NCBI RefSeq assembly: GCF_022968135.1
Contig: NZ_JALJRA010000001.1
Coordinates: forward strand, 1 to 64,000
DNA length: 64,000 nt
DNA from: Pseudorhizobium tarimense
Lineage (GTDB): Bacteria > Pseudomonadota > Alphaproteobacteria > Rhizobiales > Rhizobiaceae
Direction of reading: 5' to 3'
The translations under genes were made by a program, and so were the position numbers. A model generated the notes under the pieces. The model was not told where the DNA came from. It saw only the letters and a program-made list of their open reading frames with translations, and searched no databases. Positions 1-64,000 of this stretch are shown here, in pieces (within the stretch, counting starts at the first letter, position 1; each line of letters opens with the position of its first letter).

Positions 1-16
1 ATGTCCCAATGAATCG

Positions 17-44
17 CAAACCCCCAGCACAGGCCAGGGGTTTG
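17..44. repeat. Inverted repeat with CAAACCCC arms
   Basis: An 8-bp perfect inverted repeat (arms 17-24 and 37-44) with a 12-nt loop lies at the left edge of the window. No T-run follows it directly, but a conventional terminator begins 13 nt later. It is probably part of the 3' end of a transcript entering from outside the window. Confidence 0.5.
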
Positions 45-55
45 TCAGCAGTCTG

Positions 56-80
56 AAGTCGGCGCAAGCCGGCTTTTTTC
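56..80 (+). terminator. Rho-independent terminator
   Basis: A 7-bp stem (57-63 with 68-74, one G-T pair) closes on a GCAA tetraloop and is followed by a run of six T (74-79). This is a textbook plus-strand intrinsic terminator. No gene in the window precedes it, so it must end a gene lying to the left of position 1. Confidence 0.75.
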
Positions 81-219
81 TTGTCCAGCCTGTTCTCGGG
101 CTGACTCAGCTACCTGATATTTGCGGTTAACTTCTGTGAACCGTAGATGAACCCCCGTCTCATCGGCAGTTCAGGGCCGAAGAGCTACACGTGCACCCAC
201 AAGGTCCGGGGAGATGCAC

Positions 220-381
220 ATGTCAGTTCTGGTTCGCCGTTTGCTCATCATCAGTCTCGTTGGCGCCAACTTCGCCATCCTCTTTTCGGCGCTTGTTCTG
301 CAGGCTGCATCGCGAGCCTCAGCATCACGATTGGCCGCATTCGCACACTGTGCGCCTGCCTCATGCGGGGGCGCGTCATGA
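220..381 (+). CDS. Small putative membrane protein, 53 aa
   Basis: I do not recognise the family. The ORF starts at ATG 220, six nt after a GGGGAG Shine-Dalgarno sequence (208-213); ATG 214 is in frame but too close to it. The product has two Arg at residues 6-7, then one strongly hydrophobic segment (about residues 8-30), which could be a transmembrane anchor or a signal peptide, and a short tail with two Cys (44 and 49). The stop overlaps the start of the next small ORF (ATGA at 378-381), a layout typical of translational coupling. Coding status rests only on the ribosome binding site, hydrophobic profile and overlap, so it is tentative. Confidence 0.35.
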   Translation: MSVLVRRLLIISLVGANFAILFSALVLQAASRASASRLAAFAHCAPASCGGAS

Positions 382-569
382 GCCGAAGTCAAACATCCCG
401 ACGCCGCCGTCCTGCCCTTGTGGCTCTCCTTCGTGTTGCGCTGGCGACACTTACACTGGTTGGACCGCTTGCGCTTGTGACCGTCAGCAGCGCCGATCAC
501 GGCCTCCTGCCCAAGCAAGGCGCAGGCTTCGTGCTGTTCGTGAGCCTGCAGCGGCAGTCCATGAGCTGA
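378..569 (+). CDS. Small putative exported or membrane protein, 63 aa
   Basis: No family is recognised. It starts within the ATGA that ends the upstream 53-aa ORF. The N-terminus is very basic (four consecutive Arg around residues 9-12) and is followed by a hydrophobic stretch of about 25 residues ending in SSA, which looks like a signal peptide. The remaining part is only about 24 residues. The same frame stays open upstream to 147 without a plausible start signal. The two ORFs could be a real coupled pair or chance openings in high-GC DNA. Confidence 0.3.
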   Translation: MSRSQTSRRRRPALVALLRVALATLTLVGPLALVTVSSADHGLLPKQGAGFVLFVSLQRQSMS

Positions 570-615
570 GACCGCCAGCGGTCCGGGTGTCTTCCGCTTG
601 CCAGCGACTTCATCT

Positions 616-621
616 TATAAT
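616..621 (+). promoter_or_regulatory. Perfect TATAAT hexamer just upstream of amn
   Basis: A perfect TATAAT lies only 5 nt before the ATG at 627. If used as a -10 element, transcription would begin at or beside the start codon and the amn message would be essentially leaderless. The only -35-like hexamers are poor (TTGCCA at 598-603 with a 12-nt spacer; TTCCGC at 593-598 with 17 nt), so promoter identity is weak. Confidence 0.3.
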
Positions 622-626
622 GCCGC

Positions 627-2129
627 ATGAGCACACGAATCTTTTCCCTTTCACCCCTCTCCTACGCCAGCCCCAGTCGCTACGAGCCGCGCGTATTCGA
701 TGATGCGACGGCCGCCGTTGACGCGTTGACTGCGCTTTACGAGCGCAATACGAGCTTCCTCATGGACGCCTTTGGCGGGCTGGCAAAGGGGGCGCCTGTC
801 ACCGGCCGCTACCGCGCCTGCTATCCGCAGGTCAGCATCGAGACGACGTCGTTTGGGCATGCGGATTCGCGCCTGTCCTACGGACACGTCACCTCCCCCG
901 GCCTCTACACGACGACGGTTACCCGCCCGACGCTCTTCCGACACTATCTGAAAGAGCAGCTGGAACTGCTGATGCGCAATCACAATGTTCCGGTGACCGT
1001 TTCGGAATCGACGACGCCGATCCCGCTGCACTTCGCTTTCGGCGAAGGCGCCCATGTGGAAGCTAGCGCGACTGCGAGCCTTGCCGATCTCAGCCTTCGC
1101 GATCTCTTCGACACGCCGGATCTCACCAACACCGACGACCTGATCGCCAACGGCGAGTATGAGGAAGTGCCAGGTGAGCCGTCGCCTCTGGCACCTTTTA
1201 CGGCGCAGCGGATCGATTACTCGCTTGCACGCCTCAGCCACTATACGGCCACCAGTGCTGAGCATTTCCAGAACTTCGTCCTGTTCACCAACTACCAGTT
1301 CTACATAGACGAGTTCGCTCAATGGGCGCGGGGAATGATGGCTCGTGGTGGCGAGGGCTACGACGCCTTCGTCGAACCCGGCAACGTCATCACGCCCTCA
1401 GGCTCTGCGAAGGACGATGCAGGCGCGGTGGGGCGCATGCCGCAGATGCCGGCGTATCACCTGAAGAAGAAGGGCCATGCGGGTATCACTCTCGTCAACA
1501 TTGGGGTCGGCCCCTCGAACGCGAAGACGATCACCGACCACATCGCCGTGCTTCGCCCGCATGCTTGGCTGATGGTGGGCCACTGTGCGGGCCTGCGCAA
1601 CAGCCAGCGGCTTGGCGACTACGTGCTGGCGCATGCCTATGTGCGCGAGGATCACGTTCTTGACGACGACCTGCCGGTCTGGGTGCCCATCCCCGCTCTT
1701 GCCGAAGTGCAGCAGGCGCTCGAGGATGCTGTCGAGGAGATCACAGGTTACGAAGGCTTCGAGCTGAAGCGCATCATGCGCACCGGCACCGTCGCGACGA
1801 TCGATAACCGCAACTGGGAACTGCGCGACCAGCGTGGCCCGGTGAAGCGGCTGTCGCAGTCCCGGGCGATCGCGCTCGACATGGAATCGGCGACTATCGC
1901 CGCCAACGGCTTCCGCTTCCGCGTGCCCTATGGCACTCTGCTCTGCGTCTCTGACAAGCCGCTGCATGGCGAGTTGAAGCTGCCCGGCATGGCAACCGCC
2001 TTCTACCGAACTCAGGTCAGCCAGCACCTGCAGATCGGCATCCGCGCAGTGCAGAAGCTGGCAGCCATGCCGGTCGAGCGGCTGCATTCGCGCAAGCTCA
2101 GAAGCTTCTACGAGACGGCCTTTCAGTAG
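627..2129 (+). CDS. amn: AMP nucleosidase
   Basis: Hydrolyses AMP to adenine and ribose 5-phosphate, helping set the intracellular AMP pool; cytoplasmic. The 500-aa length fits the family (E. coli Amn is 484 aa). The N-terminal Amn-specific domain includes SPGLYTTTVTRPTLFRHYL near residue 90. The C-terminal PNP/UDP phosphorylase-like domain carries the conserved LVNIGVGPSNAKTITDHI and VGHCAGLRNSQ segments, and DMESATIAANG at about 418-428, where the acidic pair contacts the ribose. FRVPYGTLLCVSDKPLHGE closes the active site region. No good Shine-Dalgarno precedes ATG 627, but homology extends close to the N-terminus, so the start is accepted. It stands alone, facing the convergent gene at 2168. 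Confidence 0.95.
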   Translation: MSTRIFSLSPLSYASPSRYEPRVFDDATAAVDALTALYERNTSFLMDAFGGLAKGAPVTGRYRACYPQVSIETTSFGHADSRLSYGHVTSPGLYTTTVTRPTLFRHYLKEQLELLMRNHNVPVTVSESTTPIPLHFAFGEGAHVEASATASLADLSLRDLFDTPDLTNTDDLIANGEYEEVPGEPSPLAPFTAQRIDYSLARLSHYTATSAEHFQNFVLFTNYQFYIDEFAQWARGMMARGGEGYDAFVEPGNVITPSGSAKDDAGAVGRMPQMPAYHLKKKGHAGITLVNIGVGPSNAKTITDHIAVLRPHAWLMVGHCAGLRNSQRLGDYVLAHAYVREDHVLDDDLPVWVPIPALAEVQQALEDAVEEITGYEGFELKRIMRTGTVATIDNRNWELRDQRGPVKRLSQSRAIALDMESATIAANGFRFRVPYGTLLCVSDKPLHGELKLPGMATAFYRTQVSQHLQIGIRAVQKLAAMPVERLHSRKLRSFYETAFQ

Positions 2130-2167
2130 AAAGAGGAAGAGCGGGGGTCCAAGCCGCCGGCTTTCCT

Positions 2168-3142
2168 TCAGGCGCCATCCTTCGAGGGTGCAATGAGAAT
2201 TGCCATCCCGGTTCCGAGCAAGGCCGAGATCAGGATCAGCAGGTGCGCGTTCACAGCCGCCTTGCTGATCACCTCAAGCGCGCCGGGGCTCGCCGCAGCG
2301 CCAAAGGACAGAGTTCCCGCGACAATACCGGCAGCATAGGTCCCCACTCCACCCGGCGCGTGGACAGGCAGGACAGAAGAGAGCTCCCCGCCCAGTGCAC
2401 CGCCAAAGCTTGCGGAAAGTGGAGCGACATCCATCAATCGCAGCACCCAGGCCAGGACGGCGACCTTGACCCCCCAATTCATTAAGGTCGCGCCCCAGGC
2501 CCGGAGGAACGCCATCGCGTTCACCGGCATCCCTCGTCCCATCTCGTCCACCAGAACCCGCGGCCGCTCCGGAAGGCGCCCCGCCATTTTCAGGATGGCG
2601 TCCTTCAGCGCAAACAGCGGCACAGGCGCGAGCAGGAAGGCAAGCCATGCGACAACGGTCCACCACTCGCCCCCCTTCCCGATCACGAGGCCGATGCCAG
2701 CGGCCGCCAGCAAGGCGTGGAGATCGAGGAGACGCATGAACAGCAATGCAGCCGTGGCACGAGCGAGCGGCATGCCGAATTCCGAGCGCATCAGGAGGGG
2801 AAAGCTCGCCTCGCCCGAGCGTAGAGGCAGCATGATGTTAAGGAGATTGTGGACGAGCGTCAGACGAAGAAGCCGGCGAAACCGTCCTCGCGTCTCCCGG
2901 GGGAAATAGTCTGCTACGCGCCAGCAGCGTACGACATACGTCATGACGAGAAGCGCCAAAGCAGCCGCCAGTGGCAAGATGCCTGTAGCCGCCAGTTCCC
3001 TAACGAGCGTGGGAATACCGAAGGCAACCTGGAGGAACAGGACGTAGGCGACCAGCGTGCCGGCTGTGGCAAGCCACATGCGATTGCGCCGGGGCCACCG
3101 CTCTTGGCTGGCATCCTGATTGGATTTCATATAGTCGTGCAC
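2168..3142 (-). CDS. Flippase-like integral membrane protein (LPG synthase TM-domain family)
   Basis: This 324-aa protein has about eight hydrophobic segments and matches the lysylphosphatidylglycerol synthase transmembrane region/UPF0104 family (PF03706). Recognisable features are the RxWR-type loop near residue 70, the NLLNIMLPLRSGE segment around residue 100, and a glycine-rich late helix with PGGVGTYAAG. It has no MprF-type catalytic domain, so lipid aminoacylation is not expected. Members of this kind commonly sit beside polyprenyl-phosphate glycosyltransferases and are presumed to move or organise lipid-linked sugars. That fits here, since it is divergent from a GT2-GT39 pair with under 100 bp between the start codons. 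The substrate is unknown. Confidence 0.8.
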   Translation of the reverse strand: MHDYMKSNQDASQERWPRRNRMWLATAGTLVAYVLFLQVAFGIPTLVRELAATGILPLAAALALLVMTYVVRCWRVADYFPRETRGRFRRLLRLTLVHNLLNIMLPLRSGEASFPLLMRSEFGMPLARATAALLFMRLLDLHALLAAAGIGLVIGKGGEWWTVVAWLAFLLAPVPLFALKDAILKMAGRLPERPRVLVDEMGRGMPVNAMAFLRAWGATLMNWGVKVAVLAWVLRLMDVAPLSASFGGALGGELSSVLPVHAPGGVGTYAAGIVAGTLSFGAAASPGALEVISKAAVNAHLLILISALLGTGMAILIAPSKDGA

Positions 3143-3222
3143 CCACAGATGGTTCGGCCGCCCTTAGCACGAAAGTGGGCTCGCAGACCATCGGATCTAT
3201 ATGGAGCCTGCGCGTGAGTGCG

Positions 3223-4224
3223 ATGATCGAAACGAGCCTGGAGAGCCCGCAGCCGGCGGGTGCTCCCGAGCTGTCTTTGGTGGTGCCTATCTTCAACGAG
3301 GAAGAGAGCGTCCGCCCCCTTGTCGAGCGGATCATCGAGGCAATGGCGGCCTTCCCTGGTGCCTGGGAACTGGTGCTGGTTGATGACGGCAGCGCCGATC
3401 GAACGCTCCCCACCGCGCGCAACTTTCTCTCGCGTCCTGGGCTCGACCTGACGATCGTCGAACTCCAACGCAATTTCGGGCAGACGGCCGCGATGCAGGC
3501 TGGTATCGACACGGCCCGCGGACGTCTGATTGCCACGCTCGACGGCGACCTGCAGAACGACCCGAACGACATTCCCTTGATGGTTCGAGCGCTCGAAGAG
3601 CGGGAGCTCGACCTGCTTGTAGGCTGGCGCAAGAACCGCAAGGACGGGCTCGTTGTTCGCAAGATACCGTCGTGGTGCGCCAATTACTTGATCGGCCGCA
3701 TTACCGGCGTCAAGCTGCACGACTATGGGTGCAGCCTGAAGATCTACCGCGCCACGGTGATCAAGCAGGTCAAGCTGATGGGCGAGATGCACCGTTTTAT
3801 TCCTGCGTGGGTCGCGAGCGTCGTGCCGAGCTCACGCATCGGCGAAATCGAGGTGACGCATCATGCGCGCCAGCATGGCACCTCGAAATACGGCATCTCC
3901 CGTACCTTCCGCGTGATCCTGGACCTCCTCTCGGTAATGTTCTTCATGCGCTACAAGGCGCGTCCCGGACATTTCTTCGGTTCGCTCGGGCTCGGCACCG
4001 GCTTCCTCAGCGTCCTCATCCTGTTCTGGCTGTTCATCCAGAAGGTCGTCTTTGGAGAGGATATCGGCGGCCGGCCGCTGCTGATTCTGGGCTTTATGCT
4101 CTTCCTATCCTCGGTCCAGCTGATCACGACCGGTATCCTGGCCGAGATGATCGCTCGGGTTCATCACCGCGATGATACGTCGCCAAGCTACATCGTGCGG
4201 ACAGTGTTTCAGAAGGGCGACTGA
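3223..4224 (+). CDS. Family 2 glycosyltransferase, polyprenyl-phosphate sugar synthase type
   Basis: Predicted to transfer a sugar from a nucleotide donor to undecaprenyl phosphate on the cytoplasmic membrane face (DPM1/GtrB/ArnC-like). The GT-A domain begins with LSLVVPIFNEEESV and contains VDDGSADRT, the metal-binding DGDLQNDP, and DYGCSLKIYR. Two C-terminal transmembrane helices follow (about residues 245-275 and 285-310), as in GtrB-type enzymes. I place the start at ATG 3223 (333 aa). A GTG at 3175 would add 16 unconserved-looking residues, and neither start has a strong ribosome binding site. The stop overlaps the ATG of the GT39 gene by one base (TGATG), so the two are probably cotranslated and act in sequence. 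Confidence 0.85.
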   Translation: MIETSLESPQPAGAPELSLVVPIFNEEESVRPLVERIIEAMAAFPGAWELVLVDDGSADRTLPTARNFLSRPGLDLTIVELQRNFGQTAAMQAGIDTARGRLIATLDGDLQNDPNDIPLMVRALEERELDLLVGWRKNRKDGLVVRKIPSWCANYLIGRITGVKLHDYGCSLKIYRATVIKQVKLMGEMHRFIPAWVASVVPSSRIGEIEVTHHARQHGTSKYGISRTFRVILDLLSVMFFMRYKARPGHFFGSLGLGTGFLSVLILFWLFIQKVVFGEDIGGRPLLILGFMLFLSSVQLITTGILAEMIARVHHRDDTSPSYIVRTVFQKGD

Positions 4225-5711
4225 TGCTGTCCGGTTGGAACGAGCGGATATGGCGCCTGGCACCCTCGGTCCTCTGGATCTTTGCAATCTATTACGCCTG
4301 TCAGGTGTTCGTCCGGCTCGCGCTACCGGACGGGCTGCGCATTGATGAGGCACAGCAGGTTTTCCTCTCGCAATGGTTGGCTGCCGGTTATGACGCGCAG
4401 CCGCCACTCTACAACTGGCTCCAGCAGCTGACCTTCCAGATCGTCGGCGATTACCTGGTCGGACTTGCGGTTCTGAAATCGATGGTCCTGTTTGCGATCA
4501 TCTGCTCCTATTATGTGCTGGCGCGGATGCTCGTTAACAACGCATCCTATGCGGTTATGGCGGCGCTCGGACTGTTTCTCATTCCGCAAATGTTCTGGCA
4601 GGCGCAGCGCGATCTTACGCATACGACGGCAACCATGCTGCTGCTCAACCTGCTGATGATTTCGGCCGTCGTGGTGCTCAGATGGCCGAGCCTGCGAAAC
4701 TACCTGCTGCTGGGTGCAGCCGTCGGCTTGGGCATGCTGACAAAGTACAACTTCGCGCTCTTCCTGCCCGCCCTCGCTGTCGCCGTCTACCTCCACCCAA
4801 ACGGTCGGGCCCGTATTCTCGACTGGCGGATCGTCGCTGCAGCAGCGATCGCCGTCCTCATCGTGTTGCCGCATGCCTTCTGGTTCATCGAAAACCTGAA
4901 GGTCGCATCTTCCGTGACAGTCGCCCGCATGGGTGAAGACGCGGGCGACACAGGAAGGTTCGGCGAGATTGCGTCGGGCCTCGGCAGTCTTCTGGCGATC
5001 ACCCTGGTAATTTCCGCGCCGGCCCTAGCTGCCGTGGGCCTGCCCTTCGGCAACTCTGCCCCCACGGCGCGCACTGCCAGCTCGGTTGGCAGCCGGTTCA
5101 TTGGCACGTTTCTGGTGTGCATTCTGCTGATCCTCGTACTGCTCATCTTTGCCGTCACCCTCACAACGATCCGGGATCGATGGATGTTGCCCCTCCTCCA
5201 GATGTTGCCGCTTTATGGCGTTCTGAAGCTCGAGGCACAGGGGCTAGATCCCGATGTGCCGCTGCGACGGTTGATGCCGGCTGCACTTGGGATCATCGTG
5301 CTGCTGCCGATAGCTACCTTCATCGCCGGTTCGCGTTCAACCTCGCATTATCAGCAGCCCTACGATGCCTTCCGAACCGCCTTTACGGATCAGGTACAGG
5401 TTAGCCCGGCAGTTATCGCAACGACCGACTGGACGGTGGCGGGGAACCTCAAGATGCGCTGGCCCCAGGCCTCCGTCATTTCGACACAGTTCCCCAACCT
5501 GCAGCTGGCGTACGATCGGTCAACCGGAGGACCAGTTGCGCTGATGTGGCGGGGTACGTCCGCGGTGCCGCCGGAGGCATTGGTCAACTGGGCGAGGTCA
5601 AGGCTCGGCGATGGCCTGTCGCTGCCGCAGCCTCAGGAGATCGTCCTGCCCTTCACAGGGCACCCGGACAAGCCGGCACCGCCCTTTCACTATATCCTGA
5701 TCAGGCCTTGA
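4224..5711 (+). CDS. Family 39 (PMT/ArnT-like) membrane glycosyltransferase
   Basis: A 495-aa polytopic membrane protein of the dolichyl/polyprenyl-phosphate-sugar transferase superfamily (PMT_2). The first periplasmic loop has the catalytic acidic motif RIDEAQQ (D-E pair near residue 38) and QPPLYNW, and LTKYNF follows around residue 173. About ten further hydrophobic helices follow and a roughly 100-residue C-terminal domain is outside the membrane. It would use the polyprenyl-linked sugar made by the upstream GT2 enzyme to decorate an acceptor on the periplasmic side, perhaps lipid A, core or a glycolipid. The overlap with the GT2 stop codon indicates an operon. The acceptor cannot be read from sequence. 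Confidence 0.85.
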   Translation: MLSGWNERIWRLAPSVLWIFAIYYACQVFVRLALPDGLRIDEAQQVFLSQWLAAGYDAQPPLYNWLQQLTFQIVGDYLVGLAVLKSMVLFAIICSYYVLARMLVNNASYAVMAALGLFLIPQMFWQAQRDLTHTTATMLLLNLLMISAVVVLRWPSLRNYLLLGAAVGLGMLTKYNFALFLPALAVAVYLHPNGRARILDWRIVAAAAIAVLIVLPHAFWFIENLKVASSVTVARMGEDAGDTGRFGEIASGLGSLLAITLVISAPALAAVGLPFGNSAPTARTASSVGSRFIGTFLVCILLILVLLIFAVTLTTIRDRWMLPLLQMLPLYGVLKLEAQGLDPDVPLRRLMPAALGIIVLLPIATFIAGSRSTSHYQQPYDAFRTAFTDQVQVSPAVIATTDWTVAGNLKMRWPQASVISTQFPNLQLAYDRSTGGPVALMWRGTSAVPPEALVNWARSRLGDGLSLPQPQEIVLPFTGHPDKPAPPFHYILIRP

Positions 5712-5867
5712 ACGGCTTCCTAAAGCCCCCATGAATGCGGATCGCATGTAGCCGCAAAAAGGCAGGCTTTCGCACGTTTGCCCTCCCGCGCAACTTTGGC
5801 CGGCCCGGCGACGACTACGCTTCGGCTATGCCTGGGTATGTGCCGGTGGCGAACGAAGGCGCCGCCG

Positions 5868-7235
5868 CTACTCCCCGACGGCATCACGCAGGTGGTCGAG
5901 GCCCTTGCGCAGCGTCTCAACCATTTCGTCCAGTTGCGAATGCGTGATGGTGAATGCCGGGGAGGCTAGCATCCGATCGCCGGTCGCGCGCATGATGAGC
6001 CCGTTCTCGAGGCAGTGGTTGCGGACGAGCGTGCCGACGTCGTCGGGCTTGGCGTAGCGGCGGCGGGTTGCCTTGTCGACTGCCATCTGCAGGCCGCCCA
6101 TCAGGCCGACGCTCACTGCCTCGCCCACCACCTCGTGGTCCTCCAGACTCTTCCAGGCCTCGGCGAAATAGGGGCCGATGTCGTCACGAACCCTTTCCAC
6201 CAGCCCCTCCTCCTCGATGATGCGCAGGTTTTTCAGCGCTGCGGCGGCACAGACCGGATGGCCGGAATAGGTGAAGCCGTGGTAGAAATCCCCAAGTTCC
6301 TCGACCATCACATCCGCCACCCGATCGCTCACCAGGACGCCGCCGATCGGCAGGTAGCCGGAGGACAGACCCTTGGCGATCGGAGCCAAATCCGGTTCGA
6401 CGCCGTAATGCTGATGGCCGAACCACGTGCCGAGACGGCCGAAGCCGCAGATCACTTCATCGCAGACGAGCAGGATGTTGCGCTCGCGGCAGATGCGGGC
6501 GATCTCGGGCCAGTAGGTATCCGGCGGAACGATGACGCCGCCGGCACCCTGGATCGGCTCGGCGACAAAGGCCGCGACATTGTCTTGGCCGAGCTCCTCG
6601 ATCTTCTCATCCAGCTCGCGTGCCACCTTTAGGCCAAACTCCGCTGGCGTCAGGTCGCCACCCTCGGCATACCAGTAGGGTTGGTTGATGTGCGAGATCC
6701 CGGGGATCGGCAGGTTGCCCTGTTCGTGCATCCACCTCATGCCGCCTAGTGAGGCGCCAGCGATGGTCGAGCCGTGATAGGCGTTCTTGCGCGCAATCAC
6801 CTGGGTCTTGTTCGGTTTGCCGAGCGCCTTCCAGTAGACGCGGGCCATGCGGAACCAGGTGTCGTTGGCTTCCGAGCCAGAGTTGGTGAAGAACACGCGG
6901 TTCAGTGTATCGCCCGTATGGGAGGCGATTTTCTGGGCAAGAAGGGTCGCCGGCGGCGTCGTCGTGCCAAAGAAGGTGTTGTAGTAGGGCAATTCCTGCA
7001 TCTGCTGATGCGTCGCGTCCGCAATTTCGGTGCGGCCGTAGCCTACGTTGACGCACCAGAGACCGGCAAAGGCGTCGAGATACCTCTTTCCCGTATTGTC
7101 GAAGATGTGGACGCCCTCGGCCCTTTCGATGATCCGCGTACCCGCTGCATTCAGCTTCTTCATGTCGGAGAAGGGGTGCAGGTGGTGGGCAGCGTCTATG
7201 GCATCGAGGTTGGACAGGAGCGGCATGTCGGTCAT
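5868..7235 (-). CDS. spuC: Putrescine-pyruvate aminotransferase (SpuC-like class III aminotransferase)
   Basis: A PLP-dependent, cytoplasmic enzyme predicted to deaminate putrescine or a related diamine using pyruvate. The 455-aa sequence matches Pseudomonas SpuC closely as I recall it: AGLWCVNVGYGR near residue 57, NSGSEANDTW near 118, the PLP ring-binding DEVICGFGR (Asp259), and Schiff-base Lys288 in PIAKGLSSGY. FYHGFTYSGHP is the usual C-terminal signature. It is divergent from a gamma-glutamylputrescine synthetase-like gene with 83 bp between starts, so both polyamine routes (direct transamination and glutamylation) are encoded side by side. Beta-alanine or omega-amino acid transaminase activity is the main alternative. 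Confidence 0.85.
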   Translation of the reverse strand: MTDMPLLSNLDAIDAAHHLHPFSDMKKLNAAGTRIIERAEGVHIFDNTGKRYLDAFAGLWCVNVGYGRTEIADATHQQMQELPYYNTFFGTTTPPATLLAQKIASHTGDTLNRVFFTNSGSEANDTWFRMARVYWKALGKPNKTQVIARKNAYHGSTIAGASLGGMRWMHEQGNLPIPGISHINQPYWYAEGGDLTPAEFGLKVARELDEKIEELGQDNVAAFVAEPIQGAGGVIVPPDTYWPEIARICRERNILLVCDEVICGFGRLGTWFGHQHYGVEPDLAPIAKGLSSGYLPIGGVLVSDRVADVMVEELGDFYHGFTYSGHPVCAAAALKNLRIIEEEGLVERVRDDIGPYFAEAWKSLEDHEVVGEAVSVGLMGGLQMAVDKATRRRYAKPDDVGTLVRNHCLENGLIMRATGDRMLASPAFTITHSQLDEMVETLRKGLDHLRDAVGE

Positions 7236-7318
7236 GAAACGGTCTCGGCCTCCAGATTGTATGGGCGATTCTTATCGGCTACGAACGGGGCCATGCAACC
7301 TCCTCCGGAAGACAATCC

Positions 7319-8650
7319 ATGGCCAACGAAACTGCACTGCCCCGCATCGAGATCCTGCTCGTCGGCATGAACGGCGACCTGCGCGGCAAGCAGATCCCGC
7401 TGGAGGCGGAAAAGAAGGTCTGGGAGGGTTCGGTGCGACTGCCCTCTTCCACCCAGTCACTCGACATCTGGGGCGACGACAATGACGACATCACGGGCCT
7501 GTCGCTTTCGATCGGCGATCCGGATGGCGTGTGCATTCCCGATCGACGTAGTCTAGCGCCCATGCCCTGGGCGCCGGCGGGATCGCAGCAGGTGCTGGCG
7601 ACGATGCACGAGCTCGATGGCAGCCCGAGCTTCATGGATCCGCGTGCCATTCTTGCCGCGATGCTCAAGCGGTACGAGGAGCGTGGCCTGACCCCGGTGG
7701 TTGCCACCGAGCTTGAGTTCTATGTGGTGGAGGATGACTGGCGGGAGACTGGCGTTCCGCGGCCGCCGGAGCGGCTGACCTATCGCGGCAATCCGAACGG
7801 CTTCCAGCTCTACGACATGAGCGCCGTCGATGCGCTCGACGACTATCTGCAGACGTTGCGAGCTTGGGCAAAGGCTCAAGGTCTGCCGGCCGACGCGACC
7901 ACGGCGGAGTTCGGGCCCGGGCAGTACGAGATCAACCTGCTCCATCGCGCCGATGCGCTCGCTGCCGCGGACGATTGCATCTACCTGAAGCGGCTGGCCG
8001 AACAGGCGGCGCGCAAGCACGGCCTGAAATCCACCTGCATGGCCAAGCCTTATGCCGAACATGCCGGGTCCGGGCTGCACGTGCATGCCAGCGTGGTCGA
8101 CCGTGACGGCAACAACATCTTCGACGCGAAGGGTGGCGAGCCGGTGCTGCTCAGGTCCGTCTGCGCCGGCATGCTAGACACGATGCTCGATGCGCAGCTG
8201 ATCTTCGCGCCTTTCGCCAATTCCTACCGCCGCTTCCAGCCGGGCTCTTTTGCGCCGGTCGACATCGACTGGGGCCCCGGCCATCGCGGTACCGCGATCC
8301 GTATTCCGGACACGGACGGACCGGCGGCGCGTATTGAGCACCGTGTCGCCGGTGCCGACGCCAATCCGTATTTGCTGCTGTCGGCGATCCTGGGGGGCAT
8401 GCTGCTCGGCCTGGAAAAGACGCTGGATCCGGGACCTGCAACAGAACCCGGTAAGGCTCCGAGCAGCAGTCGGCGCCTCACCCATGATTTCCTCACAGCC
8501 GTCGAGGATTTCGCTGCCTCACCCTTCATCCGTGACGTATTCGGCGAACGCTACCAGAGGCTCTACGGCGATACGAAGCGGAAAGAAGCGGTCACCCATC
8601 TCAGGACCGTCTCCGACTTCGATCACCGGACCTATCTGCCGCGCATCTGA
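7319..8650 (+). CDS. puuA: Gamma-glutamylputrescine synthetase-like glutamine synthetase
   Basis: An ATP-dependent ligase of the glutamine synthetase fold, 443 aa, predicted to join glutamate to putrescine or another polyamine. It has the GS metal and substrate motifs TELEFYVV (about 139), AEFGPGQYEINL (about 197), HAGSGLHVHASV (about 246) and RIEHRVAGADANPYL (about 340), and the PuuA-type spacing with GFQLYDMSAVDALDDYL. The regulatory adenylylation loop of housekeeping GlnA is absent, as expected for this subfamily. It is divergent from the SpuC-like aminotransferase, which supports a polyamine substrate. The downstream Puu oxidase and dehydrogenase are not in this window. Confidence 0.85.
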   Translation: MANETALPRIEILLVGMNGDLRGKQIPLEAEKKVWEGSVRLPSSTQSLDIWGDDNDDITGLSLSIGDPDGVCIPDRRSLAPMPWAPAGSQQVLATMHELDGSPSFMDPRAILAAMLKRYEERGLTPVVATELEFYVVEDDWRETGVPRPPERLTYRGNPNGFQLYDMSAVDALDDYLQTLRAWAKAQGLPADATTAEFGPGQYEINLLHRADALAAADDCIYLKRLAEQAARKHGLKSTCMAKPYAEHAGSGLHVHASVVDRDGNNIFDAKGGEPVLLRSVCAGMLDTMLDAQLIFAPFANSYRRFQPGSFAPVDIDWGPGHRGTAIRIPDTDGPAARIEHRVAGADANPYLLLSAILGGMLLGLEKTLDPGPATEPGKAPSSSRRLTHDFLTAVEDFAASPFIRDVFGERYQRLYGDTKRKEAVTHLRTVSDFDHRTYLPRI

Positions 8651-8654
8651 CCCG

Positions 8655-9584
8655 TCAGATGCCGCTGCCGGCTTCCTCCTGTGACTCGTCCTGCGGCACC
8701 AGAACCTTCAGCTCGCCAGCATGGATGCGGATTGTCACGTCGCGCCCCAGCGGCAGCAACTCGCCGTCGATGACGCAACGGGTGTCCTTGCGTTCGCGGG
8801 GGAAGTGAAGCTCCACTTCGGTCGCCGTCATTCCCTTGACCGCCTCGTTCTCCTTGAAACGCCCGCGCAGGATGTCGAAGGCGAGATGGGCGACGCCGCC
8901 GGGGGTCAACGGATCTGCGGTATAGAAGCCAAGATGGCCGCGCGTCACGTCGTCTGCGTAAAGCAGCGGATCAGAACCGAACTCGTTGTTTGAAACTGAA
9001 ATTGCGGACACCTTGCGCAGGCCCTTCTGCCCCTCGGCATTGAACTCTACCTCAAAGACCGGCGGATTGAACATCACACCGAACACCGCACGCGTGCTGG
9101 CGCGGATCTTGCCAAGGCGGGAGCCGAAGGTCATCGAGTTGCGATAGCGGACCATGCGGGCGTGAAGCCCCGCCGAGAACTGGTGGACGAAGCTCCGACC
9201 ATTGGCGCTAGCGATGTCCACATGCTGCACCCGGCCCTCCGCAAGGATGTCGAGGACTTCCCAGATATCGAGCGGCAGCTTCAGGGAGCGCGCAAAGAGG
9301 TTCATGGTTCCAGCCGGAACGATGCCGAGCGTCAGGCCGTTGCGCCAGGCGATGTCGGCAGCTGCGGAGATGGTGCCGTCGCCGCCACCGGCAATCAGGC
9401 CCTCGACCTCCGGCGTTGCGGCCACTCGCTGCATCGTCTCGACCACATCCGCGCCGGCAACGACGTGGCATTGGATCTTGTGGCCGGCCTCGGTGAAGGT
9501 CCGGGCGGAATGGGCGCAATAGGCATCCATATCCGTAGTCCTGAAGGTCCCGCCATCGCGGTTGAAGACGCCAACGAGATTCAT
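8655..9584 (-). CDS. Diacylglycerol kinase-family lipid kinase
   Basis: The 309-aa protein belongs to the DAGK catalytic family (PF00781, YegS/BmrU-like). It phosphorylates a membrane lipid headgroup, probably diacylglycerol or a sphingoid-like lipid, from the cytoplasmic side. The nucleotide-binding motif GGGDGTISAAA is near residue 67, followed by the family motif GIVPAGTMNLFARSL. The C-terminal beta-sandwich domain includes VIDGELLPLGR. It ends 4 bp from the stop of the glutamine synthetase-like gene (convergent). The lipid substrate cannot be assigned. Confidence 0.85.
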   Translation of the reverse strand: MNLVGVFNRDGGTFRTTDMDAYCAHSARTFTEAGHKIQCHVVAGADVVETMQRVAATPEVEGLIAGGGDGTISAAADIAWRNGLTLGIVPAGTMNLFARSLKLPLDIWEVLDILAEGRVQHVDIASANGRSFVHQFSAGLHARMVRYRNSMTFGSRLGKIRASTRAVFGVMFNPPVFEVEFNAEGQKGLRKVSAISVSNNEFGSDPLLYADDVTRGHLGFYTADPLTPGGVAHLAFDILRGRFKENEAVKGMTATEVELHFPRERKDTRCVIDGELLPLGRDVTIRIHAGELKVLVPQDESQEEAGSGI

Positions 9585-9810
9585 GATGTGCGGTCACTGT
9601 TCCCCGAAACTTGACGGCTGACAACGATTGATGCCGCCAAAGGTTGCCGGCCTGGAACAAATGACGAGCCGATCTCAGCTCCAGCTGCAGGCACCTGCCT
9701 TGCAAGATCGGCTCTACCGCGGCGCATCATCGCATGCTACCTCCCCATCGCTATTTGCAGCCGCCGTTCGGCGATCGCACTCCTCCTTTTCATGTACTGC
9801 GGCTTTTTCC

Positions 9811-11046
9811 ATGACAGAAACGATTGCTTCAGCTTCCTCCGCAGAACGCACTGCCGGCTTGGTATCCGCACAACCGCCCGCTCTTACACCGATGGCAATC
9901 CTCCTGATCGAGATCGCGCTGGCGATCGGCGGCTTCGGCATCGGCACCGGCGAGTTCGTAATCATGGGACTGCTGCCGGACGTCGCCTCGACCTATGGCG
10001 TCAGCATCCCGACGGCCGGCTATGTCATCAGCGCCTATGCGCTCGGCGTAGTGGTTGGTGCGCCAATCATTGCGATCCTGTCGGCGCGGATGTCGCGACG
10101 CAAACTCCTGCTCTGCCTGATGAGCCTGTTTGCGCTCAGCAACATCCTGAGCGCCGCCGCGCCCGATTTCTGGAGCTTTACCACGCTTCGGTTTATCACC
10201 GGACTTCCGCACGGCGCCTATTTCGGTGTCGCCTCGCTCGTCGCCGCCTCCATGGTGCCGCCGACCAAGAGGGCCCGGGCGGTGGGACGCGTCATGCTGG
10301 GACTGACGATCGCCACACTTGCCGGAACACCGCTTGCCACCTTCCTCGGCCAGGCGCTCAGCTGGCGCGCCGCCTTCCTGCTTGTGGGCGCGATTGCCGC
10401 GTTGACGGCGCTGCTGCTGTGGATCTTCCAACCGCAAGACAAGGTGCGGGATGGGGCGAGCATTCGCAGCGAGCTCACTGCCTTTGGCAAGGCGCAAGTC
10501 TGGCTGACGCTTGGTATCGCGGCCATTGGCTTCGGCGGCATGTTCTCCGTGTTCAGCTACATTGCTTCCACGACAACGGAAACGGCCGGGCTTCCGGTTG
10601 CCATGGTCTCGGTGGTGCTGGCGCTCTTCGGCCTCGGCATGAATGTCGGCAATATCGTCGGATCGCGGCTCGCAGACCTTTCGCTGCGCGGCACGATCGG
10701 CGGCTCGATGGTCTTCTATGTCGTGGTGATGATCGGCTTCGCCCTCTTCGCCCACCATCCCATCGCGCTCTACATCACCGTTTTCCTCGTCGGATGCGGG
10801 TTTGCTCCGGGACCTGCGCTGCAGACGCGCCTGATGGATGTCGCAGCCGATGCGCAAACGCTTGCCGCCGCCTCCAACCATTCCGCCTTCAACATTGCCA
10901 ACGCCCTCGGTGCCTGGCTCGGCGGGCTCGTCATCTCCTGGGGCTGGGGATTTTCCGCCACCGGTTATGTCGGTGCCCTGCTGTCGCTGCTCGGCCTCGG
11001 CGTCTTCCTGGTCTCGGTGGCGCTCGAGAGGAAAGGCGTTCGCTGA
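9811..11046 (+). CDS. MFS efflux transporter (AraJ/YdhP type)
   Basis: This is a 12-helix major facilitator, 411 aa from ATG 9811. The frame is open back to 9628 but the extra residues are polar, low in conservation and precede no membrane segment, so the later start is chosen. Helix 1 (ALAIGGFGIGTGEFVIMGLLPDVA) is the hallmark of the AraJ/YdhP/SotB sugar-or-drug exporter group. The helix 2-3 loop has the MFS motif A variant SARMSRRKLLL, and NHSAFNIANALGAWLGG marks helix 11. The substrate is unknown. It is a lone gene with no linked regulator. Confidence 0.85.
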   Translation: MTETIASASSAERTAGLVSAQPPALTPMAILLIEIALAIGGFGIGTGEFVIMGLLPDVASTYGVSIPTAGYVISAYALGVVVGAPIIAILSARMSRRKLLLCLMSLFALSNILSAAAPDFWSFTTLRFITGLPHGAYFGVASLVAASMVPPTKRARAVGRVMLGLTIATLAGTPLATFLGQALSWRAAFLLVGAIAALTALLLWIFQPQDKVRDGASIRSELTAFGKAQVWLTLGIAAIGFGGMFSVFSYIASTTTETAGLPVAMVSVVLALFGLGMNVGNIVGSRLADLSLRGTIGGSMVFYVVVMIGFALFAHHPIALYITVFLVGCGFAPGPALQTRLMDVAADAQTLAAASNHSAFNIANALGAWLGGLVISWGWGFSATGYVGALLSLLGLGVFLVSVALERKGVR

Positions 11047-11104
11047 GGCTCACGCCGTGGCAGAGACACCCCTGCCGCGGTTGATTTTCATTCTCAGCAC
11101 AACC

Positions 11105-11133
11105 TTAACAGCGAAAATGAATTGGTTTAAAAT
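11105..11133 (+). promoter_or_regulatory. Sigma-70-type promoter for the DoxX gene
   Basis: TTAACA (11105-11110) and TAAAAT (11128-11133) are separated by exactly 17 nt, each matching five of six consensus bases. They lie 28 bp before the DoxX start codon, which has its own GGGGGA ribosome binding site, so a short leader is expected. Confidence 0.6.
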
Positions 11134-11160
11134 GCTCCCGTTGAGCCATAGGGGGACAAC

Positions 11161-11577
11161 ATGGCGACTTCGCAGACGCATGCCTTCGGCAATCCGGTTG
11201 CCGCACTGACCGGCACCACCTGGTTTGGCTATCTTGCCAGAACCGTGCTCACCTTCATGTTCTGGGGGAGCGGGCTTTCGAAGCTGATGGATTTCGATGC
11301 TGGCGTGGCGGAAATGGCCCATTTCGGGCTCGAACCGGCCACGCTCTTCAACATCGCCGTGATCATCACGCAGCTTGGTGGCTCCGCGCTCATCATCCTC
11401 AACCGGTGGACCTGGCTAGGCGCCGGGGCGCTCGCCGTCTTCACCGCGCTGACAATCCCGATCGCCCATAATTTCTGGACGATGGAAGAACCCTTCAAGA
11501 CGATCGAGTTCTACGTCGTGATGGAGCACATCACGGTCATTGGCGCCTTGATGGTGGTTGCCTGGAAGGCCCGTTAA
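11161..11577 (+). CDS. DoxX family membrane protein
   Basis: A 138-aa protein with four hydrophobic helices matching the DoxX family (PF07681): a conserved early FMFWGSGLSKLMDF segment and a late HNFWTMEE motif before the fourth helix. DoxX proteins are small quinone-pathway or redox-associated membrane proteins of poorly defined function; some act with oxidoreductases under thiol or oxidative stress. The start is supported by GGGGGA nine bases upstream and a well-spaced promoter. It is monocistronic here, convergent with the L,D-transpeptidase gene (16 bp apart). Confidence 0.85.
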   Translation: MATSQTHAFGNPVAALTGTTWFGYLARTVLTFMFWGSGLSKLMDFDAGVAEMAHFGLEPATLFNIAVIITQLGGSALIILNRWTWLGAGALAVFTALTIPIAHNFWTMEEPFKTIEFYVVMEHITVIGALMVVAWKAR

Positions 11578-11593
11578 TCTTTCCAGCTAAACA

Positions 11594-12211
11594 TCAGGCC
11601 TGCAGGACCACGACGCGGTCCCCGACGTTGACGCGTTCGTAGAGGTCGATCACGTCGTGGTTCATCATGCGCACGCAGCCGCTCGACATCGCGTAGCCGA
11701 TCGTCTGCGGCTGATTGGTGCCGTGGATCCGGAAATGCGTGTCGTTGCCGTTGCGGTAGAGATACATTGCACGGGCGCCAAGTGGATTGTTCGGGCCGCC
11801 GGGAACGCCGGCTGCGTACTTCAAGTTCTTTTCCGGCTCGCGCCGGATCATGTTTGCCGTTGGCGTCCAGCTAGGCCATTCCGCCTTGCGACCGACGTAG
11901 GCGTTACCGCGGAAGGCGAGCCCTTCCTTGCCGACACCGACGCCGTAGCGCATCGCCTTGCCGCCTTCCATGATGTGGTACAGGCGACGGGCTGGCGTAT
12001 CCACCACGATCGTGCCCGGCTTGTGCGTCGTCTCATAAGCCACCACCTGACGGCGGAGCTCCGGTTTGATCTTTTCCAGCGGCACGCGCTTCAGCGGAAA
12101 AGGCTCGTCCGGCAGGGCAGCATAGTTGGCGCGGTCGTCCATGCCGCTCGAGGCACATCCGGTAACGAGAAGCGGCAGCCCGATCAGGAATCCGCGGCGG
12201 GAAAGCGACAT
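11594..12211 (-). CDS. L,D-transpeptidase lipoprotein (YkuD/ErfK family)
   Basis: A 205-aa periplasmic peptidoglycan enzyme that would form 3-3 crosslinks or attach proteins to peptidoglycan. ATG 12211 is the start, preceded by a GAGGA site; the frame extends five codons further to a TTG that overlaps that site. The N-terminus has SRRGFLIGLPLLVTGC, a twin-Arg-like start plus a lipobox, so it is likely a lipoprotein. The YkuD catalytic signature is present: HGTNQPQTIGYAMSSGCVRM, with catalytic Cys and flanking His, Gly and Arg. The rest of the domain has the usual GGPNNPLGARAMYL segment. Confidence 0.9.
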   Translation of the reverse strand: MSLSRRGFLIGLPLLVTGCASSGMDDRANYAALPDEPFPLKRVPLEKIKPELRRQVVAYETTHKPGTIVVDTPARRLYHIMEGGKAMRYGVGVGKEGLAFRGNAYVGRKAEWPSWTPTANMIRREPEKNLKYAAGVPGGPNNPLGARAMYLYRNGNDTHFRIHGTNQPQTIGYAMSSGCVRMMNHDVIDLYERVNVGDRVVVLQA

Positions 12212-12322
12212 GAATTGTGTCCTCAAGGTGTCGGTTTAGAGGCGGCAACTTAAGGACACTATGGTTAATGCAAAGATAACGACAGAACCAGCCTTATCAC
12301 GAAAACGTGGGATTGCCGCTCC

Positions 12323-13363
12323 TCAGGTGCGGAGCTTGATCGTCCCGTAGATGATGTTGCGGTTGGCTCCGAACTTCACCTCGGTTTCCACATCCCGACC
12401 CGCAACACTCTCGTTGATGATGTTCCACATCTCCGACTGCGAGCGTAGCAGCAAGGTCCAGTTCATGATCGTCTCCATGTAGCCGTCGTCCGGCACTTCT
12501 GTGGAGAAGTTGGCGAACAGGAACATGCCACCCGGCTTCAGCCGGTCGAGGCAGGTCTGCGTGAGCTTGATTGCCACCTTATCAGCCAGATAGTCATAGA
12601 GCCCGGCGGCGTAGATGAAGTCAAACGTGCCAAGGTCCTGTGATCTCGTCAGCATGCTGCGGACCGAGCCGTCGATCGCCTCCACGCAGGTGCCCTGGAA
12701 GTCGCGTGCGGTTGCGCCGACGCTCATCGGATCCTGGTCCAGAGCCACCCAGCGCTTGATGGCGCCCTGCTTCAGGGCTACCGAGCGATCTGCTTCGCGC
12801 AAGTGACCGGCGGCGATCGTCAGGATCTCGGCCTCCGGCCCTTTCTCGGCGGCGACCTGGTCCACGTAGCGCGTCAGCAGATCGCGCCGTTCGCGAACGG
12901 CAACCGCCGAAGGTGCGTTATACGTGTATCTGTGCAATGTCTGTCCCAGCAGTGAGGATGACCGGATCTCGTCTGCGACGGAAGGATGCCCGTAGATGAA
13001 ATCGATAAGGTGGGCATCGCCGGAATAGCCACGGGGCTTCTCGAACGACCACCGGGTGAAGGGATCTTCGTGGAAGTAGGCGCTGACTGGGTGGTTCTGC
13101 ACGATCGGCACGAGTTCCGGCCAGACAGCGTAGTAGCGGGCGCGGGTCTCGTGGAGCGATTTTATGAGGCGATCGATGATGACGGCGGGTTCCTGGCCCG
13201 CGGCAACCTGCTGAACTGCCACCGAAAGGGTCAGCGCCACCTGCGCCTTGGCTTCAACCAGATCATGTTCACCAGAGGATTCTTGAGGAGAGAAGATTTC
13301 CCGATGGACGGCTTCGGGCGTAATTAGGCTCTGCCCGTCGAAAGCAAATTCGCGTCTGTTCAC
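12323..13363 (-). CDS. SAM-dependent methyltransferase, hydroxypalmitate methyl ester-type family
   Basis: About 346 aa. The frame stays open upstream to 13477, but the upstream codons cover a poly-A tract and unconserved residues, so I favour GTG 13363. The N-terminal part carries RWSFEKPRGYSGDAHLIDFIY, characteristic of the class I methyltransferases annotated as extracellular-factor 3-hydroxypalmitic acid methyl ester biosynthesis proteins. The C-terminal half is the Rossmann domain: ILTIAAGHLREADRS for SAM, VALDQDPMSV for the acidic ribose contact, and the late LKPGGMFLFANF strand. The natural substrate is not established. It is divergent from a GGDEF-EAL gene. Confidence 0.7.
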   Translation of the reverse strand: MNRREFAFDGQSLITPEAVHREIFSPQESSGEHDLVEAKAQVALTLSVAVQQVAAGQEPAVIIDRLIKSLHETRARYYAVWPELVPIVQNHPVSAYFHEDPFTRWSFEKPRGYSGDAHLIDFIYGHPSVADEIRSSSLLGQTLHRYTYNAPSAVAVRERRDLLTRYVDQVAAEKGPEAEILTIAAGHLREADRSVALKQGAIKRWVALDQDPMSVGATARDFQGTCVEAIDGSVRSMLTRSQDLGTFDFIYAAGLYDYLADKVAIKLTQTCLDRLKPGGMFLFANFSTEVPDDGYMETIMNWTLLLRSQSEMWNIINESVAGRDVETEVKFGANRNIIYGTIKLRT

Positions 13364-13456
13364 ACCAATCTCGCTCGTTAATGGAAGGTTAACACCGTCC
13401 CAAGATGACCCAGGATCAAAAAAAAATCTTGCAGGTTTCGGTAACATGGTTAACGC

Positions 13457-13475
13457 GGGCCCACGGCCAGGGCCC
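13457..13475. repeat. Paired GGGCCC palindromes in a divergent intergenic region
   Basis: Two copies of the self-complementary GGGCCC (13457-13462 and 13470-13475) are separated by 7 nt between the methyltransferase and the cyclic-di-GMP gene. The arrangement could be an operator shared by both promoters. The rest of 13364-13664 shows an A-run at 13421-13429 and no convincing gene. Confidence 0.35.
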
Positions 13476-13664
13476 ACTCCTGCTTTTATTTAGAGATACT
13501 TAAGCTACTTCCAGTATTCCATTTCTGCGGGACGGCATATTCTGGTAGGAGCCAGGCTGGTCCGAAGAGACCGGTCAGGAGGACGGCGCATGCGAGCATG
13601 GGTCCGGGCCCCGACCGAGACGGACGACGCTCGACACCACAGCAATCAACGCAGTGGAAGGTGC

Positions 13665-15650
13665 ATGACGCACAGATTGGCCGATGTGTTAGAGATTGAC
13701 GTTCCGCGCGATCCGCTGCAGCAGCCGGATGCTGTTCTACACGCTCTATATAGGGAACACGGCGAGAAAATCCGGCAGCAGGCTACACGACAGGGGCTAT
13801 GGATCGCCGTCCTCGTCTACCTGCTCTTTTCGCTCAGCGACTTTTTGCTCATTCCGGATGCGGCGCCACTGACGGTCGCGACGCGTTTCGTCATCTCGGC
13901 CTTGATGCTGGCCGCGCTGGAACTGCAGATCTGGCGGAAAGCAAGCGCCGACGGAATCGACCGGCTTTCGGCAACCGCCCTGGTGGTTGCCTATGCCGGC
14001 TGGCTGGGCACTGCGCTGCAGACATCCCACGTCGAAGTGATGTCCTACTACATGGTCTTCGGCGCCATCTTCATGATGAGCGTCAACCTGTTCTTCAGCT
14101 TCGCCTTCAAGCTTTCGATTATCGCTTCAGCCGTCATCGTTCTCATATTCCTGTCCGGCCTCTACCAGATCCCCGCAGCTGACATAGGCTACAAGCTAAC
14201 GTTCGGCAGTTTCTGCGTCTCCTGCTTCATCTTCACCTCTTACGTGAACTGGAAGCTGAACCAGGAGCGCTACAACGTCTTCCTCAATGCCTTGGAAGCA
14301 AAGGCTCAACAGAAGGAAGCAATGGAGCGCGGCCAGCAGTTGCTGCGGCTTTCGAGGACCGATCCCCTCACCGGGGTGGACAATCGCAGGGCGATTGACC
14401 AGAGACTGCGCGACCTCTGGAATAGGTGGCAGACATCCCAGGAGGCGTTCGCGGCGATACTGGTCGATGTCGACTTCTTCAAGAGATACAATGATTGCTA
14501 TGGCCATCAGCAAGGCGACCGCTGCCTCATCATCGTAGCAGATGCGCTTCGCGCCTTCGCCGATGATCACAATGCGACGATCGGGCGATATGGCGGCGAG
14601 GAGTTCATCATACTTGCCAATGTGCGTAGTGCCCCGGAAGTCGCTGCCTTGGCCGAAGGCATTCGAGAAACCATCGAAAATCTGCGTCTTCAGCACGATC
14701 AGCGACGTGACGGCATGTCAACCGTCACGGTCAGCGTCGGTGCGGCGTACGCAAGTCTCCACTCGGCAAAACTGGAAAAAGTCATCTACGATGCTGATCG
14801 GGCGCTTTATTGCGCCAAGGCCGCGGGCCGCAACTGCGTCCGGCTCTTCGATCCATTCGATCCGCAGACCAGCGACGACCGCGAGCATGTGGCAGCGCTT
14901 CTCAAGATCGCCGTAGCGGAACAACTGGTCTCGATGGTCTATCAGCCTCTGCAGGACGTGGCTTCCGGCGAAGTATCGGCAGTAGAGTCACTTATGCGCC
15001 TGCGAATGCCGGACGGTGGCAGCGTCTCGCCCAACCTCTTCATCCCGATCGCGGAACGCACGGGGACGATCTTCGAGCTCGGCCAGTGGGCCATCCGGAC
15101 GGTGTGTCACGAGGTTTTGGCACCGAACCTGATGAAGGTTGCAAGTGTGAACGTCTCTCCGCTTCAACTCCGCAGTCCAGGTTTTGCAGCGTTCGTGGCA
15201 CTGACACTGGATGAGGCGGGAATCACGGGTGACAGGTTGGCTCTGGAGATAACCGAAGGCCAGGACATGGAGATGCATTCCAACGCCATCCGCTGCATCA
15301 GCGATCTCAAAAGCCTCGGCATAAAGATCTGGCTCGACGACTTTGGAACCGGCTTCGCTGGCCTCTCTTGGCTTCGGATCATCGATTTCGACTGCGTAAA
15401 GATCGACAAGTCCTTCGTTCAGGACTCCCAAACGCCGCGAGGTAGGGCCATGTTGGAAGACATCATTCGGCTGGTGCGGAACCGACAGGCGACGATCCTT
15501 GCGGAAGGTGTCGAGACGCTGGAGCAGGCCAAGCTGATGAAGTCCTTGGGGATTGATCTGGTGCAGGGCTACCATCTGGGCCGGCCTTCGTCAGTAAGCA
15601 CTCTCTTGGCGGCCAAGGACGCCCCTTCGCGAGCATCGTTGGCACGCTAA
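13665..15650 (+). CDS. Membrane-bound GGDEF-EAL cyclic-di-GMP enzyme
   Basis: The protein (661 aa from ATG 13665; an earlier in-frame ATG at 13590 is less likely) has six predicted N-terminal helices (about residues 44-195), then GGDEF and EAL domains. The cyclase signature is GGEEF at 310-314, which is catalytically competent, and no RxxD inhibitory site is visible before it. The phosphodiesterase domain begins with ESL (441-443) instead of EAL but keeps the metal and catalytic motifs NVSP, LEITEG, DDFGTG (558-561), KIDKSFV, AEGVET and QGYHLGRP. It could therefore make and degrade cyclic-di-GMP. Both active sites look intact, so which activity dominates cannot be decided. The membrane part is probably the sensor. 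Confidence 0.9.
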   Translation: MTHRLADVLEIDVPRDPLQQPDAVLHALYREHGEKIRQQATRQGLWIAVLVYLLFSLSDFLLIPDAAPLTVATRFVISALMLAALELQIWRKASADGIDRLSATALVVAYAGWLGTALQTSHVEVMSYYMVFGAIFMMSVNLFFSFAFKLSIIASAVIVLIFLSGLYQIPAADIGYKLTFGSFCVSCFIFTSYVNWKLNQERYNVFLNALEAKAQQKEAMERGQQLLRLSRTDPLTGVDNRRAIDQRLRDLWNRWQTSQEAFAAILVDVDFFKRYNDCYGHQQGDRCLIIVADALRAFADDHNATIGRYGGEEFIILANVRSAPEVAALAEGIRETIENLRLQHDQRRDGMSTVTVSVGAAYASLHSAKLEKVIYDADRALYCAKAAGRNCVRLFDPFDPQTSDDREHVAALLKIAVAEQLVSMVYQPLQDVASGEVSAVESLMRLRMPDGGSVSPNLFIPIAERTGTIFELGQWAIRTVCHEVLAPNLMKVASVNVSPLQLRSPGFAAFVALTLDEAGITGDRLALEITEGQDMEMHSNAIRCISDLKSLGIKIWLDDFGTGFAGLSWLRIIDFDCVKIDKSFVQDSQTPRGRAMLEDIIRLVRNRQATILAEGVETLEQAKLMKSLGIDLVQGYHLGRPSSVSTLLAAKDAPSRASLAR

Positions 15651-15700
15651 AAAAGGGCTCAGCCTCCATCACCGCCTTGGTACGCGAGGTTCGCCTTAGC

Positions 15701-17365
15701 TTACATGCTCGGATAGACCGGCCCCTCGCCGCCCTGCGGCGGAACCCAGTTGATGTTCTGGTTGGGGTCCTTGATGTCGCAGGTCTTGCAGTGGACGCAG
15801 TTCTGCGCGTTGATCACATAGACCTCCTCGCCGTCCTTCTCGACCCATTCGTAGACGCCAGCGGGACAGTAGCGGGTCGAAGGACCGGCATAAACGCCAA
15901 GTTCGGAGCGCTTCTGCAGCTCCATGTCATTTACCTGTAGGTGAACCGGCTGGTCTTCCTCGTGGTTGGTGTTGGAGAGGAAGACGGACGACAGGCGATC
16001 GAAGGTCAGCACCCCGTCCGGTCGCGGATAGGCGATCGGCTTGTGCTTGGCCGCCGGCTCCAGCGCCTCGGCATCCGTCTTGCCGTGTTTGAGCGTGCCG
16101 AGGAAGGAGAAGCCGAAGAGCTGGTTCGTCCACATGTCGATGCCGCCCAGCGCGATGCCGAGGCCGGTGCCGAGCTTGGACCACAGCGGCTTGACGTTGC
16201 GCACGCGCTTCAGGTCCTTGCCGATGTCGCTGTCGCGCCAGTCGTTCTCGATCTCGACCACCTCGTCGCTGGCACGACCAGCGGCAAGCGCTTCGGCGAT
16301 CCGTTCGGCCGCCATCATTCCGGAAAGGACGGCGTTGTGGCTGCCCTTGATGCGCGGCACGTTGACGAAGCCCGCCGAGCAGCCGATCAGCGCACCGCCG
16401 GGGAAGGAGAGCTTAGGCACGGACTGGTAGCCGCCCTCGGTGATGGCGCGGGCGCCATACGAGATGCGCTTGGCACCTTCGAAGGTGCCGCGGATCGCCT
16501 CGTGCGTCTTGAAGCGCTGGAATTCCTCGAAGGGGTAGAGATAGGGGTTCTTGTAGTTCAGGTGGACGACGAAGCCGACCGCCACTAGGTTGTCGTGCAG
16601 ATGGTAGAGGAAGGAGCCGCCGCCGGTGCTCATACCGAGCGGCCAGCCGAAGGAATGCTGCACGAGACCCGGCTTGTGGTTCTCCGGCCTCACCTCCCAG
16701 AGCTCCTTCAGGCCGATCCCATATTTCTGTGGCTCGCGGTCCTTCTGCAGATTGAACTTCGCGATCAACTGTTTGGCGAGCGAACCACGTACGCCCTCCC
16801 CGATCAGCACATACTTGCCGTGCAGCTCCATGCCGCGGGTGAAGTTCGGGCCCGGCTCGCCGTTGCGCCCCACGCCCATGTCGCCGGTCGCGACGCCACG
16901 CACCGCGCCGTCTTCGTCATAAAGCAGTTCCGTTGCCGCGAAACCCGGATAGATCTCGACGCCCAACCGTTCTGCCTTTTCCGCGAGCCAGCGACAGACG
17001 AGGCCGAGCGAGACGATGTAGTTGCCGTGGTTGTTCATCAGCGGCGGCATCAACGCGTTCGGCAGGCGCACCGAGCCGGCGGGGCCTAAAAACAGGAACT
17101 GGTCGTCCGTCACCGGCGTGGTGAAGGGATGTCCCTCCTCCTTGCGCCAGTCCGGAAGCAAGCGGTCGATGCCGATCGGGTCGACGACGGCGCCGGACAA
17201 CACATGGGCACCCACTTCCGCGCCCTTTTCGAGCACGACGACGGAAAGCTCCGGATTGACCTGCTTCAGGCGGATTGCGGCCGACAATCCGGCCGGCCCG
17301 GCACCGACGATCACAACGTCGAATTCCATGCTTTCGCGTTCGGGAAATTCCATCTCTTCGCTCAT
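15701..17365 (-). CDS. etfD: Electron transfer flavoprotein-ubiquinone oxidoreductase
   Basis: A 554-aa membrane-associated flavo-iron-sulfur enzyme that passes electrons from ETF (fatty acid, branched-chain amino acid and choline oxidation) to ubiquinone. The N-terminal FAD fold has VVIVGAGPAGLSAAIRLK. Conserved middle blocks include GCSAGFVNVPRIKGSHNA. The C-terminal 4Fe-4S cluster is intact, with Cys in RYCPAG near residue 497 and NCVHCKTCDIKDP near 523-531. Length and domain order match bacterial ETF-QO. A 14-bp palindrome lies 135 bp upstream in the divergent region and may regulate it. Confidence 0.95.
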   Translation of the reverse strand: MSEEMEFPERESMEFDVVIVGAGPAGLSAAIRLKQVNPELSVVVLEKGAEVGAHVLSGAVVDPIGIDRLLPDWRKEEGHPFTTPVTDDQFLFLGPAGSVRLPNALMPPLMNNHGNYIVSLGLVCRWLAEKAERLGVEIYPGFAATELLYDEDGAVRGVATGDMGVGRNGEPGPNFTRGMELHGKYVLIGEGVRGSLAKQLIAKFNLQKDREPQKYGIGLKELWEVRPENHKPGLVQHSFGWPLGMSTGGGSFLYHLHDNLVAVGFVVHLNYKNPYLYPFEEFQRFKTHEAIRGTFEGAKRISYGARAITEGGYQSVPKLSFPGGALIGCSAGFVNVPRIKGSHNAVLSGMMAAERIAEALAAGRASDEVVEIENDWRDSDIGKDLKRVRNVKPLWSKLGTGLGIALGGIDMWTNQLFGFSFLGTLKHGKTDAEALEPAAKHKPIAYPRPDGVLTFDRLSSVFLSNTNHEEDQPVHLQVNDMELQKRSELGVYAGPSTRYCPAGVYEWVEKDGEEVYVINAQNCVHCKTCDIKDPNQNINWVPPQGGEGPVYPSM

Positions 17366-17499
17366 AACCTGCTCCGCTTGCCGGCTCCACTCCGGCGCAT
17401 AACTTGTCTGACAACCTCATTGGCAAATGCCGCCTTGCTTGTCGACCTCGAAAACGACAGCATCTTCCGCCTCCGCGGCGGGCGCCGGCCGTATTACCT

Positions 17500-17513
17500 T
17501 TACGTGAACGTAA
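17500..17513. promoter_or_regulatory. Palindromic operator TTACGT-GA-ACGTAA (LiuR-like)
   Basis: A perfect 6-2-6 inverted repeat lies almost at the midpoint between the divergent starts of etfD (17365) and the FAD-linked oxidase (17645). From memory it resembles the sites assigned to LiuR, a MerR-family regulator of branched-chain amino acid catabolism whose predicted regulons include ETF-QO. No liuR gene is in the window, so the assignment is an inference. Confidence 0.5.
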
Positions 17514-17644
17514 GATACCGGCTAAAACATGAAGATCAAGTTATGCCATGGAGAGGACAGCGGGTCGTTGGAAAATGGTGGCCGGCATCTTGCAAAGATA
17601 CCGCCCTTCCTGCATCCCCGGCCGATCTGATCGGGGCAGAATCC

Positions 17645-19057
17645 ATGACGACCTCCTCCACCAACCCTTTTCTTTCTCCAGAGCAACTCGTGGAGCGACT
17701 GCGTAGGCTCCATGCCGGCCTCGCCATCCTGGGGCCATCCGATCTGGCCGGCCGGCATACGGGCGAGCATCCCAGCAACTTCGACGCCGGCGTAATGGCA
17801 CAGCCGAACTCGGTCGATGCGGTATCAGCCCTCGTCCGCTGGTGCCACAAGAACGAGGTCCGGATCGTGCCTCAGGGCGGGCTTACCGGTCTCGTCGGCG
17901 GAAACATCAGCAGGCAGGGCCAGGTGACCCTGTCCACGTCGCGCCTCAACCGCATCCTGTCGATCGAGCCGGAGGAGATGACGGCGACGGTGGAGGCTGG
18001 CGTCACGCTGGAGGCCCTGCAACATGCAGCGGCCGAACACGGTCTCACCACCGGCATCGATCTCGGCTCGCGCGGCACGGCAACGATCGGCGGCATGGTC
18101 TCCACGAATGCGGGCGGCATCCTCGCTTTCCGCAATGGCGTTATGCGCCACCAGGTGCTGGGTCTGGAGGCGGTGCTGCCGTCCGGCGACGTCTTTTCCG
18201 ATCTGACGCGGGTGGTGAAGGTATCAGCCGGACCCGACATGAAGCAGATGTTCATCGGCGGCGAAGGCGCCTTCGGCTTTGTCACCAAGGTCGTGCTCAA
18301 GCTCGAGCCGCAGCGCCCGCACAGGGCGACAGCGTTGGTGGGCGTATCGGATGCACGGGCCGCCCTTGCCCTCGTCCGTCAGCTGCGCAGCCTGCCGGCG
18401 GTTACCCTTGAGGCTGCCGAGATGATGTGGCCTCGCTACATCCGCGACCATGCGCGGTTGAAGGGGCTCGACCTTTCCTGGCTCGAAGATGATGCCGCGG
18501 CCCTGCTGGTCGAGATATCGGCGGAGAGCGTCGATGCTGCGATGGGCATGCTGGAGGAACAGCTTGCGGCGCTTTGGGAGCCGCTTACCCTCAGGGGTGG
18601 AGTGGTCGCCCACTCGCTCGACCAGGCGAGGCGGTTGTGGGACATCCGCGAAGATTCCGGCTTCTACTATGCCGAAATTCCGGAGGCCGCCTCGTTCGAC
18701 GTGTCAGTGCCGCCCCTCTTCCTCGACACCTATGTCGCGGAACTGGAGCGGCGCCTTAAAGCGATTGACTTGACCTACTCGGCCTATGTCTATGGTCACA
18801 TCGCCGATGGCAACCTGCACCTGACGCTGATCAAGCGTGGGCCGCTGCCGGAAGAGGAACTGCGTGCGGTGGAAGACGCCGTCTACACCGGGATCCGCAA
18901 CGCGGGCGGCAGCTTTTCCGCTGAGCACGGTGTCGGTCTGGAAAAGCGCTATGGCTACCAGACCTATACGTCATCGCAAAAGCAGGCCCTAGCGAAGGCC
19001 TTGAAGCAAGCGCTCGATCCGAAGGGCATGTTTAATCCCGGCAAGGTGCCGTTCTGA
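17645..19057 (+). CDS. FAD-linked 2-hydroxyacid dehydrogenase (GlcD/D2HGDH family)
   Basis: The 470-aa protein is a VAO-type flavoenzyme, probably oxidising D-2-hydroxyglutarate or D-lactate and passing electrons to ETF or a quinone. The frame is open far upstream, but ATG 17645 begins the recognisable protein. The FAD-binding PP-loop region reads QGGLTGLVGGN near residue 77, and the flavin domain continues with TIGGMVSTNAGG. The cap/C-terminal FAD-oxidase domain has YGHIADGNLHLTLI and the terminal FSAEHGVGLEKR motif. It is divergent from etfD across a shared palindrome. This makes physiological sense, because D-2-hydroxyglutarate dehydrogenases commonly donate electrons to ETF. Confidence 0.85.
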   Translation: MTTSSTNPFLSPEQLVERLRRLHAGLAILGPSDLAGRHTGEHPSNFDAGVMAQPNSVDAVSALVRWCHKNEVRIVPQGGLTGLVGGNISRQGQVTLSTSRLNRILSIEPEEMTATVEAGVTLEALQHAAAEHGLTTGIDLGSRGTATIGGMVSTNAGGILAFRNGVMRHQVLGLEAVLPSGDVFSDLTRVVKVSAGPDMKQMFIGGEGAFGFVTKVVLKLEPQRPHRATALVGVSDARAALALVRQLRSLPAVTLEAAEMMWPRYIRDHARLKGLDLSWLEDDAAALLVEISAESVDAAMGMLEEQLAALWEPLTLRGGVVAHSLDQARRLWDIREDSGFYYAEIPEAASFDVSVPPLFLDTYVAELERRLKAIDLTYSAYVYGHIADGNLHLTLIKRGPLPEEELRAVEDAVYTGIRNAGGSFSAEHGVGLEKRYGYQTYTSSQKQALAKALKQALDPKGMFNPGKVPF

Positions 19058-19073
19058 GGGCGGCTGCGGCGAT

Positions 19074-21170
19074 TTATCTGGCGCGTTCGCCGCCCTTGCC
19101 GAACTTCTTAGGCCCGCCAGCTGCCCTGCCCTTGGCGCTGTAGGGCTTGCTGCCGCTATCCTTGCCTGCAGCCTTGCCCTTGAACGGCTTGTCGCCGAAC
19201 GACTTGCCGGCGCCCTTCTTGGATGGCGTGTCGTAACCACCATCGGCCCGGCCAGGCTTGGCCTTCGCAGTACCGCCCTTCGGCTTTGGATCGCCCCAGA
19301 CCTCGTCGTCGAGGCTGCGGACATCGCGGTCCGCGTTGGCGGACTTGGTCTTCGGCTTCCAGTCCTTGCGTGGCGAATCACCAGCGACCTTCTCGCGAGA
19401 CGGCATATCGAGGCTGGCGCGCTCGGCGCCGTCGCCATCGTTGAACTTCTTGCCCTTCCACGGCTTGTCCATGCGCGGCCCGTCGCGACGCGGGGCTTCC
19501 TCGTCCAAACTGCGGGTGAACTTGCTGAAGTCCGGCGCCCTGTCCAGACGCGTCACACGGATGCCGCGATCCATCATCCGGTCCTTGCCGAGCTTGGCCA
19601 TGAAACGGTCGGCATGGTCGGCGGCGATTTCCACATAGGTCTCGTCTGCCTGCATCTTGATCGCGCCGATTTCGTTCTTTGAAAGATCACCGTTGCGGCA
19701 AAGGGTCGGGATCAGCCAGCGCGGCTCCGCGCGCTGCTTGCGGCCGACGGAAAGCGAGAACCACACCGCGGGGCCGAAATCGCCGCGCGGGGTGAGCGGC
19801 CGCGATGCAGGATCGCCCTGCTTGCCGTCGCGGGGCTTGCGAGTACCCGGATCGAGGGAAACAGGGATCAGGTCTTCCGGCGCTGCATTCTTCGCCCGGT
19901 GCAGGTTGACGAAAGCGGCAGCGAGCTTCTCCGCGCCATATGTCCCGACCAAGCGTGCGATCAGTTCCTGCTCTTCCTCGCGCGGCGCCTCCTCGAACAC
20001 CGGATCGGCGAGCAGGCGCTCCTGGTCGCGCGCAATCACTTCGTCGGCGGTCGGCGGATGCGCCCAGGTCGGCGTCACATCGGCGCCGGCGAGCAGGCGC
20101 TCTGCCTTGCGGCGCTGGTTGACCGGCACGATCAGCGCGCTCACGCCCTTGTTGCCGGCGCGGCCCGTTCTGCCCGAGCGGTGCAGCAGAGTTTCGGAAT
20201 TGGTCGGCAGATCCGCGTGAACGACGAGGTCGAGACCCGGGAGGTCGATCCCGCGCGCGGCGACATCGGTTGCGATGCAGACGCGGGCGCGACCGTCGCG
20301 CATGGCCTGCAGCGCATGCGTGCGCTCGTTCTGCGTCAGTTCGCCCGACAGCGCCACGACGTCGAAATTGCGGTTGTTGAAGCGGGCCGTCAGATGGTTC
20401 ACGGCCGCACGCGTCGAGCAGAAGACTATGGCGTTCTTCGCATCATAAAAGCGCAGCGCATTGATGATGGCGTTCTCGCGATCGGAGGGAGCGACGACCA
20501 GCGCCCGGTACTCGATGTCGGCATGCTGCTTTTCTTCCGTTGTGGTCGAGATGCGTACCGCATCACGCTGGTAGCGCTTGGCAAGCTTGGCAATGCCGGC
20601 CGGCACTGTTGCCGAAAACATCAGCGTGCGCCGATCGTCGGGGGCCGAATCCAGAATGAATTCCAGATCCTCGCGGAAGCCGAGGTCAAGCATCTCGTCC
20701 GCTTCGTCCAGGACGGCAACCCGCAGTTCGGACATGTCAAGCGCGTTGCGGCGGATGTGGTCGCAGATGCGGCCCGGCGTTCCGACAATGATGTGGGCGC
20801 CCCGTTCAAGCGCTCGCCGCTCGTTGCGGATGTCCATGCCGCCCACGCAGCTTGCGATCACCGCACCGGTCAACTCATAGAGCCATGTCAGTTCGCGGTT
20901 CACCTGCATGGCAAGTTCGCGGGTCGGGGCAATCACCAGCGCCAGCGGTGCGCCGGCGCGCTCGAAGCGTTCGCCGTCATCCAGAAGCGTCGGCGCCATG
21001 GCGATACCGAAGGCGACCGTCTTGCCCGAGCCCGTCTGCGCGGAGACCAACGCATCGGAGGCGGCAAGCGCTGGATCGAGCATGGCCTGCTGGACGGGTG
21101 TCAGCGTCTCATAGCCGCGCTTCGCCAATGCGTTGGCGATCGCCGGAACGGCGCCTTGGTAGTCGGTCAT
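19074..21170 (-). CDS. DEAD-box RNA helicase with DbpA-type RNA-binding domain
   Basis: This 698-aa RNA helicase has all core motifs: AQTGSGKT (44-51), PTREL, TPGR, DEAD (155-158), SAT, and HRSGRTGRAG in the second RecA domain. After the core comes a DbpA/CsdA-type RNA-binding domain (about 470-560, including IPTLCRNGDLSKNEIGAI). A long low-complexity tail rich in Lys, Gly, Asp and Arg follows and is probably disordered. The architecture is that of DeaD/CsdA helicases in ribosome biogenesis and cold adaptation. It is convergent with the FAD oxidase (16 bp apart). I refrain from calling it deaD because rhizobia carry several such paralogues. Confidence 0.9.
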   Translation of the reverse strand: MTDYQGAVPAIANALAKRGYETLTPVQQAMLDPALAASDALVSAQTGSGKTVAFGIAMAPTLLDDGERFERAGAPLALVIAPTRELAMQVNRELTWLYELTGAVIASCVGGMDIRNERRALERGAHIIVGTPGRICDHIRRNALDMSELRVAVLDEADEMLDLGFREDLEFILDSAPDDRRTLMFSATVPAGIAKLAKRYQRDAVRISTTTEEKQHADIEYRALVVAPSDRENAIINALRFYDAKNAIVFCSTRAAVNHLTARFNNRNFDVVALSGELTQNERTHALQAMRDGRARVCIATDVAARGIDLPGLDLVVHADLPTNSETLLHRSGRTGRAGNKGVSALIVPVNQRRKAERLLAGADVTPTWAHPPTADEVIARDQERLLADPVFEEAPREEEQELIARLVGTYGAEKLAAAFVNLHRAKNAAPEDLIPVSLDPGTRKPRDGKQGDPASRPLTPRGDFGPAVWFSLSVGRKQRAEPRWLIPTLCRNGDLSKNEIGAIKMQADETYVEIAADHADRFMAKLGKDRMMDRGIRVTRLDRAPDFSKFTRSLDEEAPRRDGPRMDKPWKGKKFNDGDGAERASLDMPSREKVAGDSPRKDWKPKTKSANADRDVRSLDDEVWGDPKPKGGTAKAKPGRADGGYDTPSKKGAGKSFGDKPFKGKAAGKDSGSKPYSAKGRAAGGPKKFGKGGERAR

Positions 21171-21368
21171 CTATCTGTCTTTCGGAATTTCTGCGCGTAC
21201 TCGCGCATGGCTGCAACGCTCGCAGCTCTACATGGCGCGGTTCCTACTGCCGAAAAGCCGAAAAGTCAAAGAGATCGCGCTGAATTCGCCAAAGCAAGCC
21301 TTGCAATCACCCGCCGCCTTGCTAGCGTCCCCCACCACTTCATTTGCAGGATTGAAAGGACCTAACCC

Positions 21369-22157
21369 ATGGATCTCGGAATTGCCCGCAAGCGCGCCCT
21401 CGTGCTCGCCTCATCGCGCGGCCTCGGCCTCGGCATTGCAACCGCTCTGACACGTGAAGGCGCGAACGTGCTTTTGGTCGGCCGCTCCGGAGACCGGCTG
21501 GCGGAGAACTGCAAGGCGATCAATGCCGAAGGCAAGGGCAAGGCCGACTGGATCTGGGGCGACCTGTCGGAGGAAGTTTTCGTTCAGTCGATGGTGACGG
21601 GCGTGAAGGAAAAGCTCGGCGGCATCGACATCCTCGTCAACAACACCGGGGGCCCGACACCCGGAACGGCGGAGGAAATGACGGCGGAAAAGCTGGAAAC
21701 CTATTTCCAGTCCATGGTGCTGCGCGTCATCACGCTGACCAACGCACTGTTGCCGCAGATGAAGGAGCAGGGTTTTGGCCGCATCCTGACCGTCGCCTCC
21801 TCCGGCGTTTTCGAGCCGATCCCGAATCTGGCGCTCTCCAACACGCTGCGCGGCGCGCTCGTCGGCTGGAACAAGACGCTATCCGCAGAAGTCGCGGGGC
21901 ATGGGATCACGGCGAACATGATCCTGCCCGGCCGCATCCACACCGACCGCATCGACGAGCTCGACGGCGCCAATGCCAAGCGGCAGGGCAAGTCGCTTGA
22001 CGAGATCCGCACCGCGTCGGTGAAGTCGATTCCCGCCGGCCGGCTCGGCAAGGTCGAGGAATTTGCCGCCGCCGCTGCCTTCCTCTGCTCCGCCCCGGCG
22101 AGCTACGTGACCGGCACGATGCTGCGCGTCGACGGCGGCGCGTCGAAGTCGATCTGA
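21369..22157 (+). CDS. SDR family protein lacking the YxxxK catalytic motif
   Basis: A 262-aa Rossmann-fold protein of the short-chain dehydrogenase superfamily with a good GAAAGGA ribosome binding site. The cofactor loop reads ASSRGLGLGIA instead of the usual TGxxxGxG, and NNTGGP stands for NNAG. The catalytic Ser is present in ASSGVF, but where Tyr-x-x-x-Lys should occur the sequence is LSNTLRGALVGW, so Tyr and Lys are missing. This pattern is known from a beta-ketoacyl-reductase-like SDR subgroup that lacks the catalytic tetrad, so it is not a mutation private to this strain. Reductase activity is doubtful. Confidence 0.85.
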   Translation: MDLGIARKRALVLASSRGLGLGIATALTREGANVLLVGRSGDRLAENCKAINAEGKGKADWIWGDLSEEVFVQSMVTGVKEKLGGIDILVNNTGGPTPGTAEEMTAEKLETYFQSMVLRVITLTNALLPQMKEQGFGRILTVASSGVFEPIPNLALSNTLRGALVGWNKTLSAEVAGHGITANMILPGRIHTDRIDELDGANAKRQGKSLDEIRTASVKSIPAGRLGKVEEFAAAAAFLCSAPASYVTGTMLRVDGGASKSI

Positions 22158-22167
22158 TTTCGACCTC

Positions 22168-22200
22168 GCCCGCCTCGCACTTCCATCGGTGCGGGCGGGC
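22168..22200 (+). terminator. Strong hairpin after the SDR gene
   Basis: A 12-bp GC-rich stem with one bulged T (22168-22180 with 22189-22200) and an 8-nt loop begins 10 bp after the SDR stop. Only a short TTT follows, so it may be a weak or Rho-assisted terminator. Confidence 0.55.
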
Positions 22201-22285
22201 AGTTTCGGCGCCTCCGCAAATTTGCTGGCGTGCAAACCTCCTCGTTGTAATGTGGATCCGGCAGAATGTTCCACGGGAGGGAAAT

Positions 22286-22399
22286 ATGGATCGCCTGCGC
22301 ATCTGGATGGCCGCCGCCGGTGGACTCATCATCGACACGGGCCTCGCCTGGATCGCGCACGGCACTAGCGTGATCGTCTGCCGGCGACCGACTTCATGA
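22286..22399 (+). CDS. Tiny hydrophobic ORF, 37 aa
   Basis: ATG 22286 follows a GGGAGGGA ribosome binding site at ideal spacing. The product has one hydrophobic stretch (about residues 7-33) and a short basic end. Its stop overlaps the start of the next ORF (ATGA, 22396-22399). I do not recognise it; coding status rests on the strong ribosome binding site and overlap. Confidence 0.35.
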   Translation: MDRLRIWMAAAGGLIIDTGLAWIAHGTSVIVCRRPTS

Positions 22400-22545
22400 G
22401 CGAACTCAACGTTTGGGCCGTCAACGGCTGTCTCGTGGTCGCCCTCCGCCTTATCGTACTTGCCGGTGCCCTTACGCTTCTGCATTGCAGGCCACAGGCG
22501 GATGCCGACTGGAACGATGCCGAGGACGGCCATGTTTCCGGTTGA
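22396..22545 (+). CDS. Tiny putative membrane protein, 49 aa
   Basis: Starts inside the ATGA that ends the 37-aa ORF. One hydrophobic helix (about residues 8-31) is followed by an acidic tail (DADWNDAEDG). It has no recognisable family. It is probably cotranslated with the ORF before it if that one is real. Confidence 0.35.
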   Translation: MSELNVWAVNGCLVVALRLIVLAGALTLLHCRPQADADWNDAEDGHVSG

Positions 22546-22577
22546 GCCACCTCAATCTCCGACAAAGGGAAGCATGG

Positions 22578-22766
22578 ATGAAACGCTTGCTGATCGTCAT
22601 CGGCGTCATCGCCACACTGATGGGCCTGCTCTGGATGGCGCAAGGCTCGGGCCTCTTCCCCTACCCCGTCTCCAGTTTCATGATCGACCAGTCCCCATGG
22701 ATCGCCTATGGTGCCGTGCTTGCACTGGCGGGGCTGGCGCTGATCTGGACGGCAGGGCGACGATAG
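22578..22766 (+). CDS. Small two-helix membrane protein, 62 aa
   Basis: This ORF looks genuinely coding. It has a basic start (MKRLL), a first hydrophobic helix to about residue 22, a PYPVSSFMIDQSPW loop, a second helix (about 42-58) and a basic end. Similar short hypothetical proteins with the SSFMIDQ loop occur, as I recall, in other Rhizobiales, but their role is unknown. The ribosome binding site is AAGGGAAG, 9-16 nt upstream. It ends 22 bp from the convergent beta-lactamase gene. Confidence 0.6.
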   Translation: MKRLLIVIGVIATLMGLLWMAQGSGLFPYPVSSFMIDQSPWIAYGAVLALAGLALIWTAGRR

Positions 22767-22787
22767 GCGCAGCTCCGGTTGAGCACC

Positions 22788-23609
22788 TCAATTCCCGGCT
22801 ACGATTCCTGGTAGATCCCTGATCAGCGAGTCTCGCACCTCCGGGCTGAGCGGCTTGTCCGACGCCTGGTTAGCCACGTAGAGGCGCGCGAAGACCACCC
22901 GCCTGCCCTCCTTTTCCGCCCAGCCGACGAACCAGCCGAGTGGCCGATCCTTGGCGGGCTTTCCTGCAACATCGCGCAACCGCCCCGCACCGGTTTTGCC
23001 GTGCGCCACCCAGCCGTCCGCCGCCTCGAAGCGCGGCGTGATCGCCTTGGTCATCATCATCGCCCGATCGGAGACCGGCAGCTCGCCGTTCAGGAAGCGG
23101 CGCAGGAAGTCCACCTGTTCGTCCGGCGAGATTTTCAGCGACGACATCAGCCAGGCTTCCGTCAGGCCGTCGGTGCCGCCGGGACCGCCGGAGACGTCTG
23201 CATTGCCGTAAGCGAAGGCTGCGACGTAGTCGCCGAAGCGGGTTTTGCCGAGGCGTCGCGTCAGTTCCTGCGAATACCAGACAACGGATTCCGCTTCCCA
23301 GCTCATCGGGTCCGTCGCCTTCTGTACCCGCTTCGGCGCATTGAACCTCTGCTGATACTCCCAGCGTGGGTTCGTCTCATCCGTCAGGACGCCAGCGTCA
23401 TAGCCCATTATGGCCAAAGGCAGCTTGAAGGTCGACATCGGATAGACGCGCTCGCTGCAGCTCCCCTCACGGTGGATGACCTCGCCGCTTGCCGCATCGA
23501 GAACGACCGTGCAGCGGGTCGGCTCGGCGGCAGAGGCCGACACGGCTGTGCCGACAATGGCAAGAAACCCGACAGTGGCGGCAAAGAGGCCGCTTCCTAC
23601 AAAGCTCAT
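22788..23609 (-). CDS. bla: Class D (OXA-type) beta-lactamase
   Basis: A 273-aa serine beta-lactamase, exported by a signal peptide (hydrophobic to about residue 22, SASA before the mature start). ATG 23609 is chosen because of its GAGGGAG ribosome binding site; the frame extends 22 codons further upstream. All class D landmarks are visible: S-T-F-K at 59-62 (nucleophile Ser and carbamylated Lys), WYSQELTRRLG, YGN at 134-136, and K-T-G at 205-207, plus GWFVGWAEK. It hydrolyses penicillins by acylation of the Ser; the spectrum cannot be predicted. It is divergent from an AmpR-type regulator 105 bp away, implying induction by cell-wall fragments. Confidence 0.92.
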   Translation of the reverse strand: MSFVGSGLFAATVGFLAIVGTAVSASAAEPTRCTVVLDAASGEVIHREGSCSERVYPMSTFKLPLAIMGYDAGVLTDETNPRWEYQQRFNAPKRVQKATDPMSWEAESVVWYSQELTRRLGKTRFGDYVAAFAYGNADVSGGPGGTDGLTEAWLMSSLKISPDEQVDFLRRFLNGELPVSDRAMMMTKAITPRFEAADGWVAHGKTGAGRLRDVAGKPAKDRPLGWFVGWAEKEGRRVVFARLYVANQASDKPLSPEVRDSLIRDLPGIVAGN

Positions 23610-23714
23610 TGGATGTTGCTCCCTCGCTTTCCACGTGCCTATCTTAGGCAGCATTGCCGGAGCGGCGCAAACCATGATAACTGGCGAGAGCCATAAGAAA
23701 ATCTAGGGCAATCG

Positions 23715-24602
23715 ATGGTTCGGCCGCATCTTCCGCTGAACGCACTGCGCGCCTTCGAGGCCGCCGCACGCCACCTCTCCTTTACCCGTGCTGCGATCGA
23801 GCTCTGCGTCACCCAGGCCGCCGTCAGCCAACAGGTGAAGCTTCTGGAACAGCGGCTCGGCGTGACGCTCTTCCGACGGCTGCCACGCGGACTGATGATC
23901 ACAGAGGAAGGGCTCGCACTCCTGCCGACGCTCAAGGACAGCTTCGACCGCATGGCCGACATGCTGGAGCGTTTCGAGGCTGGCCACATGCGCGAGGTGC
24001 TGGCGCTTGGCGCCGTCGGCACCTTCGCCGTCGGCTGGCTCCTGCCCCGCCTTGGCGACTTCCGAACCCGCCACCCCTTCATCGACGTCCGGCTGTCCAC
24101 CAACAACAACCGCGTTGATATCGCCGCCGAGGGCCTGGACTTCGCAATCCGTTTCGGCAATGGCGCCTGGCACGACACCGAAGCGGAGGCCCTGTTTGAG
24201 GCACCGCTTTCTGCTCTCTGTGTGCCGGCAATCGCCGCGCGGCTGAAAAGTCTAGAGGACGTCGGGCGCGAGACGTTGCTGCGCTCCTATCGTGTCGACG
24301 AATGGCCCGGCTGGTTCGAAGCGGCCGGCACCGCCGCGCCGCCCATCACGGGGCCGGTTTTCGATTCCTCTGTGCTGATGGTCGAGACGGCACTGCAAGG
24401 CGCCGGCGTGGCACTCGCCCCGCCGCTGATGTTTTCCCGCCATCTCGCCTCCGGCGCGCTGGAGCAGCCTTTCCCAATTTACGTCTCCAAGGGCAGCTAC
24501 TGGCTGACGCGCCTGAAGTCCCACACGCCGACGCCGGCGATGACGGCGTTCGGGGAATGGATGACGGAGATGGCGGCGGAGACGCGGCACGCTCCGAACT
24601 AA
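23715..24602 (+). CDS. ampR: AmpR-type LysR regulator of the beta-lactamase
   Basis: A 295-aa LysR-type transcription factor. The N-terminal helix-turn-helix (LRAFEAAARHLSFTRAAIEL through AAVSQQVKLLEQRLG) and the effector domain, with GTFAVGWLLPRL, LSTNNNRVDIAAEGLDFAIRFG, LLRSYRVDEWP and FDSSVLMVETALQGAGVALAP, follow enterobacterial AmpR closely. AmpR senses muropeptides released during peptidoglycan recycling, represses its neighbour in their absence and activates it when they accumulate. The adjacent divergent target here is a class D enzyme rather than AmpC. The operator should lie in 23610-23714, but I could not place the site with confidence. Confidence 0.88.
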   Translation: MVRPHLPLNALRAFEAAARHLSFTRAAIELCVTQAAVSQQVKLLEQRLGVTLFRRLPRGLMITEEGLALLPTLKDSFDRMADMLERFEAGHMREVLALGAVGTFAVGWLLPRLGDFRTRHPFIDVRLSTNNNRVDIAAEGLDFAIRFGNGAWHDTEAEALFEAPLSALCVPAIAARLKSLEDVGRETLLRSYRVDEWPGWFEAAGTAAPPITGPVFDSSVLMVETALQGAGVALAPPLMFSRHLASGALEQPFPIYVSKGSYWLTRLKSHTPTPAMTAFGEWMTEMAAETRHAPN

Positions 24603-24732
24603 GCTCCCTTGCCATCCCGCCCGCCTTGTGCCATCAGGCGCGCTCTCAAGCTTCACTGGCGCGGCAGGCGCCCTCTTGCATTCCGGGCTCGGCTCCCGGT
24701 TCAACAATCACGACGGGACGAGGAGCACCGCC

Positions 24733-26025
24733 ATGGCACGGGCGCTGGGGCTGGATTTCGGCACGACCAATACCGTCATCGCACTTGCGGAGGGCGGTGG
24801 CGCCACGCAGTCCATGCCGTTCACCAACAGTACAGGCACGACAGATTCGATGCGCACAGCGCTGTCCTTCATGAAGGACAGGCAGCTCGGTGCGCAGGCG
24901 CTGAAGGTCGAGGCGGGCCAGGCGGCGATCCGCCAGTTCATCAACAATCCTGGTGATTGCCGTTTCCTGCAGTCGATCAAGACCTTTGCGGCGAGCGCGC
25001 TTTTTCAGGGCACGCTGATCTTTGCCCGGCGCCACCAGTTCGAGGATCTGATGGAGATCTTCCTGCGTAGGCTTTCCACCTATGCCGGCGATGCATGGCC
25101 GGCGGAGACTTCCCGCATTGTCGTGGGTCGTCCGGTGCATTTTGCCGGAGCGAGCGCCGACGAAAAGCTGGCGATGGAGCGCTACAATGCGGCGCTGACC
25201 CGACTCGGTTTTCCCGAGATCCACTACGTCTACGAGCCGGTCGCGGCGGCGCATTACTTCGCGCAGAACCTGAAGCGCGACGCGTACGTGCTGGTGGCCG
25301 ACTTCGGCGGCGGCACCACCGACTATTCGCTGATCCGCTTCGAGCGCGAGGCAGGCCGACTGGGCGCAACGCCGGTTGGCCATTCCGGCGTCGGCATTGC
25401 CGGCGACCAGTTCGATGCGCGCATGATCGAGCATCTGGTGGCTCCGGAAATCGGCAAGGGAAGCAAGTTCAAGAGCTTCGACAAGGTGCTCGACGTGCCG
25501 ACCAATTATTACACCAGCTTCTCGCGCTGGAACCAGCTGTCGATTTTCAAGGGCTCGAAGGAGTTCGCGGACCTGCAGTCGCTGGTGCGTTCGGCGCTGG
25601 AGCCGGAGAAGCTGGAGCTCTTCATCGACCTGGTCGAGCACGACGAGGGCTACCCGCTCTATCAGGCGGTATCGGCGACGAAGATGGCGCTCTCGACTGC
25701 CGAAGAGGCAGAGTTTCGGTTCTCCCCGCTCGGCGCCGCCGGTCGTAAGCTGGTGCGCCGGAATGACTTCGAGGCATGGATCACCGAAGACCTATTGCGC
25801 ATGGAGGGGGCACTCGATGAGCTGCTGACGAAGACGCAAACGAGCGCCTCCGCCATCGACAAGGTCTTCCTCACCGGCGGCACCTCTTTCGTGCCCGCCG
25901 TGCGCGACATCTTCATCCGGCGCTTCGGAGCGGGGAAGATCGAGAGCGGCGGCGAGCTTCTGTCGATCGCGCACGGCCTCGCCCTGATCGGGGAAAGCGA
26001 GGAAATCGGGCAATGGGCGGCTTGA
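24733..26025 (+). CDS. Hsp70-family chaperone-like protein (YegD type)
   Basis: The 430-aa protein (from ATG 24733, with GAGGAG upstream) contains the actin-like ATPase fold of Hsp70: GLDFGTTNTVIALA (phosphate 1), VADFGGGTTDYSLI (phosphate 2) and FLTGGTSFVPAVRDIF (adenosine motif). The C-terminal peptide-binding domain of DnaK is missing. This is the YegD-like architecture, a cytosolic DnaK relative of unknown client. The frame extends upstream to 24628 without conserved residues. The uracil-DNA glycosylase-like gene follows after 38 bp, possibly cotranscribed. Confidence 0.85.
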   Translation: MARALGLDFGTTNTVIALAEGGGATQSMPFTNSTGTTDSMRTALSFMKDRQLGAQALKVEAGQAAIRQFINNPGDCRFLQSIKTFAASALFQGTLIFARRHQFEDLMEIFLRRLSTYAGDAWPAETSRIVVGRPVHFAGASADEKLAMERYNAALTRLGFPEIHYVYEPVAAAHYFAQNLKRDAYVLVADFGGGTTDYSLIRFEREAGRLGATPVGHSGVGIAGDQFDARMIEHLVAPEIGKGSKFKSFDKVLDVPTNYYTSFSRWNQLSIFKGSKEFADLQSLVRSALEPEKLELFIDLVEHDEGYPLYQAVSATKMALSTAEEAEFRFSPLGAAGRKLVRRNDFEAWITEDLLRMEGALDELLTKTQTSASAIDKVFLTGGTSFVPAVRDIFIRRFGAGKIESGGELLSIAHGLALIGESEEIGQWAA

Positions 26026-26063
26026 TGCTTTTCCCGCACCCGGCGCTCCGCTAGAGTAGGGTG

Positions 26064-26930
26064 ATGATCCAGGCGAAAGATCTCGAGGCGGGCGAGCTTG
26101 CAGCACTTCTGCATTTCTATGCAGATGCGGGCGTCGACTGGCTGCTCGAGGACCAGCCGATCGACCGGTTCGAGGAGTTTGCCGTTCAGCAGGCGGCGCG
26201 AGAGCAGGTCCGCCGGGTGCAGGCGCCCTCGCCTGCCGGACAGGAAGAGCGCAAGAGGCGAACTGTCCCCGTACCCTCCGCGCAACTCAACCCGCCGCCC
26301 GTCGCCATGCCGAACGACCAGGCGGTTGCGGCCGCGCAACTGGCTGCGGAGGGCGCCCGTTCGCTTGCTGAACTCAAGACTGCGCTTGAAGCCTTCGGCG
26401 GCTGCAATCTGAAGAACAGCGCCCGCTCCACCGTCTTCCTCAGCGGCAATCCGGCCTCCCGGATCATGGTGATCGGTCCGATGCCGAATGCCGATGACGA
26501 CCGCGACGGCATCCCCTTTTCCGGCCGGCAAGGACAACTTCTGGACCGGATGCTGGCCGCGATCGGGCTATCGCGCGAGGCGGTTGTGCTGACGAACATC
26601 ATTCCATGGCGCCCGCCGGGTAACCGCATGCCCTCGCCGGCGGAAACGGCCATCTGCCGCCCCTTCATCGAAAGACAGATCGCACTTGCCGAACCCGGAC
26701 ACCTGCTGCTGCTCGGCAACTTCCCGGCGCGCTTCTTCTTCGGCGAAAGCGGCACGATCCACAGCCTGCGCGGAGAATGGCGCGAACTGACCGTCAGCGG
26801 TCGGGCAGTTCGGGCAATCGCAACGCTGCACCCGCAGGAGTTGCTGACTGCGCCGGCCAACAAGGCGCTTGCCTGGCAGGACCTTCTGCGCTTCGCGGAA
26901 GCTGCACAAGCTTTTGGCCGCCACGCCTGA
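26064..26930 (+). CDS. Uracil-DNA glycosylase superfamily protein with incomplete Fe-S ligands
   Basis: About 288 aa. A GTG at 26061 is immediately upstream of ATG 26064, which I prefer. The C-terminal two thirds match the family 4-type uracil-DNA glycosylases: IMVIGPMPNADDDRDGIPFSGRQGQ (catalytic loop, usually GEAPG...PFVGxxG), TNIIPWRPPGNRMPSPAE, LLLLGNFPA, and the late leucine-loop region ATLHPQELL. Family 4 enzymes bind a 4Fe-4S cluster with four Cys. Here the first pair is reduced to one (GGCNLKNS) and the third position is Trp (IIPWRPPG for VxKCRPPG), leaving only two candidates. The roughly 110-residue N-terminal extension is unrecognised. It may be a cluster-free relative; activity is uncertain. 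Confidence 0.75.
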   Translation: MIQAKDLEAGELAALLHFYADAGVDWLLEDQPIDRFEEFAVQQAAREQVRRVQAPSPAGQEERKRRTVPVPSAQLNPPPVAMPNDQAVAAAQLAAEGARSLAELKTALEAFGGCNLKNSARSTVFLSGNPASRIMVIGPMPNADDDRDGIPFSGRQGQLLDRMLAAIGLSREAVVLTNIIPWRPPGNRMPSPAETAICRPFIERQIALAEPGHLLLLGNFPARFFFGESGTIHSLRGEWRELTVSGRAVRAIATLHPQELLTAPANKALAWQDLLRFAEAAQAFGRHA

Positions 26931-26999
26931 ATTTTGATCGATGTGAAGGAAATATGAAGCGAGCCATGCGGTGTGCGCATGGCAGCGCCGCTTGAGGCT

Positions 27000-27017
27000 G
27001 CATTGCCGAATCAATGC
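27000..27017. repeat. Inverted repeat GCATTG-N6-CAATGC
   Basis: A perfect 6-bp inverted repeat lies 59 bp before a small ORF. The dyad spacing would suit a LysR-type or similar dimeric regulator, but no regulator can be named from sequence. Confidence 0.4.
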
Positions 27018-27075
27018 TGCGCCGCAATATATCAGCTGTGTCTTGGGAGGAATTCTCGGTCAAGGAACCAAGGCT

Positions 27076-27267
27076 ATGACGACCCGCTCACGCCCCATTC
27101 ATTCCGGCTTCGAAAGCCTTCGCGTCACAGGTCTGTCGCCCCGCTCCACGCAGGGCTATCACCGCTTTGCTTCGGCAACGAACGAGCAGTTGTCCGCCCG
27201 CGCGATCGCAGGTCTCGGCCGGATCACGCGCCCGGCAGCAGTGTTCGCCGACTTTCGCGAACGCTGA
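27076..27267 (+). CDS. Small basic protein, 63 aa, unknown
   Basis: Starts at ATG 27076 after AAGGAACCAAGG-type purine-rich sequence. The product is Arg- and Ser-rich and moderately basic, has no membrane segment, and ends in FADFRER. I looked for a DUF1127 signature, which small rhizobial basic proteins often carry, and did not find a convincing one. An inverted repeat lies upstream and a second short ORF with a strong ribosome binding site follows 27 bp later, so the two may form a unit. Confidence 0.4.
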   Translation: MTTRSRPIHSGFESLRVTGLSPRSTQGYHRFASATNEQLSARAIAGLGRITRPAAVFADFRER

Positions 27268-27294
27268 GATCAATTCCCCTCAGGAGACGAAGCC

Positions 27295-27447
27295 ATCACC
27301 CGTTTTCATCCGTTGCTTGCGCTGCGCCGCACATGGGCCGATGTCGAACTTGCCGTCAGCGCCGCGCGTGAATATCGCCAGGCAGGCGCGATCCGCAATG
27401 ATGTGACGCTGCGCGCAAACACGGCGACGTCCGCCATCCCTCTGTAA
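27295..27447 (+). CDS. Short ORF with an ATC in the start position
   Basis: An ideal AGGAG site (27282-27286) sits 8 nt before ATC ACC CGT..., where a start codon would be expected. The following 50 codons are open to TAA 27447 and read like a real small protein (basic start, then WADVELAVSAAREYRQ as an amphipathic helix). Either the gene uses the very rare ATC start or an ATG has mutated and the gene is silent. No ATG or GTG that would rescue a similar-length product exists in frame upstream. Confidence 0.35.
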   Translation: MTRFHPLLALRRTWADVELAVSAAREYRQAGAIRNDVTLRANTATSAIPL

Positions 27448-27451
27448 AACG

Positions 27452-28390
27452 TCAGTTCGGCGGCGCGGAGGCCTTTCGCGCAGCCTTGCGCTCGATCCCG
27501 AGCCGGTGCTCGCGATAGACGATGAAGATGCCAGCAGCCATGGTGATCGCCGTACCAATGATCATCGGCAGTGTCGGCACGTCGTTGAACAGCACGAAGG
27601 CGATCACGATCCCCAGGAGGAACGAGGTATATTCGAACGGCGCCACCGTCGATACATCGGCGTGCCGGTAGCTTTCCGTCAGAAAGATCTGCGCGACGCC
27701 ACCGAAAATGCCAGCCGAAATCAGCAGGAGCGCCTGTTCCCCCGTCAGCGTCGCCCAGCCGAAGGGCAAGCTCACCAGCGAGAAGAGTGCCCCGGTCAAC
27801 GAAAAGTAGAAGACGATCGTCGGCGTCTTTTCCGTCCGCACCAACTGGCGCACCTGAACCATGGCAAGGCCGCTCAGGATCGCCGCCATGAGCACTGCCG
27901 CCGCGCCCAACGCCTGGGACGATTCCATGCCGCCGTCGCGAAACAGCGTCAGCTTCGGCCATGAAACGATCAGCACACCGACCATGCCGGCAACTACGGC
28001 GCTCCAGCGATAGACCCGCACCTGTTCTCCGAGGATGAGCGCTGCGAACACCACGGCCATCAGCGGCGAGGCGTAGCCGATGGCGATCGCCTCCGGCAGC
28101 GGCAGATGCACCAGCCCGTAGAAGCCGAAGGCCATCGAGAGAATGCCGAAGAAGCCGCGCTTGAGGTGGCCGAAGGGGCGGTCGGTCTGCGCGGCGGTGC
28201 GCAGGTCACGGCGCCAGGCGAGATAGGCGATGATGGGGATAAGGGCAAAGGCCGAGCGGTAGAAGGTAATCTGGCCCGCCGGCACATCCGCGCCCGCCGC
28301 CTTTATGCAGGTCTGCATCATGACGAAGATGACGACGGAGGAGATCTTGAACATGATCCCCCGCAGGGGATTGCCCGCTTCACTTGTCAT
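27452..28390 (-). CDS. DMT-family (EamA) transporter
   Basis: A 312-aa inner-membrane protein with ten predicted helices in two EamA repeats (PF00892). The first repeat starts MFKISSVVIFVMMQTCIKA and the second starts around residue 160. Conserved EamA features include ITFYRSAFALIP, YASPLMAVVFAALILGE at the end of repeat 1, and FEYTSFLLGIVIAFVLFND in repeat 2. Drug/metabolite family members export or import small metabolites; no substrate can be given. The stop lies 5 bp from the short ATC-start ORF (convergent). Confidence 0.85.
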   Translation of the reverse strand: MTSEAGNPLRGIMFKISSVVIFVMMQTCIKAAGADVPAGQITFYRSAFALIPIIAYLAWRRDLRTAAQTDRPFGHLKRGFFGILSMAFGFYGLVHLPLPEAIAIGYASPLMAVVFAALILGEQVRVYRWSAVVAGMVGVLIVSWPKLTLFRDGGMESSQALGAAAVLMAAILSGLAMVQVRQLVRTEKTPTIVFYFSLTGALFSLVSLPFGWATLTGEQALLLISAGIFGGVAQIFLTESYRHADVSTVAPFEYTSFLLGIVIAFVLFNDVPTLPMIIGTAITMAAGIFIVYREHRLGIERKAARKASAPPN

Positions 28391-28812
28391 TCGAAACTCT
28401 TGGATATCTGACCCGGCGGAGGGTCATCGGCGGAAGGTTTAAGGCTGGCGGGAGACGGACAGGATGAAGTGCAAAGACTAAAGCAATTCTTGCCGCCCCA
28501 GCATCAAAACTGATGATAGGTCGATCAATAACGGTGACTGGAGTCTGCTTTCTATTACCGGCGAACCCAACTTTGAATGCAATCTCTGTTAGCATCGTGT
28601 TAGCATCCCTTTGGTAGCGTTGTGTTTATCCCCGCCAAGGAAAGGATTGCCGCCGTGACTTCTTCTGCTGGACGCCCGATTTGCAAACCGGTGCGCTCAC
28701 CCAGACAGAATCCGGCCACACAGGCAGCCTCCGGACCGAACCTCCGCAGCTGACGCCGCCAGACCGCCCTTTCAAAGCACCTTTTCATTTACGAACAGGA
28801 AGTCGTGTACTT
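28391..28812. other. Non-coding interval between the DMT gene and pepN
   Basis: About 420 bp without a convincing gene. It should hold the promoters of both divergent genes. The only structured element seen is a pair of 9-bp direct repeats (annotated separately). The pepN frame remains open from 28681, but that segment looks non-coding. Confidence 0.6.
28588..28607. promoter_or_regulatory. Tandem GTTAGCATC direct repeats
   Basis: Two perfect copies of GTTAGCATC (28588-28596 and 28599-28607) are phased 11 bp apart, one helical turn, and followed by a degenerate GGTAGCG at 28612-28618. Same-face direct repeats upstream of pepN look like a regulator binding site. No regulator is assigned. Confidence 0.35.
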
Positions 28813-31461
28813 ATGAGTACATCCGAAAACAAAGTCGTCGAACTGGCCAATTACCATCCTACGGATTTCGTTCTCGAACGGGTGGATCTCACCTTTGAAC
28901 TCGACCCCACCAATTCCAAGGTCGACGCACGGCTCATCTTCCATCGCCGCGAGGGCGCCGACGCGACTGCTCCGCTGGTGCTAGACGGTGACGAGCTGAC
29001 GCTGTCGGGCCTGTTGCTCGACCAGAACGAGCTACCCGCCGAGCAATATGACGCGACGCCGCAATCGCTGACGATTCGCGATCTGCCAGGGGCGTCGCCC
29101 TTCGAAATTACCGTCACGACCTTCATCAATCCCGAAGCCAACAGCCAGTTGATGGGTCTCTACCGGACCAATGGCGTCTACTGCACGCAGTGCGAGGCGG
29201 AAGGCTTTCGCCGCATCACCTATTTCCCTGACCGGCCGGACGTTCTTGCGCCCTACACGATCACCATCATCGCAGACAAGGCAGCCAATCCGCTGCTGCT
29301 GTCGAACGGCAACTATCTCGGCGGTGGCAATTACGATGAAGGCCGGCACTTCGCCGCCTGGTTCGACCCGCATCCGAAGCCGAGCTATCTCTTTGCGCTG
29401 GTCGCCGGCGATCTTGGCGTCGTGGAAGATACGTTCACCACCATGTCCGGCCGCGAGGTGGCGCTGAAGATCTATGTCGAGCGCGGCAAGGAGCCGCGCG
29501 CGACCTATGCCATGGATGCGTTGAAGCGCTCGATGAAGTGGGACGAGGACCGCTTCGGCCGCGAATACGACCTCGACATCTTCATGGTCGTTGCGGTTTC
29601 CGACTTCAACATGGGGGCGATGGAGAACAAGGGCCTCAACGTCTTCAACGACAAGTATGTGCTCGCCGATCCCGAGACCGCGACGGACCAGGACTACGCA
29701 AACATCGAGGCGATCATCGCGCATGAATATTTCCACAACTGGACCGGCAACCGCATCACCTGCCGAGACTGGTTCCAGCTGAGCCTCAAGGAAGGCCTTA
29801 CCGTCTTCCGCGATCACGAATTCTCCGCCGACATGCGGTCTCGGCCCGTCAAGCGCATTGCCGAAGTACGCCACCTGAAATCCGAGCAGTTCCCGGAGGA
29901 CGCCGGCCCGCTTGCCCACCCGGTACGCCCGACGAAATACCGCGAGATCAACAACTTCTACACGACCACGGTCTACGAGAAGGGGTCGGAGGTGATCCGC
30001 ATGATCGCCACGCTACTCGGCCCGGAAGGCTTTAAGAAGGGCATGGACCTTTACTTTGACCGGCATGATGGCGACGCGGCAACGGTTGAGGACTTCGTGA
30101 AATGCTTTGAAGATGCGACCGGCCGAGACCTCAACCAGTTCTCGCTCTGGTACCATCAGGCGGGCACGCCACTCGTGACCGCGTCCGGCGCTTATGATGC
30201 CGCCGCATCGACCTTTACCCTATCCCTGGAGCAGCGCGTGCCGGCGACGCCCGGTCAGCCGACCAAGGAGCCGATGCACATCCCCCTCTCCTTCGCGCTG
30301 ATCCTCGACAACGGCTCCGTCGCAACGCCCACGGCCGTCTCGGGCGGCGAGGTCACAGGTGACGTGCTGCATCTGACGGAGCAGAAGCAGACTTTCACCT
30401 TCTCCGGCGTCTCATCGCGGCCGGTGCTGTCGCTCAACCGAAGCTTCTCGGCGCCGATCAACCTGCATCTCGACCAGAGCGCCGACGACCTCGGCCACAT
30501 CGCCCGCCATGACAGCGACCTCTTCGCCCGCTGGCAAGCTTTGACAGACCTTGCTCTGCCCAACCTCATGCAGGCCTCCCGCGATGCCCGCGAAGGCAAG
30601 GAGGTCGAGGCCTCGCCGGCCTTGATCTCCGCTCTCCTGGAGACGGCAGGCAACCATGCTCTTGAACCTGCCTTCCGAGCCCAGGTGCTCGCGCTTCCGG
30701 GCGAAAGCGATATCGCCCGCGAACTCGGCAGCAACAACGATCCCGACGCGATCCATGCCGGCCGAACGGCGGTTCTCAAGGCAATTGCGGGGGCAGGCCG
30801 CGACCTCTTCCAGCACCTCCTTTCCGAAACGCGCACTGACGGCGAATTCAGCCCCGATGCGGAAAGTGCCGGCAGACGTGCGCTTCGCAACAGTGCGCTG
30901 AGCTACCTCACCTATGCCGAGCAGTCGCCGTCGATCGCCGCCAAGGCCTTCGATGACGCCAACAACATGACCGATATGTTGCAGGCGATGACCCTCCTTG
31001 CCCACCGCTTCCCTGACGCCGAGGAGACCAGCGCGGCCCTTCAGGCATTTCTGAAGCGGTTCGACAACAACCCGCTCGTCATCGACAAGTGGTTCGCCGT
31101 TCAGGCGACAATTCCGGGCGCGGCCACGCTCGGGCGCGTTAGGGCGCTCATGGAGAACCCGCATTTCGTCCGCGGCAACCCGAACCGCGTTCGTTCCCTC
31201 GTCGGCAGCTTCACCTTCTCCAATCCGACCGGCTTCAACCGTGCGGATGGCGAAGGGTATCGATTCCTCGCCGAGCAGATCCTGGAGATCGATCCGAAGA
31301 ACCCACAGCTTGCGGCGCGAATCCTGACGTCGATGCGGTCATGGCGGTCTCTGGAGCCGCAGCGTGCGGATCAGGCGCGCTCCGCTCTCTTGTCCATCGA
31401 CCGGAGCAGCAGCCTGTCCAACGACGTCCGCGACATCGTGGAGCGGATGCTGAAGGGCTGA
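28813..31461 (+). CDS. pepN: Aminopeptidase N
   Basis: An M1-family zinc aminopeptidase, 882 aa from ATG 28813 (E. coli PepN 870 aa), which removes N-terminal residues from peptides in the cytoplasm. The exopeptidase motif GAMEN is at 268-272, and the zinc site HEYFH...E is complete with His304, His308 and Glu327. The VYEKGSEVIRM segment carries the catalytic Tyr. The C-terminal helical domain is full length, ending in a typical basic helix. The frame is open upstream to 28681, but those 44 codons lack similarity to the family. The ribosome binding site is weak at the chosen ATG. Confidence 0.93.
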   Translation: MSTSENKVVELANYHPTDFVLERVDLTFELDPTNSKVDARLIFHRREGADATAPLVLDGDELTLSGLLLDQNELPAEQYDATPQSLTIRDLPGASPFEITVTTFINPEANSQLMGLYRTNGVYCTQCEAEGFRRITYFPDRPDVLAPYTITIIADKAANPLLLSNGNYLGGGNYDEGRHFAAWFDPHPKPSYLFALVAGDLGVVEDTFTTMSGREVALKIYVERGKEPRATYAMDALKRSMKWDEDRFGREYDLDIFMVVAVSDFNMGAMENKGLNVFNDKYVLADPETATDQDYANIEAIIAHEYFHNWTGNRITCRDWFQLSLKEGLTVFRDHEFSADMRSRPVKRIAEVRHLKSEQFPEDAGPLAHPVRPTKYREINNFYTTTVYEKGSEVIRMIATLLGPEGFKKGMDLYFDRHDGDAATVEDFVKCFEDATGRDLNQFSLWYHQAGTPLVTASGAYDAAASTFTLSLEQRVPATPGQPTKEPMHIPLSFALILDNGSVATPTAVSGGEVTGDVLHLTEQKQTFTFSGVSSRPVLSLNRSFSAPINLHLDQSADDLGHIARHDSDLFARWQALTDLALPNLMQASRDAREGKEVEASPALISALLETAGNHALEPAFRAQVLALPGESDIARELGSNNDPDAIHAGRTAVLKAIAGAGRDLFQHLLSETRTDGEFSPDAESAGRRALRNSALSYLTYAEQSPSIAAKAFDDANNMTDMLQAMTLLAHRFPDAEETSAALQAFLKRFDNNPLVIDKWFAVQATIPGAATLGRVRALMENPHFVRGNPNRVRSLVGSFTFSNPTGFNRADGEGYRFLAEQILEIDPKNPQLAARILTSMRSWRSLEPQRADQARSALLSIDRSSSLSNDVRDIVERMLKG

Positions 31462-31601
31462 TGCTTACTGAGCACAACCTGTGATTCCATTTGGATCGCA
31501 ACGGATTCAATAGCTTTAAAAAGTATTAGCGCTCCTCTGGACACGGCGAATCGCTCGTGATTCATTAGGTTAGATTCGGGCGAGCGGCGCGCCGGATTTC
31601 C

Positions 31602-33951
<2,350 letters not shown>

Positions 33952-33962
<11 letters not shown>

Positions 33963-36903
33963 CCACCTTCCGGAAAATCGCCCGCACCGCCTTCGACAGG
34001 CGCTTCACCTCTCCCTCAAGGCCGCGGATATCGGGGCAGTCTCCAGCGCGGCTCAGCCGCTCGACGAGGCCCGCCGGCGCTTCCTTGCGCGAGAACGGCC
34101 CGTCGATGCATAGCCGGATGATCTGCGAAAGCTCCGTGAACAGCGCCAGCGCCTCGCGCAACGTCGCAAGATCGTCCTGCGGCATCATCTCCTGGCCATG
34201 TGCGGTCAGCGCATCGCCGGTGCTCATGCCGTTGGTGTCGATCGAAAGCCCCCTCGCCGGCGCCACCAGCCGCATATACTGGGCGATGAACTCGATGTCG
34301 ATCAGGCCGCCCGGGATCAGCTTCAGATCCCAGATGTCGCGCGGCGGCTTCTCCTTCTCGATCAGCTCTCGCATCTCGCGCACGTCCGAAGCGATCTTCT
34401 CCTCATCACGCGGCTGGGAGAGCGCATCGGCAACGACGGCGCAGGCCTCTTCCGCTAGGCTTTCATCACCACAGACCATGCGGGCACGGGTCAGCGCCAT
34501 GTGCTCCCAGGTCCAGGCCTCCTCCTGCTGATACTTGCGGAAGGCCTTGATCCGGGTCGCAACCGGACCCTTGTTCCCCGAAGGCCGAAGCCGCATATCG
34601 ACCTCAAACAACACCCCTTCGGCGGTCGGCGCCGAAAGCGCCGCGATCAGCCGTTGTGTGAGGCGCGTATAGTAGCGCGTGGTGTCGAGCGGCTTCTCGC
34701 CGTCGGACTCGTAGGCGTCGTCTTGGTGGTCGTAGAGCAGGATGAGGTCGACGTCGGAGGCCGCCGTCAGCTCGAAGCTGCCGAGCTTACCCATCCCCAT
34801 GATGGCGACGCGGCCACCGGCGAAGCGGCCATGCGCCGCCTCGATTTCCCGTTGGACGGCGGCCAGCGACTGCTCGATCAGTAGGTCCGCCAGATCGGTA
34901 AAGGCGCGGCCGGCAACGGCGCCGTCGATTGCGCCGGTCAGCAGCCGGATGCCGATCAGGAAGCGCTGCTCGGCGGCAAAGATGCGCAGCCGGTCGAGCA
35001 CGTCCTCATAGTGGCGCGCTGGCGCCAGAAACGTCTTCAGCCGCTCAGCGAGATAGTCGCGCGTCGGCAGTTCCGCCATCAGCGCCGGGTCCAGCATGCC
35101 GTCGAAGACATGCGGACGCGACGCGATGATGTCGGCCAGGCGCGGTGCCGACGACATGATCCGCACGATCAGGGACAGGAGGTTGGGGTTGTTGCCGATC
35201 AGCGAGAAGAGCTGGATGCCGGCCGGGAGGCCTGACAGGAAGCTGTCGAAGCGGAGCATGGCCTCGTCCGCGCGGCTGCTCTGGCCGAAAGCCTTCAGGA
35301 GCTCCGGCATCAGCTCGGTCAGCCGCTCGCGCGCCTCGACCGATTGGGTGGCGCGGTAGCGTCCGTAGTGCCAGGTGCGGATCACCCGCGCGATATCGGA
35401 GGGCCGTTCGAAGCCGAGCGAGGTAAGCGTCTTCAGCGTCCCCGGGTCGTCCTGCTCACCGGTGAAGACGAGATTGCCCTCCACGCCAGAAAGCTTCGCC
35501 TCCTGTTCGAACAGGCGGGCGTAGCGCCTTTCAACGATGCGGAAGGTCCGCTCCAGCATCTCGGAGAAGGATGCGGTCTCGGCGAAGCCCAGCATGAAGG
35601 CGACGCGCTTTAGCTCCGCTTCGGTCTCCGGAAGGATGTGCGTCTGCTCGTCGCGCACCATCTGGATGCGGTGCTCTACATCGCGCAGGAACCAGTAGGC
35701 GTCGGTCAGCTCGTCGGCGATCTCCGGCGTGATCCAGTTTGCCTCCGCCAGCGCCTTCAGCGCCTCTTCCGTCCGGCGGGTGCGCAGCGGCGGCATCCGT
35801 CCACCGGCAATCAGCTGCTGCGTCTGCGCGAAGAACTCGATCTCCCGAATGCCGCCGCGGCCGAGCTTGACGTCGTGGCCCTTGACGGCAATTGCCCCGT
35901 GGCCCTTGTGGACGTGGATCTGCCGCTTGATCGAGTGGATGTCGGCGATCGATGCATAATCGAGGTACTTGCGGAAGACGAAGGGCACCAGCTGGCGCAG
36001 GAACTCCTCGCCGGCCGCCAGGTCCCCGGCGATCGCGCGGCCCTTGATGAAGGCTGCCCGTTCCCAGTTCTGGCCGCGGCTCTCGTAATAGAGAAGGCCG
36101 GCTTCCATCGGTACGGCCAGCGGGGTCGAGCCTGGATCCGGACGAAGCCTCAAGTCGGTGCGAAAGACGTAGCCGTCTGCCGTGCGCTCCTGCAGGATGC
36201 GCACGAGGCGCCGCATCATGCGGCCGTAGATCTCCGTGCCGTCGATCGGGTCGGGCACGATGCCGCTGTCGGGATCGAAAAAGACGACGATGTCGATGTC
36301 GGAAGAGTAGTTGAGCTCCTGCCCGCCGAGCTTGCCCATGCCGATCACGACGAGGCCCGAACCTTCGCTCGGCTGCGCTGGATCCTTCAGGCGCAGCTTG
36401 CCGCTTTCATGGGCCGCCAGCAGCAGATGATCGATGGCTGCCGAGACAGCCGCATCCGCAAAAGCGCTCAGGTAGCGCGCCGTTTCCCGTGCAGAAAATA
36501 TCCGGCCGAGATCGGCGAGCGCCAGGAGAAAGGCCAGGCTGCGCTTGGCTGTTCGAAGGGAGGTCATAACCTCCGTCTCGGAAGGAATTCGGTTGTCGAT
36601 CGGTCGCCAGCAGTCCCGTGCGCTGGCAGTCCACCCCTCCAGTGCCACCTCCAACGGCTCGGTGATCGCACTTTCAACGAGATGCGGCGCAATTGTCGCG
36701 GTTTCCCGCAGGTATGGCGAAAGCGTCAGCGCCGCGACAAGAAAGCGCTTCAGAGGCGCATCTGCGGCCATCAACTCGGCCACCATTGGTTCGCTCTTGC
36801 CGATGTCCTTCAGCACCGCCGTCGCCGCCTTGATCTCGGTCTGGCTGAGCGGCCGGATCACATCGGCGGCAACGTCTTTCAGGTATCTTGCAGTCTCTGC
36901 CAC
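33952..36903 (-). CDS. glnE: Bifunctional glutamine synthetase adenylyltransferase/deadenylase
   Basis: This 983-aa enzyme adenylylates and deadenylates GlnA in response to PII and glutamine. It has two nucleotidyltransferase domains: N-terminal with GGQELNYSSDIDIVVFFD near residue 200 (deadenylase) and C-terminal with FELTAASDVDLILLYD near residue 715 (adenylylase), each followed by a PII-uridylyl-transferase-type helical domain. The EIEFFAQTQQL and DIEFIAQYMRL repeats mark the two halves. The length matches rhizobial GlnE. It precedes, on the same strand, a two-component system 25 bp upstream (the kinase stop at 36929), so it may be the last gene of that transcript. Confidence 0.95.
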
Positions 36904-36928
36904 GGCATCCTCCCCATGCCGTCCCTTC

Positions 36929-38341
36929 TTAGGACGTCAGCGGCGGAAACACCATGGTCGCGGTGAGGCCCGGCGCCTGCGCATTCTCCTGATTGGTCGC
37001 AGACAGGCGCAGCGCGCCCCCATGCAGCTCCATCACGGCTTCCACCAGCGACAGGCCAAGACCCGTTCCGGGCTTGGAACGGCTTGCATCGAGGCGGACG
37101 AAGCGCTTCACGACTTCCTCGCGCTTCTCCTCCGGCACGCCGGGACCGTTGTCGCAGACGGAAAGTCGTATGCCCGTGGCGTCGGCAATCAGCACGACAT
37201 GCACCAAAGGCTCGCCCGCGCTCCCGGCGGAATACTTGATCGCATTGTCGAGCAGGTTGAACATCGCCTGCCCGATCAGTTCGCGATTGCCCTTGACCCT
37301 CAGCCCCGGCGCGATCGAGGTTTCCAGCCGCAGCCCCGCCTCCTCGGCCACCGGTTCGTAGAGTTCGCAGCTGTCGGCGGTGATGGCGGAAAGGTCCACC
37401 TCGCTAATCTCGGCGGCAATCGAGCCGGCTTCGACACGGGAAATCATCAGCAGTGCGTTGAAGGTACGGATCAGCTGGTCGGATTCGGCGATGATGCCTT
37501 CGAGTGCTGCACGGCGCTGGCCGGCATCCTCCTCGTCCAGCGCATCGGCCGCCTTGTTGCGCAGGCGCGTCAGCGGCGTCTTCAGGTCATGCGCGATGTT
37601 GTCCGAGACCTGCCGCAGGCCCTCGTTCAGGCGCTCGATGCGGCCCAGCATGGCGTTCAGCGATTCCGACAGGCGGTCGAATTCGTCGCCCGAGCGGCCG
37701 ACCGGCAGGCGCTGTGAAAGGTCGCCTGCCATGATCTTCTGGCTAGCGCCTGACATGCGGTCGATCCGTTTCAACGCATTTCGGCCGATGCCGAACCAGA
37801 TGAACAGAGCGCCGATACCCATGATCGTCAACGCCACCATCAGCGCCCGTCTGACGATGCCGCGGAAGCGCCCGGGCTCACCCAGGTCTCGCCCGATCAT
37901 CACGCGCAGGCCGTTCTCCATGAAGACCACATTGGCAATCGCCATGTGCTCCCGCTCCGGCCCCGACTCCGAGAACGGACGGTAGGAGAAGGGAAAGCGC
38001 GTCCAGCCCTGCTCGTCGAGCACACCCGGCTGCAGCGATGCCACGTTACCGGCGAGGATCTCTCCGGTCGGTCCGGCCACCACGTAGAGGTTGGCGCCCG
38101 GCTGGCGGGCCCGCCGCTCCATGATCCGCAGCATGCCGTTCAGCCCGCCGCGATCATAGGCGCGCTGGATATCACCGATTTCTTGAACGAGGTTCTCCCG
38201 CGTCTGCTGTGCGAGGATCCGCTCCGACATCGCCGTGACGTAGACGACGAGGAAGGCCGCGCAGATAGCGAACAGCAGAATGTAAAGCGCCGACAGGCGG
38301 ACGGCGGTCGAGCGGAACATCAGGCGAAGGCGCGACGTCAC
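36929..38341 (-). CDS. Sensor histidine kinase, OmpR-system partner
   Basis: A 470-aa inner-membrane kinase with two transmembrane helices (about 15-37 and 165-185) around a small periplasmic domain. HAMP follows (RMSGASQKIMAGDLSQRLP), then HisKA with NIAHDLKTPLTRLRNKA (His251). The ATPase boxes are N (FNLLDNAIKYS), G1 (DNGPGVPEE) and G2 (GTGLGLSLV). The start is GTG 38341, one base after the stop of the response regulator gene (TGA-G-GTG), so the two are translationally linked. The signal is unknown. The gene order regulator-kinase-glnE next to degP suggests envelope monitoring, but this is inference. Confidence 0.88.
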   Translation of the reverse strand: MTSRLRLMFRSTAVRLSALYILLFAICAAFLVVYVTAMSERILAQQTRENLVQEIGDIQRAYDRGGLNGMLRIMERRARQPGANLYVVAGPTGEILAGNVASLQPGVLDEQGWTRFPFSYRPFSESGPEREHMAIANVVFMENGLRVMIGRDLGEPGRFRGIVRRALMVALTIMGIGALFIWFGIGRNALKRIDRMSGASQKIMAGDLSQRLPVGRSGDEFDRLSESLNAMLGRIERLNEGLRQVSDNIAHDLKTPLTRLRNKAADALDEEDAGQRRAALEGIIAESDQLIRTFNALLMISRVEAGSIAAEISEVDLSAITADSCELYEPVAEEAGLRLETSIAPGLRVKGNRELIGQAMFNLLDNAIKYSAGSAGEPLVHVVLIADATGIRLSVCDNGPGVPEEKREEVVKRFVRLDASRSKPGTGLGLSLVEAVMELHGGALRLSATNQENAQAPGLTATMVFPPLTS

Positions 38342-38342
38342 C

Positions 38343-39020
38343 TCAACCCTCGTCCTTGATCATGTAGCCGGCACCGCGAATGGTCTTCAAAAGCGGCTTG
38401 TCGAAATCCTTCTCGATCTTGGAGCGCAGCCGCGACACATGCACGTCGATGACATTGGTCTGCGGATCGAAGTGATAGTCCCAGACATGCTCCAGCAGCA
38501 TTGTGCGGGTCACCACCTGGCCGGCATTCTTCATGAGATATTCGAGCAGACGGAACTCGCGCGGCTGCAGCAGGATTTCCCTCCCCGCCCGCCGCACTTC
38601 GTGCGAAAGCCGGTCGAGCTCCAGGTCGCCTACGCGGTAGACCATGTCCTGCTCGGGCGCCCCCTTGCGCCGGCCAAGCACCTCGACGCGGGCCAGGAGT
38701 TCACTGAAGGCGTAAGGCTTGGGCAGATAGTCATCGCCCCCTGCCCTCAGGCCCGCCACGCGGTCGTCTACCTGACCCAGAGCGGACAGGATCAGCACAG
38801 GCGTGTTAATGCCGCGCTTGCGCAGCTCGCTGATCACTGCAATCCCATCGCGTCGCGGCAGCATGCGGTCCACGACCATGACGTCGTAGCTGTTTTCGCT
38901 CCCCATGAAGAGGCCGCTTTCACCATCGCTTGCATGGTCGGCCACGATACCAGCCTCGCGAAAGGCCTTGGTCATGTAGGCGGCCGCTTCGAGATCGTCT
39001 TCAATCACGAGAATCTTCAT
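38343..39020 (-). CDS. OmpR-family response regulator
   Basis: 225 aa from ATG 39020 (the frame extends 26 codons further, but MKILVIEDD is the normal receiver start). The receiver has the acidic pair at 8-9, phospho-acceptor Asp51 in VVDRMLPRRDG, and Lys in LPKPYAFSELLARVE. The C-terminal winged helix (LLQPREFRLLEYLMKNAGQVVTRTML, then IDVHVSRLRSKIEKDF) is the DNA-binding domain. It is followed immediately by its cognate kinase. A terminator and degP lie upstream on the same strand, so this pair has its own promoter somewhere in 39021-39130. Confidence 0.9.
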   Translation of the reverse strand: MKILVIEDDLEAAAYMTKAFREAGIVADHASDGESGLFMGSENSYDVMVVDRMLPRRDGIAVISELRKRGINTPVLILSALGQVDDRVAGLRAGGDDYLPKPYAFSELLARVEVLGRRKGAPEQDMVYRVGDLELDRLSHEVRRAGREILLQPREFRLLEYLMKNAGQVVTRTMLLEHVWDYHFDPQTNVIDVHVSRLRSKIEKDFDKPLLKTIRGAGYMIKDEG

Positions 39021-39130
39021 ATGCGGAACAATAGCGTCCGCTGGCCCTTTTGCACCCCCGGATTCGTCGGCAGGGGCATGGCGGGTGGAGGTTTCCATCT
39101 TGTCGCTCCTTCAACTCAGACGCGCGGAAG

Positions 39131-39168
39131 AAAAGAAAAAGGGCACCGACGTGACCGGCGGTGCCCCT
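39131..39168 (-). terminator. Intrinsic terminator of degP
   Basis: On the minus strand an 8-bp perfect stem (39141-39148 with 39159-39166) with a 10-nt loop is followed by TTTTT and a further T-rich run (39131-39140). It lies 22 bp beyond the degP stop and separates degP from the response regulator gene. Confidence 0.85.
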
Positions 39169-39189
39169 TGATGATGCTGCTTGGGAGGA

Positions 39190-40749
39190 TCAGCCTTCGT
39201 TGATCGGCAGGGCGATGAAGCGGCTGCCGCGGTCGGACTCGACCTGGAAGAGCGCCCGGGTGCGGCCGTCCTTGCGGGCCTGTTCGATGACCTTCTCGAT
39301 GTCGCCGGCTTCGGACACCGACTGGTTGTTCACCGAGACGATCTTTTCGCCGGCCCGCAGGCCGCGAGATGCAGCTTCGGATTCAGGATCGACGTCGGTG
39401 ACGGCCAGGCCGGTACCATTGTCAGCTGGGGCAACGGTGATGCCGAGGCTGGACAGCGCCTTTTCCGACGACGGAACCGGGGCATCCGGCTCGACCGGTT
39501 CGGCCGCAGCGGCGTCTTCGCTGGCAAGGTTGCCGAGCGTCACGTCGATGTTCTGCGACTTGCCGTCACGCCAGACCGCAACTTCCACCTTCGTGTCGGG
39601 ACCGAAAGCTGCAACCTTGCGGGCGAGATCGCGGGCATCCTTGATCGGCTCGCCGTTGATCGCGGTGATGACGTCGCCTTGCTGGATGCCGGCCTTCTGC
39701 CCGGGCGAGCCTTCCTGCGGAGCAACGACCAGTGCCCCCTGTGTTTCGGACAGGCCGAGCGATTCGGCGATGTCCTTGGTCACCGGCTGGATCTGCACAC
39801 CAAGCCAACCGCGCTCGACCTTGCCGTCGTCGATCAGGTCCTGGACGACGTCCTTGGCGACCGATGCCGGGATGGCGAAGGCGATGCCGACATTGCCGCC
39901 CGAGGGCGAGAAGATCGCGGTGTTGATGCCGATCACTTCACCTTCGAGGTTGAAGGCCGGGCCACCGGAGTTACCGCGGTTCACGGCCGCATCGATCTGG
40001 ATGTAGTCGTCATATGGACCGGAGCCGATATCGCGGCCGCGAGCCGACACGATACCTGCGGTCACCGAACCGCCGAGGCCGAAGGGGTTACCGACGGCGA
40101 CAACCCAGTCGCCCACACGAACCTTCGTGTCGTCGGCGAGGTTGACATAGGTGAACTTGCGGTTCGCATCGACCTTAAGAACGGCCAGATCGGTACGGCT
40201 ATCCTTGCCGATCAGCTTGGCATCGAGTTCGGTGCCATCATCCATAACGACGGTGAAGGCTGCGCCATCATCTACAACGTGGTTGTTGGTGACAAGGTAG
40301 CCGTCTTCAGAGATGAAGAAGCCGGAACCCTGGGAGGTCGGGCGCAGGCGGTGCGGCGCGTTATCATCGCCACGTGGTGCGCGCTGGGCGCGGTCGCCAT
40401 CACGGCTGCCCGGCATCTGGCCGCCGAACTCGCGGAAGAAGCGCTTCAGCGGGTGGTCGTCCGGCAGGTCATCAAAGCCCTGGCCGTTGAAGTTGAAGCT
40501 GAAATTGCTGTTGTCGGAAACCGGCTGCGCTTCGGACTGAACGCGCACGGAGACGACTGCCGGTGAAACGGCGGAAACGACGTCCGCAAAGCTCGGGGCC
40601 TGCGGTGCCTGAACCTTGACCGGGTCGGCGAAGGAGTCCACGACCTGTGCCGGAATGCCGGTGGACAGCATGACTGCGGCAAGACCGGCAACCGTGGAGG
40701 TCTGCAGGACCGTCTTCAGGCTGGGACGGCGGCGTTTGCTGTTTTGCAT
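39190..40749 (-). CDS. degP: Periplasmic Do-type serine protease/chaperone DegP
   Basis: A 519-aa HtrA-family protease for misfolded envelope proteins. Signal peptide: basic KRRR then a hydrophobic run to about residue 35. The trypsin-like domain carries the triad His157 (TNNHVV), Asp187 (RTDLAV) and Ser261 (GNSGGP), and two PDZ domains follow (about 320-400 and 425-510). The segment around residues 75-135 contains the Q-linker/LA-loop with the rich D/R sequence RDGDRAQRAPRGDD. Length and organisation are as in rhizobial DegP1. It is downstream of the cytochrome c maturation genes, 98 bp after ccmH, and ends at its own terminator. Confidence 0.95.
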   Translation of the reverse strand: MQNSKRRRPSLKTVLQTSTVAGLAAVMLSTGIPAQVVDSFADPVKVQAPQAPSFADVVSAVSPAVVSVRVQSEAQPVSDNSNFSFNFNGQGFDDLPDDHPLKRFFREFGGQMPGSRDGDRAQRAPRGDDNAPHRLRPTSQGSGFFISEDGYLVTNNHVVDDGAAFTVVMDDGTELDAKLIGKDSRTDLAVLKVDANRKFTYVNLADDTKVRVGDWVVAVGNPFGLGGSVTAGIVSARGRDIGSGPYDDYIQIDAAVNRGNSGGPAFNLEGEVIGINTAIFSPSGGNVGIAFAIPASVAKDVVQDLIDDGKVERGWLGVQIQPVTKDIAESLGLSETQGALVVAPQEGSPGQKAGIQQGDVITAINGEPIKDARDLARKVAAFGPDTKVEVAVWRDGKSQNIDVTLGNLASEDAAAAEPVEPDAPVPSSEKALSSLGITVAPADNGTGLAVTDVDPESEAASRGLRAGEKIVSVNNQSVSEAGDIEKVIEQARKDGRTRALFQVESDRGSRFIALPINEG

Positions 40750-40847
40750 GTTTGACTACCCTTCTCTCTTCACTCTTGCTTGCACCGGGTGTTCCGGCGG
40801 GCGGTGGATGACGAGAGATATAGGGAGCCGGACCTTACCTGCAGGTG

Positions 40848-41351
40848 TCAGGGGGATGAATTGTTTGTAATGTTCTTGTGGCCGGAGTTCGGCTCCCGCC
40901 CGACCAGTTCATCCAGTCTGGCCTGCTCCTCCGGCGTCAGCACCTGCGGATCCCGCGCCTGCAGGCGCCCCCGCGCCATCAGCACGAGAACAACACCCCC
41001 GATCAGGAGCAGCACCACCGGCGCCGTCCACAGTACAATGGTGCGCGCGGAAAGCCGCGGTTTCAACAAAACGAATTCGCCGTAACGGGAGACGACGTAG
41101 TCGATCACTTCCTCGTCGCTGTCGCCATCCACCAGCCGCTCGCGCACCAGCACGCGCAGGTCGCGCGCCAGTTCCGCATTGGAATCGTCGATCGACTGGT
41201 TCTGGCAGACCATGCAGCGCAACTGGCTGGAAAGATTGCGCGCACGCGCCTCCAGCACCGGATCCGCCAGGATCTCGTCCGGATTGACCGCCAGAGCCGG
41301 TGCGGCTGCACTGAATGCCAGAATCAGCGCGAGAAGCAGCGTCCGCATCAT
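40848..41351 (-). CDS. ccmH: Cytochrome c maturation protein CcmH (CycL)
   Basis: A 167-aa membrane-anchored thioredoxin-like reductant of apocytochrome c. The signal peptide ends near ALA (residue 21). The redox motif [11 protein letters not shown] places Cys46 and Cys49 in the CxxC; a single transmembrane helix lies at about 105-125. The start ATG 41351 overlaps the ccmF stop (ATGA). A second ATG directly follows it. The longer open frame upstream is inside ccmF and is not used. It is the final gene of the ccm unit; degP follows with its own leader. Confidence 0.93.
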
Positions 41352-43336
41352 TCCGCCGGCTCCATCGCGACTTTGGCCGCCCTTGCCTTGCGGCTTGGGG
41401 CGCCCACCCGCAGGCGGCGGTCGGAAAGCGAAACGAAGCCGCCCAGCATCATGATCAGACCGCCGCCCCAGATGCACAAGATGAAGGGCTTCCACCAGAT
41501 GCGCACGACGATGCCGCCGTCGGCCATTGGATCACCGAGGGAAACGTAGAGCTGGCTGAAGCCGAACGTCAAAATTCCGGCCTCCGTTGTCGGCATGCGT
41601 CGCGCCGTATAGATCCGCTTGGAGGACCAGACGTCGGCAACTGTCGCGCCGGCGCGGCTGACGGTGAAGTGGCCGCGCTCTTCGGTGAAGTTCGGTCCCA
41701 CCGCCTCGCGCATGCCGTCGAAGACGAGGCTGTAGCCGCCGGCCTCGGCCGTCTGGCCCTGCTTCATCTCGACCACCGTTTCGGTCTGATAGGTAGTCAC
41801 CATGACGATGCCGAGCACGGCCACGCCGAGGCCGAAATGGGCGAGCGCTGTCCCGAAGGCAGAGCGCGGCAGGCCCACCAGGCGGCGCCAGGCGACATTG
41901 AAGGGAAGCTTGCCGAAGTTGGCCCGGTACCAGATATCGGCCAACGCACCGAACATGCCCCAGAAGGCGAGCGCGATTCCGAACACGGCCATCACCGGCC
42001 CGCCATTCTCCACGTAGTAGAGGATCAGACCGACCACCAGCGCAAGGCCCGCCGCCACGTAGAGGCGCTGCATCGCACCGAGAAGGTCGCCGCGCTTCCA
42101 GGCGAGCATCGGCCCGAACGGTACGGCCGCGAGCAGCGGCAGCATCAACAAGCCGAAGGTCATGTTGAAGAAGGGCGCGCCGACGGAGATCTTCTCGTCC
42201 GTCAGCGTTTCCAGAACCAGCGGATAGAGCGTGCCGATCAAGATGGTCGCGGTCGATACCGTCAGGATCAGGTTGTTGAGCACCAGCGAACCTTCGCGCG
42301 AGACCGGAGCAAACAGCCCGCCCGACTTCAGCATCGGCGCCCGCCAGGCAAAGAGTGCAAAGGCGCCGCCGATGAAGAGCATCAGGATCGCGAGGATGAA
42401 GATCCCGCGCGTCGGATCGGTTGCAAACGCGTGCACGGAGGTCAAGACGCCGGAGCGCACGAGGAAGGTGCCGAGCAGCGACAGCGAGAAGGTCATGATG
42501 GCGAGCAACACTGTCCAGATCTTCAGCGCCTCGCGCTTTTCCATCACCAGCGCCGAATGCAAGAGTGCTGTACCCGCAAGCCAGGGCATGAAGGAAGCGT
42601 TCTCGACCGGGTCCCAGAACCACCAGCCGCCCCAGCCCAGCTCATAATATGCCCAGTACGACCCCATCGCAATGCCGGCGGTGAGGAAGGTCCAGGCGGC
42701 CAGCGTCCAGGGCCGCACCCACCGCGCCCAAGCGGCATCGATGCGCCCCTCGATCAGGGCGGCAACCGCGAATGAAAAGCAGACGGAAAAGCCGACATAG
42801 CCGAGATAAAGCAGCGGTGGATGAATTGCGAGCCCAGGGTCCTGCAGCACGGGGTTCAGGTCCTGCCCCTCGGCCGGCGCCGGATTCAGGCGCAGGAACG
42901 GGTTGGAGGTCAGCAGGATGAACAGCATGAAGGCGGTGGAGATCCAACCCTGTACGGCCAGCACATCGGCGCGCAGCGTTTCCGGCAGGTTCCGGCCAAA
43001 GATTGCCACCAGGCCGCTGAAGAACACCAGGATCAGCAACCACAGCATCATGGAGCCTTCGTGATTGCCCCAGACGCCGGAGACCTTGTAGACCACCGGC
43101 ATCAGCGAGTGGGAATTTTCCCAGACGTTCCTGAGCGAGAAGTCGGAGACCACATAGGCCCAGGTCAGGGCCGCAAACGCGATCAGCACGAGGACGAACA
43201 TCGTCAGCGACGCCACCGGCGCCAGCGCCATCATCGTGGCGTCGCGGCGGCGTGCGCCAATCAGCGGCACAGTCGAAACGATCAGGGCCGTCGCCAGCGC
43301 CAAGACGAGCGCGTAATGGCCGATCTCGATGATCAT
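41348..43336 (-). CDS. ccmF: Cytochrome c heme lyase subunit CcmF (CycK)
   Basis: A 662-aa polytopic membrane protein (about 14 helices) that joins heme delivered by CcmE to apocytochrome c, with CcmH and CcmI. The periplasmic tryptophan-rich motif is clear ([19 protein letters not shown] around residue 230), and the histidines that hold heme b and present the WWD domain are in expected positions. ATGA overlaps join it to ccmE upstream and ccmH downstream. Length agrees with rhizobial CycK. Confidence 0.95.
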
Positions 43337-43866
43337 TGCTCGAGCACTCCCGGGATAGCTGCGTCCGTGTCACCCTGTGCTATGCCGCTGGCGTTCTTTT
43401 CGACCGCAGGTTTCCCCATGCCGCTGCCGGTACCGTCTTCCCAGACGCCTTCCTTCTTCAGCCGGTCGGCGACTTCCTTCGGCATGTAGTTCTCGTCATG
43501 CTTGGCAAGCACACTATCGGCGACGAATGAATGTGACGCGGCGTCAAAGGCGCCTTCGGTCACCACGCCCTGCCCTTCGCGGAAGAGATCCGGCAGGATC
43601 CCGGTGTAGCTGACCGGCACCGTCTCCGATCCGTCGGTCACCGCAAATGTGACCGTCGAGCCCTCGCCTCGCTTCACAGATCCCTCGGCCACCAGCCCGC
43701 CGAGGCGGATTCGCGTGCCGGGCGCGACTTCCGTCGTCGCCAGATCGGACGGCATGAAGAAATAGGCGACGGACTGGCTAAAGGCGAACATCACCAAAAG
43801 CACGGCGGCGATGATGAAGCTCATGCCACCGGCGATGATCGTCAGCCGCTTCTGTTTGCGTGTCAT
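43333..43866 (-). CDS. ccmE: Periplasmic heme chaperone CcmE (CycJ)
   Basis: 177 aa. A basic start (MTRKQKRL) leads into an N-terminal anchor helix. The OB-fold domain binds heme covalently through His123 in [10 protein letters not shown], with Tyr127 as the likely axial ligand. The C-terminal tail is Gly/Ala-rich and disordered. Its start overlaps the ccmI stop and its stop overlaps the ccmF start, both as ATGA. The open frame upstream to 44232 is antisense-like shadow inside ccmI and is not used. Confidence 0.95.
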
Positions 43867-45008
43867 TGCGTCACTCCATCGACGGGAAGGCCCACCTCGC
43901 GCGCCAGCGCAATCAGCTGCCGTCCTTCGTCGCTCTCTGCCGGGAAGCTTTTCAGACCCGTGTTGAGCGCTTCTGTGGCCTTTTCTGTCTCGCCCAGCAC
44001 GGAATAGGAGCGGATCAGCCGCAGCCAACCGTCCAGATTGTTGGGATCTTCTTCGAGGCGTGCGGCCAGGCTTTCCACCATCCCGCGGATCATCTCCTGC
44101 CGATCGGCGCCCGACATCGCTCCCGCAGCGGCAACGCCTTCCGTCGTCGGACCGCGAGGCACTGCTGCAACCGACGGCGGCGTCGCCTCGCCGCCGGTTG
44201 CGGCGATGTGCTGCTGCACAAGCTCCATCCACGGTGCATCCGCCGGAGAATCCTTCGCCAGCGCCTCGAAAGCCTGACGCGCTTCGTCCTTCCGCCCGGC
44301 CTGTTCCAGCGCCAGCGCCAGATAGAACCGCGCCCGCGGATCCTCCGGCCGAAGCCGCAGGCTCCCCTCGAAGGCCAAACGGGCGTCCTCCGTCACGATG
44401 CCGTCGTTGGCGGCAATCAGCGTCTCACCAAGCCCCGCCAACCGTTCGGGGCTAGTGCCGAGGAGCCGGATGGCATTGCGATAGGCGATTTCCGCATCTT
44501 CCAGCCTCATGGCCTTGAAGTATATCGGCGCCAGCAGATCCCAGCCGGCGCCATCGTCCGGGTTCTGCGCCAGATGACGCTCCGCCTTGGCGATCAGGAT
44601 ATCCATGTTGTTGCCGGGATTTTCCAGCCGTGCGGCAAGCGGCTGATCCGGCAGGTTCGGGCTCCCAAGCGCCAGATAGACCGAAAGCCCGACGACCGGC
44701 ACGAGCAGCGTCACGGCGACCGCCGTGACGCTGCTCGTGCCCGAGCGTTGGCGGGTGGCGGCATACGTGTCGGCGTTGCCAGCTGCGGCAAGCAGCCGCC
44801 GGCCGATCTCGGCCTTTGCGTATTCGGCTTCCTGCGCGCCGATCAGTCTCTGGTCACGGTCGCGCTCCAGTTCGGCCAGTTGGTCGCGATAGACCGCCAC
44901 CTCGCCGGCACGGTTGGGTGCCGACGGCTTCTGGCCGCGTGCAAGCGCAACAAGCATGACCGCCGCCACGGCAGCCGTCAGACAGGCGAGGATGATCCAC
45001 AGAAACAT
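43863..45008 (-). CDS. ccmI: Cytochrome c maturation TPR protein CcmI (CycH)
   Basis: 381 aa from ATG 45008 (the frame extends 12 codons upstream). Two transmembrane helices (about 1-22 and 85-105) flank a cytoplasmic coiled-coil-like region with [18 protein letters not shown]. The periplasmic part contains tetratricopeptide repeats ([68 protein letters not shown]). CcmI holds apocytochrome c for heme ligation. It is the first gene of the ccmI-E-F-H operon, whose promoter should lie just beyond 45008. Confidence 0.92.
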
Positions 45009-45148
45009 AGGGGTCCAATTACTTGAACCATCCGGCCATTCCAACTGCCGAACGGGTCATGAAGCGGATTTGAGGCGTTTCGCCGCAAGCGTTTCCAGTT
45101 CTCTCTGGCCCCTCGCCCGCGACAGAACCATGATGCATGTCAAATCGG

Positions 45149-45571
45149 TCAGCTGAGCGGCGTCCAGGTGCCGTTGTCGTTCCGGCATGCCGCGCCGCGG
45201 GCCTTCACCTCTCGGCCGTTGCTCGAGACGGTATGAGTGTACTGCCGGCAATTTTGCGAACCCACCTGATAGGGCGCCGCCGCGACCACCTCGCCGCTGA
45301 CGTCACGCCCCTTCCAGACCACCGGCTGCCCCCCGGGTGCGGCTTCGAGCGCCCGATACTCTGCCTCCAGCGCACGCGAACGGTCGCTCTCGCTCACCGC
45401 CACGCCGCTGCGGCCGACGATCCCGCCCTGCAGCGCGGCGATATACTGCGAGGATGACGAGCCACGGGGCGACAGAAGGCTTCCGTCGCCGCTGCCCGAG
45501 GTTGAGCATCCGGCGAGCAAGCAGGCCATCAGGATCGGCGGGACGGCAAGATGAAGACGTGTAGAGCGCAT
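45149..45571 (-). CDS. 17-kDa surface-antigen-like lipoprotein
   Basis: 140 aa from ATG 45571. A lipoprotein signal peptide (MACLLAGC) puts lipidated Cys22 at the mature N-terminus. The C-terminal half (ALEAAPGGQPVVWKGRDVSGEV, then CRQYTHTV and the late ACRNDNGTW) matches the RT0821/17-kDa surface antigen domain found in many alphaproteobacterial outer-membrane lipoproteins. Two Cys in the domain may form a disulfide. Its function is unknown. It stands alone between ccmI and feuQ on the same strand, with 104 bp to feuQ. Confidence 0.8.
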   Translation of the reverse strand: MRSTRLHLAVPPILMACLLAGCSTSGSGDGSLLSPRGSSSSQYIAALQGGIVGRSGVAVSESDRSRALEAEYRALEAAPGGQPVVWKGRDVSGEVVAAAPYQVGSQNCRQYTHTVSSNGREVKARGAACRNDNGTWTPLS

Positions 45572-45675
45572 CTGTTGAAACACCGGTTGGCAGAAAATTG
45601 TCCTGTTGTGCGATGCCCGGCACTTACGATGTTCCAGCGTGGCATCATTATGGCGATATGGCGCGTTTGCCGCCG

Positions 45676-47082
45676 TCAGGCAACATCCCTGCTGACCGAA
45701 GGCAGAACAAGCACAGCGCGAAGCCCGCCCCGGATGCCGCGCACCAGCCGGAAGCCGCCCTGATATTCTCCTGCAATCTCCCGGACGATGGAAAGGCCAA
45801 GACCTGCGCCCGGCCTACTTTCGTCGAGCCTCCGGCCGCGTTTCATCGCTTCGTCCGCCTGTCCGGGATCGAGGCCCGGACCGTCATCCTCCACGGCAAT
45901 CTCAAGCCAGGTCCGACGGGCGCCGTCGCCCGTTTCTCCCGTTGGGGCTTCCGCCGTCGCAACGGCACTGAGCCAGACGCCGGTGCGGCAGAAGCGGGCG
46001 GCATTTTCCAGAAGGTTTCCAACAGTCTCCTCGACGTCCTGCTGTTCCATGGCAAGTACCGCTCCGGGCTCCACCTGAAGGTTAAAATCCTTGTCTGGAT
46101 TGAGCCTGCGCATCACCCGGATCAGACGTTCCAGAACCGGCTCCACGTCACTGCGAACGAGCACCGACTCCCGTTGGGCTGCAATGCGGGCACGGTTGAG
46201 ATAGGACTGCACCTGAGCCTGCATCGCTTCGGCCTGGGAGCGCACCAGATCCTGATGCGCAGGCTCCAGCGTGCGCGCCTCGTTGATCAGCACGGCAAGT
46301 GGCGTCTTCAGGGAATGGGCGAGATTGCCGACCTGCATGCGCGCGCGGTCGACGATGCGGCGATTGCTCTCGATCAGCGCATTGACCTCGTTGACCAGCG
46401 GCATGATCTCGCGCGGGAAGTCACCCTCCAGCCTTTCCGCCTCGCCCTGCCGGATCTTGCCGAGCGCCCTGCGCGCCCGGTCGAGCGGCCGAAGCCCGAA
46501 CAGGATGGCCCCGCCGTTGACGATCAGACTGCCGACGCCAAAGATGACGAGGGCAACATAGAGGCTGCGGTCGAAGGCGCGGATATCCTCCTCCATCGCA
46601 TCGAGATTGCCGGCAACGCGAAAACGGGCAGCGCGACCTTCTGAATCGAGAACCACCTCCGTCTCCGCCACCAGCACGTTGTTCCCGAACGCATCCGTCA
46701 GCGGATAAAAGCGCTCGTAGCGGTTGTTGAAGGGGACGTTGAGAATGGATGGCACGGCGATCTTGGAAACGCCGAGCGAGGAGGAGGAAAGCGGGGCTGC
46801 GGCAAAGGTGCCGAGCGGCTCAATGATCCAGTACCAACCGGTTTCTGGTTGCGAATAACGCAGGTCGCCCAGCTGCGGATTGCCGACGAGACTGTTGTTC
46901 TCGCCGATCGAGACCGAATTGATGACGTTGTAGAGCTGCGCCCGCAAAAGATCGGTGAAGGCTCGCTCGGCGGACTGCCGGTAAAGCGCCGAGATCACCA
47001 GCGCGATCACCACCAGCGCCAGTCCCGACCAGAGCGTGGCTAGCAACAGCACTCGCGCGGTGAGCGACCTGGGGCCAACCAT
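45676..47082 (-). CDS. feuQ: Sensor histidine kinase FeuQ
   Basis: A 468-aa inner-membrane kinase with helices at about 9-35 and 175-197 enclosing a roughly 135-residue periplasmic domain. A linker leads to HisKA with VGNLAHSLKTPLAVLINEA (His256). The ATPase has N (GNLLENAARF), G1 (DDGPGLDPGQ) and G2 (GAGLGLSIV) motifs. The AHSLKTPL sequence is typical of the PhoQ/FeuQ group. The gene follows feuP after 5 bp. In Sinorhizobium FeuPQ controls ndvA (cyclic glucan export) and osmotic adaptation, and the periplasmic domain is antagonised by FeuN, encoded just upstream here. Confidence 0.88.
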   Translation of the reverse strand: MVGPRSLTARVLLLATLWSGLALVVIALVISALYRQSAERAFTDLLRAQLYNVINSVSIGENNSLVGNPQLGDLRYSQPETGWYWIIEPLGTFAAAPLSSSSLGVSKIAVPSILNVPFNNRYERFYPLTDAFGNNVLVAETEVVLDSEGRAARFRVAGNLDAMEEDIRAFDRSLYVALVIFGVGSLIVNGGAILFGLRPLDRARRALGKIRQGEAERLEGDFPREIMPLVNEVNALIESNRRIVDRARMQVGNLAHSLKTPLAVLINEARTLEPAHQDLVRSQAEAMQAQVQSYLNRARIAAQRESVLVRSDVEPVLERLIRVMRRLNPDKDFNLQVEPGAVLAMEQQDVEETVGNLLENAARFCRTGVWLSAVATAEAPTGETGDGARRTWLEIAVEDDGPGLDPGQADEAMKRGRRLDESRPGAGLGLSIVREIAGEYQGGFRLVRGIRGGLRAVLVLPSVSRDVA

Positions 47083-47087
47083 CGGCG

Positions 47088-47759
47088 TCAGGCGGCGTCG
47101 GCGGGGGCTTGCATCCTGTAGCCCAGGCCACGGACGGTCTCGATCAGGTCGACACCGAGCTTCTTGCGCAGCCGTCCGACAAAGACCTCGATCGTATTGG
47201 AATCCCGGTCGAAGTCCTGGTCATACATGTGCTCCACCAGTTCCGTACGCGACACCACCTCGCCCATGTGGTGCATCAGGTAGGACAGCAGCCGGAATTC
47301 GTGCGAGGTGAGCTTCAGCGGCGTGCCATCAACGGTCGCCTTGGATGCCTTGGTGTCGAGCCGGACCGGCCCGCAGACGATCTCGGATGAGGAATGCCCC
47401 GCCGCGCGGCGGATCAGGGCCCGCACCCGCGCCAGAACCTCCTCCACATGGAAGGGCTTGGCGACATAGTCGTCGGCGCCGGCATCGATGCCGGCCACCT
47501 TGTCGCTCCAGCGGTCGCGCGCCGTCAGCATCAAGACCGGCATGCCCTTGCCTTCCGCCCGCCACTTCTCCACGACGGTGATGCCATCGATCACCGGCAG
47601 ACCGATATCGAGGATCACCGCGTCATAGGGTTCGGTCTCGCCGAGGTAATGCCCCTCTTCGCCGTCGAACGCCTGATCGACGACGTAGCCAGCCTCTTTC
47701 AGGGCATCGGCAAGCTGGCGATTGAGATTGGCGTCGTCTTCGACCACGAGAATGCGCAT
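47088..47759 (-). CDS. feuP: Response regulator FeuP
   Basis: 223 aa from ATG 47759 (MRILVVEDD). The receiver has acidic residues 8-9, Asp51 in ILDIGLPVIDG, and Lys in VAKPFHVEEVLARV. The winged-helix domain carries LKLTSHEFRLLSYLMHHMGEVVSRTELVEHMY and the IEVFVGRLRKKLG recognition region. It is an OmpR/PhoP-type activator and is cotranscribed with its kinase. It lies 43 bp downstream of feuN. Confidence 0.9.
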   Translation of the reverse strand: MRILVVEDDANLNRQLADALKEAGYVVDQAFDGEEGHYLGETEPYDAVILDIGLPVIDGITVVEKWRAEGKGMPVLMLTARDRWSDKVAGIDAGADDYVAKPFHVEEVLARVRALIRRAAGHSSSEIVCGPVRLDTKASKATVDGTPLKLTSHEFRLLSYLMHHMGEVVSRTELVEHMYDQDFDRDSNTIEVFVGRLRKKLGVDLIETVRGLGYRMQAPADAA

Positions 47760-47802
47760 GATCCGTCCCACCCTTGCGGCGGTCGCAAGACCGCCGTCCT
47801 TC

Positions 47803-48063
47803 CTACATCGGCACCCGCACCGTTACCTTGCGCGGCCGCTCATTGCCACTGCCTTGTACGAGGACGGTGACGACGCAGGTCTGGCCATCGGCGGACGGTT
47901 GTGCGGAAAGCAGCTGCCCGCCCGTCTCGCTGACGACGCGGGACGCAGCGGAGCCGCAATCGGCCGCGGCCAGGATGAGGTAGTTCTCCGCTACCGCCGG
48001 TTCGGCGGCAGCCAGACCGGCAAAACCGGCGATGATCATCGCTGTGAGCGGCAGTCTCGCCAT
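47803..48063 (-). CDS. feuN: Small periplasmic regulator FeuN
   Basis: 86 aa from ATG 48063. A signal peptide (hydrophobic to about residue 20, likely cleaved after AVA) releases a small periplasmic protein of about 60 residues with two Cys (36 and 63), which probably form a disulfide, and a basic strand-like end (RPRKVTVRVPM). Position directly upstream of feuP and size agree with FeuN of Sinorhizobium meliloti, a small periplasmic protein that restrains the FeuPQ phosphorelay and is essential when FeuQ is present. Identification rests on synteny, size and export signal more than on memorised sequence. Confidence 0.75.
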   Translation of the reverse strand: MARLPLTAMIIAGFAGLAAAEPAVAENYLILAAADCGSAASRVVSETGGQLLSAQPSADGQTCVVTVLVQGSGNERPRKVTVRVPM

Positions 48064-48189
48064 GTGCAACTTCGTCCATCTTCCGAGCGGATCGAACAGA
48101 TCCAAATCATGTGATGGAGTATGTAATCAGCAACGCCTGAATGGCAAATGAATGGGGGCGGTGCTTTTCGACCCCCGCTTCTTGCAGGT

Positions 48190-48403
48190 TCAACGTGCAA
48201 TTGGGCTGCTCGCCGAGATGCGTCCATAGATCGACACGGCACCGCCCACGACGCCGGCGATGGGCAATGGCAAGGTCCGCAATGTCGTTCCGACGTCCGG
48301 CGCGAGTTCCAAGCCTGTGGCCTTCGCCAGCGAGGCGCCACCGCCACCAGAGCACCCACACCGTCTTTGACTGGTACCACTGTTTCGTCGCATCCATTGT
48401 CAT
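48190..48403 (-). pseudogene. Holin-like small membrane protein gene, frameshifted
   Basis: Starting at ATG 48397 (AGGAG seven nt before it), the translation reads MDATKQWYQSKTVW, then must shift frame to continue as GALVAVA, and shift again to continue ASLAKATGLELAPDVG... ending SIYGRISASSPIAR. The reassembled 69-residue protein has a central hydrophobic segment and the shape of small holin-like proteins that accompany tail genes in alphaproteobacterial gene transfer agents. Two single-base indels within 40 bp make it a pseudogene. It is the distal end of the GTA relic. Confidence 0.65.
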
Positions 48404-48423
48404 GCTCCTTTGCTTAAAGTGAA

Positions 48424-48733
48424 ATCACGGCGGTCGCCGCCAGGCCAGCGGCACGGCCCGACCGATCTGCCGGACACGGATTGCCAATGTCGTCTGGGGC
48501 GGTGTCCGCCACTCAGTTCAGGCTGCGCCCGCGCTCGTCGGTGGTGAGCCCCAAGGGGAACCACCGCCTCGTCGAGCAGCACCACCGGGGAACCGGCCGC
48601 GGAGCCCGCCACCATCGCGTCCTCGTTTCCGGCCAATCCGAGCAGCAGTCGATGTCAACCGGCAGCGATCATGCGCCACCTCCTCCGCTTCAGCAAAGCT
48701 GATGATCTCCCACGTGCCGCTGCTCGAATGCAC
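48424..48733 (-). pseudogene. 3' fragment of the GTA gp15 host-specificity/baseplate gene
   Basis: Translation recovers SSGTWEIISFAEAEEVA, then after a frameshift GLAGNEDAMVAGSAAGS and PVVLLDEAVVPLG, then after another shift LTTDERGRSLN. These blocks follow the C-terminal part of the large GTA baseplate/host-specificity protein (RcGTA gp15). The remaining roughly 1,000 residues are absent. The fragment is fused in frame to the start of gp9, so everything from mid-gp9 to late gp15 has been deleted. Confidence 0.75.
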
Positions 48734-48892
48734 GGCTAGAAGCTCACGCCAGCGCTCGGCGCTTTCTGCGTCCGTCACGTCCACCGTTTCGGCATTGAAG
48801 GCCAGCCGCCGCGAGCGCAGGCCCGCCACCGTCACGTAGCTTGGGCCATTGCCGATCTTCAGCAGCAGAGCCTTGCCCTTCTGCGCCACCAT
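48734..48892 (-). pseudogene. 5' fragment of the GTA major tail protein gene gp9
   Basis: From ATG 48892 the first 53 residues (MVAQKGKALLLKIG..., VTVAGLRSRRLAFNAETVDV, ESAERWRELL) are those of the TP901-1-type major tail protein of rhizobial gene transfer agents. The sequence then changes abruptly to gp15 C-terminal sequence. About 80 residues of gp9 are lost. The open frame also runs upstream past the ATG, but that part is antisense to the MFS leader. Confidence 0.8.
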
Positions 48893-49015
48893 GATCATCC
48901 CTTCTTCCAAGACCAGCTGCCGCCGGTTGGCGGCCATCGTCAGAAATCGCGCTTTCGCCGCAGCCCGCTTGCTGCTACCGGTTGAGACGCCTTCCGCATC
49001 CTTCATCAGGCAATC

Positions 49016-50242
49016 ATGGTCTTCCTCACCAGACGCTCCGCACAGACCATCGCCGTGCTTGCCGTCACCCAACTCACCGGCTGGGGCACGTCATTCGAGG
49101 TGCTGGGCGTCATGGGCCGCATCATCGCGCCCGAGCTTCGCCTGCCGAACGAGGTGATCTTCGGCGGCCTCACCGTGATGATGATCGTCAGCGCCCTTGC
49201 CGGCCCGAAGGTCGGCCGCCTGCTGGAGCGTCATGGCGCTGCCCGAGTCCTAGCACTTGGCGCCACCGCCTTCGCCGTCGGCCTCGCCTTTCTCGCCGTC
49301 AGCACCAATGGCGCCGTCTACATGCTCGCCTGGATCGTCATCGGCCTCGGCGGCGCGTTCGGCCTCTCGGCGCCCGCCTATACCGCCGTGGTAGAACGCG
49401 AGGGCCCGGATGCCCGGCGCATCATCGCAATCCTGATGCTGTTTACCGGTCTCTTGGTCACCATCTTATGGCCGCTTCTGGCGCTGGTGAACGATCTTGT
49501 CGGCTGGCGCCTCACCTTTGCCGCCTGTGCCGCCCTGCAGCTCTTCGTCTGCGTGCCGCTCTATCTCTTTGCGCTGCCGAAACCTGTGGCTGCCACCGCG
49601 GAAGGGCAGCAGCAGGCGCAGCTGCCACCCGTTGCGCTGACGGATGGAGAACGGAGACGAGCTTTCCTCCTCGTCGCCTGCGCCATCACCATCAGCTCTT
49701 TCGTCACCTTCGGCCTGGCACCGGCGCTCCTCGCCCTCCTGCAGCAGGCGGGGGCGACGCCGGAATTGGCACTGCAGCTTGCCGCCGCGCGCGGCGTCTT
49801 CGGCATTTCCGCCCGTTTCGTTGATATGGTTTTCGGTCAGCGCGGCAGCCCCCTCGTCACCGCCTCGGCCGGCTCGCTGCTGATCATCACCGGCCTGACG
49901 CTGCTGCTCTTGATGCCGGGCTCGACCGCCGGGCTCTGGCTCTTTATGATCCTCTACGGCTTCGGCTCCGGTGTCTTTGCGGTTGCCCGCGCCGTCTTGC
50001 CGCTGGCGCTGTTTTCGCCGCGCGAATTCGGCCTGCATTCGGCGCGTCTCTCCCTGCCGCAGAACCTTGCGAATGCCGCCGCGCCAGTCATCTTCACGGC
50101 CTTCCTCGACCGCCTCGGCTATCAGTCCGCCGTTGTTTTCGCCAGCGGCCTTGCCTGCGTCACGCTCCTCGCGATCGTCCTGCTGGTCCGGCTCGTCCGC
50201 CGGGCGCAGGTTCGCGTGCCGCTCACTCCGTCACCTCCCTGA
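49016..50242 (+). CDS. MFS transporter inserted within the GTA relic
   Basis: A 408-aa protein with 12 predicted helices and no frame damage. The N-terminal half has MFS motif A-like GPKVGRLLERHGAARVLALG and helix 4 AWIVIGLGGAFGLSAPAYTAV; the second half includes SLLIITGLTLLLLMPGSTAGLW and YGFGSGVFAVARAVLPLALF. Its substrate is unknown. It lies on the opposite strand between GTA gp8 and the gp9 fragment. Its last 20 bp overlap the gp8 3' end, and its start is 124 bp from the gp9 start. It is not part of a canonical GTA cluster, so it arrived by insertion or rearrangement and has stayed intact. Confidence 0.85.
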   Translation: MVFLTRRSAQTIAVLAVTQLTGWGTSFEVLGVMGRIIAPELRLPNEVIFGGLTVMMIVSALAGPKVGRLLERHGAARVLALGATAFAVGLAFLAVSTNGAVYMLAWIVIGLGGAFGLSAPAYTAVVEREGPDARRIIAILMLFTGLLVTILWPLLALVNDLVGWRLTFAACAALQLFVCVPLYLFALPKPVAATAEGQQQAQLPPVALTDGERRRAFLLVACAITISSFVTFGLAPALLALLQQAGATPELALQLAAARGVFGISARFVDMVFGQRGSPLVTASAGSLLIITGLTLLLLMPGSTAGLWLFMILYGFGSGVFAVARAVLPLALFSPREFGLHSARLSLPQNLANAAAPVIFTAFLDRLGYQSAVVFASGLACVTLLAIVLLVRLVRRAQVRVPLTPSPP

Positions 50243-50618
50243 ACCGCAGTCCAGTCGTGAAATAGCCCATCCTCGCCTGTCGCCGCGTCCTTGTACGCTC
50301 ATGCGCAAGACTCACCAGAACCTGGCCGTCCAGCACCAGTGCTGCATCCTGCAGCAAAGCCCGAACCCATCCCGAAATCTCCTCCGCCTCCCGCCGCCCG
50401 GGGCTACGACCACACCTCAGCGTCAGCGGGTGCTCTTCCCCGGCCTCCGTCGCCGTCGAATAGTCCCGCGTCTCCATTCCGCCCACCACGATGCAGGGCA
50501 GCACCGGGCGTGGCAGCAGCCGGTCGAGAATGCCACCCGCGCCGATCAGTGCCGCAAGTGTCGCATCTCCCGACAGCCGTGCATGGATCGCCGCCAGCAG
50601 CGCATTGGCCGCGCTCAT
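50223..50618 (-). CDS. GTA tail completion protein gp8 (DUF3168), still open
   Basis: 131 aa, uninterrupted. It matches the DUF3168/gp8 tail-component family: ALLAAIHARLSGDATLAALIG near the N-terminus, RPVLPCIVVGGMETRDYSTAT, and a terminal ARMGYFTTGLRFREVTE strand. Its ATG overlaps the gp7 stop (ATGA), as in working clusters. With no intact capsid, portal or tail genes it is most likely non-functional in particle formation, but it has not yet acquired a stop. The MFS gene ends inside its last codons on the other strand. Confidence 0.8.
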   Translation of the reverse strand: MSAANALLAAIHARLSGDATLAALIGAGGILDRLLPRPVLPCIVVGGMETRDYSTATEAGEEHPLTLRCGRSPGRREAEEISGWVRALLQDAALVLDGQVLVSLAHERTRTRRQARMGYFTTGLRFREVTE

Positions 50619-50897
50619 CGTGCCGCCTCCTCGCAGTGGCAGACTAGGTAGCGTCCGGTCTCGTCCGGGTCGCGCACCGGCTTCACCGCAAACAGCCGTG
50701 CGCCCTTTCGGAAACGCTGTCCGACGGCCATGCGGTCACGAAGCGCGATCCAGATGCGGTGCGAGATGACACCCGTCTCGGCAGACGCTTCCTCGCCGAT
50801 TGTCGTCGAAACCGGCTCGATCCGCGCCCAGAGAGACGCCGTGGGGAGCCGGCGACGGTTTCACCGCCCTGTACGTCAGGAGAAAGGTCGCCACCAT
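50615..50897 (-). pseudogene. GTA head-tail adaptor gp7, frameshifted
   Basis: Two frames together give the adaptor protein: DLSPDVQGGETVAGSP in one frame, then TASLWARIEPVSTTIGEE, ETGVISHRIWIALRDRMAVG and the terminal FAVKPVRDPDETGRYLVCHCEE in another. The head-closure/adaptor family normally reads QGGxxxxWxxxAxLWARIEP, so the frameshift lies between GSP and TASL, near 50850. The stop overlaps the gp8 start. Confidence 0.7.
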
Positions 50898-50959
50898 CAG
50901 AGCCTCCGCATCCGGTAGGGCGCGATCCGACGCTCATAGCCGCCGGAAATGCCGGCCGG
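50897..50959 (-). pseudogene. Last codons of GTA gp6 head-tail connector
   Basis: One frame reads SGGYERRIAPYRMRRL and stop. The APYRxxRL end is characteristic of GTA gp6-like connectors, and the position immediately before gp7 is right. Everything upstream of it in gp6, and all of the capsid and prohead protease genes, is missing; the sequence runs directly back into the DUF6107 relic. Confidence 0.5.
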
Positions 50960-51283
50960 CTGAGGATCTAGCCCGACCGCTTGCCCCGTCGCTCCGCCAC
51001 GGCACCATCTCGGCAAGCACCCACAAGGCCATCAGGCTTGCTGCCGCAGATCCCGACAGCGAAAGCTCCAGCCCCGTCAGGTCGCCGACTATCTCCAGCC
51101 GCCCGGCAACCATAGCACGGCCTGCTTGCCGAAGATCAAGCCGCAGCAGAGCCCGGTGAAGAAGCAGCTCGCCGCTTCGCGTCGGCTCTTCGGCAGCAGG
51201 TAGATGAGCGACACGCCCGCGCCAGCCGCCGCCCCGGCCGCCTTCGCCGCCAGCACGCCAACCTCGTTGCCAAGGTCGGCCAT
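50960..51283 (-). pseudogene. DUF6107-family GTA-associated membrane protein, frameshifted
   Basis: From ATG 51283 one frame gives MADLGNEVGVLAAKAAGAAAG and SLIYLLPKSRREAA then CGLIFGK. The continuation RLEIVGDLTGLELSLSGSAAASLMALW is in another frame. Reassembled, this is the small hydrophobic DUF6107 protein found between portal and protease genes in rhizobial GTA clusters. A frameshift near 51120 and the fused gp6 tail mark it as dead. Confidence 0.65.
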
Positions 51284-51533
51284 TGTTAATCTGTCTTGAT
51301 TAGAATGGAATCATAGATGGGGCGTGTGGGATAATGCCCTCGGACCAATTATCGAGGCCTGCGAGTCGCTTAGCCGCGCCGGCTCACATCAAGATTGCGC
51401 TCTTTCAAGTAGAAGATGAACACGGCCGGCCGCCCCCCCTGCATCCTCGATCCCTGCTCTTCATCCACAGCGACTGTCATACAGCTTAAATCGCCATTGG
51501 TTTATCTGTGTCGAAAGCAGTTGGAGGGCATGA
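51284..51533. other. Interval between DUF6107 relic and PAP2 gene
   Basis: Two hundred fifty bases with no recognisable gene. The segment near the PAP2 gene is comparatively AT-rich and probably holds its promoter. The PAP2 start has a GGAGG ribosome binding site at 51523-51527. Confidence 0.5.
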
Positions 51534-52424
51534 ATGACATACGTCTTGATATCCGAGCAGGCGCGGCGCGGAACGTTCGTGGAGAAACCTCTCCTCTTGG
51601 CCGCTCTCTTCACCTCAACGGTTTCCCTCGTTTTCCTCACCTTCCCGCAGATCGATATCGCGTTCAGCGATCTCTTCTATGTCGAAGGCCTTGGCTTTAC
51701 TGCCGACAAAGTCGAGGCGCTGCAGACCTTCCGCGCCATCGGCCAGTATTTCCCGCTGACGCTCTCGATCGTCATGCTCGTCGGGCTGATCCTGAAACTG
51801 AGCTACCCCTCGCGGCCCTGCCTGTTTCCGCCCCGCTTCGCCGTCTATTTCGCCAGCCTCTTTCTCCTGGGGCCCGGGCTCCTGGTAAACGGCATCCTGA
51901 AGCCCCTGATCGACCGCCCGCGTCCGCGCCACGTGCTCGAGTTCGGCGGCGCGAAAGACTTCCTGCCGGTCTGGACCATGGGTGGAGAGTTCTACGACGA
52001 TCGCTCCTTTGTTTCCGGCGAAGCCGCCGTCGTCGTGTGCCTCATTCCGCTTGCCCTGTTCGTGCCCGCGGTGTGGCGGCGCTGCGTCTTCGTGCTGCTC
52101 TCCATCTTCGCCGCCGGCATTTCGCTCAACCGCATCGCATTTGGGGCGCATTTCCTGTCGGACGTGCTGATCGCCGCCGGCCTCATGGGCATGCTTTCGA
52201 TCGGCCTCTGGTATCTGATCTATGCCCGCCCGGGCGGGCAGTCCTGCGAGATTAAGCTTGATGCCGAACTCAGCCGGATCGGCTTTGCCCTCCAGCGCCA
52301 GCGGGGAACCGCGGTTAGGGGCGTCCGAGGCGGCTTCGCGCAGGCGCTCTCCACGCTCCCGCCGATAAGCGCCTCCTTAAAGCCGAAGGTCCGGAGATCC
52401 GCCAGCCGCCCGTCCGAGGCTTGA
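51534..52424 (+). CDS. PAP2-family membrane phosphatase
   Basis: 296 aa with six hydrophobic helices. The three phosphatase motifs are recognisable: KPLIDRPRPRH (motif 1), SFVSGEA (motif 2, usually PSGH, so the His is replaced by Glu) and GISLNRIAFGAHFLSDV (motif 3 with the nucleophilic His). Such proteins dephosphorylate lipid phosphates (lipid A, undecaprenyl pyrophosphate or phosphatidylglycerophosphate) on the periplasmic face. The altered motif 2 is seen in some rhizobial homologues as I recall, so it does not prove loss of activity. The last 50 or so residues are basic and low in complexity and run up to the relic of the portal gene on the opposite strand, suggesting a tail acquired at the junction. 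Confidence 0.8.
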   Translation: MTYVLISEQARRGTFVEKPLLLAALFTSTVSLVFLTFPQIDIAFSDLFYVEGLGFTADKVEALQTFRAIGQYFPLTLSIVMLVGLILKLSYPSRPCLFPPRFAVYFASLFLLGPGLLVNGILKPLIDRPRPRHVLEFGGAKDFLPVWTMGGEFYDDRSFVSGEAAVVVCLIPLALFVPAVWRRCVFVLLSIFAAGISLNRIAFGAHFLSDVLIAAGLMGMLSIGLWYLIYARPGGQSCEIKLDAELSRIGFALQRQRGTAVRGVRGGFAQALSTLPPISASLKPKVRRSASRPSEA

Positions 52425-53560
52425 GCCCTTGATAGCCAACCGCCTGGCGCTTTTCCTCATCGGTCAGGAAATCTGCCGCGCCGAAACGGGCCCAGAGCGC
52501 GTCCCGCTCCGCCGAAAGGCCGGCGAGCTGATCGAGATCCGACGCCAGCCGCAGCGCCTCGCCATAGGCGTCCGGCAGCCAGGCGGAAAGGCTCGCCGCC
52601 GTCCGGGTCAGAAGCGGCACCACCGTCAGCCGGTAGAAGGCGCGGTTGGCCTCTTGGTAGTTCGAATAGGTATTGTCGCCTGGAATGCCGATCAGCATCG
52701 GCGGCACGCCGAGCGACAGCGCAATATCGCGAGCGGCGGCGTTCTTTGCTTCGATGAAGTCCATGTCCTTCGGCGAAAAACCCATCGCCTTCCAGTCGAG
52801 CCCTTCTTCGAGCAGCAGCGGCCGCTCGTCATCCACCGCCCCGGCGTACCCGCTTCCGAGCTCCGCCTTCAGCCGCTCGTACTGGTCGGCGGCAATCTGT
52901 CGGCCTTCCTTCGGCTGCTAGACCAGCGCAGCGGAAGGGCGCGCCGAATTGTCGAGCAGCGCCTTGTTCCACTCGCCTGCGGCATTGTGCAGGTCGAGCG
53001 CCGCACCAGCGGCGGAAAGTCCAGATGATCGTCCAGTGGATGGAGAACAGCTTCAGGTGCAGCAGCGGGAGCCCTCTCCCTGCCCGCCTCCGCCGGCAGC
53101 CGCCGCGTGACATTGCCTGCACGGTAGTCGTAGCCGGTGACCCAGCCGTCGCGGCTCTCCACGACGCTCATCCGGTCGGGACGCAGCAGATGCAGCTCGC
53201 GCAAGGCTTCGCCCAGCATCAGCGGCTCGATATAGGCAATGTCGGCAAGCATCAGGTGCCCGTAGAGCGCCTCGAAGAAGTCCGGCCCACTCTGGCACGC
53301 GTTCGGTTGGGCGAGCAGCGTCAGCGCCGGATGCTGGCTCACCTCCGCCTCGCCGTCATAGGCCAACCAGGGCACCGAGGCCGCCGCCTCCGCCACCAGC
53401 CGCAGGGCGCGGTGCGCCACCGGGTTCTTCATGAGCCCAGCCCGCGCCAGCCCGCCATAGGAGCGTCCGGATCAGTGGGCGATCCCGTCGCCGGCCACGA
53501 TCGCAAAGCCACCGCCCATCCCCTTTGCCTCGCCCGCGTTCGTGCCGCCCGTCTCGGGCT
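52425..53560 (-). pseudogene. GTA/HK97-type portal protein gene, multiply broken
   Basis: Pieces of the HK97-family portal (RcGTA gp3) appear in order. N-terminal: AGLMKNPVAHRALRLVAEAAASVPWL, HPALTLLAQPNACQSGPDFFEALYGH and LLRPDRMSV. Central: LLHLKLF, HPLDDHLDF, then ALDLHNAAGEWNKALLDNSARPSAALV, each in a different frame. An amber stop at 52918-52920 follows, then in the same frame ERLKAEL and DWKAMGFSPKDMDFIEAKN, GVPPMLIGIPGDNTYSNYQEA, and FLTDEEKRQAVGYQG. At least three frameshifts (between about 53030 and 53120) and one stop are needed, but most of the coding length survives. Confidence 0.85.
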
Positions 53561-53653
53561 GCGGCAGCCGATATCCTGCGCGGGTCTGCACCCACGGCAA
53601 AAAAATGGAGATTTCATTCCTTTGCGTTTCTTAAAGGCGCGAAGGGCGCGCCG

Positions 53654-54307
53654 TCACTCGATCCGGACCGATTTGCGCGTGCCATCGGTGGCCGTATTGC
53701 CGGCCTGCTCCTCCAGGATCCGCGTGATGCGCTTTTTCTCGCGCCGCGAGCGGATCTGGCGTGCCGTCACCAGTTCGGCATCGAGCAGCTTCTGCTTGCC
53801 CTTAGCGCGCACGGCGAAGGAGCGTTCCGCCGCCGCCAGTTGGTCGTGCCAGGTATAGATCCCGACCGCCGTCACCGAGAGGTGCTGCAGCCCGTCGATC
53901 AGCGCCTTCGGGCCATCGTGGTGCATCGCCGCGGTCACCAGTTCCTCGAAAGTGCCGAGATCAAGATATTCTCCGCTCGACAGCGGTCCCTGGAAAAGCT
54001 CGCTTCGCGGATCCCGGTCCTGCCGGCTCACCCGGTCGATGTCGCTCAGCGAGCACACCACCACCCGGTCCGGAAATGTCAGCCTGAGGACGACCGCCTG
54101 GATGAAGACGATCTCCGGGCTCATATTGGTCAGGATGCAGCGCGAGGTGATTGCATGCCCGCCACCGCGAGTGATCAGGATCTTCGGCCGCAGCCGGTGC
54201 CGGTAGCTGCTGTAGAACAGCTGCAGGTACAGCACCCACACGCCCAACATGGCAAAGCTTGAAAGCGCGGAGACTACCCCGCTGTTTTCGATGATCCACG
54301 CCCACAT
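53654..54307 (-). CDS. Conserved hypothetical membrane-anchored protein, 217 aa
   Basis: A single N-terminal transmembrane helix (about residues 8-32) is followed by a soluble beta-rich domain with RLRPKILITRGGGHAITSRCILTNMS, and a Lys/Arg-rich C-terminus. The frame is clean and base composition is like the chromosome. Proteins of this description occur in several rhizobia as I recall, but I know no function. It sits in the GTA relic, between the portal and antitoxin-like pseudogenes, and is not a recognised GTA structural gene. Confidence 0.65.
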   Translation of the reverse strand: MWAWIIENSGVVSALSSFAMLGVWVLYLQLFYSSYRHRLRPKILITRGGGHAITSRCILTNMSPEIVFIQAVVLRLTFPDRVVVCSLSDIDRVSRQDRDPRSELFQGPLSSGEYLDLGTFEELVTAAMHHDGPKALIDGLQHLSVTAVGIYTWHDQLAAAERSFAVRAKGKQKLLDAELVTARQIRSRREKKRITRILEEQAGNTATDGTRKSVRIE

Positions 54308-54423
54308 GAAGCCACCTCGCCGGTCTGATGCAGGCCCGGAACCACGGCAAGGCGCCTCAGGTTCCTGCCGGCATCGCCGGCGATCTGTCGCAGGCGCGCG
54401 TTGGAGGGGCTACGACGCCTACG

Positions 54424-54780
54424 CTGCCTGCGTATGTCCATTTCAGCGATGATACGGTCCCAGCAGACGAAGATCTGCCCCGTATCGGTTCGATCGATCA
54501 GTCCCGTATCGAGAGGTGCCGCGACATCGGCATGAACGCCGCGGTAGTCGCGATGCAAGATCTACGACAGATTGCGGATGGAGGTCGGCCCTTGCACCTT
54601 CAGTGCCCGCAGCAACCGCCACCGGTTCGGCGTCAGCACCTTGAGGAGAAGGTCCATGCTCTCAAAGGCAATCTCGGCCTCCGTGCCTTCGCTGTCACCG
54701 CGATCGATCCTCTGCGCTGCCTCGGCCGGCATTGGAAGAAGTTGGCCGTATCCGACACACGAAGCCGAAACTTCCTTCAT
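54424..54780 (-). pseudogene. HVO_A0114-type HTH antitoxin/regulator interrupted by one amber codon
   Basis: From ATG 54780 the frame reads FESMDLLLKVLTPNRWRLLRAL and KVQGPTSIRNLS, meets TAG at 54562-54564, and continues in the same frame ILHRDYRGVHADVAAPLDTG and LIDRTDTGQIFVCWDRII. This is the winged-helix of the HVO_A0114 family of putative antitoxins, which usually reads SIRELARxLGRDxxxVHxDV. A single nonsense codon within the recognition region inactivates it. The short frame ending just before its start (about 54783-54850) might be the tail of a partner toxin, but I cannot confirm that. Confidence 0.65.
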
Positions 54781-54993
54781 CTTCTCCTCTCCCGCTCCAC
54801 ATCCCGTTCAACGGCCTGTCGATGGCACCGGATGTCATGGCGAATGATCCCTCTGCAGAAAAGATGCGGTTTCAATCGGTTTAGAAAAACTAAATCGTTT
54901 TAAGCTTTTAGAGGCTGATTTACATTTCCTTCACACTGTGGAACCAAGGCACCGACAGGACGTTTTGCCCGGCCTTTTGTGACAGGAGTGATC

Positions 54994-55134
54994 ATGACGA
55001 TGTACCCGCAAGTCCCGGCCCCGCAGCCGAACCAGCCCATTCCGCAGCACGTCCTGGAGCGCCTCGAATCCGAATGGCGCCAGATGCGCGACAGTGCTCC
55101 GCGGCCTGCCCGACCGCTTCCTGCCGCCGAATAG
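54994..55134 (+). CDS. Small proline-rich ORF, 46 aa
   Basis: ATG 54994 follows AGGAG by seven nt. The product starts with a Pro/Gln-rich stretch, then has a short helix-like HVLERLESEWRQMRDS and a Pro/Arg-rich end. No family is recognised. It lies in the opposite orientation to the GTA scraps; its stop is 9 bp from the end of the terminase fragment. The evidence for coding is the ribosome binding site and the helix. Confidence 0.4.
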   Translation: MTMYPQVPAPQPNQPIPQHVLERLESEWRQMRDSAPRPARPLPAAE

Positions 55135-55143
55135 GCTTCTGCC

Positions 55144-55642
55144 TCAGATCCCCCTGATCCTGGTTTCCCCCTGCTCGTCGATCAGGAGCGCCGTCAGCGC
55201 CCAGACCAGTGCATCCAGCCGGTCGGGCGATCGGCCCGGCGACAGGCCGTCAGGGCAGAAATCACACATCTGATACTCCAGCGCGACAAACCTCTCCGCA
55301 TGCGCCACCCGGCGCTGTTCGTACACAATCAGCGACATGGCGTCCGTCGCCGCCGTGATGTCGGCGGCGGGCAACCTTGCCCACCGCCTCGTCGCCCGCT
55401 GCAAGCAACCCTTCGGCCGCAATCCCCATCTCGCGGAAGCTCTCGAACTGCCGGCGCATCTCGACTGTCATCTCGTTTAAGAACCGGCGCAGTTCTTCCG
55501 CGGTCGAAGGCTCTTCGCCGTCGGCCGACTTCGTCCCCAGCACGACCGCACACGTCCTCCACCAGCGGATCATCCTCGGTTCAGGCCGCGTGATAAGCGG
55601 GCCAGCTTGCCAGCAGCCGAACAAGGCGAAGTCCACCGCCAT
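55144..55642 (-). pseudogene. GTA terminase 3' fragment fused to an upstream GTA gene, frameshifted
   Basis: The last 50 or so residues (YEQRRVAHAERFVALEYQMC, DGLSPGRSPDRLDALVWALTALL) are the C-terminus of the GTA large terminase, including the conserved GRSPDRLDALVWA block. Before it lies an unrelated helical segment, AEELRRFLNEMTVEMRRQFESFREMG and ADITAATDAMSLI, interrupted by a frameshift near 55375. It looks like the small gene (gp1 position) that precedes terminase in rhizobial clusters. The ATPase and most of the nuclease of terminase are missing. One deletion has therefore joined the two genes. Confidence 0.7.
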
Positions 55643-56059
55643 CGGATCGATGGTAGCACGGATTGATCGGCAGTAGCCATCCAGATCCTCGCACGCACCG
55701 CTCCCGGAGAAGCCGGAGCTGCGGCGGTATTATGCTGCGTCTGAACGAAAAAAGGCCCGGCGCAGGGGGCCGGACCAACTTTGACTGGAAAGTCTATAAA
55801 CCGGCTCGCCGCCGGCTACAGATCTTCGATTGTGCCTGTACACTATCAGAGCACCGTCACCCAGTCAAGGATTATTTTCCTATCACAGCGAAGTTACCGG
55901 CTACAGCACTCCGCGGTGCCCTAATGGCCAGTCGAGCAGCCGGCATTTCAGCTTGAGTTTTAAACATTTGAGCATTTTACGATCCTGGGCGATAACTCGC
56001 ACTCGGGCACTTCCGCCCTTTTCTCCACGCCAAGGATCACCCGCGCATCTTCAAAATAT
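55643..56059. other. Interval between GTA relic and chemoreceptor pseudogene
   Basis: About 417 bp without a recognisable gene. It contains a minus-strand terminator-like hairpin (annotated) and a comparatively AT-rich second half that may have been the promoter and lost 5' end of the chemoreceptor gene. Confidence 0.5.
55748..55775 (-). terminator. Orphan terminator-like hairpin
   Basis: On the minus strand a GC-rich 5-bp stem (55754-55758 with 55767-55771) is followed by TTTTTT (55748-55753). No minus-strand gene precedes it, so it may be left over from a deleted gene. Confidence 0.4.
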
Positions 56060-57177
56060 TTGCATCCAATTCGATCAGATTCTCGGCACACTCGACCTTT
56101 CGATGGCAATCATCGATTTTGAACCCGATGGCGCGATCGTCAAGGGAAACAAGACCTTCTGCTACCTGATGGGCTATCCGGCAAAAAAGATTATCGGCAA
56201 GAAGCACCGCATGTTCCTCGTCCGCGATTAAGCGGATTCGGCCGAATATGTCGCCTTCTGGGGGAGGCTGCAGAAGGGCTAATTCATCTGCAACAATTTC
56301 ACGCGCATCGCCAAGAACGGCACCGAGATCTATATCCGCGGCAACTACAACCCGATCAAGAACAGCTCCGGCAAAGTCCTGAGGACCGTAAAATTTGCCA
56401 ACGACTTTACGAGATCCGCTCGGCGGCCGATGATCTGTCGCGCCGCACCGAGCAGCAGGCGGCCTCCATCGAGGAACCCGCTGCAGCGCTCGGGGAAATC
56501 ACCATCACCGTCAAGGACTCCAGCCGCCGGGCGGAAGATTCCGGTCGCCTCGTCAGTCGCGCCAAGGATCACGCCGATCATTCCGGCCAGATCATTCGCG
56601 AAGCAATCACGGCCATGGACAAGATCGACCAGTCATCGAAGAAAATTTCTTCGATCCTCGGCGTCATCGACGAAATTACCTTCCAGACGAACCTTCTGGC
56701 GCTCAACGCAGGCGTGGAAGCTGCCCGAGCAGGCGAAGCCGGCAAGGGCTTTGCAGTCGTCGCTCGGGAAGTGCGCGAGCTTGCAAGCGTTCTGCTGCCG
56801 CTGCCAAGGACATCAAGACCCTGATTCGCAGCTTCGGGTACCATGTCGCGAGCGGCGTATCGCTGGTCAGCAAAGCCGGTGAAGTCCTGCAGGAAATCGC
56901 GGGCCAGGTCCAGGACATCAACAAGGATATCCTCGCCATTATCGAAGCTGCCCGCGAGCAGTCGACTGCACTTGGCGAGATCCACCAGGTGATCAACTCG
57001 CTCGACCAGGGTACGCAGAAGAACGCTGCCATGGTCGAGGAACAGACGGCGGCAGCCATGGCCTTGCGGAGGAAGCCAAAGCTCTCTTCCAGCTGCTCGA
57101 ACAGTTCCGCTTCGACGACGCCGCACCCGCGCGCAGCACCGCCCGCCGAGCCGCCTGATAAGCACCCACCGAACTAG
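56060..57177 (+). pseudogene. PAS-domain methyl-accepting chemotaxis protein, multiply broken
   Basis: A cytoplasmic chemoreceptor is recoverable in pieces. The PAS domain reads [20 protein letters not shown] and [15 protein letters not shown], with in-frame TAA stops at 56229 and 56280, then [20 protein letters not shown]. After a frameshift near 56410 comes [16 protein letters not shown] and the hairpin tip [20 protein letters not shown] plus [12 protein letters not shown]. Further frameshifts near 56790 and 57064 are needed to reach [10 protein letters not shown] and the terminal EEAKALFQLLEQFRF. With two stops and three shifts it cannot encode a receptor. The full-length gene would resemble soluble PAS-MCPs of rhizobia. 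Confidence 0.85.
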
Positions 57178-57210
57178 AAACGGCCGCTCCGCCAGCCGGG
57201 GCGGCCATTT
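57178..57210 (+). terminator. Terminator after the chemoreceptor pseudogene
   Basis: A 9-bp stem with one G-T pair (57182-57190 with 57198-57206) flanked by AAAC and ATTT forms a plus-strand hairpin directly after the MCP end. Confidence 0.6.
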
Positions 57211-57275
57211 CGTGTCTGCTGATCCTATTGCTGCGTCTCTCGGTTTTGCCGCCTGCGGACACAGGTACTTGAGGC

Positions 57276-57518
57276 CTAGCGGCGCTCCCGTTCCCGCTCG
57301 CGCTCGCGCTTTCGGCGCTCTTCCTGCGGCTGCGAGACCATCATCTTCTTGGCGTCCACGCCGGCCATCTCGTCCATGACCAGCAGGGCCAGCAGGAAAA
57401 TTGAAACGGCCGCCATCCAGAACCCGGTCCATCCGCCGACCCTCAAGCCGGTCGCGATCGCGAGCTGAAAACCGATAAAGGTCAAGGCGCAGAAAAGAAT
57501 CTGACTCAATCGAAGCAT
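57276..57518 (-). CDS. Small two-helix membrane protein with a charged repeat tail, 80 aa
   Basis: From ATG 57518 the protein has two hydrophobic helices (about 5-25 and 28-50), a loop with DEMAGVDAKKMM, and a C-terminal tail of alternating Arg and Glu (RERERERERR) encoded by a hexanucleotide-like tandem repeat at 57282-57313. The family is unknown. The frame is open far upstream through the oxidoreductase promoter region but MLRLSQILF is the natural start. It is divergent from the aldehyde oxidoreductase operon with 226 bp between starts. Confidence 0.6.
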   Translation of the reverse strand: MLRLSQILFCALTFIGFQLAIATGLRVGGWTGFWMAAVSIFLLALLVMDEMAGVDAKKMMVSQPQEERRKRERERERERR

Positions 57519-57744
57519 GTCGGTCACCTGGATCGTGAGGGTGATGACCAAAAACACTATACTAAAGTCTAAGTTCCCTTGTAAATCCCCAGTCGCGATT
57601 TCCGCGCGCCCCGGCACCGGCGCCCCCGCCTGCCGAGGCACATCGGTACGTGAGGCCCACGGCAACAGGCGGATCACGATCACCTTCCGGAACAATCCCC
57701 CCCTGCCTCCGTTAGTCGGCCACACTCTTTCAAAGGGCTCTTCC

Positions 57745-58262
57745 ATGGACATCACGACGGCAGACCGGCAGCCGAAGAACCGCGTCGCGCTGACGATCAA
57801 CGGTGATCGCCACGATCTCGAAATCCACCCTTGGGTCACGCTGCTCGACCTGTTGCGCGGACCGATGCAGCTGTCCGGCACCAAGAAGGGCTGCGACCAC
57901 GGCCAGTGCGGCGCCTGCACCGTCCTGATCGATGGGGAGCGGATGAACTCCTGCCTGAAGTTTGCGGTCACGCTGGACGGGGCAGAGATCACCACGATCG
58001 AAGGGCTCGGCAGGCCGGAGAACATGCACCCGATGCAGAAGGCCTTCGTCGAGCATGACGCCTACCAGTGCGGCTACTGCACGCCTGGGCAGATCTGTTC
58101 CGCCGTCGGTCTCCTGAAGGAAGGGAAGGCTGGCACCCGCGAAGAAATCCGCGAAATGATGAGCGGCAATCTCTGTCGCTGCGGCGCTTACGTGAACATC
58201 GCTGACGCGATCGAGGACGTCATGGGACAGGAAGCCCGATGCGGCATCCGGGAGGCCGCCGA

Positions 58263-58266
<4 letters not shown>
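57745..58266 (+). CDS. Aldehyde oxidoreductase 2Fe-2S subunit (PaoA/YagT-like)
   Basis: 173 aa with two [2Fe-2S] clusters: the plant-ferredoxin type with Cys50, Cys55, Cys58 and Cys70 (KKGCDHGQCGACTV) and the helical type with Cys109, Cys112, Cys144 and Cys146 (QCGYCTPGQ, NLCRCGAY). It passes electrons from the molybdenum site to FAD. E. coli PaoA has a Tat signal and works in the periplasm; here ATG 57745 (AAGGG ribosome binding site) gives no signal peptide, and the open frame upstream shows no twin-arginine motif. The complex should therefore be cytoplasmic. Its stop overlaps the start of the next gene (GTGA). Confidence 0.92.
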
Positions 58267-59279
<1,013 letters not shown>

Positions 59280-59290
59280 AGGAGACCCCC

Positions 59291-61543
59291 ATGCTGAATG
59301 AAAAGAACATCTTCGGGTTTCCGCTGCCGCGCATCGACGGCCCGCTGAAGACAACCGGCACGGCTCCTTATGCCGCCGAATACCACGATCCAGGCATGCT
59401 CTTCGGCCATGCCTTCTACGCGACAATCGCGAGTGGCCGCATCGTGTCGATCGACACTGCGAAGGCGGAAGCCTATCCTGGCGTGGTCAAGGTCTATACC
59501 CACAAGAACCGGCCGGACACCGCGTCCTCCGACGACGCCTGGAAGGACGAGGTGGCCGTTCCCGGGCACCCGCTCCGGCCGCTCGAAAACGACCGCATCC
59601 TTTATGACGGCCAACCGATCGCGCTGGTGATTGCCGAAAGCTTCGAGGCCGCCCGCGATGCGGCCGACCTGATCCAGGTCGCATACGAGGCGGACGAGCC
59701 GCATACGAACATCGAGGTGGAGAAGGCGAAGAGCTATGTGCCGCCGGAAGCGCGCAAGGAGGCTTTCCTACCCACGGACCCCCGCGGCGACGCCGAAGGC
59801 GCCTACGAGGCCGCACCCTTCAAGATCGATGCCGAATATGTGCAGGAGGGCGAGCACCACAATCCGATGGAGCTCTTCGGCACCACCGTCATCCGCGGCG
59901 AAGATGGCTATCTCACCGTACACGACAAGACGCAAGGCTCGCAGAACAGCCACGACTATGTCTGCGGCATCTTCAAGCTGAAGCCGGAAACGGTGCGGGT
60001 CGTCAACGCCTACGTGGGCGGCGCCTTCGGTTCCGGCCTTCGTCCCAAGCACCAGCTCTTCTTCGCCGTGATGGCAAGCCTCGACCTCAAGCGTTCCGTC
60101 CGGGTCGAGATGAGCCGGCGCGAGATGTTCTACCTCACCTGGCGCCCGGCCACGGTCCAGCGCATGCAGGTTGCCGCCGATGCCGAAGGCCGGCTGATGT
60201 CGGTCCGCCACCATGCGGTGCAGGCGACCTCGCTCTACGAGGACTACCAGGAAAACGTCGTCAACTGGTCCGGCCTCGCCTACAAGTGCGATAACGTCAA
60301 GCTGTCCTACGAGCTCGCCAAGACGACCCTGTCGACGCCGGGCGACATGCGTGCACCGGGTGCCGCCACGGGCTTCCTGGCGCTGGAGTCGGCGATCGAC
60401 GAGCTCGCCTACAAGGTCGGCATGGACCCCCTGGAATTCAGGGTGAAGAACTTCGTCACCTATGACCAGAACGACGACCTGAAGCTTACCTCCAAGGCAC
60501 TTGATGCCTGCTATCGCGAAGGCGCGAAACGCTTCGGCTGGTCCAAGCGCTCGCAGGAACCCGGCTCCATGCGCGACGGCCACGACCTCGTCGGCTGGGG
60601 AACGGCAACCGGCGTCTGGGAGGCGACGCTTTCGCCGGCCGAAGCCAAGGTGCGGCTCTTCCCGGACGGCAAGATCACGGTCATGGCGGCGGCGTCGGAT
60701 ATCGGCACCGGTACCTATACGATCCTCGCGCAGATCGCCGCGCAGAACCTCGGCCAGACGGCCGATCGCGTCAGCGTGCTGATCGGCGATTCCACCATGC
60801 CCAAGACCGCTGTGGAGGGCGGATCCTGGACCGCGGCCTCCTCCGGCTCTGCCGTTCAGGCCGGCTGCCTCGAGGTGAAGAAGACCCTGCTGTCGCTTGC
60901 CCAGAAGATGGAGAACTCGCCGCTTGCCGGCGCCGAGGTCGAGGATCTCGCCATCCGTGACAACCGCCTCGTGCTCGACAAGAACGACCAGATGGGCTTG
61001 GCGATCGCCGATATCCTCGGCAGCAACGGCATGTCCTCCGTCGAAGGCCACGGCAAGATCGCGCCGGACGAGGAACAGGCGAAGGAATGGGTCAGCTACA
61101 CTCACTCCGCCATCTTCGTCGAGGTGAAGATCGATGCCGAACTCGGCGTGCCGCGGGTGACGAAGATCGTAAGCGCCATTGCCGCCGGCAAGATCATCAA
61201 CCCGAAGACGGCCCGCAGCCAGATCCTCGGCGGCGTCGTCATGGGGCTCGGCATGGCCATGCAGGAAGAAGGCATGATCGACCACCGCACCGGCCGGATC
61301 ATGAACCACAATCTTGCGGAATATCACATTCCCGCCCATGCCGATGTGCAGGATATCGAGGTGATCTTCGTCGAGGAAGAGGACGACAAGGCAAGCCCGA
61401 TCGGCGTCAAGGGCCTGGGCGAGATCGGCATTGTCGGTGTCGGCGCGGCCGTTGCCAACGCCATCTTCCATGCCACCGGCACCCGCCACCGGCATTTCCC
61501 CATCACCATCGACAAGATCATGGAAGGGCTTCCCGCACGATGA
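59291..61543 (+). CDS. Aldehyde oxidoreductase molybdenum subunit (PaoC/YagR-like)
   Basis: 750 aa from ATG 59291 (E. coli PaoC 732 aa). This is the large subunit that binds molybdopterin cytosine dinucleotide and oxidises aldehydes to acids. The first domain opens with GFPLPRIDGPLKTTGTAPYAA. Cofactor motifs include GGAFGSGLRPKHQ near residue 245, RAPGAATGFLALE near 355, and SDIGTGTYTILAQ. The catalytic base is Glu711 in KGLGEIGIVG. No XdhC/PaoD-like maturation gene follows; instead a catalase-family gene overlaps its stop (ATGA). Upstream frames to 58646 lie in paoB and are not used. Confidence 0.93.
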   Translation: MLNEKNIFGFPLPRIDGPLKTTGTAPYAAEYHDPGMLFGHAFYATIASGRIVSIDTAKAEAYPGVVKVYTHKNRPDTASSDDAWKDEVAVPGHPLRPLENDRILYDGQPIALVIAESFEAARDAADLIQVAYEADEPHTNIEVEKAKSYVPPEARKEAFLPTDPRGDAEGAYEAAPFKIDAEYVQEGEHHNPMELFGTTVIRGEDGYLTVHDKTQGSQNSHDYVCGIFKLKPETVRVVNAYVGGAFGSGLRPKHQLFFAVMASLDLKRSVRVEMSRREMFYLTWRPATVQRMQVAADAEGRLMSVRHHAVQATSLYEDYQENVVNWSGLAYKCDNVKLSYELAKTTLSTPGDMRAPGAATGFLALESAIDELAYKVGMDPLEFRVKNFVTYDQNDDLKLTSKALDACYREGAKRFGWSKRSQEPGSMRDGHDLVGWGTATGVWEATLSPAEAKVRLFPDGKITVMAAASDIGTGTYTILAQIAAQNLGQTADRVSVLIGDSTMPKTAVEGGSWTAASSGSAVQAGCLEVKKTLLSLAQKMENSPLAGAEVEDLAIRDNRLVLDKNDQMGLAIADILGSNGMSSVEGHGKIAPDEEQAKEWVSYTHSAIFVEVKIDAELGVPRVTKIVSAIAAGKIINPKTARSQILGGVVMGLGMAMQEEGMIDHRTGRIMNHNLAEYHIPAHADVQDIEVIFVEEEDDKASPIGVKGLGEIGIVGVGAAVANAIFHATGTRHRHFPITIDKIMEGLPAR

Positions 61544-62682
61544 TCAGCCGCCTTGCCTTCACCCCCGCCCCCTATTCGCCGGATGTCGAGGAACTCCAGC
61601 CCGACGAGGCGGAGACGAGCCGCAAGCTCGCCGAAACCATGGTCTCGATCTGCGAGAAGACTTACGAGGATTCCGGCCACGCCATCCGCGCCGTGCATGC
61701 CAAGAGCCACGGTCTGCTCGCCGCGACCTTCGAGGTGCTGGACGACCTGCCGCCGGAACTGGCGCAGGGTCTCTTTGCCAAGCCCGGCCGCTACGAGGCG
61801 GTGGTCCGGCTCTCGACGACGCCGGGCGACCTCCTGCATGACAGCGTCTCGACCCCGCGCGGCATGGCGCTGAAGGTGCTGAACGTGGAGGGTCCGCGCC
61901 TGCCCGGTTCGGCGCAATCGACCAGCCAGGACTTCATCATGGTCAACGGCAAGGAATTCAACTCGCCGTCCGGCAAGGCGTTTCTCAAGAACCTCAAGCT
62001 GCTTGCCGCCACCACCGACAAGGCGGAAGGCGCCAAGGAGGTCTTCTCCAAGGTGCTGAAGGGCATCGAAGGCGCACTTGAAAGCATCGGCAAGGAAAGT
62101 ACGGCGATGAAGGCGATGGGCGGCAATCCGGAAACACACATCCTTGGCGAGAGCTTCTTTGCCCAGCTGCCACTGCGCTACGGCGACCATATCGCCAAGG
62201 TCGCCGTCGTGCCGGCGTCGCAGAACCTCAAGTCGCTGGCCGGGACGAAGGTCGACACCGGCGAAGACGCCGATGTCATTCGCCATGAGACGGAAGACTT
62301 CTTCGACCACGAGACCGCCGTCTGGCACCTGCAGGTCCAGCTCTGCCACGATCTGGAGACGATGCCGGTGGAGAGCACGGAAGCCTGGGACGAGACGAAG
62401 AGCCCCTTCATCACGGTGGCGACCATCACCGCCGGACCGCAGGAGGCGTGGAGCGAGGAGCTGTCGCGCGAAGTGGACGACGGCATGCATTTCAGCCCCT
62501 GGAACGGGCTTGCCGCCCACCAGCCGCTCGGCGCCATCATGCGCATGCGCAAGCTTTCCTACGAACGCTCCGCCGGCTTCCGCTCCGAGCGCAACGAGAC
62601 GTCGGTGCAAGAGCCGGTGAGGTGTCCGTTTGGACGCACCGCAATCGGGCAAGCGGATCGCCTGTCAGGGCAACACGGATGA
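61540..62682 (+). CDS. Catalase-family heme protein (y4iL/SrpA-like)
   Basis: 380 aa from ATG 61540, translationally coupled to the molybdenum subunit. It follows the small-subunit catalase fold: the distal region IRAVHAKSHGLLAATF with His53, RGMALKVL and DFIMVNGKEF (the Asn region), and the late RMRKLSYERSAGFR, where Tyr corresponds to the proximal heme ligand. It belongs to the y4iL-like branch of the heme-dependent catalase-like superfamily; several such proteins are peroxidases rather than strong catalases. The last 20 residues after QEPV look random and may follow a small 3' frameshift. Its placement suggests removal of hydrogen peroxide produced by the oxidase. Confidence 0.85.
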   Translation: MISRLAFTPAPYSPDVEELQPDEAETSRKLAETMVSICEKTYEDSGHAIRAVHAKSHGLLAATFEVLDDLPPELAQGLFAKPGRYEAVVRLSTTPGDLLHDSVSTPRGMALKVLNVEGPRLPGSAQSTSQDFIMVNGKEFNSPSGKAFLKNLKLLAATTDKAEGAKEVFSKVLKGIEGALESIGKESTAMKAMGGNPETHILGESFFAQLPLRYGDHIAKVAVVPASQNLKSLAGTKVDTGEDADVIRHETEDFFDHETAVWHLQVQLCHDLETMPVESTEAWDETKSPFITVATITAGPQEAWSEELSREVDDGMHFSPWNGLAAHQPLGAIMRMRKLSYERSAGFRSERNETSVQEPVRCPFGRTAIGQADRLSGQHG

Positions 62683-62825
62683 ACCGATGGTGGCATCTCC
62701 GTGTGTCCGTCCACCACGGCGTTTGCGAACCGCGGTAGCGGCTGCCGCTGGCGCCGCGCCCGCAAGACAAAACGAAGGGCAGAGCCGGGGAATTGCCCGG
62801 TTTCAGTCCGAGCCCCGCATTCATC

Positions 62826-63865
62826 TCAAAGCGTATTGTGACTGACGCTTACACCTAGAAGGCGTCGCCCATCCGCAGACCATGACGCATTGATGATGGT
62901 GCTGTAGGGAATCGAATGGAATAGTCGTCGAAGAATTCCCGTCGTTGGGTACCTCGGGCCGTTTTCCCTGATCGAGTAGCTGCCCGCTACCCGTTTGGTG
63001 CCGTCTATATCAACGTGCGGATTGGCGCTGCTGAAGTTTGAACTCACCTCGAAGCCCTGCGCTTCCAGCCACTCTGCCGCAGACGAGAGATCCGGATACG
63101 AGCCGAGAAGGCGGAAGACGCAGACTTCCGCTTCCTCGTCGCTGTCGATCCGATCCAGTCCATCATCTTCAGCCGCTCCGAAGGGATGGCATCCGATGCT
63201 GACTCTTCCAAACATGACTGAGCGTCCGGAAAATCCAGCATCGCCACCTTCTTCGCAGCCGTCATCTCCCTTTCGTGGAGCACCTGGAAAGGAGGCGTAC
63301 CGGGCCCCGGCGCTGCAACGAAGCTGACCCATAACAGCTTGCCGCCGTAATAGGCATAACCGAGCATCTGGAAGGCGAGGTAGCCGAGGACGGCGTAGGC
63401 GGCATACCGAAGCGGCAGGCGCTTGCGTGAGCCGTTCTCTGCATCGCCACCGTGGAAAGCATGTCCCGCCTGTCGCCCTGCCAGCCGCCAATAAAGCCAA
63501 CCAGCGAGACCTCCGGCGAGGAACGCAGGTGCCGCGTGGAGCATCCAGTATCCCGGAAAGAACGTTGCGAAGACGCCTGCCGCGGCCCAGACGCGCACAT
63601 AGGCCCAGCGAGCCTGTATGTGCCGCCATTCAAGAGCGAGAAAGAGCAACAGCAACGGCAGGGTGCCCAGATAGATATAGCCAGGCGCCCTGAAGATGAG
63701 CGCCCACCAGACGGCGTTTGGCAAAAGCATCAGGTCAGGCGAGGCGAACCGCCCCTGCATTAGGTTCATAGCCAGCCCGTTGAGCAGTTCGAACGCTGCC
63801 GCGAAGATTGCGATGCACAACAGGATCGCTCCCGTTACCACCGCCAGCCGATAAAGCAGCCTCAC
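62826..63865 (-). pseudogene. Membrane protein disrupted by a 5-bp tandem duplication
   Basis: A GTG at 63865 with GGGGAG upstream starts a frame with four to five hydrophobic helices (to about residue 185) followed by a cytoplasmic or periplasmic region VLHEREMTAAKKVAMLDFPD and SERLKMMDWI. There the sequence CGATC is repeated in tandem (63146-63155). Removing one copy restores a continuous frame, DWIDSDEEAEVCVFRLLGSYP, to the stop at 62826, giving a roughly 345-aa protein. As it stands the upper frame ends at 63044 in unrelated sequence. No family is recognised. It is either a recent frameshift, a phase-variable site or a sequencing error. Confidence 0.6.
63146..63155. repeat. CGATC tandem duplication
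   Basis: Two adjacent copies of CGATC inside the membrane protein gene. A single copy restores the reading frame exactly (see the gene entry). Confidence 0.8.
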
Positions 63866-64000
63866 TGCCACTCTCCCCGATGTGCTGCCTTCGTGGTTTA
63901 GGTTCTCAACCGTCAGTGGAGGCCTAAGCAGATCGGTAAGAGACGAGGTTTGGTGGCGAATGTGGTCCTGCAAGCCTTCGTTGACACCGAAAGCCGAAAA

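Follow-up and report, generated by a model that had tools for sequence, protein, structure and literature searches.

Gene remnants and open genes at the locus

The window (the whole stretch of DNA analysed, 64,000 nucleotides) contains, from 55.65 to 48.19 kb, a block of gene remnants with several open genes lying among them. The gp numbers follow RcGTA usage, and the remnants were compared with the proteins of relatives. All features lie on the minus strand except where the plus strand is stated.

At the high-coordinate end of the block, a remnant of gp1 (55367..55654, amino acids 9–105 of 204; tblastn 59.8% identity, E 5e-30) switches frame and then runs into the tail of TerL (frame 55144–55422, read by eye). 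The C-terminal 60 amino acids of TerL (gp2) remain (55147..55326, residues 467–526 of 526; tblastn 80%, E 2.5e-25), matching PF17289 below the cut-off only, and at a junction upstream of them ~1.65 kb of gp1/TerL has been removed relative to the sister species, G064. These are followed by a 33-codon N-terminal stub of a GH19 lysozyme gene (54858..54956; tblastn 64%, E 9e-8) with one stop, at codon 19, whose G064 counterpart matches PF00182. The excerpted text of PMC11409702 describes clusters of Agrobacterium and Rhizobium sp. IRBG74 in which a lysozyme gene lies between the terminase and portal genes. A winged-helix gene of the HVO_A0114 type (54433..54780; tblastn 64% over 116 of 120 amino acids; PF25212) is nearly full length with one stop, and so is non-structural yet broken. 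Neither the lysozyme stub, nor the winged-helix gene, nor the three open genes described below appeared in the list of the sequence-only reading.

A membrane-anchored protein of 217 amino acids (53654..54307; 68% to G068, 63% to G064) is encoded by an open gene and had no Pfam match at E 0.01. It is followed by a portal (gp3) pseudogene of nearly whole length (52432..53597; tblastn, and PF04860 in two parts), which occupies two frames and has two in-frame stops, and by an open gene on the plus strand for a PAP2-superfamily phosphatase of 296 amino acids (51534..52424; PF01569, E 1.8e-16; 72% to G068). The DUF6107 gene (51006..51307; tblastn, and PF19602 positions 1–59 of 106), found between portal and protease in relatives, reads in two frames. 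At a deletion junction between DUF6107 and gp6 (50956..50962, by comparison with G064), 2.65 kb of the G064 sequence is gone, comprising the protease, the capsid and most of gp6, and the flanking alignments share a 7-bp overlap. The last 23 amino acids of gp6 (50900..50968, residues 167–189 of 189; tblastn 78%, E 4e-7) and residues 36–110 of the 110 of gp7 (50618..50842; tblastn 71%, E 9e-33) are left, together with the whole length of gp8, the tail completion gene (50223..50618; PF11367 1–123 of 124, E 6.7e-23; 70% to G064).

An open MFS transporter gene on the plus strand (49016..50242; 408 amino acids; PF07690; 72% to the G010 gene at this position) lies between gp8 and gp9. Residues 1–53 of the 135 of gp9, the tail tube (48734..48892; tblastn 89%, E 8e-27; PF06199), end at a junction with gp15 (48718..48739, by tblastn and alignment with relatives), where gp10–gp14 and ~84% of gp15 are gone. 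The N-terminal end of gp9 is thus fused to the C-terminal end of gp15 in a chimera of PF06199 and PF23666. This gp15 ('megatron') remnant (48412..48739; tblastn with residues 1060–1162 of the 1267 of G009 gp15) contains a stop and a frame change, and matches PF23666 at E 7e-6 with 26.6 bits against a cut-off of 27. The last member of the block is a holin-like gene in two frames (48193..48397; 54–64% identity to the G064 gene), the name being that of the sequence-only reading; the G064 copy matches no Pfam family. Outside the GTA block lie a small open gene (47803..48105; 83% to G009) and a conserved response regulator gene (47088..47771; 96% to G064; PF00072 and PF00486), which anchors the synteny.

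A decayed GTA cluster and its loss of constraint

Relatives carry a GTA cluster of 17–23 kb at the same chromosomal site, beside the same response regulator, and this combination of cluster, site and regulator recurs in 12 loci from Rhizobium, Neorhizobium, Metarhizobium or other Rhizobiales. In gene order and families, the relatives' copies match the RcGTA-like cluster of Rhizobiales, with the portal (TIGR01537), the capsid (TIGR01554), TIGR02215/02217/02218/02219 and NF048004 (GTA_megatron). Their gp12 belongs to TIGR02217 and their gp13 to TIGR02218 (phage/GTA baseplate hub), the gp15 of G010 scores 1694.7 bits for NF048004 against a cut-off of 800, and GTA_TIM (PF13547) and Rcc01698_C are also matched. 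RcGTA-like clusters occur in 155 of 300 Rhizobiales OTUs (52%), according to an excerpt of PMC6821227. Unlike such a cluster, the window holds fragments only, with three open non-structural genes embedded among them.

The sequence-only reading had proposed that nine scraps lie on the minus strand in canonical GTA order, and this was borne out by tblastn with the GTA proteins of relatives, which map in order on that strand. Pfam profiles matched the portal (PF04860), gp8 (PF11367), DUF6107 (PF19602) and the gp9/gp15 chimera. The proposed absences also held, in that capsid and gp10–gp14 proteins found no match in the region by tblastn at E 0.01; the sole protease match in the region was 33 amino acids long (E 0.003) and came from that portion of the query which overlaps with DUF6107. 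A full head-tail set was not found: gp8 is the only intact gene among the 13 core genes scored, and capsid, gp13 and GTA_TIM had no match in the whole genome. The only trace of a GTA-specific family in the window is the Rcc01698_C end of gp15, just under the cut-off. The assignment to a GTA rather than to a random prophage agrees with the relatives' same-site cluster, which scores as GTA family by family. Judged by its sequence, the block from 55.65 to 48.19 kb is a decayed RcGTA-like head-tail cluster in canonical gene order.

The ruin is explained by about six internal deletions together with stops and frameshifts. Junctions against relatives, stops and frame changes were all seen, as expected from the earlier proposal of serial deletion plus point decay. 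Single frameshifts could be sequencing errors, because most of the genomes are drafts. Constraint was assessed by comparing window-specific changes at codon positions 1 + 2 with those at position 3. For the portal the ratio was 26 : 17, compared with 8 : 25 in G068, where the portal is open (Fisher p 0.0024), and for the portal and TerL tail combined it was 34 : 22 vs 11 : 32 in G068 (p 0.0006). The flanking response regulator showed no difference (2 : 10 vs 3 : 13). The portal and TerL counts show that constraint has been lost in the window. Counts for gp7 (12 : 13) and gp8 (18 : 10) were not distinct from those of relatives, and constraint on these two genes is not indicated. The gp9 breakpoint of G034 lies a few bases from that of the window with a different gp15 partner, and this near-identity may be chance.

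Embedded genes and the loss series in the genus

Debris does not make up the whole of the block: 2.8 of its 7.5 kb consists of the three open non-structural genes, for the MFS transporter, the PAP2 phosphatase and the membrane protein. A manual count gave about 10 lesions, with 10 falling in the 3.78 kb of scrap sequence and none in the 2.77 kb of open genes (P 0.004); with the winged-helix gene counted as a passenger the figures are 9 vs 1 (P 0.016). Twelve loci in the genus are broken, and in these all 20 surviving copies of the dabb, MFS, PAP2 and membrane-protein genes are intact, compared with 39 of 75 surviving core gene copies (Fisher 1.8e-5), or 21 of 22 if the winged-helix gene is added (Fisher 1.2e-4), values which are descriptive because the loci are not independent. 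Unique changes gave a usable set for the membrane-protein and MFS genes but not for PAP2; they do not indicate constraint on the membrane protein (12 : 3), nor on the MFS gene (33 : 24), where a fair control was lacking. In G029 the cluster is nearly whole and the membrane-protein gene is damaged, and the MFS gene is missing from 4 of the 12 broken loci and from 7 of the 45 others.

A recent insertion of the MFS gene into the ruin was rejected, because, of the 15 loci found to carry the gene in the genome contigs searched, 12 have it between gp8 and gp9. The remaining three comprise L095, with a gp8 remnant only, L089, without structural genes, and L093 (Stappia), without an adjoining GTA gene; L083, L084, L092 and L095 are the same records as the genus members G022, G065, G012 and G027. 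By its recurrent position, the MFS gene has long been established in the gp8/gp9 gap. The overall pattern suggests that genes within a GTA cluster can survive its decay.

Capsid and/or gp13 have been lost in 12 of the 57 species of the genus, and a GTA-type capsid and gp13 are both present in 45. The claim that the lineage usually keeps its GTA is therefore right for the genus, but loss is not rare. The census covered 13 core genes; gp1 and gp10, both scored poorly by the panel, were excluded. TerL, gp14 or gp15 calls are cut by stretch or contig ends in G007, G021, G032, G060, G073, G074, G071 and G077, none of which was counted as broken. At least nine changes of GTA state are required on a GlnE tree of 56 rows, from which G075 was omitted as its glnE match is in pieces. 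G062, where the cluster stops inside gp13 and unrelated sequence follows for 15 kb or more, was not counted as broken, and counting it raises the fewest state changes from 9 to 10. A loss shared by the window and G068 was rejected, as they have no deletion junction in common.

History of the locus

The account that we favour, with a probability of about 0.88, is that a vertically inherited RcGTA-like cluster became non-functional on the branch leading to this species, most probably once it had split from G064, and was then eroded by the deletions, stops and frameshifts described above. GTA release lyses the producing cell, so non-producers would have been favoured or tolerated, and a deletion bias would have removed the dispensable DNA. 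The MFS gene above all, with the PAP2 and membrane-protein genes, would have settled between GTA genes earlier and would still serve the cell; being useful, such passengers would tend to be kept by selection while their vehicle decays. The loss in the window would be one of the at least nine state changes in the genus.

Two readings that dispense with a dead GTA were weighed. Head and tail genes of GTAs are homologous to those of phages, and several relatives hold extra portal and capsid copies elsewhere that are probably prophages, so that the block might be a decayed ordinary prophage resembling a GTA. However, the recurrence of site and response regulator in genus relatives and in the 12 other Rhizobiales loci, together with the GTA_megatron and baseplate hub scores of gp15 and gp13, led us to reject a prophage remnant on synteny and GTA-specific families, and we regard it as extremely unlikely. 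Integrase and phage replication genes were absent from the proteins scanned. Alternatively, the residue could be a reduced device under selection for something other than gene transfer, made up for example of gp8, the holin-like gene and the passengers; the whole reading frame of gp8 is uninterrupted, and of the 12 loci that are broken in the genus, 8 have an intact DUF6107 and 9 an intact holin-like gene. Such a device is highly improbable here, since in the window both of these genes are out of frame, the portal, gp9, gp15 and TerL are unusable, the changes in gp8 do not indicate constraint, and broken loci do not have an intact DUF6107 more often (8 of 10) than the others do (38 of 45).

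In G064, 12 of the 13 core genes were scored intact. Its gp15 reads in two frames, and its cluster may be non-working too. The G064 head module groups with that of G009 (support 100; an AU test rejects G009 + G029, p 8e-5), a grouping that glnE rejects (p 7.6e-4). Among 946 pairs from 44 genomes, G009–G064 has the lowest ratio of head to glnE divergence at 4-fold sites (0.18 vs 0.50, or 0.36), although the pair had been noticed before the scan. Generally low 4-fold divergence of head genes was rejected as the cause of this likeness, the median ratio being 0.88. On this phylogenetic evidence, the head module of G064 has been exchanged with a more distant species. For G064 gp12–gp13 the divergence is 0.43 and the AU test does not reject the species grouping (p 0.13); these genes do not look recently imported, and the tail genes were therefore probably already there before G064 and the window species diverged. 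The exchange, and the lack at the G064 locus of the MFS and PAP2 genes present in the window, would also fit a single failure before G068, the window species and G064 diverged, with the G064 cluster rebuilt later by recombination with a G009-like donor. We consider this unlikely, given that different genes survive in the window and G068, that these two share no junction, and that gp12–gp13 of G064 do not look like recent imports. Loss in the window's own lineage is retained as the preferred reading.

Rather doubtful is the idea that homologous recombination, acting through the conserved flanks and the surviving scraps or passengers, re-seeds the GTA locus from species to species, which would explain its persistence in the genus despite repeated loss. 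If so, the window would be an un-rescued allele and G064 a locus with an exchanged head module; GTA loss would be reversible and relics would act as landing pads.

The long persistence of GTAs, even though their release lyses the producing cell, has yet to be explained. A genus in which clusters are broken in 12 species and retained in 45, with at least nine changes between these states, makes it possible to measure how fast and by what route a GTA is lost, the more so as breakpoints are resolved and sister species differ in state. If embedded genes do outlive the GTA, selection on the particle can be separated from selection on its neighbours. Pseudogenisation and complete loss of GTAs in multiple alphaproteobacterial lineages are already known, with cheater lineages and niche or alternative mechanisms suggested as causes (PMC10883770, in part). 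The portions of that account drawn on here give no per-gene breakpoints within a single genus, counts of independent losses or fate of embedded genes; the loss series here is unusually well resolved. The same-site locus of Rhizobium mesosinicum HU56 (L089), with zero structural GTA genes in 15.2 kb before the contig end, retains the response regulator, MFS, dabb and lysozyme genes and resembles a final stage of the decay observed in the window.

The GTA relic and its counterpart in relatives

The window starts contig C11 and covers 64 kb of it; the draft genome has 4.86 Mb and is 99.93% complete. The sequence-only reading had placed ordered, minus-strand scraps of a gene transfer agent (GTA) at 48–56 kb, and tblastn with relatives' proteins and scans with Pfam and PHROG agreed with it. 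The order over 48190–55642 is gp1, TerL tail, lysozyme stub, portal, DUF6107, gp6 tail, gp7, gp8, gp9 head, gp15 tail and a holin-like gene. By tblastn, a small open gene and then a response regulator adjoin the holin-like end, the regulator being 96% identical to that of G064, the sister species of the window on the GlnE tree (93% at the amino acid level). At E 0.01 the GTA region gave no match to the capsid or gp10–gp14; for the protease there was just a 33-aa match (E 0.003) from a part of the query overlapping DUF6107, in line with the absence that had been claimed. A search of the whole genome gave no match for capsid, gp13 or GTA_TIM; the identical capsid and gp13 searches recovered GTA-type genes in 47/57 and 47/57 genomes of the genus.

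The synteny comparison also bore out the GTA assignment. In relatives, a cluster at the same chromosomal site as the scraps holds genes that match the NCBIfam models portal_HK97, proheadase, major_cap_HK97, TIGR02215, TIGR02217, TIGR02218 (named 'phage/gene transfer agent baseplate hub protein'), TIGR02219 and GTA_megatron (1694.7 bits versus a cut-off of 800), as well as GTA_TIM, Phage-tail_3, Rcc01698_C and GTA-gp10 of Pfam. In G064, no NCBIfam model matched TerL and gp8, and no Pfam model matched the gp11-position gene and the holin-like gene. By the shared site and the family matches of the relatives' genes, the cluster is a GTA.

Deletions and point decay

Serial internal deletions with point decay had been proposed, and both were found. 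Deletion junctions, defined by comparison with G064 and another species of the genus, G009, lie between gp1 and TerL (~1.65 kb lost), in the body of the lysozyme gene (~0.9 kb lost relative to G009), between DUF6107 and gp6 (2.65 kb lost, with a 7-bp overlap of the flanking alignments), between gp6 and gp7 (a small loss), between gp9 and gp15 (10.98 kb of G064 sequence absent, partly G064's own inserts) and at the end of gp15 (~0.3 kb lost). Stops interrupt the portal (two), the lysozyme stub and a winged-helix gene; gp1, portal, DUF6107, gp15 and the holin-like gene each shift frame. In the portal, changes seen in the window alone fell 26:17 at codon positions 1+2 versus 3, compared with 8:25 for G068 (Fisher p 0.0024), the comparison sets being slightly unequal (the window against five other species; G068 against four, window omitted). 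The response regulator showed no such difference (2:10 in the window, 3:13 in G068). In a separate species, a deletion (L080, G034:C3) cuts gp9 within a few bases of the window cut at 48734–48739, near codon 52–53; the two cuts join different points of gp15.

Loss across the genus and genes that may outlast it

A census covered 57 species genomes of the genus, including the window. The GTA-type capsid was missing or partial in 10/57 (the window, G024, G027, G028, G034, G065, G068, G069, G072 and G076); weak or distant capsid matches in G034, G065 and G068 (31–41% identity, with a 36-aa scrap also in G034) were taken to be scraps or to belong to other prophages, and G024 keeps residues 8–239, with a stop, and a distant second copy elsewhere. 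The gp13 gene was missing in 10/57 (the window, G022, G024, G027, G034, G065, G068, G069, G076 and G078), giving 12/57 genomes that lost one or both. The other 45 loci scored 10 to 13 of 13 core genes intact, in line with the claim that the lineage usually keeps its GTA. Within the broken loci, 75/156 core genes are still present, whole or damaged. On the GlnE tree (56 rows) a minimum of 9 state changes was required, or 10 if G062 is added; parsimony on this tree does not separate loss from regain. In five cases the sister or nearest row of a broken species has 10–13 core genes intact (window/G064, G034/G016, G028/G025, G069/G067 and G072/G035). In G024:C33 (L200), a block of genes that look phage-like by eye lies upstream of a truncated gp15, at the expected place of the rest of the cluster.

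Three genes embedded in the window block are open and similar to the same-position genes of relatives: an MFS transporter (49016–50242, plus strand), a PAP2 phosphatase (51534–52424, plus) and a membrane protein (53654–54307, minus). The fourth non-structural gene, the HVO_A0114-type winged-helix gene (54433–54780), is the one with a stop. By hand count, the 3.78 kb of scraps including this gene carry ~10 lesions and the three open genes, 2.77 kb together, carry 0 (P 0.004); moving the winged-helix gene to the passengers makes it 9 versus 1 (P 0.016). Across the 12 broken loci, the dabb, MFS, PAP2 and membrane protein genes were intact in 20/20 surviving copies, against 39 intact and 36 damaged core genes (Fisher 1.8e-5); with the winged-helix gene included, the tally was 21/22 (1.2e-4). 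One damaged passenger, the membrane-protein gene of G029, was seen outside the broken loci. The lysozyme gene, counted with the GTA, was intact in 6/12 broken loci, and DUF6107 in 8/10 having it versus 38/45 others, which is no difference. Substitution patterns showed no constraint in either of two window passengers: the ratio of unique changes at codon positions 1+2 to those at position 3 was 12:3 for the membrane protein and, without a fair control, 33:24 for the MFS gene.

The MFS gene is an old resident. It was intact in 38/45 retained and 8/12 broken loci, and the tree shows 7 changes for it. In a contig collection (genome_contigs) it lay between gp8 and gp9 in 12/15 loci found with it. 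The broken loci lacking it (G024, G068, G069 and G078) also have gp8 and gp9 missing or cut. At the syntenic site of Rhizobium mesosinicum HU56 (L089), no structural GTA gene was detected in 15.2 kb and the lysozyme, dabb and MFS genes remain, as if the decay seen in the window had run to completion.

In five relatives (G029, G009, G032, G067 and G078) the winged-helix gene and a preceding small gene lie in the GTA region, a pair that may be a toxin-antitoxin pair; in the window, no match was found for the small partner.

Decayed GTA clusters as such are already known: PMC10883770 describes pseudogenised and lost GTAs in multiple alphaproteobacterial lineages, with a cheater explanation among others. 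Because GTA release needs lysis of the producing cells (PMC9836097), non-producers could spread within a population. Function would then be lost first, deletions and point changes would remove the structural genes, and embedded genes useful to the cell would tend to remain. A search of openly licensed papers turned up none that deals with the GTA relics of this genus or with genes that persist after the GTA around them is lost.

Head-module exchange in the sister species

The head module of G064 clusters with that of G009 (support 100), and the AU test rejected G009+G029 (p 8e-5), while glnE rejected a G009+G064 grouping (p 7.6e-4). This pair has the lowest head-to-glnE ratio of four-fold divergence among 946 pairs from 44 genomes (0.18 versus 0.50; median ratio 0.88). 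For gp12–gp13 of the same pair, divergence was 0.43, and the species grouping was not rejected by the AU test (p 0.13). Together, the head tree, AU, glnE and divergence results show that, in the closest kin of this relic, a GTA head module has moved between species (L067/L068 of G064 and L063/L064 of G009), in one direction or the other. The boldest reading, that the exchange rescued a failing cluster in G064, seems improbable. The gp15 gene of G064 reads in two frames.
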